Positions 1-64,000 of a stretch of 64,000 bases of DNA are shown one piece after another. Both the position numbers and the translations under genes were made by a program. The stretch lies in contig JAHBWZ010000001.1 of NCBI GenBank assembly GCA_019636755.1, forward strand, positions 310,001 through 374,000, read 5' to 3'. Source of the stretch: Phycisphaeraceae bacterium (GTDB lineage: Bacteria; Planctomycetota; Phycisphaerae; Phycisphaerales; SM1A02). Below the pieces are notes generated by a model. That model made no database searches. It saw only the letters and a list, made by a program, of their open reading frames with translations, and was not told the DNA's origin. How positions within the stretch are numbered: the first letter of the stretch is position 1; each line of letters opens with the position of its first letter.

Positions 1-296
1 TCATCTCCCCGGAGGGCTGCGCCGCGATCCTCTGGAAAGAGGCGAATGATCGGACGAATGCACAGGCCGCCGCGTCGCTCAGCCTCACGGCGGGCGACAA
101 CCTCCGCCACGGACTCATCGACGCCGTGATCGAGGAGCCGGTCGGTGGCGCCCATCGCCATCCGGAAGAAACGGCCGCGCGGCTCCAGCACTGGCTGGTG
201 GAGCAGCTCAGCGACCTCAAGCGGCACCCGCCGCAGACGCTCGTGCGCCTCCGCTACGACAAGTACCGGCGCATCGGCGCGTTCGGGACCGGCTGA
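1..296 (+). CDS. accA: Acetyl-CoA carboxylase carboxyltransferase subunit alpha, C-terminal part
   Basis: Only the last 97 residues are in the window, with the first full codon at base 3. The frame opens with ISPEGCAAILWKEA, the conserved stretch of the alpha subunit of acetyl-CoA carboxylase carboxyltransferase, and continues through GDNLRHGLIDAVIEEPVGGAHR, where family members read GLIDEIIPEPLGGAHR. The protein pairs with AccD to transfer the carboxyl group from biotin carrier protein to acetyl-CoA, the first step of fatty acid synthesis in the cytoplasm. The C-terminal tail DKYRRIGAFGTG is typical in position and length. The gene starts upstream of the window. Confidence 0.93.
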   Translation, partial: ISPEGCAAILWKEANDRTNAQAAASLSLTAGDNLRHGLIDAVIEEPVGGAHRHPEETAARLQHWLVEQLSDLKRHPPQTLVRLRYDKYRRIGAFGTG

Positions 297-357
297 CCTC
301 GTCATCCCGGCGTCGCGCACGCCACCGCGGTGGCCGGCCGGCGGGGGCCGGATTCGA

Positions 358-386
358 TTGACCGGGTCTCACGCGTGCGATACGCT
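358..386 (+). promoter_or_regulatory. Sigma70-type promoter of the DksA/TraR-like gene
   Basis: TTGACC at 358-363 and TACGCT at 381-386 are separated by exactly 17 bases, so five of six and four of six positions match the sigma70 consensus. Transcription would start near 393. That argues for a translation start well inside the long open frame, at the GTG at 566, rather than the ATG at 395. Confidence 0.5.
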
Positions 387-565
387 GCCCCTCCTTGCGC
401 CGATCTCAGATCGTCGCACGTCGATCCGATCGATCATCGCGGTCCTCGTCCCGACGCCACCCCCCCGGTGCGGGCGCTGCCGCGATGGACATGCTCGAGC
501 AGCGGCGGTACCGATCTCCTGGAGGACACGTGTGTCCCCGGGAGTGGGTGGGGAGTCAGGATCCC

Positions 566-2056
566 GTGGGCACGAAGAAGACTCCGAGTCGAGATCAGAA
601 GTCAGGGAAGCCGGATACCAACGGCAGTCGGGGCGCCGGTCCGCGATCCGCCGGTGGATCGCGCGGCAGCGACAGCACACGTCGCGATGCCTCCCGGGCA
701 GGCCGAACGGCCGCGTCGACGAGGCGGACCACGACCGCGCTTCGCGGAACCACGGCAGGCGGGACCACCGCGTCGCGGTCCGGAGCCGCACGCAAAGAGA
801 CGGGAAAGAACGACGCCGCATCCCGGCCGGTCTCGACTCGTCGGAAGACGACGGCCGCAGCGGCCGCCCGCCCGGACAGGTCCGCTGAGTTGAACGGTGC
901 CACGGGGCAGGTCGCAGCAGGCTCGAAGCGCGCGCGGAAGCCGGGCAAGACGGCGACCGCCACGTCAGCGCGACCCGCGTCCCCGCGCCCGTCTCCCCCG
1001 CGCTCCACCGCCCGGCAGACCGCAGCAGGAGCGTCCCGGACGGGCAAGAAGCCATCCAGAGCCGGCAGTGTTCCCGCGCCGGCGAAAGACGGGAAGCCGT
1101 CGAAGGCGGGAAGGTCGGCGGCGGGTGCGAAGGCGGAGAAAGCCTCGAGCACTTCGCGGTCGCCCGCGGGGGTCGCCCCGCCGAAGCCCCAGGCCTCGAG
1201 CCGGACCGGGAAGCCTGCGAAGGGTGCCAGGACCGCGAAGGACGCAGCGCCGCCGAAGCGCGAGAAACCCGCGACGGACGCGAAGCCGCCGAAGAACGCC
1301 AAGACGGCGAAGGACGCCAGGCCGTCGAAGAGCGTGCAGCCCGCGAAGGACGTGAAGCCGGCGCGGAGCGCCAGGGCGCCGAAGCCCGCTGCGGCCGGCG
1401 ATGCGAAAGGCGCTCCGACCCCGCGAAAGGGCGCAGCGGCGCCGGCGGCCGGCGGCCGCGGCGCGAAGAGCGGGGCGCGGAGCAGGAACCCCGGCGCCCG
1501 ATCCGTGGCGGAAGCGGCCAGCGCCGAGCGCGCCGATGTCGACGGGTACGTGGTCATCAACGGTCGGCGCGTCCGCATGATCTCGACCGGTGGCCAGGGC
1601 GTCGTCCGCAGGCCGAAGTCAGCGACTGCCGAGGTGGCTGAAGCGGAGCCGACCGTTCCGGTTCCGCCCGCGCGACCCAGGAAGACATGGCTCTCCGCGA
1701 AGGACCTGGCGCATTACCGCGGCATTCTGCTGGAGGAGCGTGCGAAGCTCATCGGCGACCTCAGCGCGATGGAGTCCGCCGCGCTGCGCAGCGGGGACGA
1801 CAACCTCTCCAAGCTGCCCGTACACATGGCGGACATCGGTTCGGATGTCTACCAGCAGGATCTCGATCTCGGCATGGCCGAGACCGAGAACAAGCGGCTG
1901 CTCGAGATCAACGCCGCCCTGCATCGCATCACGGATCGCACCTACGGTGTCTGCCAGTTGACCGGCAATCCGATTCCCCGCGCGCGACTCGACGCGAAAC
2001 CGTGGGCCAAGTACACGATCGAGGCCGCGCGACTCTTCGAGAGCGGGCGGCTCTGA
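566..2056 (+). CDS. DksA/TraR-like protein with long Lys/Ala/Pro-rich arm
   Basis: About 496 residues. The first ~350 are low complexity, rich in Lys, Ala, Pro, Ser and Arg, with imperfect repeats of the type AKDAKPPK, like histone H1 tails. The last ~115 form a DksA/TraR module: a coiled-coil segment beginning LAHYRGILLEERAKLIGDLS, then YGVCQLTGNPIPRARLDAKP and WAKYTIEAA. In typical DksA this finger has four cysteines; here only the first remains and the others are Thr or Ala. DksA family proteins enter the secondary channel of RNA polymerase; the arm suggests nucleic acid binding (inference). GTG at 566 is chosen because GGGAG lies about 11 bases upstream and the promoter at 358-386 would make the ATG at 395 nearly leaderless. 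Alternative starts are ATG at 395 or 485. Confidence 0.75.
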   Translation: MGTKKTPSRDQKSGKPDTNGSRGAGPRSAGGSRGSDSTRRDASRAGRTAASTRRTTTALRGTTAGGTTASRSGAARKETGKNDAASRPVSTRRKTTAAAAARPDRSAELNGATGQVAAGSKRARKPGKTATATSARPASPRPSPPRSTARQTAAGASRTGKKPSRAGSVPAPAKDGKPSKAGRSAAGAKAEKASSTSRSPAGVAPPKPQASSRTGKPAKGARTAKDAAPPKREKPATDAKPPKNAKTAKDARPSKSVQPAKDVKPARSARAPKPAAAGDAKGAPTPRKGAAAPAAGGRGAKSGARSRNPGARSVAEAASAERADVDGYVVINGRRVRMISTGGQGVVRRPKSATAEVAEAEPTVPVPPARPRKTWLSAKDLAHYRGILLEERAKLIGDLSAMESAALRSGDDNLSKLPVHMADIGSDVYQQDLDLGMAETENKRLLEINAALHRITDRTYGVCQLTGNPIPRARLDAKPWAKYTIEAARLFESGRL

Positions 2057-2065
2057 CGACGGTCC

Positions 2066-2845
2066 TCACCGCGCCGGGGTGGCGCCGACCGGCGGCGCGC
2101 CATCGTTCACGACACGGCGCAGCGCCTCGTCGAGCGGGATCATGTCCGCCTGGCCGATCCGCGCCGGAAGCTGTTCCGGCCGGTGCGCCTCCGAGAGCGT
2201 GAAGGGTCCGACAGAAATCCGGCGGATCGATCGGCAGTGCCCGCCCGTGCCGAGGGCGACGCCGAGGTCCCGGGCGAGGCTGCGGACATAGAAGCCCTTG
2301 CCGCACTCGATGCGCAGGGCGACGAGCGGCCACTCGTACGAGATCAGGTCGAGTCGACCGACCGTCACTTCGCGCGGTGCCAGTTCGGCGGCGGCGCCTC
2401 GCCTCGCGAGCGCGTACGCACGCCGCCCCCCCACCTTGACGGCGCTGAACGACGGCGGACGCTGCAGGAACCTGCCGCGAAACGCGTCAAGCGAGGCGAG
2501 GACGGCCGGCTCGGCCGGCGGCGCGGCAGGCGTGACCTCGGTGCGCTCTCCGGCGCTGTCATCGGTCGTGGTGAACGCCGTGAGATCGATCACGGTCTCA
2601 TAGCCCTTGCGCGTCGCCATGATCTGCTCGATCGAGCGGGTCGCCCGCCCGATCGCGAGGACCAGGACCCCGGTCGCGAGCGGATCGAGCGTCCCCGCGT
2701 GACCGGTGCGGGCCCCGCCCGCACGACGCCGGACATCGGCGACGATCTGCATGCTCGTCGGGCCGACCGGCTTGTCGACGACGAGCACACCCGCCGGCAC
2801 AGGTTCGCTCGCCGGGACTTCGGCGCGGTTGTCGGCTGCGTGCAT
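2066..2845 (-). CDS. truB: tRNA pseudouridine(55) synthase
   Basis: 259 residues, close to the shorter bacterial TruB proteins. It converts U55 in the T-loop of tRNAs to pseudouridine. The family signature is clear: VLVVDKPVGPTSMQ near residue 20 and HAGTLDPLATGVL, in which Asp54 is the expected catalytic aspartate, followed by the later conserved YVRSLARDLG segment. It is convergent with the DksA-like gene (9 bases between the two stop codons) and divergent from tRNA-Ser, so a tRNA modification enzyme sits directly beside tRNA genes. The start ATG at 2845 precedes a short variable N-terminus. Confidence 0.95.
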   Translation of the reverse strand: MHAADNRAEVPASEPVPAGVLVVDKPVGPTSMQIVADVRRRAGGARTGHAGTLDPLATGVLVLAIGRATRSIEQIMATRKGYETVIDLTAFTTTDDSAGERTEVTPAAPPAEPAVLASLDAFRGRFLQRPPSFSAVKVGGRRAYALARRGAAAELAPREVTVGRLDLISYEWPLVALRIECGKGFYVRSLARDLGVALGTGGHCRSIRRISVGPFTLSEAHRPEQLPARIGQADMIPLDEALRRVVNDGAPPVGATPAR

Positions 2846-2856
2846 CCGTGTAGACT
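2829..2856 (+). promoter_or_regulatory. Promoter of tRNA-Ser
   Basis: TTGTCG at 2829-2834, a 16-base spacer and TAGACT at 2851-2856 lie just before tRNA-Ser, whose first base is 2867. The predicted transcription start is about 2863. The promoter overlaps the 5' end of truB on the other strand. Confidence 0.45.
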
Positions 2857-2866
2857 ACGCCGCTCG

Positions 2867-2953
2867 GGACAGGTGTCCGAGTGGCTGAAGGAGCGGCACT
2901 GGAAATGCCGTATACGGGTAACCGTATCGAGGGTTCGAATCCCTCCCTGTCCG
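2867..2953 (+). tRNA. tRNA-Ser(GGA)
   Basis: The 7-bp acceptor stem GGACAGG (2867-2873) pairs perfectly with CCTGTCC (2946-2952), with discriminator G at 2953. The anticodon loop reads CTGGAAA, anticodon GGA, which reads UCC and UCU. A long variable arm (TATACGGGTAACCGTATCGA) is the class II signature of serine tRNA, and the T-arm reads GGGTTCGAATCCC. CCA is not encoded (CTT follows), so the 3' end must be added enzymatically. Confidence 0.96.
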
Positions 2954-2992
2954 CTTCGCCCGGGAGGCTCGCAGCGTCCATGCCGGTCACGC

Positions 2993-3022
2993 TTGCCGGG
3001 TCAGCACTCCGGGCCGTATGCT
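2993..3022 (+). promoter_or_regulatory. Possible separate promoter of tRNA-Pro
   Basis: TTGCCG at 2993-2998 and TATGCT at 3017-3022, spaced 18 bases, lie 33 bases before tRNA-Pro. The spacing is acceptable and the -10 is good, so tRNA-Pro may have its own promoter in addition to read-through from tRNA-Ser. Confidence 0.35.
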
Positions 3023-3055
3023 GCCCCGCACCCGGGGCCGGTACCGTGTCGAATC

Positions 3056-3129
3056 CGGGCTGTAGCGCAGCTTGGTAGCGCGCTTGACTGGGGGTCAAGA
3101 GGTCGGCGGTTCGAATCCGCCCAGCCCGA
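3056..3129 (+). tRNA. tRNA-Pro(GGG)
   Basis: 74 bases. The acceptor stem CGGGCTG (3056-3062) pairs with CAGCCCG (3122-3128) and the discriminator is A at 3129. The D-arm reads GTAGCGCAGCTTGGTAGCGC, typical of proline tRNA. The anticodon stem CTTGA/TCAAG encloses the loop CTGGGGG, anticodon GGG. The T-arm is GGCGGTTCGAATCCGCC. CCA is not encoded. Confidence 0.96.
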
Positions 3130-3131
3130 TC

Positions 3132-3162
3132 GAACGAGGCCGCCCCATGGGCGGCCTCGTTC
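3132..3162 (+). terminator. Hairpin after tRNA-Pro
   Basis: A perfect 14-bp stem (3132-3145 with 3149-3162) with a three-base loop CAT begins two bases after the tRNA discriminator. There is no strong T-run, but the position and stability fit a terminator of the tRNA transcript. Confidence 0.6.
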
Positions 3163-3169
3163 CATGGAG

Positions 3170-4104
3170 CCGGGGCGCAGCAGAGCGGGAGCACAGGCGA
3201 GTCGCGACGTCGACCGACGAGCCGGATCCGCGCCGAGGGCGTGCCGATTCCGGGGACCGTCCACGTCCATGATCGCGTCCCGCCGGGCAGTGCCGTGGCG
3301 ATCTCGACCGGCCACGTCGCGCCGTCGGCGAGCGACAGGCGCAGGTCCGTGGCCACGACCGCCACGTCGCACGCGGGCGTGCGGTGAACGGTCCATCCGC
3401 CGGCGGCGAAGTGGGCCGCGGCCGCGTCACAGATCTGATCCTGGAGCGACCCGGGGCTGGCCGGCCAGTCGCTGGTCACGATCGCGCTGTCATCGATCAC
3501 CTGGGTCCCCATGCCGATGTGCCGGGTCGAGTCGCTGCTGGTCGGGAACGGCGTGAACAGCGTCGTGACCACGTTCTGGCACTGCGTCCGGAGCGCGATC
3601 AGGTCGTTCGGACGCGGTCGGTTGCAGGTGTGATCCACCTTGACCCGGACACCACCCTCGGAGACGAAGAGCGGCCCGCAGTCGCGGATCCAGATCGAGT
3701 CGGTGCTGATGATGAACGGCACGATCCGACCGGGATCCGCACCGGCCGCCGTCATGTACTGGAGCGCCTCGGTGCGGATCGCCGCGGTCGCGGACATCAC
3801 CCGGATGTCGGCATCGCCGTCGTTCATGATCCACGCCGACATCTGGTCCAGGATGTCCTTCCATGCGTCCGACCCGCGGCAGGACATCATGATGGCCTGC
3901 ACGGGCTCGAACTCCGCCGGTGCCCGGAGGGGCCCTGAGAGCGGCCCGGTCGTGCCGGCGGACCGGGACGACCGGTTCAGCGCGGAGGTACGCCCGCGCC
4001 GCCGTGGTCAGGCTCCGGGGCAGCGTGTTCTCTGCGATCGTGGCGGAAGCGGCGGCGCGGCGCGCACCTGAACGGGTGCTGCAGCGTGCGCCCGGGCCGC
4101 GCAC
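3170..4104 (-). pseudogene. Remnant of a secreted peptidylarginine/agmatine-deiminase-type protein
   Basis: Fragments in two reading frames resemble the Porphyromonas-type peptidylarginine deiminase/agmatine deiminase family. The first frame carries ENTLPRSLTTAARAYLRAEP (near 4050-3990). The second begins around PAEFEPVQAIMMSC (about 3935) and contains DSIWIRDCGPLFV and NRPRPND. The frame must change between about 4000 and 3935. NRPRPND is followed very soon by STRHIGMGTQVIDDSAI, although the family normally has a longer catalytic stretch between these blocks. TVHRTPAC then jumps straight to a C-terminal Ig-like piece with WTWTVPG and SARIRLVG. No stop follows that piece; the frame would run through both tRNAs. 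I read this as a frameshifted gene with internal deletions and a lost 3' end. A sequencing error could explain the frameshift but not the missing blocks. Confidence 0.6.
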
Positions 4105-4131
4105 CGGCGCGGACCGTGTCCGCGATTTCCG

Positions 4132-4626
4132 TCAGAATCCCGGGGGATCGGGCTCGGCGGCGCGCTGCGCGTCGAGCTGCACGCGGATCTGCGCGAGCGG
4201 GACGACGGGGCCGCGGTCCATGCCCGGACACGGCGTGCGCGCCCGCGCATCGCGCCATGCCTCCGGCGATGCCAGGTTCTCGGGCCAGAACGGCCAGGTC
4301 CGGCACTGTCCCGGGCGCGACCGGTAGACGCGGCACAGCGCCCGACCGGGCGCCGATGCGCGATCCAGGAACACGCAGTCGAATCCATACCCGGTCCGGA
4401 CCTCGCGAAGCGACCAGCGGCCCATGACACGCCGCGCCCAGCGCCGACGGAACTCGTCGACGCCCTCGCCGAGATCGTGCGCCATCGACGCGGCCTCTTC
4501 GTCGGTGAACCAGACCGCCCCGGGGCCGCCCGTGCAGCAGTTCCCGCACTGGGTGCACGCGAACCTGAGGCCGCCGGCGAACCACGCGTCCGTGCCGCCG
4601 TCAGGTGCGGCTGGAGCGCCCGTCAC
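4132..4626 (-). CDS. YkgJ-type cysteine-cluster protein
   Basis: About 164 residues with FACTQCGNCCTGGPGAVWF near residue 20, the CxxCxxCC cluster of the YkgJ/UPF0153 family thought to bind zinc or iron-sulfur. Further conserved cysteines lie in FDCVFLD, CRVYRSRPGQCRTWPFWPEN and TPCPGMD. The biochemical role of the family is not established. The GTG start at 4626 is chosen because GGAG lies upstream at a suitable distance and no ATG precedes the cluster. The start lies 26 bases inside the upstream gene on the same strand, which suggests translational coupling. Confidence 0.8.
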   Translation of the reverse strand: MTGAPAAPDGGTDAWFAGGLRFACTQCGNCCTGGPGAVWFTDEEAASMAHDLGEGVDEFRRRWARRVMGRWSLREVRTGYGFDCVFLDRASAPGRALCRVYRSRPGQCRTWPFWPENLASPEAWRDARARTPCPGMDRGPVVPLAQIRVQLDAQRAAEPDPPGF

Positions 4627-5599
4627 GCCGCTTCTCCTGCTCCCCGGGAAGATCGAACTCGACGAGGTGGATCGCCGTCCGGTTCCGGCGCGGCGGAAGC
4701 CCGGCGAGAGCATCTGGGCGCTCGTCGAATGCGACGCGGTCGATCGCATAGAAGTCGATGAATCGCCACTGCGGATGTCGCCCCGCCTCCTGCTCGACCA
4801 GGTGCTCCACCTGGTCCACATTCGCCGCGGTGAGCCAGATGGACATGTAGGCACCGACCCTGGGATCGTCCGCCCGCTCCAGAACCGAGAGCACATGCCA
4901 GAGGGTGTATCCCAGTTCCCGACCGGACTCGTCGACGTTCCGCTCGGGATCGACGTCGAGTTCAAGGTCCCATGCTTCACGCAGCTGGTAGAGCAGTTCG
5001 TCGATATCCGGATCGAACTCATCGTCCACCGCGAGAACCGGGCGCACCTCGACCAGCCGGTCGAGCCGGGCGTCATCGAACTCCGGCCAGCACTCCGGAC
5101 GCTCCGGGAGTCCGTGACGACCGAGGATGGCCGTCACCCGCGCCCGCATCTCCACCGGGACGATCACGAAGATCCCCTTCCACTCGTCGATGAAGATCTC
5201 GACGTCCGGATCGACCGACACCGCGCCGGCGCCGACGATCCCGTCCTCCAGGAGGATCGGCTCCACCTCCCGCCACACCTCCTCGAAGCGGCTCTTCGGC
5301 AGGGGTTCCCGGGAGTAGTAGACATCGGTGCTTCGATAGGCATCGCGGGCACCGATCTCCAGCACCGCATCCACATGGTCCCCGAGCAGCGCGAAGAGAT
5401 CGGCGATCAGCGGCGAGAGCTTCTCGTGACTCACCACGACGTGAAAGCGATAGGCGTCCTGATCCTCCTCTTCCGCGACGTAGTCGAGCGTGTAGCCCTG
5501 GCCCGGCGCCGGCAGCTCGCGCGGGACAAGGCCCAGCGGCAGCGCGAAATCTCCGACGTGCTGACGGGTCAGGTCGGAGCGAAGGCGGAACGGATTCAT
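4601..5599 (-). CDS. Unknown acidic cytoplasmic protein
   Basis: 332 residues, no signal peptide or membrane segment, rich in Asp and Glu. I do not recognise the family. Visible features are an N-terminal LRSDLTRQHVGDFALPLGL, a central stretch with DPDVEIFIDEWKGIFVIVPV followed by ARVTAILGRHGLPE, and a C-terminal WRFIDFYAIDRVAFDERP. The alternation of predicted strands and helices suggests two related alpha/beta halves (inference). The start ATG at 5599 is the only one compatible with the upstream non-coding sequence. Its 3' end overlaps the start of the YkgJ-type gene, so the two are probably one transcript. Confidence 0.7.
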   Translation of the reverse strand: MNPFRLRSDLTRQHVGDFALPLGLVPRELPAPGQGYTLDYVAEEEDQDAYRFHVVVSHEKLSPLIADLFALLGDHVDAVLEIGARDAYRSTDVYYSREPLPKSRFEEVWREVEPILLEDGIVGAGAVSVDPDVEIFIDEWKGIFVIVPVEMRARVTAILGRHGLPERPECWPEFDDARLDRLVEVRPVLAVDDEFDPDIDELLYQLREAWDLELDVDPERNVDESGRELGYTLWHVLSVLERADDPRVGAYMSIWLTAANVDQVEHLVEQEAGRHPQWRFIDFYAIDRVAFDERPDALAGLPPRRNRTAIHLVEFDLPGEQEKRRDGRSSRT

Positions 5600-5803
5600 C
5601 GCACGCCATCGTATCGCGGAAGCATGCCCGCGTGAATCCGGCAGGTACGGCGCCGGCCTGCCCGACGCACCGCCGCCGACGGTCCCGCATCGGCCAGGCG
5701 CCTCGTGCCGCCCGCCCGGGTACGCCACGGCATGCCTGCCCGATCCCGTTATCATCGCGACCCGACCGCCCGCGGGGGGTCCATGTCACGTCGGGAGCAT
5801 CGC

Positions 5804-7585
<1,782 letters not shown>

Positions 7586-7616
7586 GGCCGCCCGGCGGCA
7601 CCGTGGAGAGTTGCAC

Positions 7617-9479
7617 ATGGCACTGGATCTGAGCGCCTTCCGGACGGCATACGACGCGGTCATCGAGCATGCCCTCCCGATCCTCTGGGGAGAGCACACG
7701 TTCGTCATCCTGCTCGGCGTCGGCCTGCTCTTCACGATCTGGACGAAGTTCATCCAGTACCGCGCGCTGAGCCACGGCATCGGCGTCGTGCGCGGCCGGT
7801 ACGACGACCGGCGTGATCCGGGAGCGATCAACCACTTCCAGGCGCTCTCCGCCGCGCTGTCGGCGACGGTCGGTCTCGGCAACATCGGCGGCGTCGCGCT
7901 CGCCATCGGCATCGGCGGTCCGGGTGCGCTCTTCTGGATGTGGATCGTGGCGATCCTGGGCATGGCGATCAAGTCGGTCGAGGTCACGCTCGCCATGCTG
8001 CATCGGGATACGAGCGATCCCGACAATCCGCATGGCGGCGCGATGTGGGTCGTCACCCGCGGCTGGGGCGACCGCGTGGGCGGCCCCGTCAGGACGATCG
8101 CGTGGATCGTCGGCGCGATCTTCTGCGTCACGCTCCTGATCTCGACGATGACCGGCGGCAACATGTTCCAGGCATGGAACGTGGCCAACATCACCAACGA
8201 GTACTTCGGTGTTCCGCAGATCGTCTCGGGGATTCTCCTCGCCGGGCTCGTGGGCATGGTGATCATCGGCGGCATCAAGCGGATCGGCGCGGTGGCGGGC
8301 CGCCTGGTGCCGTTCATGTGCGGCCTCTACATCCTGGCCGCCTTCGCCGTGCTCATCGTGGAGGCGGCGAACGTTCCGGCGCTCCTTCTGGCCATTGTCC
8401 GCGACGCGTTCAGCCCGACCGAAGCCGGCGGTGCGTTCCTCGGGGCGACCGCGTACTACGGGTTCACCACCGCGATGAAGCGGGCGCTTTTCTCCAACGA
8501 GGCCGGACAGGGTTCGTCGCCGATCGCCCACTCCGCCGCGAAGACGAGCGAGCCGGTGCGCGAAGGCGTCGTCGCCGGCCTCGAGCCGTTCATCGACACG
8601 TGTCTCGTGTGCACCCTGACCGCGCTGGTCATTCTGGCCACCGGCACGTGGAACCGCGAGGCGGTGGGCGATTACGGCGCAGAGATCCGCATCGTGGAGG
8701 TGCCGGTCCTGAGCGCCGACGGGACGCCGGCGCTCGATCCGGAGACCGGGCAGCCCCGGACCGGATTCGCGGTCAGAGCGCCGCGCACCCTCTCGGCTCT
8801 ACCCGCGCTCCCGGCGCCGGACGCCTGGCTGCCGGGCAACCGGTTCTTCCTGCTCGCCGAGGTGGGCGAAGTCGATCGCCGGACGGGTTCGCGGCTCATC
8901 CGGATCGGCGGCGAGATCGTCCGCGCGGAGGAGAGCGGGCCGGGCTTCGGTGCGCACCGGGATGACAGCCCGTGGGCGAAGGGCGATCTCATCGTCCGAT
9001 GGTCGGATCCCGACGGACCCGCCACGATCGTGTCCACGGGCATCTATCGCGACTTCACCGGCGCGGCGCTCACCGGTCACGCCTTCGACCGTGCGATCCC
9101 GGGCCTCGGCAAGTACCTCGTGACCCTGGCGTGCTGGCTGTTCGCGCTTTCGACGATGATCTCCTGGTCGTACTACGGCGAGCAGGGCGTCATCTTCCTG
9201 GCGGGCCGCCGCGGCGTTCTTCCGTACAAGGCCGTCTTCTGCACATTGACGGTTGTCGCGACGATTCCGGCATTCATCAGGTCGGACACGGAACTCGGAG
9301 ATCTCGCCGACCTCGGGACCGGCTGCATGCTCCTGGCGAACATCCCGATCATCGTCCTGATGGCACCGCGTGCCATGCGCGCGTTCCGCGACTACTTCGG
9401 CCGACTCGATCGCGGCGAGATGAAGAGTCACGCCGCGCCGCCGCTCGTCGACGTGGTCGAGGGCCGGGACGTGGAGTAG
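7617..9479 (+). CDS. Sodium:alanine symporter, AGCS family, with large insertion
   Basis: 620 residues. The family signature ATVGLGNIGGVALAIGIGGPG lies near residue 85, and NEAGQGSSPIAHSAAKT near 300 is the second conserved AGCS motif. Normal family members have about 450-550 residues. Here a hydrophilic stretch of about 140 residues (roughly 345-485) with beta-like character, including AWLPGNRFFLLAEVGEVDRR and GDLIVRWSDPDG, separates the two final membrane blocks. Transport resumes with YLVTLACWLFALSTMISWSY. ATG at 7617 follows GGAGAG. The gene is 31 bases after the NSS transporter and 13 bases before the next gene. Confidence 0.9.
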   Translation: MALDLSAFRTAYDAVIEHALPILWGEHTFVILLGVGLLFTIWTKFIQYRALSHGIGVVRGRYDDRRDPGAINHFQALSAALSATVGLGNIGGVALAIGIGGPGALFWMWIVAILGMAIKSVEVTLAMLHRDTSDPDNPHGGAMWVVTRGWGDRVGGPVRTIAWIVGAIFCVTLLISTMTGGNMFQAWNVANITNEYFGVPQIVSGILLAGLVGMVIIGGIKRIGAVAGRLVPFMCGLYILAAFAVLIVEAANVPALLLAIVRDAFSPTEAGGAFLGATAYYGFTTAMKRALFSNEAGQGSSPIAHSAAKTSEPVREGVVAGLEPFIDTCLVCTLTALVILATGTWNREAVGDYGAEIRIVEVPVLSADGTPALDPETGQPRTGFAVRAPRTLSALPALPAPDAWLPGNRFFLLAEVGEVDRRTGSRLIRIGGEIVRAEESGPGFGAHRDDSPWAKGDLIVRWSDPDGPATIVSTGIYRDFTGAALTGHAFDRAIPGLGKYLVTLACWLFALSTMISWSYYGEQGVIFLAGRRGVLPYKAVFCTLTVVATIPAFIRSDTELGDLADLGTGCMLLANIPIIVLMAPRAMRAFRDYFGRLDRGEMKSHAAPPLVDVVEGRDVE

Positions 9480-9492
9480 GAGTCACGGTGGC

Positions 9493-10311
9493 ATGTGGTC
9501 GATCGCCGAGCTTGCCGACGTCGCCGCCGCGGCGCTGATCGAAGAGGACCGGCGCGCCGCGGAAGAGCAGTCCGTGCGCGGGGTGGATCACCTGGCCGAG
9601 GTGGAACTCCATCCCGTGCTCGCCGCCGCGTTCGGCCGCGCCGGGTTCGGTGTCGAGCGGGAACGCCGCTATCCCGCGGGACGCGCGGCGCGCCGCGAGA
9701 CCGAAGGCGACCGCTGCGACCTCGTCCTCGCACCCGGCGGGCTGGCCGTCGCGCCGGCCGGCGGCCGCGGCACGCTCTTCACGCCCGCCGCGGCGGCGGG
9801 CGACGGGATGCTCTTCTGGCTGGAGGTGAAGCTCGCGGCGCAGTTCGGGCCGGAAGGACCGAACGGCGCCTGGTCCGCGGATCTCGTGACGCGCCCCCGG
9901 CAGGATCTGCGGAAACTGGCCCGTGAGCCGGCGGTGCGGCATCGCGGCCTGCTGCTGGTGATCTTTTCACGCACGCCGGCGATCATCGAGCACGACCTGG
10001 CGATCGCGGTGGGGCGGTTCGCCGATGCGCTGCCCTGCATCGGCTTCCCGGCGACGCGGATCTTTCCCGTCCGCGATCTCATCGGGCACGCGTGCGGCGC
10101 GGTCTCGATCGTCCCCGTCCTCGCGCACGCCTCCGCCGGCCGGGCCGGCGGACGGGGATCCCGGCGTCGCCCGCGCGCGTCCGACCCGCGGGGTGGACGC
10201 GCGTCCGGCGTCCCGGAGCCGGGCCCTCCAGGCCGGATGACCGCCGAACGCCCCGTCGAGCCGGTCGTCGAGCCGGTCCCCGGCGCTGATCTGCGCTTCG
10301 ACGATGTCTGA
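9493..10311 (+). CDS. Unknown protein with possible PD-(D/E)XK nuclease core
   Basis: 272 residues. I do not recognise a named family. RCDLVLAP near residue 76 followed by FWLEVKLA near 113 has the spacing and chemistry of a PD-(D/E)XK core (Asp, then Glu-x-Lys in a beta strand), followed by a helical part and LLLVIFSRTP. The last ~70 residues are Arg/Pro-rich and probably disordered. The start ATG at 9493 has AGGAG overlapping the stop of the AGCS gene, so it is likely the last gene of that operon. A conserved non-nuclease role for the same fold is possible. Confidence 0.55.
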   Translation: MWSIAELADVAAAALIEEDRRAAEEQSVRGVDHLAEVELHPVLAAAFGRAGFGVERERRYPAGRAARRETEGDRCDLVLAPGGLAVAPAGGRGTLFTPAAAAGDGMLFWLEVKLAAQFGPEGPNGAWSADLVTRPRQDLRKLAREPAVRHRGLLLVIFSRTPAIIEHDLAIAVGRFADALPCIGFPATRIFPVRDLIGHACGAVSIVPVLAHASAGRAGGRGSRRRPRASDPRGGRASGVPEPGPPGRMTAERPVEPVVEPVPGADLRFDDV

Positions 10312-10346
10312 CGCGCCGTGTCGTGTCCCCCGGTCTCTCACCCGGG

Positions 10347-11531
10347 TCACCCCGGCGCCGGCCGCGTTGCGGGCGTGCCTGCGACCTGCGCTGCCAGCAG
10401 CGTGAGGATCGCCTCCGCCGCCTCGGCATCGGGTACATGCCCGCGGTACATCGCCGCGACCGCGGCCAGGTCCGCGCGCTGGGCATCCCGCGCGGCCGGA
10501 TCGTCCAGCAGGCGGTCGACTTCACAGGCAATGCGTTCCGCCGGCCACGTGCAGGGCACATGCTCGGGAACGACCCGCGCCCCTGCGATGAGATTCGGGA
10601 GCAGCCTGTCGGGCACGCGCAGGAGCAGCCGGGAGAGGAGGAGCGAGAACGCCGAGGTCCTGTAGATGCCCACCATCGGCGTTCCGATGCGCGCCAGGTC
10701 CAGCGACATGGTTCCGGAGACGGTGAGTGCCGCATCGCTCCACGCCGCGACCGCGTCGCTCTCGCCGACGACGACGCACATGGCCGGGTCCCGATGCGCA
10801 TCGCGCGCCCCCCGGATCTCCCCGATCATCGCGGCGAGTCGCGGTGAGGCGGCGGCGATGATGACGGCGGGATCGCGTGGCGACCGCCGAAGCCGCGCCA
10901 CCACGTCCAGCATCAGCGGCAGGTTGGCGCGGACTTCCTGCACGCGCGACCCGGGAAAGAGCCCGAGGCGCGGATGCCCGCCGGGAAGCGCCCTGGCGAC
11001 GGGGTCGCTGAAGGCACGGACCGGCTCCCGCGCCATGCGGGGATGGCCGATGAACCGCGCGGGAATCCGTCGTGCGGAGAACCACGCTTCCTCGAAGGGG
11101 AGCAGGCAGAGAACGAGGTCCGTCGTCCGCCGGAGCCGCGCCGCGCGCCACGGCCCCCACGCCCAGAGCTGCGGCGCCACGAGATGGACGACACGCGCGC
11201 CCGCGCGCCGGCTGACCCGCGCCAGCGGGAAGTTCGCCGCAGGCGAGTCGACCGCCAGGTGGAGCCTGACCGGCTCCCGGCTGAGCCACCGGGCCAGTTC
11301 CCGTCGGGCGCGACGGACGACGCGGACGCGGGCGAGTGCCTGGAACCCCATGGCCCCGCCTGACACGGTCTCGCCGACGATCTCCGCGCCCGCCGCGGCC
11401 ATGGCCGGTCCGCCCCAGCCGACGATCCGCAGCGACGGCGCGCGTGCCCGGAGCGCCGCGATGACCGGCGCCGCGTGGTTGTCCCCGCTGGGCTCGAAGG
11501 CGGTGACGATGATTGATCCGTCCTGGGGCAT
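10347..11531 (-). CDS. lpxB: Lipid-A-disaccharide synthase
   Basis: 394 residues, normal for LpxB. The enzyme joins UDP-2,3-diacylglucosamine to lipid X at the inner membrane in lipid A synthesis (GT19 family). Visible family landmarks are AFEPSGDNHAAPVIAAL at the N-terminus (relatives read GEaSGDxhga), GWGGPAMAAAGAE, MGFQALARV, VAPQLWAWGPWRAARL and LFPGSRVQEVRANLPLM. The start ATG at 11531 directly precedes the conserved strand. It shows that the organism makes, or is descended from one that made, lipopolysaccharide. It is divergent from the GH113-like gene, with 113 bases between them. Confidence 0.93.
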   Translation of the reverse strand: MPQDGSIIVTAFEPSGDNHAAPVIAALRARAPSLRIVGWGGPAMAAAGAEIVGETVSGGAMGFQALARVRVVRRARRELARWLSREPVRLHLAVDSPAANFPLARVSRRAGARVVHLVAPQLWAWGPWRAARLRRTTDLVLCLLPFEEAWFSARRIPARFIGHPRMAREPVRAFSDPVARALPGGHPRLGLFPGSRVQEVRANLPLMLDVVARLRRSPRDPAVIIAAASPRLAAMIGEIRGARDAHRDPAMCVVVGESDAVAAWSDAALTVSGTMSLDLARIGTPMVGIYRTSAFSLLLSRLLLRVPDRLLPNLIAGARVVPEHVPCTWPAERIACEVDRLLDDPAARDAQRADLAAVAAMYRGHVPDAEAAEAILTLLAAQVAGTPATRPAPG

Positions 11532-11644
11532 CCGGAGCCGCCTGCGCCGGAGCGGGCACGGGCATCGGCCCATTCTCCCCGATGCGGCCGCACGGTGCGG
11601 CCCGCGCCCGGGATCCGGAGCGCGCCTGCCCGTACGATGGAGGC

Positions 11645-12862
11645 ATGCGCGGATCACCGTCCAGGCACCCGCTCTGCATGAGCCTGCTCGTCGCGGCCAT
11701 TCTCCTGCCGTGGCTGACCGCGGTGCCGGCCTTCGTCGCGGCGCTCGACGGCGCGGCCCCGGCCGTGCCCCCGTGGCCGCAGGTGACCGCGGGCTTCTCT
11801 CTCAATGTCCATCACGTCTCAGACCTCCCGCGGTATCGCCGCGCGATCCGCGAAATCGATGACATGGGGGCAAATGCCCTGCTCATCGTCACGCCCTGGT
11901 TCCAGGAGAACAGCCGATCGACGCGCATCGCGCGCCATCCCGGACTCTGCCCGACCCGGGAACAGCTCGCCGTGCTGGTACGCGATGCATCCGCCCGCGG
12001 CCTCGTCGTCTGCATGATGCCGATCGTGCTCCTCGAGCGGCCGGAGTCGACGGACGACTGGCGCGGCACGATCGCGCCGGAGGACGAGGCGGCATGGTGG
12101 GCGTCGTATCGCGCGTTCATCCTGGACTTCGCGCGGCTTGCCCGCGAGACCGGCTGCGGCATGCTCGCGGTCGGAAGTGAACTCAACACGCGTGAGCCGG
12201 CGATCACGGAGTGGGCGTCGCTCATCGCGGATGTGCGCACCGAGTTCCCGGGAGCGATCGTCTACTCGGCCAATTGGGACCGCTTCGACCAGGTGCAGTT
12301 CTGGAACCTCGTCGACGTCATCGGCGTGAGCGCGTACTTCGGAATCGAGGATCCCGCGACCGGTCAACCCGCCCCGTCGCGATGGCAGGGCGTGGGTCGG
12401 GACTTCGCCGATCTCGCCGAGGCGTGGGGCCGCCCGATCCTGCTCACCGAGGTCGGCTATCCGTCGCTCTCCTGGGCGGCACGGGATCCATGGAACTACG
12501 TCGCCCCGCCGAACACGCGCTCCGATCCGGCCATGCAGCGGCGCTGCTGGGAGGCGTTCGCGGAAGGCTATCTGCCGCTCATCCGCAACGGCGGCCACCT
12601 CGCCGGGTTCTTCGGGTTCAGGTTCGATCCCTACCGGCGCGGCGGCGCATTCGACATCGGGTACGGCGTCGCGGGCAAGCCCGCCGAGGCGGTGGTCAGC
12701 CGCCTGCTGCGGGATGCCGCGGCGCTGTCGCGGGGTTCCCTGCACCCGGCCGCGACGATCCGCGACGGCGATGCGAAGTCCCGCCCGCAGAAGGCCGATG
12801 AACCGGTCGAGTCCCCCGCCCTCCCCTCCCGGGCGGGTGAGCGCGTCGACCCGGCGGACTGA
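11645..12862 (+). CDS. Secreted GH113-like glycoside hydrolase
   Basis: 405 residues with a signal peptide (MSLLVAAILLPWLTAVPAF). The rest forms a TIM-barrel-like sequence similar to family GH113: GFSLNVHHVSDLPRYRRAI, then MLAVGSELNTREP with Glu179 as the likely acid/base, YSANWD, and ILLTEVGYPS with Glu269 as the likely nucleophile. Known GH113 enzymes are beta-mannanases, but many relatives are uncharacterised, so the substrate is open. A -10-like TACGAT ends only six bases before the ATG, suggesting a leaderless or very short-leader transcript. Confidence 0.78.
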   Translation: MRGSPSRHPLCMSLLVAAILLPWLTAVPAFVAALDGAAPAVPPWPQVTAGFSLNVHHVSDLPRYRRAIREIDDMGANALLIVTPWFQENSRSTRIARHPGLCPTREQLAVLVRDASARGLVVCMMPIVLLERPESTDDWRGTIAPEDEAAWWASYRAFILDFARLARETGCGMLAVGSELNTREPAITEWASLIADVRTEFPGAIVYSANWDRFDQVQFWNLVDVIGVSAYFGIEDPATGQPAPSRWQGVGRDFADLAEAWGRPILLTEVGYPSLSWAARDPWNYVAPPNTRSDPAMQRRCWEAFAEGYLPLIRNGGHLAGFFGFRFDPYRRGGAFDIGYGVAGKPAEAVVSRLLRDAAALSRGSLHPAATIRDGDAKSRPQKADEPVESPALPSRAGERVDPAD

Positions 12863-12916
12863 CTTCCCCGGCGCGGTACGATCCGCGACTTCGCGCCCCC
12901 TGGAGTCCACCTTCCC

Positions 12917-14701
12917 ATGCTCAAGCGAACCCACTCGTGCGGCGCGCTCCGCGAAGAGCACGTCGGCCGCGAGGTCGTTCTCTCCGGTTGGATCAACACG
13001 TACCGCGACCAGGGTCGCGGGCTGGTCTTCGTCGATCTCCGCGACCGGGACGGACTGACGCAGATCGTCTTCGATTCCGAGGGCGCCGCCGAGGACGTGG
13101 TCGCGCTGGCCCGGTCGCTCCGTCGCGAGGATGTCGTCTCGGTCCGGGGCACGGTCCGCGGCCGCGCGGGCGGCGCCAACCCCCGCATCGCCACCGGCGC
13201 GATCGAGGTGCACGCCTGCGAACTGGAGCTCCTGGCGAAGACCGATACGCCCCCGATTCTCCCGGACGAGCATGACGCCGACCGGATTGCCGAGGAGAAG
13301 CGCCTCCAGTACCGCTACCTCGACCTGCGCCGCCCCTGCATGCAGCGGATCCTGAGGCTCCGTCACGAAGTCGCGCGCCTCACCCGGAACTACTTCGCCG
13401 AGAACGGCTTCCTCGAGATCGAAACACCGTTCCTCATCAAGACGACGCCCGAGGGCGCCCGCGACTTCGTCGTTCCGTCCCGGCTTCACCCGGGGCAGTG
13501 GTACGCGCTTCCGCAGAGTCCGCAGCTCTTCAAGCAGATCCTCATGGTCGCCGGCTGCGATCGCTACATGCAGATCGTCCGCTGCTTCCGCGACGAGGAT
13601 CCCCGCGCCGATCGCCAGGCCGAGTTCACGCAGATCGATCTCGAGATGAGCTTCGTCGAGCGGGAGGATGTCATCCGGATGATGAGCGGCTTCGTCCGCC
13701 GCCTCTGGCAGGAGATTCCCGGCTGCTCGATCGGGGACATCCCCACGATGACGTACGCGGACGCGATGGATCGCTACGGCATCGACCGCCCCGATCTGCG
13801 CTACGGGCTCGAACTCGTCGACGTCGGCGATCTCGCGGCCGCGAGCGGCTTCCGCGTCTTCTCCGAATCGCTCGCGGCCGGCGGCATCGTGAAGGCGGTC
13901 CGGATCCCGGCGCCGGGCGACCGCATGTCGCGCAAGGTGCTGGACGGGTACACCGCCCTTCTCCAGGGCTTCGGGCTCGGCGGCATGCCGTTCGCACGCG
14001 TGACCGACGCGGGCTTCGAGACCGGCGTGGCGAAGTTCCTGGAACCGATCGGTCCCGCGCTGCGCGAACGCATGGGCCTGCAGCCGGGCGACATCGTTCT
14101 CTTCGGCGTCGGTCCGCGCGCGAAGACGCTGAAGGGGCTCGGCGAATTGCGGCAGCGCATCGCCCGCGATCTCGACCTGGTCCCGGAGGGCGTCTGGAAG
14201 TTCGTCTGGGTGATCGACTTTCCGATGTTCGAGTTCGACGAGGACGCGGGCCGGTGGGTCTCGCTGCACCATCCCTTCACCTCGCCACGGCCTGACCAGT
14301 TCGACCTGCTCGGTACCGACCCGGGCGCATGCCTCTCGACCGGATACGACATCGTCGTCAACGGGTCGGAGATCGGCGGCGGATCGATCCGGATCCACCG
14401 TCGCGACGTGCAGCAGCGGGTCTTCGATCTCCTCGGCCTGACCGCCGAGGACGCGCGGCTCAAGTTCGGCTTCCTGCTGGATGCGCTGCGCTTCGGTGCG
14501 CCACCGCACGGCGGGATCGCCTTCGGACTCGATCGCCTGGTGATGCACCTGGCCGGGACGGAGAACATCCGGGATGTCATCGCATTCCCCAAGACGCAGA
14601 GCGGCCAGGATCTCATGACGGGCGCCCCGGGGTCCGTCGACCCGCACCAGCTCGACGAGCTCCACGTGCGCACGGCGCTGCCTGAGCCTGCCGCGTCGTG
14701 A
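12917..14701 (+). CDS. aspS: Aspartate-tRNA ligase
   Basis: 594 residues, the normal bacterial AspRS size. It has an N-terminal OB-fold anticodon domain (VVLSGWINTYRDQGRGLVFV), motif 2 (IVRCFRDEDPRADRQAEFTQ), the bacterial GAD insertion domain, and motif 3 near the C-terminus (GGIAFGLDRLVMHLAG). It charges tRNA-Asp; whether it also charges tRNA-Asn cannot be told from sequence alone. CTGGAG precedes the ATG, and TACGAT at 12877-12882 is a likely -10. Confidence 0.97.
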   Translation: MLKRTHSCGALREEHVGREVVLSGWINTYRDQGRGLVFVDLRDRDGLTQIVFDSEGAAEDVVALARSLRREDVVSVRGTVRGRAGGANPRIATGAIEVHACELELLAKTDTPPILPDEHDADRIAEEKRLQYRYLDLRRPCMQRILRLRHEVARLTRNYFAENGFLEIETPFLIKTTPEGARDFVVPSRLHPGQWYALPQSPQLFKQILMVAGCDRYMQIVRCFRDEDPRADRQAEFTQIDLEMSFVEREDVIRMMSGFVRRLWQEIPGCSIGDIPTMTYADAMDRYGIDRPDLRYGLELVDVGDLAAASGFRVFSESLAAGGIVKAVRIPAPGDRMSRKVLDGYTALLQGFGLGGMPFARVTDAGFETGVAKFLEPIGPALRERMGLQPGDIVLFGVGPRAKTLKGLGELRQRIARDLDLVPEGVWKFVWVIDFPMFEFDEDAGRWVSLHHPFTSPRPDQFDLLGTDPGACLSTGYDIVVNGSEIGGGSIRIHRRDVQQRVFDLLGLTAEDARLKFGFLLDALRFGAPPHGGIAFGLDRLVMHLAGTENIRDVIAFPKTQSGQDLMTGAPGSVDPHQLDELHVRTALPEPAAS

Positions 14702-14799
14702 GGTGATGCGGTGACGCCGGGCAGCGTGCCTGAAAGGAGACGCGTCATCGGCGCGTCATCGAAACGGCCGCACCGCGCGAGGACGATGCCGGCCAGCAC

Positions 14800-16644
14800 T
14801 CACTCGTCGCGGCGGCTCGTCCGGCTCATGAGCAGCATGCCATCCGGCCTGGACTCGACGAACCAGACGGCGTCCCCCTGCACCTGGGACGCCATGTCGA
14901 CAAGAAGCTCGCCGAAGATCCCGTCCGCCTGTTCAAGGCCGGGGACGTCCATCATGGCCATGAGCATGTGCAGGGTCGCAGGGTCCATCACCGAGGTGCC
15001 GGTGGCGGCGGCCAGGTCCGACCAGCCCCAGGCGACGACGTTCCGACCGCCGGTCAGGCTTCGCGCTGCGGCCAGGCGGGGATGCTGCGCCTCGGTCATC
15101 GGCGCCTGGTCGATGATCGCCGGGAGCGCGCGGAGCATCTTCTCCGATCCGATCCGCAGCGTGGTTCCTTCGACCAGCAGCGCCGGAACCACGCCCGGGT
15201 CGACCTGGATCGTCATCATCTCCGGCATATCCGTCAGGTCAGGCATCGTCGCCCTGTAGAGGGTCCGTCCGCCGCCCAGGTCCTCCCGGTCCATCGGCAT
15301 CGCCTCGCCGAGCATCTCGATCACCCCGGACAGACCGGCCGGGTCGCGGAGCGTGGTCGAGATCATCTGCGCGCCGCCCGGGTCGTCCGAGGAGGCATAT
15401 CCCGCCCCTTCGAACGTCCGTCCGACCAGGCGCCCGGCCGACTCGAGCATGGCGAGCGGACCTCCGTCGTCATCGCCGCCCTCCATTCCCATCTCGCCCA
15501 GGAGCATGGCAAGCGGTCCCTCCTCCACGGTGCGCCGCAGGATCGAGGCCGCTTCGGCGAAGTCCATGTTCACCGCCCAGTACGAGGTGGCTCTCCGCGC
15601 CATCGCCGCGGCCGGAACCGCCGCGGGCTCGCCCTGCCCCATCGCCTTCATCAGGCCGCCGGGGCCGGACGGGCTGCAGAGGAACACGCGCTGCTCGCTC
15701 GCGCCCGGCGCCGGGAAGTCCATGGACATCGAGAGCGACTCGACCTCTCCGACGAGTTCATGGAGCATCGGGACCACCATGAAGGAGAACCCCATCGGAT
15801 CGAACGCGGCGATGAGCGGTGCTGCGTTCGCGAAGATCACGGCGGCTTCGAAGGAACCACCGCCCCGCCCCTCCCGGCTGCGCTGCCATGCCTTCGACGA
15901 CGCGAGGCTGCCCGCGTCCGCCGCGGCCAGTCGCCCGATCGCCGTGTCCATCGCCGCGGCATCCGTCCCGACGACGAGATGCGTCCCGTCCACCAGGACG
16001 AACCACTCGCGGAATGCCTCCGCCATGACGTCCGGACCGCCCATACCGAAGTCATCGAACTGGAAGTCGAACTCGTCGTCATCGGGCGCGTCCGCGTCGG
16101 CCCCGCCGGCGCCGGGCGCCGACTGCCCGCCCGCCTCCACCGTGAACACGTAGGCGGTCCGTCCGCGCATGGGACGTTCTGCGATCGCCGTGCCGCCGCG
16201 CCGTGCTTCCGTCACCAGGCGCTCGATGGCCCCGCGCGCCGCATCGACCTGGTCGCCGAAGTCGCACGTCAGCAGCATCGCCGGAAGGACCATGCCGTCC
16301 TCGCGCGGCGGCGCTGCGAAGATGGAGAGCCCCACCGCCCCGGTCGGGACGGGAATCTCGCCCATGCTGAACATCGCCGCCACGTGCGCGGCAACGTCCT
16401 TCTCGTCCAGCGTGTGACCCGCCGCGCTCGACATCCCGCCGACGAGATCCGCGATCGATGTCGCGCGCAGGAAGATGACCGCGTTCTCCGGCGCGACGGA
16501 CTCCGGCGCCCGGGGCGGCGCGGCAACCGCATGCCACGTCGCAGACGCCGCCGACAGGAGTGCGGCAGCGCCGACGGAACGGAGTCGCGCCCACCCGGGC
16601 CGGCGCGAGGCGGACAGAACGCGGGTCGAGGGCATGATGATCAC
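14800..16644 (-). CDS. Large secreted protein, DUF3352-like
   Basis: 614 residues with an N-terminal signal (RLRSVGAAALLSAASATWHAVA). The mature part begins PENAVIFLRATSIADLVGGM, the pattern of secreted proteins resembling DUF3352, in which each half describes a quantity per residue block without known catalysis. There is a very acidic segment around residue 190 (DADAPDDDEFDFQFDD). The Met/Gly content is high and I see no catalytic motif. GTG at 16644 is preferred because GGAGG lies eight bases upstream; ATG at 16635 is nine bases in. It is 35 bases downstream of gltA and may be co-transcribed with it. Confidence 0.6.
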   Translation of the reverse strand: MIIMPSTRVLSASRRPGWARLRSVGAAALLSAASATWHAVAAPPRAPESVAPENAVIFLRATSIADLVGGMSSAAGHTLDEKDVAAHVAAMFSMGEIPVPTGAVGLSIFAAPPREDGMVLPAMLLTCDFGDQVDAARGAIERLVTEARRGGTAIAERPMRGRTAYVFTVEAGGQSAPGAGGADADAPDDDEFDFQFDDFGMGGPDVMAEAFREWFVLVDGTHLVVGTDAAAMDTAIGRLAAADAGSLASSKAWQRSREGRGGGSFEAAVIFANAAPLIAAFDPMGFSFMVVPMLHELVGEVESLSMSMDFPAPGASEQRVFLCSPSGPGGLMKAMGQGEPAAVPAAAMARRATSYWAVNMDFAEAASILRRTVEEGPLAMLLGEMGMEGGDDDGGPLAMLESAGRLVGRTFEGAGYASSDDPGGAQMISTTLRDPAGLSGVIEMLGEAMPMDREDLGGGRTLYRATMPDLTDMPEMMTIQVDPGVVPALLVEGTTLRIGSEKMLRALPAIIDQAPMTEAQHPRLAAARSLTGGRNVVAWGWSDLAAATGTSVMDPATLHMLMAMMDVPGLEQADGIFGELLVDMASQVQGDAVWFVESRPDGMLLMSRTSRRDE

Positions 16645-16679
16645 CGTGGATGCCTCCGCAGCGGGAATGAGACGCGGCT

Positions 16680-17828
16680 TCAGCGCCGGTCGAGGGGAAC
16701 GTACTGGACGGCATGCGGACCGGTATAGAGACACCCCGGACGCATGAGCTTATTGTCCTTGAGATACTCGATGCAGTGCCCGGCCCAGCCGGCGACGCGC
16801 GCCATGGCGAAGATGGGCGTGAACAGGTCCAGTTCAAGGCCGAGCGAGTGATAGGTGGTCGCCGAGTAGAAGTCGACATTCGGATGAATGCCCTTCGCGC
16901 CGACCGCCTCGTGCATGATCTCCTCGATCCGCCGGCTCATCGCGTAGAGGTCCTGGTTGCCGGTGTCCTCCGCGATCTGCTTTGCGAACGTCTTGAGATA
17001 CGTCGCACGCGGGTCGGTGGTCCTGTACACCCGGTGGCCGAATCCCATGATCCGGTCCTTCCGTGCCAGCCGGTCGCGCACCCACGGCTCGACGCGATCC
17101 AGCGTGCCGATCTCGCGCAGCATGTGCATCACTTCCTCGTTCGCGCCGCCGTGCAGCGGCCCCTTGAGCGTGCCGATGGCGGTCGTGATCGCGGAGTACA
17201 TGTCGCTGAGCGTCGAGATCGTCACCATCGCGGCGAAGGTCGATGCATTGAATCCATGCTCCGCGTGCAGGATCAGGCACACGTCCATCGCCCGCGCCAT
17301 CGCCGTCGTCGGCGGCTGGCCGTTGAGCATGGTGAGGAACGAGGTCGCGATGTCCTGATCGGGAGAGGGCCGCATGAAGGGCAGCCCCTTGCGGTGCCTG
17401 TCGAAGTTGGCGATCACCGCCGGCACGCGGGCCAGCAGCCGGATCGACTTCCGCTCGTTCGCCTCCTCCGACGGGTCGTCCGCCTCCGGATCGAAGAGCG
17501 CGAGCGACGAGACCAGCGATCGAAGCGCGTGCATCGGCGTCGCAGTCCGGGGGACCCGCTCGATGAGCTGCCAGAGCCCGTCCGGCAGGTCGTATTCCTC
17601 GCGGACGCGGTCGACGAATGATTCGAGTTCCTCCCGCCTGGGGAGCCGCTCGTTCCAGAGGAGAAACACCGTCTCCTCGAACGTCGAGTTCCGCGCAAGC
17701 GCATCGATGTCGATGCCCACGTACTCGAGGACGCCCTTCTGTCCATCGATGAAGCACATCCGCGACTCCGCCGCGAGTGTGTTCGCGAGTCCGCGATCGA
17801 CCGTCGGTTGACTCTCCATCTGAATCAT
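16680..17828 (-). CDS. gltA: Citrate synthase
   Basis: 382 residues, matching the shorter citrate synthases of about 370-390 residues. It condenses oxaloacetate and acetyl-CoA. The catalytic residues are in place: His226 in GPLHGGANEEVM, His265 in MGFGHRVY and Asp319 in PNVDFYSA. AEHGFNASTFAA is the conserved helix before the first histidine. The ATG at 17828 has GGAGAG upstream. A 2-methylcitrate synthase is a close relative, but no prp genes lie nearby. The start is only 30 bases from the divergent guanine-deaminase-type gene. Confidence 0.94.
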   Translation of the reverse strand: MIQMESQPTVDRGLANTLAAESRMCFIDGQKGVLEYVGIDIDALARNSTFEETVFLLWNERLPRREELESFVDRVREEYDLPDGLWQLIERVPRTATPMHALRSLVSSLALFDPEADDPSEEANERKSIRLLARVPAVIANFDRHRKGLPFMRPSPDQDIATSFLTMLNGQPPTTAMARAMDVCLILHAEHGFNASTFAAMVTISTLSDMYSAITTAIGTLKGPLHGGANEEVMHMLREIGTLDRVEPWVRDRLARKDRIMGFGHRVYRTTDPRATYLKTFAKQIAEDTGNQDLYAMSRRIEEIMHEAVGAKGIHPNVDFYSATTYHSLGLELDLFTPIFAMARVAGWAGHCIEYLKDNKLMRPGCLYTGPHAVQYVPLDRR

Positions 17829-17858
17829 GCGTCTCTCCAGCGTTGCAGCAGGAGGGGC

Positions 17859-19103
17859 ATGGTAGAGTGGACCGCCAGAGTGGACAACGCCCCCCCCTCA
17901 TCGCCGCTGCTGCTCAGCGGCCTGCTTCTGGATGACGCACGCTCCGCGCCCTCCGCCGGGTGGATCGAGATCGACCGTGGTCGCATCACGCGACGCGGCA
18001 GCGGTTCCCCCCCCGGCCGGTCCGCCGCCGGCGGTCCAGAGAGGATCATCGCGCCTGGATTCATCGATGCGCACGTCCACCTTCCGCAGTTTCCCGCCAT
18101 CGGCTGCGACGCGGGTTCCCTGCTCACGTGGCTCGAGCAGACGATCTTTCCCGTCGAGGCGACATGGGCCGATCCCGCGGAAGCCGCCCGTGCCGCAGCA
18201 CGGGGCCTCAGGCGACTCGCGGGGAGCGGGACGACGGGATTCGCGGGGTTCCTGACGAGCCATCGACACGCCGTCGAGGCATGTCGAAACGCACTGGCCA
18301 CGCTTCCGCTGCGCGCGATCGCCGGCCAGGCGGCCATGGATCGCGCCGCCCCGACGGATCTGCTCGGACAGCCGGTGCTCCGCCCCCTTCCCGCGCCGGA
18401 GCCGAGGTTCGAGGCGAGCGTCAATCCCAGGTTCGCGGTGGCGTGCTCGGCATCGCTCCTGTCGAGCCTGGGCGGACTCGCCGGCCTGACCGGCGCTCTC
18501 GTCCACACGCACCTCGCGGAGCAGCGGGATGAATGCGCCCTGGTGGCGCGGCTCTTCCCGGAGGCCACGAGCTACACGGACGTCTACGACCGCGCCGGAC
18601 TTCTCGGGCCGCGCACGCTCGTCGCCCATGCGCTGCATCTCGGACCCGCCGAATGGGCCCTCCTGGCGGCGCGCGGGGTCATGATCGCGCACTGCCCGAC
18701 GGCGAACCTGTTCCTCGAAAGCGGCATCTTCGACCTGGCGGCAGCGCGACGCCACCGGATCCCCGTGCTGCTCGGCAGCGACATCGCCGCCGGTGCCGAT
18801 CCGGCGATGCCCAGGGTCGCGCGCGCCATGCTCGATTCCGCGCACGCCCGGCGCGCCATGGGCGACGCGCACGCGCACGTCCCGACCGCCGCCGATGCGT
18901 GGGAAATGATCACGCGCACGAACGCGCATCTGCTGGGCTGGCATGACCACGGCCGCCTTCGCCCCGGCGACGCCGCCGACGTGCTCGTGATCCGCCCGCC
19001 CGGGCCGGTGGACCCGTTCCTCGTCTCCCGCCTGATCTACGGCTGGGAGGACGCACTCCTGGACGCCGTCGTCATCGACGGCCGGCTCGTGTCTCCCGCG
19101 TGA
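17859..19103 (+). CDS. Guanine-deaminase-type amidohydrolase
   Basis: 414 residues. PGFIDAHVHLPQFPAIGCDA followed by LLTWLEQTIFPVEA near residue 62 is the guanine deaminase form of the amidohydrolase metal site (HxH). It is followed by HTHLAEQRDE, AHCPTANLFLESGIFD and GSDIAAGADP, which supply the later metal ligands. The enzyme would convert guanine to xanthine. AGGAGG lies just before the ATG at 17859. A related cytosine or S-adenosylhomocysteine-type deaminase is less likely given the LPQ motif. It shares a very short intergenic region with gltA. Confidence 0.8.
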   Translation: MVEWTARVDNAPPSSPLLLSGLLLDDARSAPSAGWIEIDRGRITRRGSGSPPGRSAAGGPERIIAPGFIDAHVHLPQFPAIGCDAGSLLTWLEQTIFPVEATWADPAEAARAAARGLRRLAGSGTTGFAGFLTSHRHAVEACRNALATLPLRAIAGQAAMDRAAPTDLLGQPVLRPLPAPEPRFEASVNPRFAVACSASLLSSLGGLAGLTGALVHTHLAEQRDECALVARLFPEATSYTDVYDRAGLLGPRTLVAHALHLGPAEWALLAARGVMIAHCPTANLFLESGIFDLAAARRHRIPVLLGSDIAAGADPAMPRVARAMLDSAHARRAMGDAHAHVPTAADAWEMITRTNAHLLGWHDHGRLRPGDAADVLVIRPPGPVDPFLVSRLIYGWEDALLDAVVIDGRLVSPA

Positions 19104-19150
19104 GCCGCGTCCGCCTGCCGCGGCGGCAGGCGGTCCGGAGCGCAGGAACA

Positions 19151-19174
19151 GGGCCCCGGACCGGTCCGGGGCCC
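19151..19174. terminator. Palindromic hairpin between convergent genes
   Basis: A perfect 24-base palindrome (each arm 12 bases, GGGCCCCGGACC) lies between the stop of the amidohydrolase at 19103 and the stop of the Clp-fold gene at 19218. It would form a stem with a small loop on either strand, so it can serve both transcripts. No T-run follows. Confidence 0.5.
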
Positions 19175-19217
19175 CGCTGATGTTCCGAGGCGTCGATGCA
19201 CCGCCGGACCCTGTCGG

Positions 19218-20576
19218 TCAGCGGCGCCGGTTGCGCTGCATCTCGGCGAGCTGCCGCCGGAGCAGTTCCAGCTGCAGATCGATCTGCTCCTTGTCGAGAC
19301 CGCTCGTCAGCGCGATGAGGGGTGCACGGTCGCACCACCGGCGCAGTTCGGTCAGCGTCCGGATGACGGACCCGAGTCGCTCCATTTCATCACCGCCCGA
19401 TCCAACGTACCCCAGGCGCTGAAGAAGCAGCGGGATCTGCTGGTTGGCCTGCTTCGCGGTCTGCTGCCACCGGTCGGCTGCCTTCCGGCCGAAGTCGTCG
19501 ATCTCGTGCCAGCGCGGGAGGTCGAGCTGCTTCGCCAGGTCCTCCGGAAGGTCGGCGGTGCCCTTCGAGAATCCGCAGTGAAGCGCATTCGACGCGTTGA
19601 ACGTGAGGTTGCTCTTCTCATCGGAGAGCTTGTACTTGCCGCGCAGATCGCTGTACCACGTGATCACGCCGGTCTCCTCGTCCCTGTCGTAGGAGACCTG
19701 GAAGCGGTTCAGCTTCATCGCCCGGGCCACGTGCTCGCTGTAGCCGTTCTTGATCGCGAGTTCCACCAGCGCATCGATGTCTTCCTGCGCATCCTCTTCG
19801 GAGAGTGCGTTCGAGCCTGCGACCGTCGTCACCGACCCCGCGGTGCCTTCGCGCATGAAGTAGATCTCGTCCGTGCACATGGCCGTCCACGCGCCGGCGG
19901 AAATCGCCTTCCGGATCCAGCTGACCACGCGGTGACGCTGCTTGAGGTTCTCGATCTCCCGCGCGATCCGCCGGGCTTCGAAGACCAGTCCGCCGTTGGA
20001 GTCGATGATCAGGACGATCGTCTGCCCCGGCCCGTAGTTCCGGTCGATGTGCTCGCCCAGCGCCTTGATCTCGTCATGCCGGAATTCGATGCCGACGCCA
20101 CCCTCGAGCGGCAGGACGAACACGCCGAGTTCCCGGCCGCTGGCGTCCCGCGGAACATCCGCGGATCCGGCCGCACCTCGCGCTGCGGCGCCCGAGGCAT
20201 CGAGTCCCGGCCTGACGTCGCGCCCCGAGGTCCGCTCGGGCTCCCGCGCGGGCGCAGGATCCCGCGGCACCGTCCGCATCCGGATGATGTCCGCGCGGAA
20301 GATCGTCTTGTCGGCGGTCCGGCCCGCGATCGGGCCGCGCACGACGACGAACAGCGGCTCGGCCCGGACGAGTTCGCCGGTCATCTCGATATCGACGCCC
20401 TGCTCGCGGTGAACGACGGTCACCTGGTCACCGACCGCGCCGCGCCACCGGTCGCCGCCGGGCAGGCGGATCTCCACCTGCGCCTGGGCCGCCACCGTGA
20501 ACACCAGGGAGGCGACGAATGCCAGGAGGGCCAGGAGCCGCGGGAATGTCTGCTGTCTCATAGGGATGGTCTGCAT
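19218..20576 (-). CDS. Secreted Clp-fold serine-protease-like protein 1
   Basis: 452 residues. There is an N-terminal signal (RLLALLAFVASLVFTVAAQA), a small beta-barrel-like domain (EIRLPGGDRWRGAVGDQVTV), an Arg/Pro linker, then a Clp/crotonase fold: IVLIIDSNGGLVFEARRI and KAISAGAWTAMCTDEIYF. The Ser in ISAGAW occupies the catalytic position seen in SppA/NfeD-type proteases (ASAGA). Two Gln/Arg-rich helices follow at the C-terminus. The substrate is unknown and activity is not certain. It lies 21 bases downstream of a paralogue and is very likely co-transcribed with it. Confidence 0.75.
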   Translation of the reverse strand: MQTIPMRQQTFPRLLALLAFVASLVFTVAAQAQVEIRLPGGDRWRGAVGDQVTVVHREQGVDIEMTGELVRAEPLFVVVRGPIAGRTADKTIFRADIIRMRTVPRDPAPAREPERTSGRDVRPGLDASGAAARGAAGSADVPRDASGRELGVFVLPLEGGVGIEFRHDEIKALGEHIDRNYGPGQTIVLIIDSNGGLVFEARRIAREIENLKQRHRVVSWIRKAISAGAWTAMCTDEIYFMREGTAGSVTTVAGSNALSEEDAQEDIDALVELAIKNGYSEHVARAMKLNRFQVSYDRDEETGVITWYSDLRGKYKLSDEKSNLTFNASNALHCGFSKGTADLPEDLAKQLDLPRWHEIDDFGRKAADRWQQTAKQANQQIPLLLQRLGYVGSGGDEMERLGSVIRTLTELRRWCDRAPLIALTSGLDKEQIDLQLELLRRQLAEMQRNRRR

Positions 20577-20597
20577 GTGTTGACTGCTCGCTGCGGC

Positions 20598-22145
20598 TCA
20601 GCCGCCCGTACCCATTCCGCCCGCGCCACCGCGGCCGCCCCGTCCCGCGCCGCCGCGATTCTGCGACAGGGCGCGGATCTGTTCGCCGATCTGCTCGATC
20701 ATGACCTCGAGGAACAGCGTGTTGATGCCGTATTCGGCCTGCATCCGCAGGTCCACGGCGTCGTACCGCTTCATGGCACTGAGGACCTTCTGAAGTTCCT
20801 GCCGGATCCGGCCGAGGTCCTGGAGCTGATCGCCGCCCGTGCCGAACTGCTGGATCTTCTGCACCTCGCGCAGGCTCGCGACGGACCGGTCGAACGCACG
20901 GCGCCAGTCGGTGATGTGGCGGTCGATGATCTGCTCCGCCTTCCCGTCGACCACGCGGTATTCGCGGATGCCGAGGAGCAGCGCCAGGTCGTCCAGGTCC
21001 TCCGCCGTCCCGTCGCTGATCCGGAAGTTCTCCGCCGTCCGGGCGGTGAAGTTCACTGTGGCCGAATCGGAATTGTCGACGATGTACTCACCCGAGGCAT
21101 CGAGCGCCCACTTCACCGCCCGCCCCTGCCAGGTGGCGCTGAGCCGGTACTCGGGGCGGACCATCGCGTCGACCAGCCGGAGATCGTGCTCCGAGTGCTC
21201 GACGAAGCCCTTCAGCCAGGCGACGTACGCCTCGCGATACTTGCCGAGCATGTTCTGGTCGTGCGCCACCACCATGAAGTTGCGGGCGGAGGTCCCCAGT
21301 CCGCCGAACCGGGCGGTCGGCTTCATGTAGATGTCGGTCCACGACAGTGAGAGAACCGACGAGATCCCGACCGAATCGTGCACCCAGACGATCTGCGGGT
21401 AGTCGCGCAGTTCATCGCGGAAGATGTTGATGATCTTCCGGTACATGTCGAGCGCGCCGCTTCCGTCGAACGAGCGATCGGGCGAGCGCTCGCCCATCCG
21501 GCTCCGCGCCCAGGTCAGCAGGTCGTCCAGCGGTTCCTCGGCGGCAACGTCCGCGGAGTTGATTGTGAAGACGAGGTAATCCGGATCATGCGTCCGGATG
21601 TCCTCGATCATCGCCGCATAGGGCTCATAGCTGACGTCGGTGCCGAACTGGCCACGCATCGGGATGAGGTACAGCCGCGTGACATCGTCATCGCGCGTCA
21701 CACGCCGTGCACCGAAGCTGCGCTGCCGCCGCGTCTGGGCCTCGGGAGTCCGCTCCGTCCGGCCGCCCGTTCCGGGATCGGTCCGATCCGGCACGGCCTC
21801 GTCCTTCTTCTCGACCGGCACGTTCCGCCGGATGGCATCGATGTCCGCCCGCGCATACCGGACCTGCGACCGGATGCCCTCGACGCTCAACTCGAAGAGG
21901 ACGGAGTCCCGTCCCTCCTCCAGCACCCGGCCCCGGAGCACCCGGCCGTCGCGCATCACGAGCACGTCCTCCGTCTCGTCCGCGACCCGCAGCGAGACGG
22001 CGGCGGCACTCGCCGGCGCGAAGACGCTCACCGGCCCTGCAGCGCCGGCGGTCATGCCCGCCGCCGGCATCGCGACGAGCGCGGCGGCAAGTGTCAGCGG
22101 AGAGAACCCGGCAGGCCGGAACGAGTGGAATCGTGAGGTCTTCAT
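20598..22145 (-). CDS. Secreted Clp-fold protein 2, divergent active site
   Basis: 515 residues with signal peptide. The layout matches the next gene: a small barrel (VLVMRDGRVLRGRVLEE), a linker rich in Arg and Glu, and a Clp-like fold, here YLVFTINSADV then VHDSVGISSVLSLSWTDIYM. Aligned with its neighbour, ISAGA becomes ISSVL: the Ser is kept but the small Ala-Gly-Ala after it is lost, so an oxyanion-hole function is doubtful. The C-terminus is a Gly/Arg tail. The start ATG at 22145 gives a normal signal peptide. I infer a non-catalytic or regulatory partner. Confidence 0.7.
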   Translation of the reverse strand: MKTSRFHSFRPAGFSPLTLAAALVAMPAAGMTAGAAGPVSVFAPASAAAVSLRVADETEDVLVMRDGRVLRGRVLEEGRDSVLFELSVEGIRSQVRYARADIDAIRRNVPVEKKDEAVPDRTDPGTGGRTERTPEAQTRRQRSFGARRVTRDDDVTRLYLIPMRGQFGTDVSYEPYAAMIEDIRTHDPDYLVFTINSADVAAEEPLDDLLTWARSRMGERSPDRSFDGSGALDMYRKIINIFRDELRDYPQIVWVHDSVGISSVLSLSWTDIYMKPTARFGGLGTSARNFMVVAHDQNMLGKYREAYVAWLKGFVEHSEHDLRLVDAMVRPEYRLSATWQGRAVKWALDASGEYIVDNSDSATVNFTARTAENFRISDGTAEDLDDLALLLGIREYRVVDGKAEQIIDRHITDWRRAFDRSVASLREVQKIQQFGTGGDQLQDLGRIRQELQKVLSAMKRYDAVDLRMQAEYGINTLFLEVMIEQIGEQIRALSQNRGGAGRGGRGGAGGMGTGG

Positions 22146-22477
22146 CTGGAGTGGATCCTTGCAGGGAGCGATGGGCGGTCTGGCGGATCGAACGGCGGTC
22201 GGTCCGGAGGCGTGACGGTCAGGGAACTCCGGTCCCGTCAGGATCGCATGCCGCATGACGGAGTCCGTCCCGCGTCCGTCCGCAGTTCATCGCATCCGCC
22301 TGTCGGCCCTTGCTGGAACTGCACGCGCTACGACTTCCGCCCTGCCGGCACCGACCCGCTCCGGATGTCATCGGTCCGCCTGATCCTGAATCATTATGAC
22401 GCGTGAGATGCCCCCGTGGTTCCGGCGGAGGGATGTCTGACGCATTCTGTTCACGGGATCCCCCGTCCGGCCCCGCA
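22146..22477. other. Intergenic region upstream of the Clp-fold pair
   Basis: 332 bases without a convincing gene. On the minus strand CATAAT (22398-22393) is a possible -10 for the Clp-fold operon, but I see no good -35. The 3' end of the CCA-adding enzyme gene follows at 22478. Confidence 0.5.
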
Positions 22478-23800
22478 TCACCGTCGGGCGGTGATCAGCG
22501 CCGCGGCACGTTCCAGCGCCTCCGCCCGCGACCGCACCGCGCCCTCGAGCTGCTCGTCGTACAGCGCCCGCAGCAGGCGCCCGAGCGATGGACCGGGCCT
22601 GGCGCCCAGCGCCACGAGGTCGTCTCCACGGACAAAGGGCGGGGGAATCACGCCGACCTCCCGGAAGGCCTCCAGCGCCGCCCGGATCTCCGCGACGGCC
22701 CGACGCTCGGCGGCCGGACCCGCCTCGAGCAGGCGCATCGCCTCCGCGAACACCGCCATGCCAGCCAGCCGGCGTCGTGCGGCGACCCGCATCCCGCGCC
22801 AGCCGCGCGGCGCACACGCCTCGTCGTCCGCGAGCGGCGCCGCAGGCATGTCCCGGTCGGCGCCCGGTCCGGGACCCGTCGCATCCGACCCCAGGATCCG
22901 GGCTCGGATGGCGACCAGGTCACGCACCCGTTTCTGGTCGGCCCCGGAGAGGACGAGGGCCCGGGACCATGCCTGCGGTGCCTCCCGAGGCGGTGTCCCT
23001 CCCCAGCGATCCAGCATCCACGCCGCCAGGGGAAGGGTCCAGTCCGCCGGGCCCTCGATTCCGTCGACCCGCGGGCTCCGGCCGCGACCCGCCTGTGCCT
23101 CCAGGAGGATGGCGCGATCGAGCCCCAGCGATGTCAGCAGGGCCACCGCGTCTCCGCGCGATGGATGCTCCAGCATGAGCCTGAGTTCCTGGCCGATCCG
23201 CTCGCGGCTGACACCGGCCAGCCTCGGGACATGGCGTTCGATCGCAGCGGCGGTGGCGGACTCGATCCGGAAGCGGTACCGCGCCGCGAATCGGACGGCA
23301 CGGAGCATCCGGAGGTGGTCCTCATCCAGCCGGCGATCGGCGTCACCGATCGCACGGATGACACCCTCCTCCAGGTCCCGGCGCCCGCCGACGAAATCCA
23401 GGACCTCGCCGCTCTCCGGATCGAGGAAGAGCCCGTTGATCGTGAAGTCGCGCCGATGCGCGTCCTCCTGCGCCCCGGCGAATGTGACGTGATCGGGTCG
23501 TCGCCGGTCCGAGTACGGTCCGTCGGTGCGGAAGGTCGCCACCTGCGTTTCCGTGCCCTCGCGCCGGACGAGGACCACGCCGAACGCCTGTCCCACCTCC
23601 CGGCTCCCGCGGAAGATCCGGCAGACATCCGCCGGCCGCGCGTCGGTGGCGATATCGAAATCCTTGGGCACGATGCCGAGGAGTTCATCCCGCACGCATC
23701 CACCCGCGAAATAGGCGACGAAGCCTGCTTCGCGCAGCCGCATGACCAGCCGCATGGCAGCCGCGCGCGCATCCGGAGCGTGTCCGCCGGAGTGGACCAT
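22478..23800 (-). CDS. cca: CCA-adding enzyme/poly(A) polymerase family protein
   Basis: 440 residues of the class II nucleotidyltransferase family. GGCVRDELLG near residue 33 and DFDIATDA, with Asp47 and Asp49 as metal ligands, form the catalytic core. RRDFTINGL and DEDHLRMLRAVRFAARY follow, as in CCA-adding enzymes and bacterial poly(A) polymerases, which sequence cannot always tell apart. Neither tRNA in the window encodes CCA, so a CCA-adding enzyme is required in this genome. The ATG shares one base with the stop of rsmD (TGATG), so translation is coupled. Confidence 0.85.
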   Translation of the reverse strand: MVHSGGHAPDARAAAMRLVMRLREAGFVAYFAGGCVRDELLGIVPKDFDIATDARPADVCRIFRGSREVGQAFGVVLVRREGTETQVATFRTDGPYSDRRRPDHVTFAGAQEDAHRRDFTINGLFLDPESGEVLDFVGGRRDLEEGVIRAIGDADRRLDEDHLRMLRAVRFAARYRFRIESATAAAIERHVPRLAGVSRERIGQELRLMLEHPSRGDAVALLTSLGLDRAILLEAQAGRGRSPRVDGIEGPADWTLPLAAWMLDRWGGTPPREAPQAWSRALVLSGADQKRVRDLVAIRARILGSDATGPGPGADRDMPAAPLADDEACAPRGWRGMRVAARRRLAGMAVFAEAMRLLEAGPAAERRAVAEIRAALEAFREVGVIPPPFVRGDDLVALGARPGPSLGRLLRALYDEQLEGAVRSRAEALERAAALITARR

Positions 23801-24390
23801 CACACGGGCTCCGCACGTTCCGGCTGGAAGTACAGCACGAACATCTCGCGACCGGCGCGGTGGACCTCGGGGCCGATGAAGCCGGGAATCGCCAGGTCGA
23901 CCTGCGGCGGTCCGACCGGTGAACGCAGCACCAGGTAGCCGTCGACCGAGATCAGCGGCGCCCACCGGCTGAGCGCCTCCAGGATGGCCTGCCGATCTGC
24001 CGGAGCGGCCATGCGGTCGTAGGGCGGATCACAGAAGACGACATCCAGCGGCGCCGGCGCCGCGCGCCGGACCCGTTCTCCCAGCGCATCGTCGCGAAGC
24101 ACAGTCGCCCGGTCACCGACACCAAGTCCCGTGATGTTCTCCAGCAGGAGCGCATGAACGGCGGGATCCCGCTCGACCAGCAGCGCGCACTCGGCGCCGC
24201 GGCTGAGCGCCTCGAGCCCCATGGTCCCGATGCCCGCGAACAGGTCAGCGATTCTTCCGCCCGGCACATGGCCGCGCAACTCGCTGAAGACCGACTCCCG
24301 TGCCCGCGCGGTCCACGGACGCGTCCGGTCGGTCCCCCTCGGGGTCCGGAGCAGCCGCGAGCGCAGATGTCCGCCGGTGATCCTCAGCAT
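23800..24390 (-). CDS. rsmD: 16S rRNA guanine(966)-N2-methyltransferase
   Basis: 196 residues. Motif I of a Rossmann methyltransferase is IADLFAGIGTMGLEALSRGA, and the catalytic FCDPPY (residues 119-124) is the signature of amino-group methyltransferases of the RsmD family. The N-terminal MLRITGGHLRSRLLRTPRGT matches the family's usual MRIIGGxxRGRxL beginning and fixes the start at 24390. The gene is coupled to the CCA-adding enzyme downstream. Confidence 0.9.
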   Translation of the reverse strand: MLRITGGHLRSRLLRTPRGTDRTRPWTARARESVFSELRGHVPGGRIADLFAGIGTMGLEALSRGAECALLVERDPAVHALLLENITGLGVGDRATVLRDDALGERVRRAAPAPLDVVFCDPPYDRMAAPADRQAILEALSRWAPLISVDGYLVLRSPVGPPQVDLAIPGFIGPEVHRAGREMFVLYFQPERAEPV

Positions 24391-24451
24391 GGCCGGGATG
24401 ATATGAGCCGGTGCGGCGACCGCTTCCGCCACGCCGCAGTACCATCGGCGG

Positions 24452-25249
24452 ATGACCGGTCCGATCCTTCCGGCCGCTCGATCCACGCTCCCCCAGGCGC
24501 TGCGCGCGCAGAGTCGCTGGGATGCGATCGACGGCGTGATTCCAGTCCTCCTCGCCAGGCCGGTCGCGCCGACCGGACCGGCGCCGATCCTGATCTGGCT
24601 GCACGGACGGACCGTGTCCAAGGAACTGGACCCCGGACGGTATCTGCGCCTCATCCGTTCCGGGATCGGGGTCGCGGCCATCGACCTGCCGGGCCATGGC
24701 GAGCGGTATGACCAGGCGCTTCAGGCGCCGGAGGCGACATTCGATGTCGTCCGACAGGCGCGGGCGGAAATCGACCGCGTCGTCGAGTGGCTCAGGCGTC
24801 CCGGAGACTTTGATCCGGATCGCGTCGCGGTCGGCGGCATGTCCGCCGGCGGCATGTCTGTCCTGTCCCGGCTCTGCAGTCCGCATGGCTTCGCGGCCGC
24901 AGCGGTCGAGGCGACCACCGGGTCCTGGCGCCACCAGCGCGGGCGCGCCATGTTCCTGCACCTCGCCGAGGACGTGATCCGGGCCCTCGATCCGATCGAA
25001 CACCTGGACACCTGGCGCGAGATCCCCCTCCAGGCGGTCCACGCCCGGCGCGACGCGTGGGTCGACTTCGCCGGGCAGCAGGCGTTCATCGATGCACTCC
25101 GGAACCGGGCACGGAGTCCCGGATCGATCGAACTCGTGGTGTTCGAGGAGACCGGTGCGCCGCACGAGCACGCCGGGTTCGGGCGTCACGCCGCCGAGGC
25201 CAAGGACCTGCAGCGCGCGTTCCTGATCCGGCACCTGCGGCCGCGGTAG
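24452..25249 (+). CDS. Alpha/beta hydrolase
   Basis: 265 residues. ILIWLHGRTVSKE supplies the oxyanion strand, GGMSAGG the nucleophile elbow, and HARRDAWVDF and HEHAGF are likely to carry the acid and histidine. This resembles the dienelactone-hydrolase/prolyl-oligopeptidase-like group (cf. acyl esterases); the substrate is unknown. TACCAT (24440-24445) ends six bases before the ATG, and no Shine-Dalgarno sequence is visible, so the mRNA may be leaderless. Confidence 0.78.
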   Translation: MTGPILPAARSTLPQALRAQSRWDAIDGVIPVLLARPVAPTGPAPILIWLHGRTVSKELDPGRYLRLIRSGIGVAAIDLPGHGERYDQALQAPEATFDVVRQARAEIDRVVEWLRRPGDFDPDRVAVGGMSAGGMSVLSRLCSPHGFAAAAVEATTGSWRHQRGRAMFLHLAEDVIRALDPIEHLDTWREIPLQAVHARRDAWVDFAGQQAFIDALRNRARSPGSIELVVFEETGAPHEHAGFGRHAAEAKDLQRAFLIRHLRPR

Positions 25250-25413
25250 GCGGCGCCGGAACGGTCCTCGGCCGTGGCCGCGCGGTGACACGCGTCCGCG
25301 CGGCGCGGCCGCATCCGCCGATACGGGGTTCCGCGGGACGCCCGCGAGCGGTAGAGTGCGAGGAACTCTCGTCTCTCTCTCACATCGGTTCCACATTCGA
25401 AGGAGGATTCCAG

Positions 25414-26088
25414 ATGATTCGCTCGCTCATGCCGGCGGTGGCTGTCGCCGCGATGACGTCACTCGCCAGCGCCACGACCATCACCCAGTGGGACTTCAAC
25501 GGCGGTACCGCGGATCCGTCCACCGGGAGCGGGACGATCGGGACCGTCGGCTCCGCCACGCACACCGGCTTCTTCTCCGGCGGAGGATCGTCGGATCCCA
25601 CCCAGCCGGGACTCGCGTATCAGACCGCGGCCTACCCGGCACAGGGAAGCGGCTCCGGCACGGCAGGCATCGTCATCGAGGTCGATACGACCGGCTACGA
25701 GAACATCGTGGTCTCATGGGATCTTCGCGCCTCGAACACCGGATCCGGCTGGGGCGAAATGCTCTACACGACGGACGGCAGCACCTGGGTCAGCGCCGGC
25801 GCGTTCCAGCTTGCGGGCGGCAATCTCTTCACGAACGGAATCACCTTCGATCTCAGTTCGGTCCCGGCCGCCGGCAACAATGCTGACTTCGCGTTCCGCG
25901 TGGTGTCGATCTTCGAGCCGGGCGGTTCCGGATACGTGGCCGCCGCGGCCGGCAGCAACTACTCCACCTCCGGCACGTGGCGATTCGACATGATCACCGT
26001 GTCCGGCACACAGGTGCCTGCGCCCGCGACGCTCCTCGTCCTCGCCGGCGGCCTGCTTGCCGGCGGCCGGAGGCGTCGCGCTGCCTGA
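25414..26088 (+). CDS. Secreted protein with PEP-CTERM-like anchor
   Basis: 224 residues. A signal peptide (AVAVAAMTSLASATT) is followed by a beta-rich domain with Gly, Ser, Thr and aromatic residues (ITQWDFNGGT, SWDLRASNTGSGWG), then VPAPATLLVLAGGLLAGGRR, the pattern of PEP-CTERM sorting signals: a short motif, a membrane segment and an Arg cluster. Such proteins are exported and processed by exosortase. AGGAGG seven bases before the ATG at 25414 sets the start. No exosortase gene lies in the window. Confidence 0.8.
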   Translation: MIRSLMPAVAVAAMTSLASATTITQWDFNGGTADPSTGSGTIGTVGSATHTGFFSGGGSSDPTQPGLAYQTAAYPAQGSGSGTAGIVIEVDTTGYENIVVSWDLRASNTGSGWGEMLYTTDGSTWVSAGAFQLAGGNLFTNGITFDLSSVPAAGNNADFAFRVVSIFEPGGSGYVAAAAGSNYSTSGTWRFDMITVSGTQVPAPATLLVLAGGLLAGGRRRRAA

Positions 26089-26127
26089 CGGATCACCGGG
26101 GCGTCATCGACGGAACAGCTCACGCTC

Positions 26128-26157
26128 GCGGCCCCGGGGCACACGCTCCGGGGCCGC
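26128..26157 (+). terminator. Hairpin after the PEP-CTERM-like gene
   Basis: A 10-bp GC stem (26128-26137 with 26148-26157) and 10-base loop lie 40 bases after the stop, in a stretch without a gene that ends with argH on the other strand. Confidence 0.45.
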
Positions 26158-26295
26158 CGTCGCGTCCCACCCGTGCCATCGCGGCGGATGGACGGAGGCG
26201 CCGCACCGGCCGGGGGGTCCGCCGCGCGCGACGGCGCCGCGCGTGGCGCCGACCGTCGTCCATGTCATCGAGACGCCCGCGCTCGGCATGCGCCG

Positions 26296-27702
26296 TCAGG
26301 GGGCCGCCCTGCCGCGTGCGGCGCCCTCGAGATCGAGTCGCGCCCGCGCGGCCTCCAGGGCGGCGTGCACGCGCGCAGGCGCGGTGCCGCCATGCACATT
26401 CCGGCGGGACACCACCGCTTCCGGAGTCAGTCGAGGCAGGACATCGGCGTCGATGAGCGCCGAGATGCTCCGGAGGTCGTCCAGCGGGAGTGCCTCCAGC
26501 GACACCCCGCGCGACAGCGCCAGGCGCACGGCCCGCCCGGCCAGCTCGTGCGCCGTGCGGAACGGCACGCCGCGCTCGACGAGATAGTCGGCGAGATCCG
26601 TCGCGTTGGCGTGCCCGCCCTGTGCGGCCGCACGCGCCGCATCGCGGTGCAGCAGCACGGAGTCCAGGACGATCGCGAGCATCCGCAGCGCCATGCCGCC
26701 GTGTGCCATCGCGTCGAAGAGCGGCTCCTTGTCCTCCTGGAGATCCTTGTTGTACGCCGACGGAAGCCCCTTCACGACGACCAGAACCGTCATGAGCGCG
26801 CCGATCAGGCGGCCGGCGCGCCCGCGGATCAGTTCCAGCGCATCGGGATTCTTCTTCTGCGGCATGAGCGACGAGCCGCTCGTGACCTCGTCACCGAGTT
26901 CGATGAAGCCTGCCTCGCCGCTCGCATAGAAGATCAGGTCCTCGGCGATCCGGCTCAGCGTCGTGCCGCAGATCGCCATCGCCGACAGCGCCTCGAGGAC
27001 GAAGTCGCGCGCGGAGACCGCATCGAGGCTGTTCCGGGTGGCCGATTCGAATCCGAGCGACGCGGCCAGGCGATCACGGTCGATCGGCCAGGCCGACCCG
27101 GCAAGCGCTCCTGAACCGAGCGGGCACGCGGACGCACGACGGCGCGCATCGCCGAGTCGTGCCGCATCCCGCGCCAGTGCCTCGTCCCACGCCAGGCACC
27201 AGTGCCCGAAGAGAATCGGCTGGGCGCGCTGCAGGTGGGTGTATCCAGGGAAGATCGCGTCTCCCTCCCGCCCGGCAAGCCTGAGGAGCGCGTCCCGTAC
27301 GCGGCCGATCTCCACCCGGCGTTCATCCAGCGCATCGCGCAGCCAGAGACGGAGATCGGTCGCCACCTGGTCGTTGCGGCTCCTCCCCGTGTGGAGCCGG
27401 CGAGCCAGGTCGCCGAGGCGCGCCGTCAGCACCTCCTCCGCCCAGGAGTGCACGTCCTCGGCACCCTCGCCGGGAATGACGACCGCGCCGCTCGCCACCT
27501 CCGCGCGCAGCCGCTCGATCTCCGTCGCCAGTCGTTCCGCATCGTCGGCGGACAGCACCCCCGCATGGCCGAGTTCGCGGGCCCATGCGGCGGACGCGGT
27601 GAGGTCCGCCTCCCCGAGCGCGCGATCGAAGCGCAGCGAGTCACCGAACCGACGGAACAGCGCATCCGGCGCCCGTTCGAACCGGCCGCCCCAGAGGCTC
27701 AC
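26296..27702 (-). CDS. argH: Argininosuccinate lyase
   Basis: 468 residues, normal size. It cleaves argininosuccinate to arginine and fumarate in the last step of arginine synthesis. The family signature GSSLMPQKKNPDALELIRGR holds the catalytic Ser in the flexible loop. MSLWGGRFERAPD at the N-terminus, LHTGRSRNDQVATD and AIFPGYTHLQRAQPILFGHW are also conserved. GTG at 27702 begins the conserved WGGRF motif and is preceded by AGG. It lies 34 bases downstream of argG, so the two form one operon. Confidence 0.95.
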   Translation of the reverse strand: MSLWGGRFERAPDALFRRFGDSLRFDRALGEADLTASAAWARELGHAGVLSADDAERLATEIERLRAEVASGAVVIPGEGAEDVHSWAEEVLTARLGDLARRLHTGRSRNDQVATDLRLWLRDALDERRVEIGRVRDALLRLAGREGDAIFPGYTHLQRAQPILFGHWCLAWDEALARDAARLGDARRRASACPLGSGALAGSAWPIDRDRLAASLGFESATRNSLDAVSARDFVLEALSAMAICGTTLSRIAEDLIFYASGEAGFIELGDEVTSGSSLMPQKKNPDALELIRGRAGRLIGALMTVLVVVKGLPSAYNKDLQEDKEPLFDAMAHGGMALRMLAIVLDSVLLHRDAARAAAQGGHANATDLADYLVERGVPFRTAHELAGRAVRLALSRGVSLEALPLDDLRSISALIDADVLPRLTPEAVVSRRNVHGGTAPARVHAALEAARARLDLEGAARGRAAP

Positions 27703-27736
27703 GACGCACCTGCCCGACTGTCGGAGATCCGCATCA

Positions 27737-28957
27737 TCACCGATGGGCCGCCGCGTGTTCCGCACCGGCGAGTGTCGCACGGATCCGCGAGGGCAGGGAG
27801 TACAGCCGGATGAAACCCTCCGCGTGCCGCTGGTCGTAGACCACATCCCGCCCGAACGTCGCGTACTGCTCCGAGTAGAGTCCCATCGGGCTTCGGCGCC
27901 GCACCGTCGTCGCGGTGCCGCGGAAGAGTCGGACGACGACGTCTCCGGTCAGCAGGCGCGAGATCGATTCGCCCGCGGCCTGGATGGCCTCCCGCACCGG
28001 CGTAAACCAGCGGCCGTCGTACACGATCGCGGCGAAGTCCAGGGCAAGCCGGCGCCGCAGCAGCGCGGTGTCACGATCCAGCGTGAGCTGCGCCAGCCCT
28101 TCCAGGCCTTCCAGCAGCACGGTGCCACCCGGCGTTTCATAGCATCCGCGCGATTTCATGCCGACGAGGCGGTTCTCGACGATGTCGACCCGACCGATGC
28201 CGTGCCGGCCGGCCATCGCGTTCAGCGCCGCGAGAAGCGTGGTCGACTCCATCGGTTCGCCGTTGAGCGAGCGTGGCCGTCCGTCGACGAATCCGATCTC
28301 CACGTCCTCCGCCCGGTCCGGCGCGGTGGCGGGATCCGCCGTGAGCATCCAGACGTCGTCCGGCGGCGGGTTCCACGGATCCTCGAGTTCACCGCCCTCG
28401 TGGGAGATGTGCCAGAGATTCGCATCCCGGCTGTAGATCTTCGTGCCGCTGGCCCGATAGGGCACCCCGCGCGAGCGGATGTACGCCAGCACGTCCTCGC
28501 GCGAGCGAAGATCCCACATCCGCCACGGCGCGATGACCTCGAGGTCGGGCGCGAGCGCGGCGTACGCCGACTCGAACCGCACCTGGTCGTTGCCCTTGCC
28601 CGTGCACCCGTGCGCGAGCGCGTCGGCGCCGACCAGTCGCGCGACCTCGACCTGCGCCCGCGCGAGAACCGGCCTGGCCATCGACGTGCCGAGCAGGTAG
28701 CGCCCCTCGTAGACAGAGCCGAGGATCATCGTCGGGAAGACGAATTCCTCGAGGAACGGCTCCCGGCAGTCGACGACATGGCACGCCTCGGCGCCCGCCG
28801 CCCTGGCGCGCTCCTCCAGGCCCTCCAGTTCCCGCGCGCCCTGCCCCACGTCACCGGCGACGCAGATGACCCGCGCGCCGAACCGGTCGATGAGCCATGG
28901 CACCATGGCGGAGGTGTCGAGGCCGCCGGAATAGGCGAGCGCGATGAGACGTGGCAT
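27737..28957 (-). CDS. argG: Argininosuccinate synthase
   Basis: 406 residues. Residues 7-16 ([10 protein letters not shown]) are the ATP-pyrophosphatase loop; [14 protein letters not shown] is the conserved substrate-binding motif, and [16 protein letters not shown] and [11 protein letters not shown] follow as in the family. It joins citrulline and aspartate using ATP, giving argininosuccinate. The ATG at 28957 directly precedes the conserved motif. The gene is first in the argGH operon and is divergent from trpB. Confidence 0.96.
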
Positions 28958-29117
28958 GGGAGATCTGCTCCGGGACTCGTTGGGGGGCGCGTGAAGGGCG
29001 GGAAGGATATCGCGTCCGCGCCCCGACGGGTCCGGGAACGACCGGCGCCGCACGGATCGCGCGAATCGGTGCACGCGGCCCCGGCACGGCGCGCCGCGCG
29101 TGCTATCCTCGCCGTCG

Positions 29118-30344
29118 ATGGCCGGAACCACGCGCATCCCCGATCCCGCCGGCCGCTTCGGGACGTACGGCGGCCGCTATGTCCCCGAGACGCTGGTCCA
29201 CGCGCTTTCGGACCTGGAGACCGCCTACGACCAGGCGCGGCGGGATCCTGGCTTTCAGCAGGAACTCGACCGGCTGCTTCGGACTTTCGTCGGGCGCCCG
29301 ACACCGTTCGGACCGGCGCCGCGACTCACCGATGCGGTCCGGCGTACCGCGCCCGGGGGCCGCGGGGCGGCGGTATGGCTGAAGCGGGAGGACTGCGCCC
29401 ACACCGGCGCCCACAAGATCAACAACACGATCGGCCAGGGGCTCCTCGCCCTCCGCATGGGGCGGACGCGCATCATCGCGGAGACCGGTGCGGGGCAGCA
29501 CGGGGTCGCCACCGCCACCGCGTGCGCCCGCTTCGGGCTCCGGTGCGAGGTCTACATGGGCGCGGAGGATGCCCGGCGGCAGGCGCTCAACGTCTTCCGC
29601 ATGAAGCTCCTCGGCGCGACGGTGCGCGTGGTCGAGGATGGATCGCGCACGCTCAAGGATGCGACCAACGCGGCGATGCGCGACTGGATGGGGTCATCGC
29701 GGACCACGCATTACATCCTGGGTTCCGTCGTCGGACCGCATCCCTTTCCCATGATCGTCCGCGACTTCCAGGCGGTCATCGGCCGCGAATGCCGTGCCCA
29801 GGCACTCGATGCGATCGGCCGCCTCCCGGACGCGGTGGTCGCCTGCGTCGGAGGCGGCTCCAACGCAGCCGGCATCTTCACGGGATTCCTCGAGGATCCA
29901 CAGGTGCAGCTCCTGGGCATCGAAGCCGGTGGTCGTTCCGAGCGTGCCGGTGATCACGCGGCCCCGCTGTCGTACGGGCATCCCGGCATCCTGCACGGCT
30001 CGCTGTCGTACGTGCTCCAGGACGGCGACGGCCAGACCGCTCCGGTCCACTCCTGCTCCGCGGGACTGGATTACCCGGGCGTCGGCCCGGAACACGCGTG
30101 GTGGAAGGACACGGGACGCGTCCGGTACTCGACCGCAACCGACGCGGACGCGCTCGATGCGTTCCAGATGCTCGCCCGGACGGAGGGCATCATCCCCGCG
30201 CTGGAGACCGCGCACGCCGTCGCCGGTGCCGTCCGCCTGGCGCGGGAGCTGCCGCGGGACGCGAATCTCGTCATCAACGTCTCCGGTCGCGGTGACAAGG
30301 ACGTGGCCGAAGCCATCCGCCTGATCGATCAGTCCGGTGCGTGA
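29118..30344 (+). CDS. trpB: Tryptophan synthase beta chain
   Basis: 408 residues of the TrpB1 type. [20 protein letters not shown] contains Lys100, the pyridoxal phosphate lysine; [11 protein letters not shown] and SVVGPHPFP are conserved, and GGGSNAAG binds the phosphate. It joins indole and serine. It stands alone: no trpA follows, and the next gene, on the other strand, overlaps its last 16 bases. A possible -10 TATCCT lies eight bases before the ATG. Confidence 0.95.
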
Positions 30345-31468
30345 ACCGCCTCCGTGCCTCCCGGGGCGAGGGACGGCGCGTCCGGCCGCGGCGGAATCAC
30401 GAGTTCCACGGCCACCGGAAGGTGGTCAGAGGCGTATCCGGGTGTCGTCGGCGCGATCGACCAGTCCCGTCCCGGCTCCAGCGGCGTGGACAGCACGAAG
30501 GCGCTGCCGGGCGCGAACCACGCGAATGCGTGACGGCCGAGCAGGACGTGATCGATGACGCGGCCGGATTCGTGCGTCCGGAAGCGATCGGCCTCGACGG
30601 GATCACTGCCGCCGAGACCGGCGATCGCGCGATGGGCGAACGCGTCGGCGAATCCCGCCTCGAGATAGAGCCGCACCGCCTTGTCGAGCGGCGACGCGTT
30701 GAAGTCGCCCAGGATGACGACCGGACGCCCCGGCGCCGCCCGCGCGATCTCCCGCGCCCAGGCGATGGTGCCGAGCGCCTCTGACTCGCGGGCATGATCC
30801 CAGCCCCGCCCCGCCTTGTGATGCACGACCAGCATCGTGATCACGGTGCCGGGGCCGATCCGGACGTCGCATCGCAACGGGCTTCGGTGGAACCGTGACA
30901 GCACCGGCCGGTCATCCGGCGCTGGCGCGAAGCCCGGGCCCGTCCTTGCCAGGCCGCCGATGGGCATCGCGACGCGCACCTCCTGGAACTCGATCGGAAA
31001 GCGGCTCAGCACCGCGCACTCGATGCCGCGGCGGTCACCGACATCGGTGGATGCAACGTGCGCGTAGCCCAGGTCTGCGGCGAAGGTGTCCCGGAACCAG
31101 CGGAGGGCCGGAAGTGACTCGATCTCGCTCAGCGCCAGCACGTCCGCATCGAGCCGGCGCATCGCGTCCGCGATCGCCGTTCCCCGCGCCGGTGAAAGCG
31201 CGAGCGCGATGTCATCGAACGCGCCGGTCAGTGCGGGATCGTCGTCATGATCGAAGAGGTTCAGGACGTTGTACGCCGCGATCCGCACGGCGCCCGGTAT
31301 TCGCGGCGGCGCGTGCAGCACGCCGTAGACATGCCCCCCCGCGACCGGCGGCGCCGCCGCACGGCCCGCGTCCGCATCGGCGCCCGCGCTCCGACCGAGA
31401 AGCAGCGCCAGCAGCGCCACGACCTGCTGAAGTCCGGGACGTGGCGCTGGACGCCGGGCGAGGGCCAT
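30329..31468 (-). CDS. Secreted endonuclease/exonuclease/phosphatase-fold protein
   Basis: 379 residues with a signal peptide ([18 protein letters not shown]). The fold's landmarks are [44 protein letters not shown] and [10 protein letters not shown], which give the metal ligands and catalytic histidine of the EEP superfamily. Whether it is a nuclease or a phosphodiesterase cannot be decided. It would act in the periplasm. Its 3' end overlaps trpB by 16 bases, convergent. The start ATG at 31468 is eight bases from a -10-like TAGACT. Confidence 0.8.
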
Positions 31469-31629
31469 GGTCCGGGAGTCTACCCTGGTCTCGTGAACGC
31501 GCCCGACGGACGCCGCTTCCGCGGCCGCCCATGCCGGTCGCGCGGTCTGTGCGGCCCGGCCCGGCCGGTCGGCCGCGCCGCCATGCGGCCGTCGCCGCCG
31601 CCGTGTCGCGTGGAATCGATCCTTCCGCA

Positions 31630-31944
31630 ATGCGTCTGCGCGGCCTGCTCACTCGACGGACCACGGGCCCCCCCGCCGCGGCGCGGGATGCCCGGGTCCG
31701 GACGCGCCGCCGCCGTGCGGCGCTGTGCATGCTGGCGATCGCGGCCCCGGCTGGGTGTGTGCAGTCGGAACGCACCGCGTTCGACACGCGCCTTGCCGCG
31801 TCGCTTCGCCCCGCGCCCGCGACGCCGACCGGCCTCGCAGGCGGGCTCACGGCCGCCGACCTGGCATCGGCGCGAAGCGCCCGGTCACAACAGCCTGCGA
31901 TCAGCGCATCGACATCGCCTGGCGGACCTCCGCGCTGGCCATGA
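31630..31944 (+). CDS. Possible small lipoprotein
   Basis: 104 residues. An Arg-rich N-terminus is followed by MLAIAAPAGCVQSE, which has a lipobox-like APAGC. The rest is short, Ala/Ser/Arg-rich, without a domain I know. ATG at 31729 would make a more compact signal peptide. The last 44 bases overlap the 3' end of the S41 protease gene on the other strand. Length and composition alone could arise by chance in this GC-rich sequence, so it is tentative. Confidence 0.35.
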   Translation: MRLRGLLTRRTTGPPAAARDARVRTRRRRAALCMLAIAAPAGCVQSERTAFDTRLAASLRPAPATPTGLAGGLTAADLASARSARSQQPAISASTSPGGPPRWP

Positions 31945-34336
31945 CCTGTGCCCGGAGCAGGAGCAGCGCGGTCTGCAGCTGCGGATCGATTCCCTTCGCG
32001 AGCAGGTCGTTGATGTCGGCCCTGGGGCTCGGCGCCGCGCCCGCGCCGGCGTCCGCGGCGAGCTCCAGGAGTTCCGCGTTCTGCCGGAGCGAGATCGCGT
32101 CACGCGTCTGGTCCACCGACATCGGGACCAGGACGTCCGGATCGACGCCCCATGTCCGCTCGCCCGGCTTCCGGTGCACGAGCCTGCCCGGCGTCAGTCC
32201 ACCGTCCGGCGACGGCAGCCGGTAGTACTGCGTCGTGAGCTTGATCTTCGCCTGCGGCGTGATGTTGTGCACGGTCTGCACGCTGCCCTTGCCGTAGCTG
32301 CGCTCCCCGACCACGATGGCGCGTCGATGCGCCTGGAGGCTTCCGGCCACGATCTCGCTCGCGCTCGCCGAACCCTTGTTGATCAGGACGACGACGGGCA
32401 TGCTCGCATCCGACCACACCGCGAAGTTCGGAAGTGCCTGGTGGGACCAGACGCTGCGCTGATCGCGATCCTCGCCGGACACGATGTCGCCGCGCCGGAT
32501 GAACAGATTGCTGATCCGCACGGCCGCGGTCAGCAGACCGCCCGGGTTGTGGCGGAGATCGAAGACCAGTCCCGCCGGATGTCCGTGCGACTCCAGCATC
32601 TCCCGCCACGCCTGCATGAGTTCCTCGATGCTGGACTCGGTGAACTGCGTCAGCCGGATGTACGCGATCCGTGAATCCGGATCGATGTACCAGTTCCACA
32701 CGGGATCCCCGTCCTCGCGCAGCGCGGTCTTCTCCCAGCCCTTGACCGACTTGATCCGGATCACTTCCCGGCGGATGCTGAACTCGATCGGCTGATCAAG
32801 CCCCTCGCGCCGCACACCGAGCCGCACGATGCTCCCCTGGTGCCCGGTGATCCGGTCGACCGCGTCGTTCAGGGTCCAGCCCGCGGTCGCGTCCCCGTCG
32901 ACCTGCATGATGATGTCGCCCGGCTTGACCCCGGCGGAGTACGCCGGCGTTCCCTCCAGCGGGTTCACGACCTCGATCTCGCGACGATCGGTGTGGCGGA
33001 TGAGGATGCCCACACCGACGAAGTTGCCTGCCGTCTGCTGCTGGAACCGGCGGATGCCGTCCGGCCAGATCACATCGGAGTAGATGTCGAGCCGGGCCAT
33101 CGCGCCGTCACCGAACTCCCGCAGGAGCAGCGGGACCGGCAGATCGATCGTGCGCTGGCTCTCGACGACGAGGTCGTTGACGAGGCGGGAGGCGTAGCGA
33201 CGTGTGAGCTGCGCCTCGCCGAGGCCCTCGACCTCGCGCTGCCGGTCATCGATGAACTGCGTCCACGCCGTCACGCGCCGCGCTTCGCCGAGACTGGGGA
33301 ACGACTCCTGCAGCGGCGTCGTCGTGGCCAGCAGTCGAAGGGCATCCAGGCCGCCCTCCAGCAGCGGCCGCCAGCCCTTCGCGTCGATGTGCTCTGTCGC
33401 CGCCTGCCGGAGCGCCTCCAGGAGCATGCGCTGATCGACATCCGCGATGCGCTCGCGCCAGTCGACCGCCCGCGTGTCGTTGAATTCGCCCGGATCCGGC
33501 TCGCCCGCCTCGCGCGCCCGCTCGACCCGCATCTCGTGGAGGCGCTTCGGCGCATACCGGGCAAGCAGCCCGACCCGCTGGTTGACGGCCTCGAGGTCCC
33601 GGTCGATCACCCGGAACTCGTCGGCCCGATCCGTGTCGTCGTAGAACGTGCGCAGGAAGTACAGCAGTTCCTGCGCCTCCAGCCACTCGCTTCCGCGGTC
33701 GAGCACGGCCACGCGCTTCCGGGCCGACTCCACCACCGCCATGATCTCGGGATCGGAGAAGGCGCTGTTGACATCATCGCTGAGCGTCTGGATCGTGACG
33801 GCCTGGCGGAGCGCCTGCGCGGTGTGCGATTCCGCGATCTGCCGGGCCATCTCGATCCGCGCCTCATCCCGCCGTGCCTCCCGCGATGCATCCGCCTGGG
33901 CACGGTGCGCCTGGAACTCCTGGTACGCGTCCCGGAACCGCCGCGTCATCGCGGGCGGCAGGTCCGCCTCAGGGGGATTGGCGAAGTACGTCTCCAGCAA
34001 GCGCAGGTCGCCGCGGACGGCCGACGTCCAGATCTCGCGAGCCCATCGATCCGCGTCCATCCCGGCGCGGGCGGGGTCGTCCACCGCGTGCGCGCCGCGC
34101 GGCTGGACCGCGTTCGCGCCGGCCATGGCGTCAGGCGCCACGGTGCCCGCCCAGCCGGCTGCGAGAAGCGCCAGCATGGCGGCGCCCCGCCGCACCGCGC
34201 GCCCCGCGCCGCGGTCACCCGGGCGACCGGCCCGGCAGCGCCGGCGAGGGAACCGGCCGGAGCCCTGAGCGGCGCGAGGATCGGCGGCGGAACCCGGGGC
34301 TTCCCCGGAAGTCGGCGTCTGGAACATGGTCACCAT
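31901..34336 (-). CDS. Periplasmic C-terminal-processing protease, S41 family
   Basis: 811 residues. It has an Arg-rich N-terminus with a membrane segment (MLALLAAGWAGTVA, ~54-67), a long helical region, a PDZ domain (GVGILIRHTDRREIEVVNPL followed by EGTPAYSAGVKPGDIIMQ), then the S41 core: DSRIAYIRLTQF, GLVFDLRHNPGGLL, GSASASEIVAGSLQ with the nucleophile Ser, and GERSYGKGSVQT with the general-base Lys. This is the layout of larger tail-specific proteases. AAGGA precedes the ATG at 34336. An internal ATG at 34177 would start right at the membrane segment and give a more usual signal. It cleaves from the C-terminus of envelope proteins (family knowledge). Confidence 0.93.
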   Translation of the reverse strand: MVTMFQTPTSGEAPGSAADPRAAQGSGRFPRRRCRAGRPGDRGAGRAVRRGAAMLALLAAGWAGTVAPDAMAGANAVQPRGAHAVDDPARAGMDADRWAREIWTSAVRGDLRLLETYFANPPEADLPPAMTRRFRDAYQEFQAHRAQADASREARRDEARIEMARQIAESHTAQALRQAVTIQTLSDDVNSAFSDPEIMAVVESARKRVAVLDRGSEWLEAQELLYFLRTFYDDTDRADEFRVIDRDLEAVNQRVGLLARYAPKRLHEMRVERAREAGEPDPGEFNDTRAVDWRERIADVDQRMLLEALRQAATEHIDAKGWRPLLEGGLDALRLLATTTPLQESFPSLGEARRVTAWTQFIDDRQREVEGLGEAQLTRRYASRLVNDLVVESQRTIDLPVPLLLREFGDGAMARLDIYSDVIWPDGIRRFQQQTAGNFVGVGILIRHTDRREIEVVNPLEGTPAYSAGVKPGDIIMQVDGDATAGWTLNDAVDRITGHQGSIVRLGVRREGLDQPIEFSIRREVIRIKSVKGWEKTALREDGDPVWNWYIDPDSRIAYIRLTQFTESSIEELMQAWREMLESHGHPAGLVFDLRHNPGGLLTAAVRISNLFIRRGDIVSGEDRDQRSVWSHQALPNFAVWSDASMPVVVLINKGSASASEIVAGSLQAHRRAIVVGERSYGKGSVQTVHNITPQAKIKLTTQYYRLPSPDGGLTPGRLVHRKPGERTWGVDPDVLVPMSVDQTRDAISLRQNAELLELAADAGAGAAPSPRADINDLLAKGIDPQLQTALLLLRAQVMASAEVRQAMSMR

Positions 34337-34594
34337 CGGAGTCCTTTCGCGGGCGCGGCCCGGCGTCCTGATCGTGCGATGATCAAAGCAGAGCATGCAT
34401 CGGCCGGGCGACCGGCAGGTTGAAGAATCTTCTCCCGCCGGCCCGCGCGAGGCGCGACCTGCCGGCGCGATGCCACCATACGGGCGGGCACTACCGACAG
34501 ATACGGACCTGGTTCCCGGCCGTTCGAGTCTCACGGGAATCGAGCGGACATCGGCGCCGCGTCATGGCGAGGCGGCCGCCCGTACACTCGGGCG

Positions 34595-34966
34595 ATGCCG
34601 GCTTTCCGGACCCTCGCCGCGGCCCTCTCGACCACCGTGCCACCCGGGGCGCCGCCGGTGGCAGCGCCGTCGAACGCGCTTGTGCTCGCGGGACTTCTCC
34701 TCGCGGCGCTCGCCGTACTGCTGATTCTCGCGGTGGCCGGCCTCGGTCGGGCGCGCCGCCTCGCCCGCTGGGACACCGGGTCGCCGCGCGATCGTCCGGT
34801 CGACGGCGATCCGGCGCTCCGCAGTATGTGGGGCCCGCCCAGTCGAGCGGCTCCGCCAGGCACGGACCGGCGCTCGCACCCTGAACGGGCGATCGACCCC
34901 TGGGCACTGGCCGGCCGCCGGATGCAGGCGCCGCCGCCGGACCGGCCGCCGCGGGATGAGGCCTGA
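34595..34966 (+). CDS. Small single-pass membrane protein
   Basis: 123 residues with one strong membrane segment (NALVLAGLLLAALAVLLILA, ~27-46) followed by a positively charged, Pro/Arg-rich tail with HPERAIDPWALAGRRM. I do not recognise a family. A -10-like TACACT (34583-34588) ends six bases before the ATG, so the transcript may be leaderless. It stands alone between divergently placed genes. Confidence 0.5.
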   Translation: MPAFRTLAAALSTTVPPGAPPVAAPSNALVLAGLLLAALAVLLILAVAGLGRARRLARWDTGSPRDRPVDGDPALRSMWGPPSRAAPPGTDRRSHPERAIDPWALAGRRMQAPPPDRPPRDEA

Positions 34967-35026
34967 CGCGCCGCGCGCCGCCGCACGTCCACCGCGGCGG
35001 CTCCAGCGATCCCATCGACTCTCGCC

Positions 35027-36046
35027 TCAGCGCGGGATCGCGCGGTCGGGGTCCTCGTGCAGGACGGTCCCGGACGGCGCGCTTCCGGTCGCCGCCAGGC
35101 GCCGCTCCGCCTCCTCGATCGTGCGCCGCAACTCGTCGGCGCGCCCCGCGGCGCCGCCGGCCAGCCCCAGGCGTGCCGCCTCCGCCGCCCGCGCCGGCTC
35201 ATCGAGCAGCAGCAGCGCCGCGGCGAGTTCCAGCGCGACCCCGGCGTCGCGCCGCGCCTCCACCGGGAGCGCCAGCAGGCCGGTCGCGGCGCGCCGGGGA
35301 TTCCCGGCACGACGGACGACCCGGGCCTGCTGCACGCGCAGCGCAAGCTCCAGCGGCGCCAGCGCGACGGCCGCGTCCACCGCCGCGACCGCGCCGTCGT
35401 GGTCACCGAGTTCAAGACGCGCGACCGCCAGCGTCGCGAGTGCATACGGCTCGTCCGGCCGCACGGCGAGCGCGCGCCCGGCGTAGTCTTCGGACTCCCC
35501 GGCATGCCCGGCCGTCAGCGCCACCTGCGCGGCCATGAGCAGCACCGGCACGTCGCGCTCGAACCGGCGCACGCCGGCGCGCAGTCGTTCGAGCGCCGCA
35601 TCCGGTCGGCCGAGGAGGATCTCGACCACGGCGGCCGCGTGATACCGCTCGGGCATGTCGGGCTCCACGGCGATGGCCGCCTCGAGTTCCGCCAGCGCCT
35701 CGCGCCGAAGACCCGCCACCACGTCGGCGCCGGCCGCCCCGAGCAGGCGCTCCGCCTCCACGGCGCGGCCGAGCAGCATCTCCGCGCGCATCCCCCGCGC
35801 AATCGCGACGTGCGGCGCCCGTGCCACGAGGATCTCCAGGATCGCCTCTGCCTCCGCGGTGCGTCCCGCCTCCTGATAGGTGCGGACGGCCTCGATCGCC
35901 CGCGCGATGCCTTCGTCATCCGGCCGTTCGCCCGGTCCCGGGAGCCCCGTGGTCCCCGTGCGCGCCGCCGGCGGTCCGCCGCGGTCCGCGTCACCGCATC
36001 CGCACATCACCACCGCGCACGCGAGCATGACACCGGCGTACCGCAC
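35027..36046 (-). CDS. TPR-repeat lipoprotein
   Basis: About 339 residues. The lipobox MLACAVVMCGCGDADRGG marks export and lipid attachment. The rest is a chain of tetratricopeptide-like helical pairs, for example VRTYQEAGRTAEAEAILEIL, MPERYHAAAVVEILLGRPDA and EPYALATLAVARLELGDHDG. It probably scaffolds other envelope proteins (inference). The GTG at 36046 gives a compact signal sequence; longer starts would overlap the divergent valS promoter region. Confidence 0.7.
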   Translation of the reverse strand: MRYAGVMLACAVVMCGCGDADRGGPPAARTGTTGLPGPGERPDDEGIARAIEAVRTYQEAGRTAEAEAILEILVARAPHVAIARGMRAEMLLGRAVEAERLLGAAGADVVAGLRREALAELEAAIAVEPDMPERYHAAAVVEILLGRPDAALERLRAGVRRFERDVPVLLMAAQVALTAGHAGESEDYAGRALAVRPDEPYALATLAVARLELGDHDGAVAAVDAAVALAPLELALRVQQARVVRRAGNPRRAATGLLALPVEARRDAGVALELAAALLLLDEPARAAEAARLGLAGGAAGRADELRRTIEEAERRLAATGSAPSGTVLHEDPDRAIPR

Positions 36047-36107
36047 GCGCAGCCTGCACGCGGGCCATCGCGTCACCCGTCCCGGAGAGCACCCTGCGCG
36101 GGGCAGT

Positions 36108-39100
36108 ATGATGCCCGCCACTGCCATGGTCATCGCACCTTCATCCGTCACGCTGCCGAAATCGTACACACCCGGCGATCATGAGCGCGAGGTCCTCGCC
36201 CGCTGGGATGCGTCCGGCGTATCCGCCGCCTCGGTCCGCCCGGATGATGATCGGCCGCCGTTCGCCATCCTGATACCGCCGCCCAATGTCACCGCCGCGC
36301 TGCATCTCGGCCACGCCCTCAACAACACGCTCCAGGACGTGCTCGTCCGCGTGCACCGCATGCGCGGATACAACGTGCTCTGGATGCCCGGCACCGATCA
36401 CGCCGGCATCGCGACACAGTCCGTCGTGGAGCGGCGCCTCCTCACCGAGGGCCGGCGCCGCACGGATTTCTCCAGGGAAGATTTCGTCGCCCGCGTCCAG
36501 GCGTGGAAGGACGAGTACGAGGCGACGATCACGGGGCAACTCCGGGATCTGGGCGCCTCCTGCGACTGGACGCGCCGGCGCTTCACCATGGATCCGGTGT
36601 GTACACGCGCGGTCCGCGAGGCGTTCTTCCGGCTCTTCCGGGCGGGACTCGTCTATCGCGGCAAGCGGCTGGTCAACTGGGACCCGGTGACCTGCACCGC
36701 CCTCGCGGACGACGAGGTCGTGATGCAGGAAGTGGACGGGACGTTCTATTACCTGCGATATCCCATCGTCGATGCGCACGGCACCGACACGGGGGAGCAT
36801 GTCGTCGTCGCCACGACCCGCCCGGAGACGATGCTCGGCGACACCGCCGTCGCGGTCAATCCGGCGGACCCCGTGCGCGCCCGTTTCGTCGGGTGCCGGG
36901 TCCGGCTCCCCATCGTCGACCGCGTGATCCCGGTCATCGCGGACGAGTACGTCGTGATGCCGGACCCCGGATCCGAGGAGCCGAAGGCCCGTTTCGCCAG
37001 CGGATTCCTCAAGGTGACACCGGCGCACGACCCCAATGACTGGGAGATCGGTCGGCGCCACCTGCTGCCGGTCATCAACGTGATGGCCCCGGATGCGTCC
37101 ATTTCCGACCGGCACGGCTGGGACGATGTCAGTGACGCCGCCCGGCCGCTCCTCGGGCTCACGCGGGAAGCAGCGCGCGACGCGATCGTGTCGTGGTTCC
37201 GGGACCGCGGGCTGCTGGAAGGGACGCGACCGTGGCGTCACTCGGTCGGACACTCCTATCGGTCGCACGCGCGGATCGAGCCGTGGCTGAGCGACCAGTG
37301 GTACGTGCGCGTGACCGACGACCGGCTTGTCGGCGAGGCGCAGCGCGCCCTGGCCCCGGACCAGTTCGACGGAACGGCGCCGGCGCGCCGCGCCCTGTCT
37401 GCGGACGAGGACGGCGACCCCCGGCACGGGGATGACGACCGACTCCGCGCTGTGCACGACGGCGCGCTGCGCTTCTACCCGCCACGGTACGCGCGGACGT
37501 ACCAGGCATGGCATGACGGACTGCGCGACTGGTGCATCAGCCGCCAGCTCTGGTGGGGGCACCGCATCCCCGTCTGGACGTCCCCCGTGCTCGCGGCACC
37601 CGACGCGGAACGGACCGCCGCGGCCTGGCGCGCCCGACCGGAGTCGACCGCCGGCGATCTCGCAGTGCAGGTCGAGGAGCGACCGGGCGGCGCGCAGGTG
37701 CACCTCTGCCTCCGCCGTGATCCGGTCGCCGGCACCCCGCTGATCGGGGAGATCGAGGCCGCGGGATTCCGGCAGGACGAGGACGTGCTCGACACGTGGT
37801 TCTCCTCGGCGCTCTGGCCGCTCAGCACCCTGGGATGGCCGGAGCCCGACGCCCATGCGGAAACGCGCGGACTGCTCGACCGCTTCAATCCGACCTCCGT
37901 GCTCTGCACCGGCCGGGACATCATCACGCTCTGGGTGAGCCGGATGGTGATGTTCAACCGCCTCCTGCACGGCCACCGCGTCCCGTTCCGGCACGTCTAC
38001 ATCCATCCGCTGATCCAGGACGGCCATGGCCAGCGGATGAGCAAGTCGCTCGGGAACGGCGTCGATCCGAGGGACATCATCGAGTCCCACGGCGCCGATG
38101 CGCTGCGGTTCGTGCTGACACAGATGGCCAGCACGACCCAGGATGTCCGTCTGCCGGTGGACATGGTGTCCCCCCACTCCGGCGCGTCCTTCACGCCGGT
38201 GGAGATCGTGAGTCCGCAGGGCTATCGCGTCGCCGCACCGGAGCAGATCTGCCCGACGACGGGACGGCCGATGGTGAGCAGCTACGGCGTCGCCGCGGGG
38301 CTTGTCCAGCCGGACGGGCACCGGCCCCTGGCGCGGAACACGTCGACGCGGTTCGACACGGGCCGGAACTTCTGCAACAAGCTCTGGAACGCGACGCGCT
38401 TCGCCCTCTCCGTGATGCAGGCGGCGCCGCCGGCGGGCCCCGGCGCGCCGTCGAACGGCGCCGAGAGCCCGGCGGATGCGTGGATCGTCGCCCGCCTCAG
38501 GCACGCGATCAGGACGATCGACCAGGCGCTCGGCGAGTACCAGTTCCACCTCTATGCCGAGACGATCTACGACTTCGTCTGGGGCGACCTCTGCGACTGG
38601 TACCTGGAAGCGATCAAGCCGACCGCCCGCGACAACGCCAATCAGCGCCAGGTCCTGCTCACGGTGCTTGATGCGACCCTGCGGCTTCTGCATCCGATCT
38701 GCCCGTTCATCACGGAGTCGCTGTATCCCGCGGTGCGCGCGATCGGCCCCGCGGGCCTCGCGGGATTCCCACTCCCGTCCGCCGACCTGCTCGCCGTGGC
38801 CGCCTGGCCGTCGCCGGCGACCGACGCGGACACCGACGCGGCGGACGCGCAGGCGATCACGCGGTTCGACCGGGTCCGTACGCTCGTCAACGCGCTCCGC
38901 GCCGCTCGCGCGGCCCACCAGGTTCCCCCGCGGCGGCCGATCACGCTCCACGCGGGTCCGGCGGTCCGGGCGCTGATCGCGGAGGCGGACGGGATCGTGG
39001 AAGCGCTCGCCGGCCTCGGCGAGGTCCGCACGTTTCCGGACCAGCGCCCCGGCGGCGCCGTCGTCGTCACGTTCGAGGGCGAGGAAGTTCTTGCCAGTGG

Positions 39101-39317
39101 TCTGACCGAGTCGGTCGATCCTGCATCCGAGCGGGCCAGGCTTGCGAACCTGATCGCCGAACGTGAACGCGCCCTGAAGGGCTTCCATGCGAAACTGACG
39201 AACGAGGGCTACGTGCGGAATGCACCGCCCGCCGTGGTCGATGAGACCCGGCGGCGCGCCCTGGAGGCCGAGGCCGATCTGGAAGCGGCCCGCAGCGCCC
39301 TGCGATCTCTCGGGTAG
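36108..39317 (+). CDS. valS: Valine-tRNA ligase
   Basis: 1069 residues, longer than the usual 880-950. The HIGH motif is HLGH (66-69) in PPNVTAALHLGHALN; the KMSKS motif is RMSKS in GQRMSKSLGNGVDP, near residue 644. After TTQDVRLP there is an extra stretch of about 60 residues (684-744) before ARNTSTRFDTGRNFCNKLWN, which is where the anticodon-binding domain begins. A C-terminal coiled coil (ERALKGFHAKLTNEGYVRNA) is present. Start choices ATG 36108, 36111 and 36126 are close together. Confidence 0.95.
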   Translation: MMPATAMVIAPSSVTLPKSYTPGDHEREVLARWDASGVSAASVRPDDDRPPFAILIPPPNVTAALHLGHALNNTLQDVLVRVHRMRGYNVLWMPGTDHAGIATQSVVERRLLTEGRRRTDFSREDFVARVQAWKDEYEATITGQLRDLGASCDWTRRRFTMDPVCTRAVREAFFRLFRAGLVYRGKRLVNWDPVTCTALADDEVVMQEVDGTFYYLRYPIVDAHGTDTGEHVVVATTRPETMLGDTAVAVNPADPVRARFVGCRVRLPIVDRVIPVIADEYVVMPDPGSEEPKARFASGFLKVTPAHDPNDWEIGRRHLLPVINVMAPDASISDRHGWDDVSDAARPLLGLTREAARDAIVSWFRDRGLLEGTRPWRHSVGHSYRSHARIEPWLSDQWYVRVTDDRLVGEAQRALAPDQFDGTAPARRALSADEDGDPRHGDDDRLRAVHDGALRFYPPRYARTYQAWHDGLRDWCISRQLWWGHRIPVWTSPVLAAPDAERTAAAWRARPESTAGDLAVQVEERPGGAQVHLCLRRDPVAGTPLIGEIEAAGFRQDEDVLDTWFSSALWPLSTLGWPEPDAHAETRGLLDRFNPTSVLCTGRDIITLWVSRMVMFNRLLHGHRVPFRHVYIHPLIQDGHGQRMSKSLGNGVDPRDIIESHGADALRFVLTQMASTTQDVRLPVDMVSPHSGASFTPVEIVSPQGYRVAAPEQICPTTGRPMVSSYGVAAGLVQPDGHRPLARNTSTRFDTGRNFCNKLWNATRFALSVMQAAPPAGPGAPSNGAESPADAWIVARLRHAIRTIDQALGEYQFHLYAETIYDFVWGDLCDWYLEAIKPTARDNANQRQVLLTVLDATLRLLHPICPFITESLYPAVRAIGPAGLAGFPLPSADLLAVAAWPSPATDADTDAADAQAITRFDRVRTLVNALRAARAAHQVPPRRPITLHAGPAVRALIAEADGIVEALAGLGEVRTFPDQRPGGAVVVTFEGEEVLASGLTESVDPASERARLANLIAERERALKGFHAKLTNEGYVRNAPPAVVDETRRRALEAEADLEAARSALRSLG

Positions 39318-39327
39318 AACGACCCCC

Positions 39328-40419
39328 ATGCCTGGCCTGCCACGACCGCTTGCATGCCTCGTCCTCGTCCTGCTCGCTACCATTCCGGGTGGCTGCCGGA
39401 CCCCGGCACCGGCCGCGTCCGGCACGCTCACGGATCCGGGCGGCGATGGGCCCGCGGTGATCTCGGCGGGTGCCCTGCCCATCGCGACCGGCGATGCGCG
39501 GTCCGGGTGGACCGTCCGGTCCCAGGCCCCCACGCGCGATGCCTGGGGATTCCACGGACACCCCGGCTGGCTCATCGCCACACCCAACTACCGCATCCAC
39601 ACGACGATCGAGCATGAACGCGTGCTCGATCGCCTGCCGCGCTTCCTCGAGGGGGCACTGGAGCGATACGTCTCCGCGCTGGCCGACCTGCCGCGCCCCT
39701 CGGCGCCGCTGGATGTGTTCGTCTTCCATGACCGACGACAGTGGGGCCTCAAGACGCGCGAAGTGATCCCGGAGCAGGCCGGCATGCTCGACCGGCTCGG
39801 GCGCGGCGGCTTCGCCACGCGGGGTGTCGCGATCCTGTACTACATCGATTCCGGCGGCCGTGACCGGGACACCTTCGCGATCGCAGCGCACGAGGGCTGG
39901 CATCAGTACACGCAGCAGGTCTTCCGCTCCTCGCTTCCCATCTGGCTGGAGGAAGGCATCGCGACCTGGATGGAGGGGCACCAGTTCCGCGGCTCCGCGG
40001 CGCCCATGTTCCAGCCGAACATCAACTGGGAACGGCGATACGCACTCCGCCGCGGCCTCCGGTCGAACCGCCTCATCCCGCTCACGGATCTCGTGCGCAA
40101 GCCGCCGCAGGAGTTCCTCCAGCGAAGCAAGGAGGATCTCCTGCTCTATTACGGCCAGGTCTGGGCACTGACCCGGTTCATCGTGGAGCACGAGGAGGGT
40201 CGGCACCGCGCGGCCCTTGCACGGCTGCTCACCGACGCGGCAGCCGGCCGGCTGGAGGCGTCGCTCGTCCGCGCGCCGGCGGTGCTCGCCGGCGGCGGCC
40301 GCCGCGATGTCGTCACCGGCAACGCCGGGTGGTGGGTGATTCCCGCCTATTTCACCGACGACGTGGCCGCCTTCGAGCGGGAGTACCTCGCCTTCGCGGC
40401 GCGGATCGCCGGCCAGTGA
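39328..40419 (+). CDS. Lipoprotein with metalloprotease-like motif
   Basis: 363 residues. A lipobox (LLATIPGGCRTP, Cys23) marks export. The centre has IAAHEGWHQYT at residues 186-194: HEGWH is the HExxH zinc motif, followed by IWLEEGIATWMEG, whose Glu could be the third ligand, as in gluzincin-like (DUF1570/peptidase MA) proteins. Substrate unknown. It lies 10 bases after valS, and its stop overlaps the next start by four bases (GTGA), so it is the first of three coupled genes. Confidence 0.7.
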   Translation: MPGLPRPLACLVLVLLATIPGGCRTPAPAASGTLTDPGGDGPAVISAGALPIATGDARSGWTVRSQAPTRDAWGFHGHPGWLIATPNYRIHTTIEHERVLDRLPRFLEGALERYVSALADLPRPSAPLDVFVFHDRRQWGLKTREVIPEQAGMLDRLGRGGFATRGVAILYYIDSGGRDRDTFAIAAHEGWHQYTQQVFRSSLPIWLEEGIATWMEGHQFRGSAAPMFQPNINWERRYALRRGLRSNRLIPLTDLVRKPPQEFLQRSKEDLLLYYGQVWALTRFIVEHEEGRHRAALARLLTDAAAGRLEASLVRAPAVLAGGGRRDVVTGNAGWWVIPAYFTDDVAAFEREYLAFAARIAGQ

Positions 40420-40994
40420 ACACGCCAGAGGCCCCGGGACCCGCGCCCGGCGCCGCGCGCGGACTGGTCGGCGTGCTCTCGGACTCCCATGGGCGCTGGC
40501 GGATCACGCGACGGGCGATCTCGCGCCTCGTCGAGCACGGCGCCGGCACGTTCATCCACCTGGGCGACCTCGAGAGCGAGGCGGTTCTTGAGGAACTCGC
40601 GGGCCTTGACGCCCGCGTCGTCTTCGGGAACTGCGACAGCGACGAGTCACAGCTGCGCGCTCATGCGGCCCGGCTCGGCATCCGGATCGAGCATCCGGCC
40701 TCGGTGCTGGCACTTCCGCGCGACGTCGCGGCGCCGGGCGCGCCGGCGACCATCCGGATCGCATTCACGCACGGCCACCTTCCGGGATGCGTCGATGCGC
40801 TCCTCGCCTCACGACCCGAGTACCTGCTGCTCGGTCACTCGCATCGCATGCGCGATGAGCGGCACGGACCGACCCGGATCGTCAATCCGGGCGCGCTCTT
40901 CCGCGCGGATCGATATACTGTCGCCCTGATCGATCCGCAGGCTGACCAGGTGCGCTTCCTGGACGTGCCGGGATCATCGTCGTCCGATGCCTGA
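40416..40994 (+). CDS. Calcineurin-like metallophosphoesterase
   Basis: 192 residues of the YfcE/MJ0936 group: GVLSDSHGRW, FIHLGDLES, VVFGNCDSD, FTHGHLPG and LLGHSHRMRDERHGPTRIVN supply the metal-binding Asp, His and Asn residues. Members cleave phosphodiester bonds of small nucleotides or lipids in vitro. GTG at 40416 overlaps the preceding stop (GTGA) and precedes the first motif by a normal distance. Confidence 0.88.
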   Translation: MNTPEAPGPAPGAARGLVGVLSDSHGRWRITRRAISRLVEHGAGTFIHLGDLESEAVLEELAGLDARVVFGNCDSDESQLRAHAARLGIRIEHPASVLALPRDVAAPGAPATIRIAFTHGHLPGCVDALLASRPEYLLLGHSHRMRDERHGPTRIVNPGALFRADRYTVALIDPQADQVRFLDVPGSSSSDA

Positions 40995-41505
40995 CGCCGC
41001 GTCCGATCCGCCTGCGCCTTCGATCGCCGATCTCCGCATCCGGGTCGCGGAGCCGGCGGACCATGCGGTCATCCGTGAACTCTTCGTGTCGAGTCTCGTC
41101 GACGGACAGCTCCGCGGCAACGACACCGGTGCCGACATCGAGAATCTCGAGCAGGCGTACTTCTCAGACGACGGCGCCTCCGGATTCTGGGTCGCCGAAC
41201 TCGACGGGACCGTCGTCGGCATGATCGGCGTCCAGAACACGCGGGACAACGTGGCCGAGATCCGGCGACTCCGCGTCGCCGAGCCGTACCGGCGCCACGG
41301 CATCGGTTCGCAGCTGATGCGCCACGCCATCGAGTTCTGCCGCAGCCACGGCTACCTCAAGGTCATCCTCGACGTCAGGGTCGAACGGGCACCCGCGGTC
41401 GCCCTCTTCGAGAAATTCGGCCTGTCGCTCTCGCGTACGCGCGAGGCGGACTCGCATCAGACGCTCGAGTTCTACCTCGATCTCTATCGCGAGAATCCCG
41501 GCTGA
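40987..41505 (+). CDS. GNAT-family N-acetyltransferase
   Basis: 172 residues. Acetyl-CoA binding is seen in RRLRVAEPYRRHGIGSQLMR (R/Q-x-x-G-x-G/A-type loop) and the flanking strands GFWVAELDGTVVGMIGVQ and YLKVILDVRVERAPAVALFE. Substrate unknown. The ATG at 40987 lies eight bases inside the phosphoesterase gene, so the two are coupled. Confidence 0.85.
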   Translation: MPDAASDPPAPSIADLRIRVAEPADHAVIRELFVSSLVDGQLRGNDTGADIENLEQAYFSDDGASGFWVAELDGTVVGMIGVQNTRDNVAEIRRLRVAEPYRRHGIGSQLMRHAIEFCRSHGYLKVILDVRVERAPAVALFEKFGLSLSRTREADSHQTLEFYLDLYRENPG

Positions 41506-41533
41506 CGCCCGATCCCGCGCGGCGCCGGCGCCG

Positions 41534-42760
41534 TCACGGATCGCCCCCGGCGGACGCGCTGCCCGCGATCCGAAGCACGGCCTCGGCAAGCCGTTCGTAC
41601 TGGGCCGGCCGGTTGTAGACCTGGCAGCTCACACGGATGAGAGCGCCGTCACTCCAGGGAATCACGGGCACCTCGATCCCGTCGTCCGACCGCAGCCGCG
41701 CCTGCAGGGCCTCGGCACCGCCGGTCCTCGCGAGCGCCGCGTCCGGCACGCGGACCGAGGCCATCGCGCCGGTCATCGATCCATCCGCCGGCGCACACGG
41801 CGCCGTCGACCACGCGTCGCTGAGAAGGTGACCGGCCCAGACCGCAAGCCGGCGGTTGTGTTCCAGGATGCGCGGCCACGATCCCGGGCCATCCAGCGCG
41901 TCCATCAGGTCGATGGCGTGCGCCGCGGTCAGCCAGCCGGTGAGGTCGCGCGTCCCCTGCCAGTCGAACTCGGCGCCGTATCCCGCGCCGAGGTTGTGCG
42001 AGATCACCAGCGGATGCGTCGTCGCCCGCTTCGCGGCAGACGTCCAGAGGAATGCCGTCCCCGGCGCCGCGCCGGCCCACTTGTGCAGGTTCCCGGTGTA
42101 CCAGTCGGCACCGAGCGCCTCGATGTGCAGCGGCACCATGCCCGGCGCGTGCGCGCCGTCCACCAGGACGTCGACGCCTGCCTCACGCGCCGCGCGGACG
42201 GCCTGCGCCACCGGGAAGACCAGCGCGGTCGGCGAGGTGACGTGATCGATCACCAGCAGTCGCGTTGGCGACTCGAGCCAGGGGCGGAGTCGCGCCAGCA
42301 CGACGTCGGGGCCCTCCACCGGCACCGGGATCGGTACCTCGATGCAGGTGGCGCCGGCGCCCACGGCAATCTCGCGGAGCGCCTGCCGGACCGCGTTGTA
42401 GACATGGGTGGTCGTGACGACCCGATCGCCCGGCCGGAAGGCCCGGGACCGAAGCACGGCGCAGATCCCCTCGCTCGCATTCGCCACGAAGCCGACGCCG
42501 TCCGGTTCGGCACCGAGGAAGCCGGCGATACGGACCCGGGCCGCGGCGAGTTCCGGCTGGGCCCGCCGCCCCAGCACCTCGATGGGATCCGCCTCCATGC
42601 GCCGCCGCGCCTCCACCTGCGCCGCGAACGCCGCGTGAAGCCGCGCGCCGAACGATCCATGGTTCAGGTATTCGATCCTCGGATCCAGCATCCACGCATC
42701 CCTTCCGCCACCGGCAAGCGGGGCGGGCAGCGTCACGACTGATCCGGTCGGCAGGGGCAT
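41534..42760 (-). CDS. Class V aminotransferase, isopenicillin-N-epimerase-like
   Basis: 408 residues with a fold-type I pyridoxal phosphate site: IEYLNHGSFGARL at the N-terminus, VDGAHAPGMVPL for the cofactor aspartate, and WYTGNLHKWAGAAPGTAFLW with the cofactor lysine. The pattern is closest to the isopenicillin N epimerase/cysteine desulfurase-like group, where members often act on amino acids such as cysteine or on unknown substrates. The ATG at 42760 leaves only a short N-terminus. It is convergent with the GNAT gene, 28 bases apart. Confidence 0.82.
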   Translation of the reverse strand: MPLPTGSVVTLPAPLAGGGRDAWMLDPRIEYLNHGSFGARLHAAFAAQVEARRRMEADPIEVLGRRAQPELAAARVRIAGFLGAEPDGVGFVANASEGICAVLRSRAFRPGDRVVTTTHVYNAVRQALREIAVGAGATCIEVPIPVPVEGPDVVLARLRPWLESPTRLLVIDHVTSPTALVFPVAQAVRAAREAGVDVLVDGAHAPGMVPLHIEALGADWYTGNLHKWAGAAPGTAFLWTSAAKRATTHPLVISHNLGAGYGAEFDWQGTRDLTGWLTAAHAIDLMDALDGPGSWPRILEHNRRLAVWAGHLLSDAWSTAPCAPADGSMTGAMASVRVPDAALARTGGAEALQARLRSDDGIEVPVIPWSDGALIRVSCQVYNRPAQYERLAEAVLRIAGSASAGGDP

Positions 42761-42847
42761 CCGCCGATTCTCGCTCGCCGGAAGCGCGGCGTGCAAGCGC
42801 GGCATGCCCCCCGGTGGCCGTCCGGATCGCGCTGGCACACCGGTCTT

Positions 42848-42871
42848 TGTTCGGCTAACGTTTCCCGAACA
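42848..42871. promoter_or_regulatory. Inverted repeat, possible operator
   Basis: TGTTCGG (42848-42854) and CCGAACA (42865-42871) are a perfect inverted repeat with a 10-base A/T-richer centre, in the divergent region between the aminotransferase and the reading frame before lexA. Size and symmetry fit a dimeric repressor site. LexA itself is a candidate because its gene lies downstream, but no matching known LexA box for this group is available to me. Confidence 0.4.
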
Positions 42872-42946
42872 GACTGGCCGATAGCAGCCGGCCGGACCCG
42901 CGCCGCCCGGGCCACCACCCCGGGCGCGGACCGTCCGACGCCTGCC

Positions 42947-42996
42947 CATCACGCCCACCCATCACGCCCACCCATCACGCCCACCCATCACGCCCA
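42947..42996. repeat. 13-bp tandem repeat, 3.8 copies
   Basis: CATCACGCCCACC occurs three times in a row (42947-42985), and a fourth copy is cut after 11 bases. The copies are identical. The array lies between the inverted repeat and the next start codon. It is unspaced and short, so it is not a CRISPR array. Confidence 0.9.
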
Positions 42997-43025
42997 GAGA
43001 GGACGCCCCGAGAGGACCGCCGCCG

Positions 43026-43898
43026 ATGCCCCTGACGCCAGTGTCACCCGGACCCTCCGTCGCTCCCGGCGCCGCGCCCCGCGCGACCTCGCCGCTGGTC
43101 CTGCTCGGACCCGGCGGGGACTTCCGCACCGCCCTGGTCCCGGCCGTACGCGGGCGCCTTGTCCAGGTCGTCGCCGACGAGCTTTCGATCGGCGACCGGC
43201 ACGCGTCCGGTGGCGTCGCGCTCCGCGCCGGATCCGGCGAGCGCGAGGCGCGGCACGGTTCCGCCGAGGAGCGCGGGGCGCGTGATCGCCGCCGCGGCCG
43301 CCGGGGCGCGGCCGCCACGGAAGGTGTGCCGGCCGCGGGGCCCGAACGCGCACCAGTCACCGGCGGCGCGCCGCCCGGTGGCGGGGCGCTGCTCGCCCGG
43401 CTGGCGCGCGGCATCCGACTCGCCCTGTCGCGCCCGTCCGACGAATCCGGCGATGCCACACCCGGCGGCACACGGCGGCTGCCCGGCGCGCCGCTCGGGC
43501 CACCGCTGCCTGCGGCCGCGGGCCGTCGAGCCACGGAGGCCTGCCGGACCTGTCTCGCCGCCCAGCGCAGCGCCATCCTGCTCCTGCGCGAACTGCTCGC
43601 GCCACCGGCCGCGGCCGTTCCACCTCGTTCCGTCGCACCGGCATGCACCGATTCGCCGGCAGCCCCCCGTCCTTCACGGAAGGAATCCGAGCATGAATCT
43701 CACCCCGCGCCAGCTTCGTGTCGTCCGACTGATCCGGCAGTCCCGGCTCACCCGCGGCTATTCCCCGACGATGCAGGAGATTGCCGAGGCACTGGGCGTC
43801 AGCAAGGTCACCGCGTTCGAGCACGTCGAAGCGCTCATCCGCAAAGGCGTTCTCGTGCGGGAGCCGAACCGGGCCCGCTCCTTGTCCATCTCGGATGA
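43026..43898 (+). CDS. Unassigned reading frame upstream of lexA
   Basis: An open frame of up to 290 residues whose last 205 bases overlap lexA in another frame. The first part looks coding (TSPLVLLGPGGDFRTALVPA then VRGRLVQVVADELSIGDRHA), with high GC at third positions, and LARLARGIRLALSRPSDESG and ACRTCLAAQRSAILLLREL follow. I know no family for it. The overlap with lexA makes the far end unlikely; the real gene may be shorter, frameshifted near 43650, or not exist. Confidence 0.35.
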   Translation: MPLTPVSPGPSVAPGAAPRATSPLVLLGPGGDFRTALVPAVRGRLVQVVADELSIGDRHASGGVALRAGSGEREARHGSAEERGARDRRRGRRGAAATEGVPAAGPERAPVTGGAPPGGGALLARLARGIRLALSRPSDESGDATPGGTRRLPGAPLGPPLPAAAGRRATEACRTCLAAQRSAILLLRELLAPPAAAVPPRSVAPACTDSPAAPRPSRKESEHESHPAPASCRPTDPAVPAHPRLFPDDAGDCRGTGRQQGHRVRARRSAHPQRRSRAGAEPGPLLVHLG

Positions 43899-44313
43899 GT
43901 TCGACTTCGCCGACGAGGGGCCATCGAGCCTCGTCTTCCCGCTCCTGGGACGGATCGCCGCGGGACGTCCCATCGAACGATGCGCCGTCGATGACCGCGT
44001 CGACCTGGAGTCGCTCTTCAGCCGGTCGAATGCGGGCGATGGGGGGACATTCGCGCTGCGCGTGGAGGGCGAGTCGATGCGCGACGAGGGCATCCTCGAC
44101 GGAGACTATGTCCTGGTGGACCCACGGCAGACGGCGCGCAACGGGGAGCGCGTCGTTGCCCTCCTTCCCGATGGCGAGACCACGCTCAAGACATTCCGGC
44201 GGGAGCGGAACGGGCGGATCCGGCTCCAGCCGGCCAATCCGGACTTCGAGCCGATCATCGTGGACACCTGCGAGATCCAGGGCGTGGTGATCGGGGTCCT
44301 GCGCCGGTACTGA
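43693..44313 (+). CDS. lexA: LexA repressor
   Basis: 206 residues. The N-terminal winged helix-turn-helix (TPRQLRVVRLIRQSRLTRGY) is followed by the self-cleaving domain: the Ala90-Gly91 site in IAAGRPIE, Ser128 in EGESMRDEG, and Lys166 in TTLKTFRRE, the standard catalytic pair. It represses the DNA-damage response and is cut when RecA is activated. AAGGAA precedes the ATG at 43693. It may be controlled from the region holding the inverted repeat at 42848-42871. Confidence 0.95.
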   Translation: MNLTPRQLRVVRLIRQSRLTRGYSPTMQEIAEALGVSKVTAFEHVEALIRKGVLVREPNRARSLSISDEFDFADEGPSSLVFPLLGRIAAGRPIERCAVDDRVDLESLFSRSNAGDGGTFALRVEGESMRDEGILDGDYVLVDPRQTARNGERVVALLPDGETTLKTFRRERNGRIRLQPANPDFEPIIVDTCEIQGVVIGVLRRY

Positions 44314-44452
44314 CGGCCGGCCGCGCCCCGGGCGCCGCGGCGCCTCCGCCGCCTGCAGGGACCCGCCTGGCCGGTCACCGCGCGTCGCGGCGCCGACGCC
44401 CGCGCACGGCGGATGATCCGCGTCGCGGCCCGCCCCCGAGCGCGAAGCACAA

Positions 44453-44482
44453 CGGCCTGCCGCGGAGTCGTACGGCAGGCCG
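44453..44482. terminator. Hairpin between convergent lexA and PEP-CTERM-like gene
   Basis: A perfect 10-bp stem (44453-44462 with 44473-44482, CGGCCTGCCG) with a 10-base loop lies in the convergent gap 44314-44560. It could end both transcripts. Confidence 0.5.
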
Positions 44483-44560
44483 GTGCTGCGAATCGGCGCA
44501 GTCCTGTGATTCCGACAGTCGCCTGCCACCTCGCGCCGAGGGCGGGACGACCGGCGTCGT

Positions 44561-45220
44561 TCAGCGGCGGCGACGGCGACCCGTTCCCAGGCCGAGCAGT
44601 CCGAGCAGCGCCACCGCGCCCGGCGCGGGCACGAGCGCGGGGACGAAGGCAAGCTGGTCGAACCCGGTGGCGTCGGAGCCCGTGATGGTGATCGCCACCC
44701 GGGTGAACGTGTTCGTCGACGAGAGGCCGTGGAACTTCTCGAGGAAGATCGTGGTGTTGGAGAGGAACACGCTGTCGACCAGCGTTTCGCCGTTGTACAG
44801 ATCCACGGTGTAGCCGCCGGCGGCGTCGAAGTTCTGGTAGCCGGTGATGTCGAACGCGAACGCCGACATTCCCGCGGCGAACTCGAAGCTCACGGTGTAG
44901 TCGCCCGTTCCGTAGCCGACGCGGAAGTGGCGGGCCCCGCCGGGCGTCGTGTTGTACGACATCGCGGTGTGCGTGGTGATCTCGCAGAGCCAGGACGGCT
45001 TGTCCACGGATGCGACCAGGCCGGACTCAACGAACGGCGACCCGGGACCGACCGGTCCGACCGAGTCTGACTCGAACGTCTCCAGGACGGCACCGGGGTT
45101 CGCCAGGTCGAACGCGGCGCGATCGCTGTGCAGGATCACCGCGGCGGACGCGGATCCCGCCGTCGCGATCCCGAGCAGGAGTGCGGGCAGCGCTGTCATT
45201 CGGAGCGGTGACGGCTTCAT
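44561..45220 (-). CDS. Secreted protein with PEP-CTERM-like anchor
   Basis: 219 residues. The signal peptide PALLLGIATAGSASA is followed by VILHSDRAAFDLANPGAVLE, a beta-rich domain (FEFAAGMSAFAFDITGYQNF), and the C-terminus LVPAPGAVALLGLLGLGTGR plus an Arg cluster. The same sorting signal type is seen in the protein at 25414-26088. The ATG at 45220 is supported by the signal peptide. The function of the beta domain is unknown. Confidence 0.82.
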   Translation of the reverse strand: MKPSPLRMTALPALLLGIATAGSASAAVILHSDRAAFDLANPGAVLETFESDSVGPVGPGSPFVESGLVASVDKPSWLCEITTHTAMSYNTTPGGARHFRVGYGTGDYTVSFEFAAGMSAFAFDITGYQNFDAAGGYTVDLYNGETLVDSVFLSNTTIFLEKFHGLSSTNTFTRVAITITGSDATGFDQLAFVPALVPAPGAVALLGLLGLGTGRRRRR

Positions 45221-45611
45221 CGTGTTCGCTTCTCCAATCTTCCTCGCTTCGCCGCATGGACGCTGCGGAAGCGCACTGACACAACTCCGGGGGTGCGTGG
45301 GTGCCGCGGAAGTCCGCGCCCCGGCGCAACCGGTTCCTCACCGACTGTCTGAAGAAGCGGGAGCCTCTCTCCCCGTCGTTTCTTCTCACCTTCAGACCCT
45401 GTGCGCGAGCAGCAGGCAGAAGCGAATCTACCCGCGCTGTCCGCACGTGCAAGCCCTTTTCCCGTGCCGATCCCGGCCGCGACGCTCCCGTCGCCGCACG
45501 CCGCTTCCATCGCGATTCTTATCAGTCCTGCGGGGCTGCGTCCGCGGCGCTTCCGGACCATGCGTCACACTCCGGCACGCGCGACGCATCGTCCCGGACG
45601 ACCGCCGTGCG
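45221..45611. other. Intergenic region upstream of the second PEP-CTERM-like gene
   Basis: 391 bases without a convincing gene, lying between two genes on the minus strand. It is less GC-rich than its neighbours. It holds a possible promoter at 45452-45425 and short hairpin-forming stretches. Confidence 0.5.
45425..45452 (-). promoter_or_regulatory. Possible promoter of the second PEP-CTERM-like gene
   Basis: On the minus strand TTGCAC (45452-45447) and TAGATT (45430-45425) are spaced 16 bases. The transcript would have a leader of about 200 bases before the ATG at 45220. Confidence 0.3.
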
Positions 45612-47060
45612 TCACGGCGCCCGGACCAGCAGGAGGCGCGGCTCCGACATCTCCCGCATCGCGGCGCGGATGCCCTCGCGGCCCAGGCCGGACTCCTTGA
45701 CGCCGCCGTAGGGCATCGCATCGAACCGGAGGGTCGGGATGTCGTTGATGACCACGGCGCCGACCTCGAGTTCCGAGAACGCACGCTGCACATGGTCGAG
45801 CGCATTCGTGAAGACGCCCGCCTGGAGCCCGAAGCGCGACGCGTTGACCTGTTCCAGGGCTTCCTCGAAGGTCTCGAACGGCTCGATCGTCGCGACCGGA
45901 CCGAACGCCTCCTCGCTCGAGAGGCGGCACGCGGACGGCACGTCGGACAGGAGCGCGGGCGTCAGCACGGCGCCGCGCCGCTCGCCGCCGGTCAGCAGCA
46001 CCGCGCCGGCGGCGACGGCTTCGTCGATCCACGACCGGACGCGGATCGCGGCCGCCTCGTCGATCAGCGGACCGAGATCCGTCGACGCGTCCAGCGGATC
46101 GCCCGTCCGCATCCGTGCCATGCCTGCCACCAGGCCGGCGCGCACACGCGCCTCCAGCCGGCGATGCACCAGGATCCGCTGCACGCTGATGCACGACTGC
46201 CCGGCCTGCGCGCAGACGCCGGTGAGCAGCCGCGAGACCACGTGGTCGACGTCGGCATCCGCGTCCACGATCGCGGCGGCATTGCCGCCGAGTTCGAGCA
46301 GGACACGCTTGCGGCCGGCCCGCGCCGGCAGCGACCATCCCACCGCCGAGGATCCGGTGAACGAGAGCACGCGGGGTCGTTCGTCGGCCACCAGGCGCCC
46401 GGCGAGCGCCAGGTCGCACGGGAGCACGCTGAACGCACCCTCCGGCAGTGCGGCGGAGGCCAGGAGTTCCGCCAGCAGGATGGCGGAGACGGGCGTGCGC
46501 TCCGACGGCTTGAGGATGAACGGACAGCCCGCCGCGAGCGCGGGCGCCACCTTGTGCGCCACCAGGTTCAGCGGGAAGTTGAACGGCGTGATCAGGATTG
46601 CCAGCCCGGCCGGCACGGATCGCACCAGTCCGGACCACCCGGCCCCCGCTTCCGTCCGGCCGAAGTCCAGGATGGCGCCATCGTCGCGTCCCGCCTCCTC
46701 CGCGGCGGTCCGGAATGTGACGATCGCGCGGTCGACCTCCACCCGCGCCTCTCGCAGGGTCTTGCCGGCCTCGCAGGTGATCACGCGGGCGAATCGCGCC
46801 GCGTCGGCGCCCAGTCGCGCCGCCACGTGTTCCAGCGCCGCGGCACGGACGAAGGCGGGCAGGCGCCGCAGCCGCGGAACGGCCAGGGCGCCCGCGGCCA
46901 GCGCCCGCTCGATCACACCGCCGTCCGCGGCGGAGACCCGGCAGGCCACCTCGCCGCTCCACGCATCGCGCACCGCGAGCCGCGTCTCCGTCTCCACCGG
47001 GACCCCGGCGAGAAAGAGCGGCAGTCGATCCGGACAGAGATGGCGACGTCCCTCATCCAT
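45612..47060 (-). CDS. NAD(P)-dependent aldehyde dehydrogenase
   Basis: 482 residues of the aldehyde dehydrogenase superfamily. TPFNFPLNLVAHKVAPALAA binds the cofactor, VLLELGGNAA contains the general-base Glu, and CAQAGQSCISVQR the catalytic Cys; EEAFGPVATIEPF and MPYGGVKESGLGREG complete the pattern. Closest to the succinate-semialdehyde/glycolaldehyde group, but the substrate is uncertain. The start ATG at 47060 (MDEGRRH) is chosen; ATG at 47069 is possible. It is divergent from the Tat-type SDR gene. Confidence 0.88.
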   Translation of the reverse strand: MDEGRRHLCPDRLPLFLAGVPVETETRLAVRDAWSGEVACRVSAADGGVIERALAAGALAVPRLRRLPAFVRAAALEHVAARLGADAARFARVITCEAGKTLREARVEVDRAIVTFRTAAEEAGRDDGAILDFGRTEAGAGWSGLVRSVPAGLAILITPFNFPLNLVAHKVAPALAAGCPFILKPSERTPVSAILLAELLASAALPEGAFSVLPCDLALAGRLVADERPRVLSFTGSSAVGWSLPARAGRKRVLLELGGNAAAIVDADADVDHVVSRLLTGVCAQAGQSCISVQRILVHRRLEARVRAGLVAGMARMRTGDPLDASTDLGPLIDEAAAIRVRSWIDEAVAAGAVLLTGGERRGAVLTPALLSDVPSACRLSSEEAFGPVATIEPFETFEEALEQVNASRFGLQAGVFTNALDHVQRAFSELEVGAVVINDIPTLRFDAMPYGGVKESGLGREGIRAAMREMSEPRLLLVRAP

Positions 47061-47209
47061 GCACGCCATGTACCAGCGCCCGACCGTCGAACGCAACAGG
47101 CCGGCGGCCGCCGCGGTACGCTCGTCGCCTGCGGACCCATGCGCCGAGGGCCGTCTCCGCGCACCCGCGCGGCCTCACCCCGAAACGAACCCCACCGCGA
47201 TCCTCCGCC

Positions 47210-48442
47210 ATGCCTGACCATGCCTCCGTCGATCTCGGGCGCCGAACCGCCACCAGGAGCGTTCTTGCCGCCGCCGCCGCGCCGCTCATCGGGCCCCTGG
47301 TTCCCGGCGGGACCGCGGCGGCCGCCCGTCCGCACCCGGCGGTGACATGGGATGATCCACCGCCGATCCGCCCGATGAACATCCTGATCCTGGGCGGAAC
47401 GAGCTTCCTCGGTCCCGCCCTGGTCCGCGCGGCGCAGGCGCGGGGCCACGTCCTCACGCTGTTCAACCGCGGGCGGACGCGCACGAATCTCTTTCCCGAT
47501 GTCGAGCGCCTGCACGGCGACCGCGATCCGGCGAACGGCGACGGCCTCGACGCGCTCAGGGGCGATCGGCGCTGGGACGCGGTGATCGATACATCGGGGT
47601 ACTACCCGCGGCACGTCGCGGCGAGCGCCGACCTGCTCGCCGGACGGACGGACCGGTACATCTTCATCTCGACGATCTCCGTCTACGCCGCGCACGACAC
47701 ACCCGATGCGGACGAGAACGCGGCCCTGGGCACGATGGAGGACGAGACCGTCGAGTCCATGGGCGATCGCTTCCAGAACTACGGACCGCTCAAGGTGCTC
47801 TGCGAGAAGGCCGTCGAGCGGGCCCACGGATCGCACGCGCTCATCATCCGTCCGGGCTTCATTGTCGGGCCGGAGGATCCGACCGATCGGTTCACCTGGT
47901 GGATGCTGCGCCTCGGCGAGGGTGGCACGGTGGCCGTGCCGGGCGGACCCGACGATCCGATGCAGGTCATCGATGTCCGGGACCTGGGTCGATGGACGAT
48001 CCTCTGCGCGGAACGGAATCTCGGCGGCCGTTTCAACGCGTGCGGGCACGCGTCACCGATCCCGCTCGGGCGCATGGTCGAATCGGCCAGCCGCGGCATC
48101 GGCGCCCCGGTGACACCGCGCTGGATCCCGTGGGCGACGCTCGAAGCGATGGACGAAGCCGGCACGGCGACGCCGGCCTGGCCGCTGTGCATCCCGCCGC
48201 ACGGTCCGTCCGCCGGGTTCCACCGGCGGAGCAACGCGCGGGCCGTCCGCGCCGGACTCACCTTCCGTCCGCTGGAGGAGACGGCGCGCGACACGCACGC
48301 GTGGATGCGCTCGCAGCCGGAGGCACGCCAGAGCCGATGCCGGGACGGTGCGGGCCCGACCCTCGCCGCGGAGCGGGCGCTGCTGGCCTCGCTGGAGGCG
48401 CCCGCCGCCGCCGACGGCGACGAGGTACGCTCCCCGACATGA
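47210..48442 (+). CDS. Tat-type exported SDR epimerase/reductase-like protein
   Basis: 410 residues. The N-terminus carries GRRTATRSVLAAAAAPLIG, a twin-arginine plus hydrophobic stretch as in Tat signals. The mature part is an extended short-chain dehydrogenase: MNILILGGTSFLGPALVRAA for the dinucleotide, FISTISVYAA, and YGPLK, the YxxxK catalytic pair. Related proteins act as sugar-nucleotide epimerases or reductases in the cytoplasm, so the export signal is unusual. If the true start is the internal ATG just before NILILGG, the protein would be a normal cytoplasmic one. Confidence 0.75.
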   Translation: MPDHASVDLGRRTATRSVLAAAAAPLIGPLVPGGTAAAARPHPAVTWDDPPPIRPMNILILGGTSFLGPALVRAAQARGHVLTLFNRGRTRTNLFPDVERLHGDRDPANGDGLDALRGDRRWDAVIDTSGYYPRHVAASADLLAGRTDRYIFISTISVYAAHDTPDADENAALGTMEDETVESMGDRFQNYGPLKVLCEKAVERAHGSHALIIRPGFIVGPEDPTDRFTWWMLRLGEGGTVAVPGGPDDPMQVIDVRDLGRWTILCAERNLGGRFNACGHASPIPLGRMVESASRGIGAPVTPRWIPWATLEAMDEAGTATPAWPLCIPPHGPSAGFHRRSNARAVRAGLTFRPLEETARDTHAWMRSQPEARQSRCRDGAGPTLAAERALLASLEAPAAADGDEVRSPT

Positions 48443-48512
48443 TGTCTCCGCCTGCACCGCGCTCCGTCGACATCGGCACTCACCGCGGCGGCCGCGCCCC
48501 GTCCGGTCGCCG

Positions 48513-48596
48513 ATGATCCGGATCATCATCGTCCTCGGCATGGTCGCGATCGGCATCGTCGTCTGGCGCGCCCTGCAGCGACAGGAACGCCCATGA
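48513..48596 (+). CDS. Possible 27-residue membrane peptide
   Basis: 27 residues, almost all one membrane helix (IRIIIVLGMVAIGIVVWRAL) followed by a charged tail QRQERP. The stop overlaps the ATG of rlmN by four bases (ATGA), so ribosomes could pass straight from one to the other. It would be a translation-coupling leader peptide or a small membrane protein; a chance frame cannot be ruled out. Confidence 0.35.
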   Translation: MIRIIIVLGMVAIGIVVWRALQRQERP

Positions 48597-49684
48597 CCTG
48601 CACGCTCCCGGAGTCGCCGTTCCCGCTGCTCGCGTGCACGCGGGACGAGTTCGTCCTGCTCGCGCGCCGCCACGGCCTGGCCGCGGACGCGGCGACGCGG
48701 ATCTACCGCGCCTTCCACCGTGACGGTGCCCCCCCGCCACCCGACGCATCCTTCGCGGGCGGCGTCCTGCCGACGCCGACGGGGCATCACGATGAGGGTC
48801 CAGCACGGAAGTTCCTGCTCCGCTTCGCCGACGGACTGGAGACGGAGTCCGTCCTCCTGCCGCAGACCAGTCGAAGCGGCCGGACCCGCACGGCACTGTG
48901 CGTCTCAAGCCAGGTGGGGTGCGCGATGGGATGCGCCTTCTGCGAGACCGCCCGCATGGGCCGGCTGCGCAGCCTGGCCGCGTGGGAGATCGTGGCGCAG
49001 GTCCACGCAGCGCGGTTCATCCACGGGGCCGTGATCGACAACGTCGTCTTCATGGGCATGGGCGAACCGCTCGACGCGCTTGAGGCCGTCGTCCCCGCCA
49101 TCCGGGTTCTCACGGATCGCAGCGGCCCCGCCGTTCCCGCGCGGCGGATCACCGTGTCGACCGTGGGCCCGCCGGGCGGCATCGATCGACTCTCCGAGGC
49201 GCTTACACAGGCGCGCGTGGAGTCGATCAATCTCGCCGTCTCGCTTTCCGCGGTGGACGACGACCAGCGCCGCTCGATCATGCCGGTGGCGCGCGCGCTC
49301 ACGATCCGGGCGCTGCTCGACGAGGTCGACCGGTGGCTCGCGCAGCGCGGCGGCCGCATCCTCGTCGCATGGGTCCTCATTCCGGGCGTCAACGCGGATC
49401 CGGCGCAGGCACCGGCGCTCGCCCGCCTGCTCGGCGGACGCCCGGTCACGCTGAACGTCATTCCCTGCAACCCGATCCCCGGCAGCCCGTGGCCGGCACC
49501 GGACGAAACCACCATCGACCGGTTCATCGAGGCGTGCCGGAGCGAGGGCCTCTTCGTCCGGCGACGGATCACGCTCGGCCGCTCGGTGATGGCGGCGTGC
49601 GGGCAGCTCGGGAACCGGGCGATCGCCCGACCGGGACTGCCGGCGCGACGGCGCACGCCGGCACCGGGCGCGGCGCCGGCGTGA
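48593..49684 (+). CDS. rlmN: 23S rRNA/tRNA adenine C2-methyltransferase, RlmN family
   Basis: 363 residues. The radical SAM cluster motif is CAMGCAFC in VGCAMGCAFCETARMGRL, then DNVVFMGMGEPLDALEAV and ARRITVSTVGPPGGI, as in RlmN. The conserved Cys near the C-terminus lies in SVMAACGQLGN and forms the methyl-transfer intermediate. RlmN modifies A2503 of 23S rRNA and A37 of some tRNAs. The related Cfr methylates C8 of A2503; the motifs here fit RlmN as well as Cfr, and RlmN is the common housekeeping form. Confidence 0.88.
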   Translation: MTCTLPESPFPLLACTRDEFVLLARRHGLAADAATRIYRAFHRDGAPPPPDASFAGGVLPTPTGHHDEGPARKFLLRFADGLETESVLLPQTSRSGRTRTALCVSSQVGCAMGCAFCETARMGRLRSLAAWEIVAQVHAARFIHGAVIDNVVFMGMGEPLDALEAVVPAIRVLTDRSGPAVPARRITVSTVGPPGGIDRLSEALTQARVESINLAVSLSAVDDDQRRSIMPVARALTIRALLDEVDRWLAQRGGRILVAWVLIPGVNADPAQAPALARLLGGRPVTLNVIPCNPIPGSPWPAPDETTIDRFIEACRSEGLFVRRRITLGRSVMAACGQLGNRAIARPGLPARRRTPAPGAAPA

Positions 49685-49855
49685 ACGCGCCCGCGCCGCG
49701 GCCGGCGCGGCGTGGACCGGCCGGCGCTGCGTGTATAGTCCGCGCGGTCCCTCGCCGATGATGGTGGGCATCCCGGTCAGATCGGGGGCGCTGCGCCGGC
49801 GCCGGGTCTGCACCTGGCAGCGCCGCCCGTCCCGCCCGGAGTCCCCCGAGCCGCC

Positions 49856-50863
49856 ATGGTCCCCGCCACGCCCGACGCCACGCCCGCCGGCCAGCCGGGG
49901 ACGGACCTGCCCGCCCCCACCACCGCCGGCCAGGTCTCCGGACCCCAGGGCAAGGACCTCCCGCCGACGGTCTCCGACCTTCCCACCGACGCCTCGTCGC
50001 TGCCGGAATCGGCCCCGGGGGCGTCGCCGGCCGCGACCGCCGGCGCCGTGCCCGTCGATCCCGCGCGGATCACGTTCATCATGGTCGGCTGCCAGCGCTG
50101 CGGAACGACCTGGGTCGATGCGGCGCTTCGCGAGCACCCGCAGGTCTACCTCCCGCCGCAGAAGCAGACGTACTACTTCGATCGCCACCTCGACCGCGGC
50201 GATGCGTGGTACCTGGGCCAGTTCGCCGGGGCGACCGACCGGCACCGCGCCGTCGGCGAAGTCGCCACCGGCTACAGCCTTCCCCACGCCGTGCCGCACC
50301 TGGCCAGACTCCTGCCGCACGTCCGGATCCTCATGGCCGTCCGCCATCCGGTGGAGCGGCTCTACAGCAACTACCAGGTGCGCAAGCAGGAGAGCGGATG
50401 GCGCTCCCTGGAGGATGCGATCGCGCGCGACCCGGACCTGATCGAACGCGGGCGGTACATGGACCAGATCGACGACCTGCTGCGCTTCTATCCGCGCGAC
50501 CGGCTGTGCATCCTGTTCCAGGAGGACCTGGACCGGGACGACCGCGCGTACCTGCGGCAGATCCTCTCGTTCATCGGCGTCGCGCCGGACCTGGAGTCCA
50601 GCCAGTTCGGAAAGCAGCGGAACAGCGCCATGTTCCCGCGCCTCCGTCGTGTCATGCAGGGACTCGGACTGCGACCGGTCCTGCGACGGCTCAGTCGCAG
50701 CGTGGTCGGAGAGTCGATCCGCACCGCGAAGAAGCGGTGGATCGGGCGCGGCTACGCACCGATGAAGCCCGGGACGCGCGCCCACCTGATCGAGGTGTTC
50801 CGCGACGGGAACCGGCGGCTCGCCGCGTTCACCGGCCGGGACCTCTCGCACTGGGATCGATGA
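49856..50863 (+). CDS. Sulfotransferase
   Basis: 335 residues. The PAPS-binding 5'-loop is FIMVGCQRCGTTWVDAALRE (residues ~74-93) and the 3'-phosphate motif is VRHPVERLYSNYQVRK. The first ~70 residues are Pro/Ala-rich and look disordered. It would transfer sulfate from PAPS to a carbohydrate or protein. A -10-like TATAGT at 49734-49739 may drive it. Two glycosyltransferases follow, so envelope polysaccharide sulfation is likely (inference). Confidence 0.85.
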   Translation: MVPATPDATPAGQPGTDLPAPTTAGQVSGPQGKDLPPTVSDLPTDASSLPESAPGASPAATAGAVPVDPARITFIMVGCQRCGTTWVDAALREHPQVYLPPQKQTYYFDRHLDRGDAWYLGQFAGATDRHRAVGEVATGYSLPHAVPHLARLLPHVRILMAVRHPVERLYSNYQVRKQESGWRSLEDAIARDPDLIERGRYMDQIDDLLRFYPRDRLCILFQEDLDRDDRAYLRQILSFIGVAPDLESSQFGKQRNSAMFPRLRRVMQGLGLRPVLRRLSRSVVGESIRTAKKRWIGRGYAPMKPGTRAHLIEVFRDGNRRLAAFTGRDLSHWDR

Positions 50864-50900
50864 CGACCGGCCTCTGGCTTCGTGAAGGAATGATGCCTCG

Positions 50901-52088
50901 ATGAAGATCGGACATTACGTCGCCGTCGTCGCCGGCCAGCGCGGCTTCGAGAACAACGTCTCGGGGCACGTCCAGATCCCGCTCCATGCGATGCAGCTGC
51001 TTGCCGACGCCGGGCACGAGGTCCATCTCATCACGACGGCGTGGGGACCGGAGCGCACGCTCCCGGTCATGGTCCCCAGGGGCGTGCCGGTGCACACCGT
51101 CATCGACTCGCGCCATCGCGGCGGCGTCCTGGAGCGCACCGCGGCGCCGGGCGGCGGTGTCTCGCTCCGGCAGTTCATGCAGCAGGCGCGCCAGCTCCGT
51201 TCCATCGCGCGGCGCGAGCGCTTCGATGTCCTCCACTTCTACGGCTTCAACCGCACCGCCCAGCTGGCCGGACTCCTCCGGCTCACCGGGCTCGGCTGCC
51301 CGGCCGTCGTGACCGTCTTCGGTGTCGGCCCGGAGTCGCTGCCGGCCCCGCTGGCCCGTTTCCTCTGGCGACGGACGAGTGCGCTGGTGTCGGCGACGAC
51401 ACACGTCCGGCAGGCACTCGGCGCCATCCGCGTCCCGTCGCGCCTTGTCCGTCACGGCATCGTGCGGGATCTCGACCGGGAACTCGAGGCGCCGGCCGGC
51501 CCGCGACACCGCGTGCTCTTCTGGCGCGATCCCTCGCCCGACAACGGTGCGGACATCGCACTCGCCGTCGCCGAAGCGCTGGCGCCGAAGTACCCGGACC
51601 TCTGTTTCACCTTTGCGATCCGCCCCTGGTGGGAGGAGGTTCCCGGCATCGAGGATGCCGCGGAACGTCATCCCAACGTCGAGGTCCATCGCTTCCCCTA
51701 TCCACCGGGGATCTCGGTGGCGAAACTCATGGCGGAGTCGCTGCTGGTGCTCCAGCCGTTCCGGAAGCAGTCGATCGATCCGCAGCTCGTCATCGCCGAG
51801 AGCCTGGCCAGCGGTGTCGCGGTGATCGCCACGGATCAGCGCTCGAACCCGGAACTCCTGGTGGACGGTCGACACGGTGCCCTCGTCCCGGTCGGCGATG
51901 CCGAGGCGACGATCCGCGCGGTCGACCGCCTGCTGGCGGATCGGGATGCCCTGCTCGCCATGGGCCGGTCCGCCCGCGAGGAACTGCCGCAGACGTGGAC
52001 GTGGGCGCGGTACGTGGACGAGATCACGGCGGTCTATCGCGACGTGATCGGGGACCCGGTCGCGCCGCGCACGGCGGCCGTCTCGTAG
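50901..52088 (+). CDS. Family 1-type glycosyltransferase
   Basis: 395 residues of the GT-B fold. GFENNVSGHVQIPLHAMQLL and VHLITTAWG belong to the acceptor domain, HFYGFNRTAQLAGLL follows, and FRKQSIDPQLVIAESLASGV near residue 290 is the E-x7-E-like donor site, where the relatives read ES(x)AxGxPV. It resembles GT4/GT1-type sugar transferases. It begins 37 bases after the sulfotransferase, so the two are co-transcribed. Confidence 0.82.
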   Translation: MKIGHYVAVVAGQRGFENNVSGHVQIPLHAMQLLADAGHEVHLITTAWGPERTLPVMVPRGVPVHTVIDSRHRGGVLERTAAPGGGVSLRQFMQQARQLRSIARRERFDVLHFYGFNRTAQLAGLLRLTGLGCPAVVTVFGVGPESLPAPLARFLWRRTSALVSATTHVRQALGAIRVPSRLVRHGIVRDLDRELEAPAGPRHRVLFWRDPSPDNGADIALAVAEALAPKYPDLCFTFAIRPWWEEVPGIEDAAERHPNVEVHRFPYPPGISVAKLMAESLLVLQPFRKQSIDPQLVIAESLASGVAVIATDQRSNPELLVDGRHGALVPVGDAEATIRAVDRLLADRDALLAMGRSAREELPQTWTWARYVDEITAVYRDVIGDPVAPRTAAVS

Positions 52089-53224
52089 AGCCGTTCATAC
52101 GCGCCCGCGATGCGCTGCGGATCCAGGTGCTCGAGCACCCATGCGCGCCCGCGCTCCCCCATCGCGCGGCGGCGCTGCGGGTCCCGGAGCAGCGGCTCGA
52201 TCGCATCCGCGATCGAGCCGGCCTCCGGCTCGGTGATGACACCCCCGCCGCTCTCCACGAGTTCCGGCCAGATGTCGACGCCGCGTGTCGTCAGGACCGG
52301 CGTTCCGCACGCGAGTGCCTCCGGGAGCACGAATCCGAAGTTCTCCTGGCTGGTCGGAAGGACGAAGAGATCCGCGGCCTCGTACAGCGAGACCTTGCGC
52401 GTCCCGGAGATGAACCCGATGAACCGGACGTCCGAGGTCAGCCCGAGATCCCGGACCTGTGCCTCCAGCGTCCGCATGTACGGTGCGTCGCCGCTCCCGG
52501 CCACGAGCAGCAGGCACGGCATGCCGCGGTCACGCAGTCGCGCGGTCGCCTCGATCAGGTGCGGGATGCCCTTCTTGTAGTGCAGCCGGCTCAGGAAGAG
52601 CAGGACCGGTCGCTCGTCGCCTCCGCCGAGGCCCAGGGCGTTTCTCGCGTCCTCCGGGCCGGGCAGCACCCGGAACGGCTCCAGGTCGAACACGAGCGGA
52701 ATCACGACGCCGCGATCGTGCGACAGCCACTTCCGCGCCTGGTCCAGTTCGGCCTGCGCCGTGCAGTGCACGAAGCGCGCGCCGGACAGCGTCCGCCGGC
52801 CCAGCAGCGCCAGGTACAGGCGTTTCTTGAGCGTGCGCTGCCCCATGCACCAGTCGTCGAGCATGCCATGCACACTCACGATGTACGGCACACCGAGCCG
52901 GCGCGCCAGCCGCGCCACCTGGTTGTTGGAGGGCGACCAGATGGCGTGCAGATGAACCACATCCGCCCCGCGCAGCACCTCGGCCGCGGAGGCGAGCGCG
53001 CGGCGGGGCAGGCACTGGCCGGGGAGAACCGGGGCCGCGATCCGCACGACGTGCGGCAGCGCGGGATCGCCGGTGCGCCAGGCCGCGGGGACATCGGTGT
53101 CATCGAATGTCAGGAGCGTGACACGATGACCGCGCCCGCGCATGATCACGCACCAGTCCAGGATCGCGCGGACGACGCCACCGTCCTCCAGTCGCACCCG
53201 CTTGAAGTAATGAACGATGTGCAT
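52034..53224 (-). CDS. GT4-type glycosyltransferase
   Basis: 396 residues. GGVVRAILDWCVIMRGRGHR starts the GT-B N-domain; LFLSRLHYKKGIPHLIEATA and TSQENFGFVLPEALACGTPV give the GT4 donor site with the E-x7-E motif. It would transfer a hexose from a nucleotide sugar, probably onto an envelope glycan. Its last 55 bases overlap the preceding glycosyltransferase on the other strand, convergent. It lies 33 bases downstream of the HAD gene. Confidence 0.85.
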   Translation of the reverse strand: MHIVHYFKRVRLEDGGVVRAILDWCVIMRGRGHRVTLLTFDDTDVPAAWRTGDPALPHVVRIAAPVLPGQCLPRRALASAAEVLRGADVVHLHAIWSPSNNQVARLARRLGVPYIVSVHGMLDDWCMGQRTLKKRLYLALLGRRTLSGARFVHCTAQAELDQARKWLSHDRGVVIPLVFDLEPFRVLPGPEDARNALGLGGGDERPVLLFLSRLHYKKGIPHLIEATARLRDRGMPCLLLVAGSGDAPYMRTLEAQVRDLGLTSDVRFIGFISGTRKVSLYEAADLFVLPTSQENFGFVLPEALACGTPVLTTRGVDIWPELVESGGGVITEPEAGSIADAIEPLLRDPQRRRAMGERGRAWVLEHLDPQRIAGAYERLYETAAVRGATGSPITSR

Positions 53225-53257
53225 GCCGGTCCTTCGACGCCCGGGTCCGTGGATCCC

Positions 53258-54022
53258 TCAATCGGCCCGCGCCGCGAGGTGCCTGCGGGATTCGTCCGCC
53301 GCGACCGCCGCCGCGAGCCCTCCGAGCACGGCGGGCAGCGTCTCGAGCGTCGGGAGCAGGTGCGTCGCGGGATACGCCGCCAGTGCCTCCAGCGCGTGCG
53401 TGCCGTTGCCGACGCCGACGATGACCCTGCACCCGGCCCGCGCGCCCGCTTCGAGATCGTGCGGCGTGTCGCCGGCGACCCCGACGTCGCACGGCGCCTC
53501 GACGCCGGCACGCGCCATCGCGCCGCGGATCAGCGCCGGATCCGGGCGCCCCCGGGGGACCTCGTCCGATGCCGCGCCGAGATCCGGCTCCAGCCCGAAG
53601 GTCGCCAGCTGCGTCCGTGCGATCACCTCCAGGGCGATCCGGCGGGAGAATCCGCTCGTCCACCCGACGCGGACACCCGCGGACGCCAGCCACGCGACGG
53701 CGTCCGCGGCGCCGGGCAGCCGTTCCAGCGGCAGGCGGTCGAAGGCCTCCAGGAGCTGTTCATCGAACCCGCGCACGGCGGCGTCGATCTCGCGGTCCGC
53801 GGCGCCGGGCCCGAGCAGGTCGCGGTACACCTCGCGCTTCGATCGACCCATGAGGTTCCGCAGCGACGCATCGTCACGCGGCGGCAGTCCGCGCGCCGCG
53901 ATGAACGACCGGTAGATCGACAGGACGCGCCCGCCGTCTCCGACCAGCGTCCCGGAGAGATCGAAGAGGAAGAGTCGCAGGGACGCCGGTCGCCGGCGAC
54001 CATCTCCGGCGGACGGGCTCAC
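53258..54022 (-). CDS. HAD-family hydrolase, phosphonatase-like
   Basis: 254 residues. Motif I is [10 protein letters not shown], with the nucleophile Asp; VGWTSGFSR is motif II and [18 protein letters not shown] motif IV. The DxSGT form resembles the phosphonatase-like branch of the haloacid dehalogenase superfamily. Substrate unknown. GTG at 54022 overlaps the stop of gpmA by four bases, so translation is coupled. Confidence 0.78.
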
Positions 54023-54786
54023 GCGGAGGTCTTCCGCGCCGCCGTGCCCTGGGACGCCACCGCCGCGACCGCCGCGCTGACCGCCGCGGGATCGCCCAGG
54101 TATCGGGACGATACGGCGCGGAGGTCCCGGTCCAGTCCGTAGATGAGCGGTACCCCGGTCGGGATGTTGCGCTCCATGATCTGGTCGTCCGTGAGCGCCT
54201 CGATGTGCTTCACCAGCGCGCGGAGACTGTTGCCGTGCGCCGCGATGATCACGCGCTCGCCGCCGCGGATCCGCGGCGCGATCTCCGCGTCCCACAGCGG
54301 AAGCACGCGACGGACCGTGTCGGCGAGGCTCTCACCGACGGGCAGTTCCGCCGGCGGAATCCCGGCATACCGTCGATCGCGGGAGGGATGATCGGGATCA
54401 TCCGCGCGCATGGGCGGCGGCGGCACCGCGTAGGACCGTCGCCAGACGCGGACCTGCTCGTCACCGTGCCGCGCCGCGGTTTCCGCCTTGTCCAGCCCCT
54501 GGAGGGCGCCGTAGTGGCGCTCGTTGAGCCGCCACGACCGGACGACCGGGAGCCAGAGACGGTCCAGCTCGTCGAGCGTGATCCAGAGCGTCCGGATGGC
54601 ACGCTTCAGGACGCTGGTGTAGGCGATGTCGAAGTCCAGGCCCTCGCGTCGCAGGGCGCGCGCCGCCTCATGCGCTTCGCGTCGCCCCTGTTCGCTGAGG
54701 TCGACATCGATCCAGCCGGTAAACCGGTTCTCCAGGTTCCAGCGGCTCTGGCCGTGGCGCAGCAGGACGAGCGTGTGGGTGGTCAT
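54019..54786 (-). CDS. gpmA: 2,3-bisphosphoglycerate-dependent phosphoglycerate mutase
   Basis: 255 residues. [20 protein letters not shown] holds His11, the phosphorylated residue; [16 protein letters not shown] and [16 protein letters not shown] supply the other catalytic residues. It converts 3-phosphoglycerate to 2-phosphoglycerate in glycolysis. Length is normal for the dPGM type. It is the first gene of a minus-strand operon with the HAD hydrolase and GT4 glycosyltransferase. Confidence 0.95.
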
Positions 54787-54918
54787 GGGGGCCGTACTTT
54801 ACACCGCCCGGCATCGGCGGACCCCCCCTGCGCAGTGCACCGCGCCGCATCGTGACGGTGCCGGATCCCGCATCGGGACCACGCCATGCACCCGTCCACC
54901 GGCGGCGCCCGGGCGCGT

Positions 54919-56280
54919 TCAGGTCCCGGCCCACCATCCGCCGCGGGCGTGATCGAACGTGACCTCCCGGCCCGCCGGCGCGGCGGCGAACCAGGGCGCA
55001 CCGCCGGCCTCCTCTCTGAAGACGATCCGGCCGTTCACCAGCGTGCAGACGGGCCACCCGGTCACCGACTGTCCCGCCCATGGCGACCAGCCGCACTTCG
55101 TGATCTGCGCCTCGTCCCGGATGACCCTGGTCCGCCCCGGATCGACCAGCACCAGGTCGGCGAAGTATCCCGCCGCGATGCGCCCGCGATCGACCACGTC
55201 CCATGTCCGCGCCGGTGCCTCGCACATCCACCGGACGATCTCCGGCAGCGTGCACAGCCCGCGATGCGCCGCATCCAGCATGAGCGCCAGCGAGTTCTCC
55301 ACCGCAGGAAGTCCGGAGGGCGACTCCGGGTAGGGCCGCGCCTTCTCCTCCAGCGTGTGCGGCGCGTGGTCCGTTGCCACGACCTGGATCGTGCCGTCAT
55401 GCAGCCCCGCCCACAGCGCCCGGACATCGTCGCGCGTCTTGATCGACGGGTTCATCTGCACGCGCGACCCGAGCCGCGCGTAGTCCTCGACGGTGAACCA
55501 GAGATGGTGCAGGCATGCCTCGGCGGTGACGAGGCCCGGCGGAACCGTCCTGAGAAAGTCCACTTCCGCACCCGTCGAGACGTGGAGCACGTGGAACCGC
55601 CGACCGTGGCGCAGCGCGAGGCCGACGCCGCGCTTCGTGGCGATCAGCGCGGCGGCGTGATCCCGGATCCTCGAATGGTCGCGCACGTCCGTCGTCCCCG
55701 CCAGCCGCGCCGCGTTCGCGCGGACCGTCGCCTCGTCCTCGCAATGCGCGGTGATCGGGAGCGTGACGCCGGCGAAGATCCGCTCCAGCGCCGCCTGTTC
55801 ATCCACCAGCAGGTCGCCCGTACTCGACCCGATGAAGATCTTGATCCCGGGCGTCCGGTCGGCCGCGCGCAGGTCCGCGAGGTTGGTCGTCGTGGCCCCG
55901 ATGAAGAACCCGTAGTTCACCAGGGCGCAGCGCCCGGCGCGCTCCAGCTTCTCATGCAGGAGGCCGCACGTCGTCGTCGCCGGTCGCGTGTTCGGCATCT
56001 CCAGGAAGGTCGTCACGCCGCCCCGCGCGCAGGCGCGCGAGCCGCTCGCCAGGTCCTCCTTGTACTCGAGTCCGGGCTCCCGGAAGTGCACCTGGTCGTC
56101 GATCACGCCCGGCATGAGCAGGAGCCCCGACGCGTCCAGCACCTCGCGGCACGCCGCCGTCGCCGGCGCGTCCGCGTCGAGGATGCGATCTCCCTCGACG
56201 AGCACGTTCGCGCGCCGGACGCCGTCCGGATCCACGACCTGCGCATCGCGGATCAGCAGCCGCGCCCTCGGTGTGCTCAT
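54919..56280 (-). CDS. pyrC: Dihydroorotase
   Basis: 453 residues of the class I type. The metal site is [20 protein letters not shown] (residues ~58-77); the usual HxH is here Gln63-Val-His65, a substitution known in some dihydroorotase groups. [13 protein letters not shown] contains the probable bridging lysine, and [14 protein letters not shown] is the metal-binding Asp-His stretch. It makes dihydroorotate in pyrimidine synthesis. The ATG at 56280 precedes a normal N-terminus. Confidence 0.92.
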
Positions 56281-56398
56281 GACACCGATGGTACCGCACC
56301 GTCCCGTGGCGGTCGCCGCGGCCCGGCGGCCGCAGCGCGGCGCCAGGGCACGGCCGGGCGGACGGCGCCGCCGCGTCGCGCCCGGCGCCGTCTGTATC

Positions 56399-57019
56399 AT
56401 GGAGGACGTGACGTTCCCGGCGCCGTTCTACCGGTTTCGACCGCATCCGTGGCATGGACTGGAGGTCGGTCCCGACCCGCCGCGCCACGTCCACGCGTTC
56501 ATCGAGATCACGCCGTACGACCTCGTGAAGTACGAGATCGACAAGGTCACGGGCTACCTGCGCGTCGACCGTCCGCAGCGGACCAGTTCGCAGCCGCCCT
56601 CGCTCTACGGGTTCATTCCCAGGACCTTCTGCGGGCGGCGCGTCGGCGCGCTCTGTCCCGCGGCGCGGCGCGGCGACGGTGATCCCCTCGACATCTGCGT
56701 GCTCAGCGAGCGGCCGATCCTCCGCGCCGAGGTCATCCTGAGCGCCAAGGTCATCGGCGGGCTGCAGATGATCGACAACGGCGAGGCGGACGACAAGATC
56801 ATCGCCGTCCTGGAGAACGATCCGATCTGGCGGCGCGCCAACGACCTGCAGGACATTCCAGAGCCGTACGTCATGCGCCTCCGCCACTATTTCACCACGT
56901 ACAGGACGCTGCCCGGCGAGCAGGCGAGCGCCTCGATTGACATGGTCTACGACGCGGCGCATGCCGTGCACGTCGTGGAGGCGGCGATGCAGGACTACGA
57001 CGAGGAGTTCGGCCACTGA
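56399..57019 (+). CDS. ppa: Inorganic pyrophosphatase, family I
   Basis: 206 residues. [17 protein letters not shown] and [11 protein letters not shown], followed by [13 protein letters not shown] and [13 protein letters not shown], give the metal-binding Asp and Lys residues of soluble family I pyrophosphatases. It hydrolyses pyrophosphate from biosynthetic reactions. ATG at 56399 is used; a GTG at 56408 lies seven bases after a -10-like TATCAT (56395-56400) and is an alternative start. Divergent from pyrC. Confidence 0.93.
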
Positions 57020-59649
57020 CCGGGCCGCGGCTGCCCGTCGCCCGGGACGCGGCGCGACTGCGCCCCCTGCTCGCCGGCCGGGCGCCGGTCGTGATCCATG
57101 CCGAGACGGGCTCCGGCAAATCGACGGTCATTCCCGGCCTGCTTCTTGAGGCGCTCAGCGCCGGCGCCGCGCACGCCGTGTCGATCATCGTCACGCAGCC
57201 CCGCCGGCTCGCCGCGCGGCTGCTCGCGACCGAGGTGGCGCGCCGGCTCGGCGAACCCGTCGGCCGGACCGTCGGATTCGAGACACGGCATGAGCGCGCC
57301 GTGTCGGACGGAACCCGCATCCGGTTCGTCACTGAGGGACTCCTGCTCCGCCGGATCGCGGTCGATCCGCGGCTGCGCGAGGTCGATGCCGTCATCCTGG
57401 ATGAAGCCCATGAACGGACGCTCGAGTTCGATCTCCTGCTGGGATTCATCCGGCGCGCCCGCGAGCGGCGCGGCACGGGGCCCGGGCTCATCCTCATGTC
57501 CGCCACCATCGACGCCGCCCGCCTCTCGGCGCGCCTCGACGCGGTGACGGTGTCCGTGGAGGGTCGGCTGCATCCCGTCGAGGTCGAGTACGAGCCCGCC
57601 GCGGCGGCGGCGCGACCGATCGCGCCGCGTGCCGCCACGGCCGCGCTGCACTGCATCCGGCGCCTGGGCCGGGATGCGAGCGGCCTCGTCTTCATGCCCG
57701 GCGCGCGGGAGATCGGGCAGACGATCCGCGCCCTGGAACGCGCCGGATGCCCGCTCCCCGCGGTCCCCCTGCACGGGTCGCTCTCCCGGGCGGGCCAGGA
57801 TCGCGCGGTGCGTGACGACGGGACGGCGCGGGTCATCGTCGCGACGAATGTCGCGGAGACCTCGATCACGGTGCCCGGCGTGCGCTGGGTCGTGGACTCC
57901 GGGCTCGCGCGCCTCGCCGGATTCGACGCGGCGCGCGGATTCGACACGCTGCACGTGGCCCCGATCTCGCAGGCCTCGGCGCTCCAGCGCAGCGGCCGCG
58001 CCGGCCGGACCGCGCCGGGGCTGGCCGTCCGCCTCTGGTCGGACGCGGCCCAGCGCACCCGTCCGGAGGCGACCGTTCCCGAGGTGCATCGGCGCGATCT
58101 TGCCGGGGCGCTGCTGCAGCTCGCGTGCGCGGGCGAAGACGATCCCGCGGCGTTTCCGTGGATCGATCCCCCGACCCCCGAGGCGCTCGATCGCGCGGCG
58201 CGCGAACTGCGCGAACTCGGCGCCCTCGACGGCGGGAATCGGCCGACCGCCCACGGACGGCGCATGGCGGACCTGCCCGCGCCGCCGCGCCTCGCCCGCT
58301 TCCTGCTGGACGCGGCGGCGCCCGCCGCGGGCCCGGACGGGCCCGGACAGGGGCCGGCCGATGCCGCCACCGCCGATGCCGCCGCCGATGCCGCCGTGTG
58401 GGCCGCCATCGCCCAGGAACGCGATCCGCTGCGCGGCGCGCCTCCGGAGGAGGCGCCGATGCCGGCGCCTGGAGAGCCGGAGAGCGATCTCGCCCTCCGT
58501 GCCTGGATCGTCGGCCAGGCACGCACCGATCCCGGTCGCTGGCGCGGGCGCCGCGCCGTCGACAGCGGCGCCGTCGCGGAGATCGAGCGCAGCGCGAGGC
58601 AATTCCAGGCGCTCCTCGGCCGGCCGCGCGCCGGCCTCCCCGCCCATGCCGGGACACGCGTCACCGAGGCGCTGCTGCGGGCCCTGGTCCGCGCGTTCCC
58701 GGATCGACTGGCGGTGCGACCCTCCGCGGAGAGCCTGCTCTGTCGCATGCCGCCGGCGCGGGCCGTCGAACTGGACGCCGCATCCGTCGTGCGCGCGGAC
58801 GGACCGCTCATCTCGCTCGACGTGACGGAGGTCGGCGATGGCCAGCGGCGCGTCACGCGCCTGCGGCTCGTGACCTCGGTCCCGATGGCGACCGTGGAGT
58901 CGCTGTGCGCCGCCCACCTGCACGACGCGGCGACGGTCGAGTGGGATCCCGCGCAGGAGCGCGTCGTCCGGCGCCTGCGGCGATCGATCGGCCCGCTGGT
59001 CCTGTCGGAGCGCACGCGGCCCGCGGAGGCCGCGGACGCGGCGCCGCTCCTCGCCCGGATGATGGCCGACGGCACGCTCCGGCCGGCGCGCTGGGACGAC
59101 GCGGTGGAATCATGGATCGCGCGCGTCCGCGCCGTGCGGCGCTGGTTCCCCGACCGCGGACTCATTGCGTACGACGAGGAGGACCTGGCGGTCATCCGAC
59201 TGGAGATCGTGGACGGATGCGTGTCGCGCCGCCAGGTCGAGGCCTGCGACTGCCTCGCGGCGGTGCGCAGCGCCCTGGGCGCCGACGGGGTCCGGTTCGT
59301 CGAGACGAACGCGCCGGCGTCGATCACGCTCCCGTGCGGTCGGCGCATGCCCCTCGCCTACGACGGCGCGGCCGCCGCGGAGGGTGGCCCGGTCGGCGCC
59401 GCGCGGATCCAGGAGCTCTACGGTCTCGCGGCCACGCCGACCGTCGGCGGTGGCCGTATTCCCGTCACGCTCGAGATCCTGGCGCCGAACAACCGGCCGA
59501 TCCAGCGCACCAGCGACCTCGCCGGCTTCTGGCGGACCCTCTACCCGCAACTCCGCAATGAACTCAGGCGGCGCTATCCCCGCCACGAGTGGCGCGAGGC
59601 CGGCGCATGCACGGACCCGCCGACCGTCCGACGGCCGCGCGGGGGGTGA
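57016..59649 (+). CDS. hrpB: ATP-dependent helicase HrpB
   Basis: About 877 residues, near the usual HrpB length. AETGSGKST is the Walker A loop (~29-37), [12 protein letters not shown] the DEAH box, [15 protein letters not shown] motif [19 protein letters not shown] and [18 protein letters not shown] motifs V and VI. The C-terminal domain ends [19 protein letters not shown], typical of HrpB. The motif-bearing N-terminus starts [20 protein letters not shown] with no ATG or GTG before it; CTG at 57016 overlapping the ppa stop (CTGA) is the likely start. A GTG at 57091 would remove about 25 conserved residues. Confidence 0.88.
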
Positions 59650-59675
59650 ATCCGGGGTGCAGGCGTTCGACCGGC

Positions 59676-59993
59676 TCAGCCGTTGATGGCGCCGATCCGG
59701 ACGCGCAGGTACACCTGCCGATGGCCGGTCTTGCGGCGATAGCCCTTGCGGCGGCGGAACTTCATGATCGTCAGTTTCTCGCCCTGGACCTCGCCGAGAA
59801 CCTCCGCCTCGACGCTGGCGCCGGACAGGTAGGGCGTGCCGATCTTCGTGTCGCCGTCGCCCGAGCCGATGAGCAGCACCTTGTCGAATGTGATCGGCGT
59901 GGCTTCGTCGGGAAGTTCCCGAACGTCGATGTCGACGACCGAGCCGGTCTCGACTCGAATCTGGGTACCGCTGTCCTCGATGATGGCGTACAC
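59676..59993 (-). CDS. rplU: Ribosomal protein L21
   Basis: 105 residues. MYAIIEDSGTQIRVETGSVV is the N-terminus, MKFRRRKGYRRKTGHRQVYL the basic C-terminal part typical of bL21. The GTG start at 59993 is preceded by AGGAG eight bases upstream. L27 (rpmA) normally follows L21 in bacteria, but here the next gene on this side is hrpB on the other strand. A clear promoter lies at 60117-60089. Confidence 0.95.
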   Translation of the reverse strand: MYAIIEDSGTQIRVETGSVVDIDVRELPDEATPITFDKVLLIGSGDGDTKIGTPYLSGASVEAEVLGEVQGEKLTIMKFRRRKGYRRKTGHRQVYLRVRIGAING

Positions 59994-60088
59994 GCGACCG
60001 TCTCCTGACGACTGACGTTGAACCGGCCGCGTCCTCGGCCGCCGGCGACCGCTGCGCGGGGAGTGCCCCGGGCAGAGGGAAGCCGGGC

Positions 60089-60117
60089 AGTATACAGAAG
60101 CCCCCCTCCGGTCACAA
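60089..60117 (-). promoter_or_regulatory. Strong sigma70-type promoter of rplU
   Basis: On the minus strand TTGTGA (60117-60112) and TATACT (60094-60089) are separated by exactly 17 bases, the best promoter seen in the window. Transcription would start near 60082, giving a leader of about 90 bases. L21 leaders are known in other bacteria for autoregulation; none is recognised here. Confidence 0.6.
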
Positions 60118-60166
60118 TGCCCGCCGCACGGCGGCGGGATCCGGATCCGCCCGGCGCAGACGCGCG

Positions 60167-60808
60167 TCAGACGCCGGCGGCCGGTTGACCACCCGCCACG
60201 CCGGCGGCCGAGAACGGCCAGGCCAGGCCACGCGTCTCGAACGCGCCACGCCAGCGCGTGCACCCGTCGCACCGGAGGCACGGGTGCTCGTCGCCGACTT
60301 CGCAGGGCCAGAAAAGGGCGAGCGGCGCGCCGGCGTCGTCGGCGATGTCCAGGATCTGGTCCGGCTCCAGATCGGCGAAGGGAATCTCGACGCGCATGGC
60401 ATCCGCGCCGTCGGACAGCGACGCCTCGGCGAGCAGGACGGAGAGGTCGACCACCGGTCCGAACCGGGCCGGGTCGGGCCCGACCGCCTTCGGCCAGACC
60501 ACGGTCCTGCATCCGGCCAGGTGCGCAGTCGAGACCGCCACGGCCACCATCGCGAGATCCGTCGGCGGCGGGGCGCCGCGAAGTCCGGTCCGGCCGGCGG
60601 ACCCGAGGAGCAGGCGCTGGCCCGCAATCTTCGCGTGTGCCTCCGCGACCGCGCGGCGGCGATGGGCTGCCGGATCGTCACCGGCCGGATGCCAGAGCAC
60701 GCACGTGCGCGGTTCCTGCACGCACGCCAGCGCCGCGAGCGCCGGCAGGCTGCCGTCGTCGATGAGCAGGATCTCGTGTCCGGTCCGCTGGGATGCGTGC
60801 GTCGTCAT
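60167..60808 (-). CDS. QueC-like protein without the SGGxDS loop
   Basis: 213 residues. Cys169, Cys177, Cys180 and Cys183 (CX7CX2CX2C, in WPCEVGDEHPCLRCDGC) followed by TRWRGAFE match the zinc-binding tail of QueC, which makes 7-cyano-7-deazaguanine for queuosine. The N-terminus EILLIDDGSLPALAALACV aligns with the QueC ATP-pyrophosphatase strand but DDGSLP replaces the SGGxDS loop, so ATP use is doubtful. AGGAGG precedes the ATG at 60808. A non-catalytic or altered-substrate homologue is likely. Confidence 0.65.
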   Translation of the reverse strand: MTTHASQRTGHEILLIDDGSLPALAALACVQEPRTCVLWHPAGDDPAAHRRRAVAEAHAKIAGQRLLLGSAGRTGLRGAPPPTDLAMVAVAVSTAHLAGCRTVVWPKAVGPDPARFGPVVDLSVLLAEASLSDGADAMRVEIPFADLEPDQILDIADDAGAPLALFWPCEVGDEHPCLRCDGCTRWRGAFETRGLAWPFSAAGVAGGQPAAGV

Positions 60809-60918
60809 CGGTTCCTCCTGCCTCCCCTCCGCCTCCGATCGGCAGGACCTCCGCCGATGCATGAGTGTCGCCCGGGCCCGACCGACCGGTCAGCCCGCCG
60901 GAGGCGGCCCGATCCGGC

Positions 60919-62097
60919 TCATCGGGGGCGCAGTCCGGCGCGCATCCGGTCGATCGCCGCCTGCAGCGTCGACGTCTCCTTGCAGAAGGCGAAGCGGACA
61001 TAGCGCGATTCCCGCGCGGGATCGCCCATGAAGACACTCGTCGGGATCGCGGCGACTCCCGCCGCGTCCAGCAGGTGGTCACAGAACGCGATGTCATCCG
61101 CGAAGCCGAACGCCGTGTGATCGGCGAGGACGAAGCAGGTTCCCTGCGGCGGCTGCACGCGGAAACCGACGTCCCGCAGCCCGCCGGTCAGCAGGTCGCG
61201 CCGCGCGCGGAACGCGGTCAGCCACGGGGCCCGATGACGCTCGAGTTGCGCGATCGCCTCCGCCGCCGCGTACTGCAGCGGCGTCGGCACCGCGAACACC
61301 AGGAACTGGTGCGCGGCGCGGATGGCTCTCGTCAGGTCCGCCCGCGCCACCGCCCAGCCGATCTTCCAGCCCGTCAGGTCGAAGGTCTTCCCCAGCGACG
61401 AGAGCGTGATCGTGCGATCCGCCATGCCCGGGAACCCGGCGAGGAAGTGGTGCGCCCCCTCGAAGATGAGATGCTCGTACACCTCGTCGGTGATCGCGAT
61501 GAGATCGTGCCGGAGACAGCGCCGGGCGATCGTTTCCAGTTCCCGGCGATCGAAGACCCGTCCCGTCGGATTGTGCGGCGTATTCACCACGATGAAGCGC
61601 GTGCGCGGTCCGATGGCCGCCGCGAGCGCGTCGTCATCGAACGTGAAGTCCGGTGCCCGCAGCGGAACGCCGCGGATCACGCCGCCGGCCATGGCCACCG
61701 CGGCCGGGTACGCGTCGTACCACGGCTCGAAGAGGACGACTTCGTCGCCCGGTTCGACCAGTCCCAGCATGACGGCGGCGATGGCCTCGGTGCAGCCGCT
61801 CGTCACCGTGATCTCCCGGTCCACGTCGAACGCCGGTGCCCCGCGCTCGAGCATCGACGCCGCGATGCGCGCCCGGAGGTCCGGGATCCCGGCTGACGGC
61901 GCGTACTGGTTCGGGCCGCGGCGGATCGCTGCGCACGCGGCCTCCCGCACGAAATCCGGACCCTCGAAGTCGGGAAATCCCTGCCCGAGGTTGATGGCCC
62001 CCGCGGCGCGCGCCCGCGCGCTCATCGTGGAGAAGATGGAGACGCCGAACGGCGCCAGCCGACGTGCTGCTCGGCGCTCGCCCGGACGAACCGTCAT
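60919..62097 (-). CDS. Class I/II aminotransferase
   Basis: 392 residues of the fold-type I family. INLGQGFPDFEGPDFV opens the protein, VNTPHNPTGRVFD holds the cofactor-binding Asn, ITDEVYEHLIF the Asp and Tyr, and SLGKTFDLTGWKIGW the lysine that binds pyridoxal phosphate. The pattern is closest to the kynurenine/methionine aminotransferase (YbdL-like) group. Substrate not settled. The start overlaps the stop of the MFS gene upstream by four bases. Confidence 0.88.
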   Translation of the reverse strand: MTVRPGERRAARRLAPFGVSIFSTMSARARAAGAINLGQGFPDFEGPDFVREAACAAIRRGPNQYAPSAGIPDLRARIAASMLERGAPAFDVDREITVTSGCTEAIAAVMLGLVEPGDEVVLFEPWYDAYPAAVAMAGGVIRGVPLRAPDFTFDDDALAAAIGPRTRFIVVNTPHNPTGRVFDRRELETIARRCLRHDLIAITDEVYEHLIFEGAHHFLAGFPGMADRTITLSSLGKTFDLTGWKIGWAVARADLTRAIRAAHQFLVFAVPTPLQYAAAEAIAQLERHRAPWLTAFRARRDLLTGGLRDVGFRVQPPQGTCFVLADHTAFGFADDIAFCDHLLDAAGVAAIPTSVFMGDPARESRYVRFAFCKETSTLQAAIDRMRAGLRPR

Positions 62098-63407
62098 GCC
62101 TCACCTCCATGACCGGCGGCGGTCACCGCGCGACCGCGTGGCCACCACGGTCGCGCGGCCAGTGCGAGACCCGGAACCAGGACCACCGCGAGCGCCAGCA
62201 GCATGCCCGCCTGCGGACTGCCGCCGGCGGCGCGCAGGATGCCCGCGCCGAGCCACGCCACGCCCGGGCCGAGCGCATAGCCCAGGCCGATGAGCGCTTC
62301 GTGCCGCCCGCCCGCGTCCACCTCGGCGCGCCCGACCGCCATGCCGTAGTACAGCGCGGCGTGGTAGATCGCGCCGACGCCCGCCCCGAAGCACGCCAGT
62401 CCGGCCAGCAGCAGCAGCGCCGTGGGGCCGACCGCGAAGAGCGCAAAGCCGCCGGCCATGAGCGAGGCCGCGAGCAGCAGCGTACTCCCGCGCCCCGCCC
62501 AGCGCTGCGAGGCACTCATCCACCCCACCATGCCGACGCGCGCCAGCATCCAGGTGGCCGTCGCCGCGGCGGCCAGCGTGATCCCGACACCGACCGCCTC
62601 GAACCGGAACGGCGCCAGTGACGCAAGCGTCGCCACGAGCACGTAGGAGAGCGGCAGCAGCATCCTGGCGCTCCAGGCAAGCGCCCGGTAGGTCGGCGGC
62701 ACATGTCCGGCGGCGAGATGCTCGTCGTAGGGCAGCGGACGCGCGGGAAGTCCGGGAATCGCCAGCACCGCCGGTGCGCAGAGCAGTCCCAGCACCGTCA
62801 GCACCGCCAGCGGCGCACGCTCCAGCGCCGGGCCCATCACCAGCAGCGGGAACGCGGTCGCGCTCATCCACGTCAGATTGAAGATGCCGATTCCCGAGCG
62901 CATCGCACGGCCGTGGCGTCCGGACGAGAGGAACGCATGGACCAGCGGCCAGAGCAGGGCGCTGACGACGGACGCCAGCATCGCCGCGATCCAGAGCAGC
63001 GACTCCCGCGGATACAGCCCGGGCAGCAGGCACGATCCACCCAGCAGCACCAGCAGCACCGCGAGGAACGTGCGGGGCGACCAGCGTCGACCGACGCGCG
63101 CCGTGACATCACCCGCCACGTATGCCGCCAGCGCGTAGGTGAACCCGGTGACGGTGAAGAGCAGCAGGGTCCGCGCGGCGTCGAAGCCGAAGGCCTCCTT
63201 CGCGATGAAGCCGATGGCATTCCAGAAGACGCCGGTGGCGAAGGAGGCGATGACCGTGATGACCAGGAGCGGCGCCAGTCGCGACGGGGCGCCGAGCACC
63301 GGCGCAGGGCCCGCCGTCCATGCGGCAACGCCCCGGCGCGGGGATGTCCGTGATGGAGGAGGCTGCCGGGGCGCGGATCTCATGCGGGGTGGCGCGGCGT
63401 GTAGCAT
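62094..63407 (-). CDS. MFS-type transporter
   Basis: 437 residues with about 12 membrane segments, for example LLVITVIASFATGVFWNAIG, LLLFTVTGFTYALAAYVAGD and TLLLAASLMAGGFALFAVGP. Substrate unknown. The loop with DVTARVGRRWSPRTF between early helices resembles the MFS motif. ATG at 63407 (MLHAAPPRMRSAPR) is taken; 63383 is possible. Its coupling with the downstream aminotransferase suggests transport of an amino acid or a related compound (inference). Confidence 0.78.
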   Translation of the reverse strand: MLHAAPPRMRSAPRQPPPSRTSPRRGVAAWTAGPAPVLGAPSRLAPLLVITVIASFATGVFWNAIGFIAKEAFGFDAARTLLLFTVTGFTYALAAYVAGDVTARVGRRWSPRTFLAVLLVLLGGSCLLPGLYPRESLLWIAAMLASVVSALLWPLVHAFLSSGRHGRAMRSGIGIFNLTWMSATAFPLLVMGPALERAPLAVLTVLGLLCAPAVLAIPGLPARPLPYDEHLAAGHVPPTYRALAWSARMLLPLSYVLVATLASLAPFRFEAVGVGITLAAAATATWMLARVGMVGWMSASQRWAGRGSTLLLAASLMAGGFALFAVGPTALLLLAGLACFGAGVGAIYHAALYYGMAVGRAEVDAGGRHEALIGLGYALGPGVAWLGAGILRAAGGSPQAGMLLALAVVLVPGLALAARPWWPRGRAVTAAGHGGEA

Positions 63408-63624
63408 AGTGAGCGGCACCCCGGGTCCGGCCGTGACGGCGGCGCGCGGCGCCGGCCGGTGGACGCAGGCCCGCCTCGCCGGCCACGGGGACGGGCACCG
63501 GACCGGGAGGAAGGGTCGGCTGGCGCCGGCCGACGGACCGGGATGGAATCGAAGGCACGCGCCTCCCGCGCGGGACGAGCAGGCATCAGTCGCCCGGCGG
63601 GAACGGCGGGGTCCAGGAGGTCCG

Positions 63625-63897
63625 ATGAGCAAGGCGGTCGTCGATCCAGGTGAACTGCGTCGCTTCGCGAACGACCTGCGGCGGTTCAACAGCGAACTGC
63701 AGTCGCAGATGAAGGTGCTGCACGGGCGGATGCTCCAGCTCTCGCAGACCTGGCGGGACCAGGAACAGACCAGGTTCGCGGAGGCCTTCGAAGAGACGAT
63801 GCGCGTCCTTCTTCGCTTCACCGAGGCGAGCGAGCAGCACGTGCCGTTCCTGCTCCGCAAGGCCGATCGCATCGACGACTACCTGCAGCAGCGATGA
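63625..63897 (+). CDS. WXG100-like secreted protein
   Basis: 90 residues, helical hairpin with a central W43 in LSQTWRDQEQTRFAEAFEET; the usual WXG becomes WRD, as seen in many WXG100/ESAT-6-like proteins outside Firmicutes and Actinobacteria. Such small dimers are exported by type VII-like systems or act as adaptors. GGAGG precedes the ATG at 63625 at a good distance. Its stop overlaps the next start by four bases. No type VII ATPase is in the window. Confidence 0.75.
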   Translation: MSKAVVDPGELRRFANDLRRFNSELQSQMKVLHGRMLQLSQTWRDQEQTRFAEAFEETMRVLLRFTEASEQHVPFLLRKADRIDDYLQQR

Positions 63898-64000
63898 GCC
63901 TCTCGCCGCACGGCGCATCGGCGTGGCACAGCGCCCCGGCCCTCCGCGGCGCCGCCGTCGCCGTCACCGGCCTCGGGCCGGCGCCGGATCGAGTCACCGG
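63894..64000 (+). CDS. Start of an unknown gene coupled to the WXG100-like gene
   Basis: ATG at 63894 overlaps the WXG100 stop (ATGA). The frame runs off the end of the window after 35 codons: SLSPHGASAWHSAPALRG and on, with no motif I can name. By position it may encode a partner or substrate of the WXG100-like protein. Confidence 0.55.
   Translation, partial: MSLSPHGASAWHSAPALRGAAVAVTGLGPAPDRVT

Follow-up and report, generated by a model that had tools for sequence, protein, structure and literature searches.

Two adjacent genes of a Phycisphaeraceae bacterium, here called P1 and P2, probably encode an obligate heteromeric exported protease with a split Ser-Lys dyad. It is also fairly likely that a single duplication gave rise to tandem paralogs which then split this dyad by complementary loss, and that the split state has been kept across several bacterial families. 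The genes lie in a window of 64,000 nucleotides (the whole stretch of DNA that was analysed), where a preliminary description had read two neighbouring genes on the same strand. Both are indeed present on the minus strand, P1 running from 22145 to 20598 (20598..22145; 515 amino acids) and P2 from 20576 to 19218 (19218..20576; 452 amino acids). P1 is predicted to be an exported ClpP-fold paralog without the serine and with the dyad lysine; P2 is its predicted exported counterpart with the serine and a Gly-Gly loop and without the dyad lysine. The two genes share a reading frame and are separated only by the single TGA stop of P1 (20600-20598, minus strand) and an in-frame spacer of 21 nt (20577..20597, minus strand). 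The segment upstream (22478-24681, minus strand) reads rsmD, then a cca/poly(A) polymerase-type gene (22478..23965, minus strand; Pfam PolyA_pol, 6.3e-35), then P1; the cca-type gene has homologs at related loci and is a conserved neighbour, that is, context outside the enzyme. A promoter and terminator scan at the locus gave no signal exceeding that of shuffled sequences. Elsewhere in the window, positions 14800-16734 (minus strand), near a citrate synthase gene, encode a predicted 644-amino-acid protein without a Pfam match at 1e-5.

P1 and P2 have a common layout in which a small beta-barrel comes after an N-terminal export-type segment and a disordered linker joins it to a ClpP-like domain, with a helical region at the C-terminus. 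The preliminary description had proposed a signal peptide, small barrel, linker and Clp-like fold for both genes, and this architecture is seen in the predicted models. In P1, the barrel (residues 58-110; 21816..21974, minus strand) was delimited by predicted secondary structure and is missing from 12 of the 81 P1 orthologs; the ClpP-like domain (residues 156-398; 20952..21680, minus strand) was placed from the secondary structure of a fusion model described below and from hhalign, and the helical region (residues 403-497; 20655..20939, minus strand) from the same secondary structure. P1 ends in a Gly/Arg-rich tail (residues 498-515; 20601..20654, minus strand), and a Gly-rich C-terminus is found in 49/81 P1 orthologs compared with 3/81 P2 orthologs. 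For P2, an AlphaFold2 model from 29 sequences (pLDDT 88, pTM 0.81) shows an N-terminal helix at residues 11-27, a barrel of seven strands (residues 33-102; 20271..20480, minus strand), the disordered linker, the ClpP-like domain (residues 152-360; 19497..20123, minus strand) and the C-terminal helices (residues 362-451; 19224..19493, minus strand). The ClpP-like domain of P2 is further identified by its match to Pfam NfeD1b_N (51.2 bits) and by the best structural match of the model, the archaeal protease domain 1510-N (Z 21.3, rmsd 2.0 A over 181 residues), ahead of Bacillus subtilis SppA (Z 15.7) and ClpP (Z 16.0 and below). The P1 sequence profile gave only chance-like matches against PDB sequences, on the helices and the Gly tail.

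The ortholog profiles of the two proteins align with each other by hhalign over 378 columns (probability 100, E 1.8e-39, 17% identity), which covers the greater part of their length and makes P1 and P2 paralogs. Conservation was counted over 81 P1 and 81 P2 sequences, the window's own included, in a joint alignment of the Clp domains. P2 keeps the motif ISAGA (residues 225-229), as had been read before, and its Ser226 (codon 19899..19901, minus strand) occupies the position of Ser97 of 1510-N in the structural match and is the predicted nucleophile, a serine being present in 80 of the 81 orthologs. The sole P2 without it is an extra copy (L136b), the third gene of a tandem triplet of the P1-P2 type (L136, genome G038), in which the Gly-Gly loop is kept and the serine has become glycine. 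This loop, the predicted oxyanion-hole loop of P2 (Gly195-Gly196; codons 19989..19994, minus strand), is GG in 81/81 P2 sequences and is not kept as such in P1 orthologs. The position expected to hold the dyad lysine is, in P2, Glu261 (codon 19794..19796, minus strand), which is variable, with E in 22, R in 17, A in 14 and K in only 2 of the 81 sequences. The pattern in P1 is the reverse. Lys302 (codon 21240..21242, minus strand), the counterpart of Lys138 of 1510-N and the predicted general base, is the only position invariant across all 81 P1 orthologs, and its correspondence to the Glu261 column is found by hhalign, in the joint alignment and by counting 17 residues back from the next glycine. 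Six residues N-terminal of it, Asp296 (codon 21258..21260, minus strand) is near-invariant (78/81). At the position of the missing serine P1 has Gly260 (codon 21366..21368, minus strand; G 73, A 5, Q 1, V 1 and S 1 among the 81), within the sequence DSVGISS, and hhalign independently pairs this glycine with Ser226 of P2.

The complementary pattern of residues holds over 81 + 81 sequences and is not chance, and it changes how the pair had been understood. The preliminary description had taken ISSVL in P1 as standing in place of ISAGA; P1 does lack the serine, whereas ISSVL (261-265), considered as a degenerate counterpart of the P2 motif, was rejected because the residue aligned to Ser226 is Gly260. 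The idea of a catalytic and a non-catalytic partner survives in that the nucleophile is found in P2 only, but the division itself is probably wrong, since it had overlooked that P2 is without the catalytic lysine and that, at that place, P1 has a lysine which never varies. Judged from these alignments, P1 is probably a lysine donor and thus more than a non-catalytic partner. Where two intact active sites would have spoken against a division of labour, the alignment shows neither site to be intact in itself. A Ser-His-Asp triad in P2 was also considered and rejected, as His215 was invariant in a first alignment and not at the level of the order; indeed, no Lys, His or Asp reaches 80% conservation among the 81 P2 orthologs.

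In the mechanism that we infer, P2 would provide the nucleophile Ser226 and the oxyanion hole Gly195-Gly196, while P1 would pack on P2 and provide the general base Lys302, which Asp296 probably helps to position. By analogy with 1510-N, a dimer of P1 and P2 would contain a single functional site, located in a single substrate tunnel, and neither protein is expected to cut alone because the serine is in one and the lysine in the other. The likely role would be the cleavage of hydrophobic or membrane-derived peptides in the envelope. The invariance of Lys302 could have another cause, for example structure or substrate binding. In the first of the other readings, which we consider unlikely, P2 would be a protease by itself, relying on a water-mediated mechanism or on a base that has escaped recognition, and P1 would be a pseudoenzyme whose role is scaffolding, regulation or substrate delivery. 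P2 is the member that keeps the nucleophile and the Gly-Gly loop and is the closer match to 1510-N, and non-catalytic ClpP-fold partners such as ClpR do exist. Against this, the absence of any P2 Lys, His or Asp at the 80% level leaves a lone P2 without a candidate base, the ancestral lysine site varies freely, and the reading gives no reason for the dyad lysine being the single residue that never varies in P1.

The proposed split dyad is best appreciated by comparison with relatives in which the dyad is undivided. A set of 16 proteins from the same order, comprising 14 secreted stand-alone proteins and 2 NfeD1b-type proteins, has both dyad residues in one chain, with Ser in 16/16 and Lys in 15/16; a faster alignment of 20 candidates that included odd members gave 18 and 14, respectively. 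The lysine column of the stand-alone profile falls on Lys in wild-type 1510-N (2deo) and on Ala in the K138A mutant (3bpp), and the serine column falls on the residue changed in the S97A entry (6m4b). The secreted stand-alone Clp-fold proteins (L143-L162) are widespread in families f2, f5 and f6, most of them with the full Ser-Lys dyad, and to our knowledge these proteases have not been described as a group. The window's genome itself also encodes an NfeD1b-type protein with AFSAG and a lysine in the expected region. In 1510-N of Pyrococcus horikoshii, the protease domain of NfeD1b/STOPP, the S97A and K138A substitutions each abolish activity, and the dimer binds one peptide across a pseudo-two-fold axis with both residues 138 very close to each other (PMC3795559). 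Sites in SppA are composed of residues from two adjacent monomers (PMC7568657).

The trees are compatible with a single duplication. In a careful tree, for which catalytic columns were masked and three long rows dropped, the stand-alone proteins (98/93), P1 (99/94) and P2 (93/91) each form a group, and in a larger quick tree the P1 and P2 groups lie together, nested among stand-alone proteins, with a broadly parallel order of families within P1 and within P2. The simplest reading of these sequences is a single tandem duplication followed by complementary loss, of Ser from P1 and of Lys from P2, the direction of loss depending on the NfeD1b rooting. The tandem duplication would have affected a stand-alone NfeD1b/1510-N-like gene with both residues, in an ancestor shared by several families of the order, and the loss of the opposite catalytic residue from each copy would have rendered P1 and P2 interdependent.

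Whether the two halves could meet was approached by modelling. The read-through product P0003, which spans the one in-frame stop, was folded as one chain by template-free AlphaFold2 from an alignment in which 28 more in-frame pairs supplied paired rows and 21 rows were unpaired, each half being matched to its own half. The resulting fusion model has a pTM of 0.71 and a pLDDT of 82.7, with 177 of 975 residues (18%) below pLDDT 50. Independently placed halves would be expected to give a pTM of about 0.45, estimated as the share of one half, so that the value obtained suggests a defined arrangement in which the P1 and P2 halves pack together; this pTM is an indirect measure, and the method may be too ready to pack homologous domains that are fused. 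Taken together, both Clp halves of the fusion can be aligned with E. coli SppA and its two domains (model residues 156-888 on chain residues 56-551, 347 residues, Z 13.9, rmsd 6.7 A), which implies that P1 falls on the SppA N-domain and P2 on the C-domain. Because the rmsd is large, this alignment is supportive only and the arrangement loosely similar. In a Foldseek search with the fusion model, the top rows have the length of one Clp domain and most rows cover the P2 half, while SppA covers both.

A further reading, which we regard as quite improbable, is that neither protein is a protease and that they form an envelope structural or peptide-binding complex, their residues being kept for binding. 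It draws on the facts that protease activity is a prediction and that the P1 score of 13.2 bits is well short of the 40 bits set for the family, and the C-terminal helices and Gly-rich tail could act as a scaffold; yet Ser226 and Gly-Gly of P2 and the lysine at the dyad position of P1 have been retained near-fully despite large divergence. A heteromeric protease remains the preferred reading, and the distribution of the genes adds to it.

Genomes belonging to the family and the order of the window supplied the related loci. In all 80 loci with both genes (the window included), P1 comes before P2 on one strand, the regions having been chosen for nearby P1 and P2 matches, and this gene order is conserved in dozens of genera. 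A close-sequence alignment with P2 matched 32 named records titled Phycisphaerales, Phycisphaerae or other Planctomycetota, compared with none from a single-protein scan for named relatives. P1-type proteins are rare outside the order: of 294 genomes sampled across the phylum, 9 had one at 1e-12, and eight of these 9 belong to the same order as the window. The conserved order extends upstream: cca lies ahead of P1 in 9/9 paired loci examined from families f2 and f4, BLAST detected a cca homolog in 23 of those 32 named records, a set that includes truncated ones, and cca-P1-P2 adjacency occurs in families f1, f2 and f4, often with rsmD preceding cca. This recurrent order links an RNA enzyme gene to a predicted exported protease. 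The preliminary description had asked whether the pair is always together; it is so in nearly all genomes that have it, and most unlinked cases (e.g. G001, G024 and G029) lie at contig ends. Two genomes depart from it. In G033, P1 (L142) is still beside cca and P2 (L204) is on another contig; this is also the only P1 with a serine at the elbow (HAFSVAS), which may have been regained or kept. In G035, another gene follows P1, no P2 was found in the 97%-complete draft genome, and the P1 lysine is present. These two genomes offer some footing to the very improbable reading that each protein forms a homo-oligomer of its own with its own role, the genes staying together by operon history only, but complementary loss would leave either homo-oligomer without a complete dyad, and the two genes are adjacent and in the same order at the loci of 80 genomes as well as in the named records.

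The occurrence of S49/SppA was also surveyed. PF01343 was not found anywhere in the window's genome. Among 46 genomes of family f1, to which the window belongs, 11 had S49/SppA and 35 did not; in the other sampled families of the order it was present in 103 of 105 genomes. P1/P2 might cover hydrophobic-peptide clearing in genomes without S49/SppA. A simple replacement of SppA was rejected and would be partial at most, as family f2 usually has both. If the split dyad is real, it would represent a natural subfunctionalisation inside a single active site, in which paralogs that each lost one residue are mutually dependent, and, since undivided relatives persist in the same order, the evolutionary path could be tested residue by residue. 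It would also mean that Phycisphaerales have, in genomes that are often without SppA, an exported protease with an activity that depends on the assembly of two gene products, and would serve as a warning that a 'pseudoprotease' without a nucleophile may be half an active site.

Comparison with known systems shows which features P1/P2 share with them and which they do not. For Pfam PF25145 (NfeD1b_N, cut-off 40 bits), P2 passes and P1 fails, and in family f4 both members of the pair score above the cut-off (40.2 and 73.1). P2 stays below the cut-offs for SppA (35.1 of 155 bits for TIGR00706) and for SDH-type ClpP-like proteases (PF01972, 19.1 of 31.3 bits; NF047768, 23.1 of 250), PF01343 was reported for neither protein, and the Ser-His-Asp triad of ClpP (S14) is not seen in P2, as no His or Asp is conserved at 80% or more. 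A literature search of limited coverage for split Ser-Lys dyads or paired ClpP-fold proteases returned nothing relevant, which is weak evidence.

The mixed rings of ClpP/ClpR and ClpP1/ClpP2 resemble P1/P2 in being built from paralogous ClpP-fold subunits. Their Ser-His-Asp triad, however, lies within one chain, they act in the cytosol or plastid with an AAA+ partner, and the ClpR subunits, which are without catalytic residues, are pseudo-subunits that are not known to donate the missing residue. Another system for comparison is SppA (MEROPS S49), which occurs as the octamer of B. subtilis and the two-domain enzyme of E. coli (3bf0). In the E. coli enzyme, Lys209 comes from the N-domain and Ser409 from the C-domain, the same order as P1-P2, and in S49 the lysine is on a hairpin preceding a helix. 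SppA has an inter-subunit Ser-Lys site (PMC7568657), and the fusion model aligns over both of its domains, but SppA is one gene product, with the E. coli dyad split between domains of one chain, and P1 and P2 are nearer to NfeD1b. NfeD1b genes stand in an operon with an SPFH (stomatin-like) gene (PMC2636767), whereas P1/P2 have no SPFH neighbour, the adjoining genes being the PolyA_pol-type gene and rsmD and the Band_7 genes lying on other contigs. Neither P1 nor P2 matches NfeD_membrane, which the true NfeD1b relative L147 does match, and both are predicted to be exported, with an extra N-terminal barrel and C-terminal helices. NfeD1b proteins have the Ser-Lys dyad in one polypeptide, whereas here Ser is in P2 only and Lys in P1 only. 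The stand-alone secreted Clp-fold proteins (L143-L162) share with P1/P2 a signal sequence, small barrel region, Clp-like domain, C-terminal helices and the same family by profile, and differ in having the full dyad in one chain. Finally, 1510-N (2deo, 3bpp, 3viv, 6m4b) shares the ClpP-like fold, its Ser97 and Lys138 corresponding to Ser226 of P2 and Lys302 of P1, and acts as a dimer on one peptide (PMC3795559); each chain of its homodimer has both residues, whereas in P1/P2 the two residues are carried by two genes.
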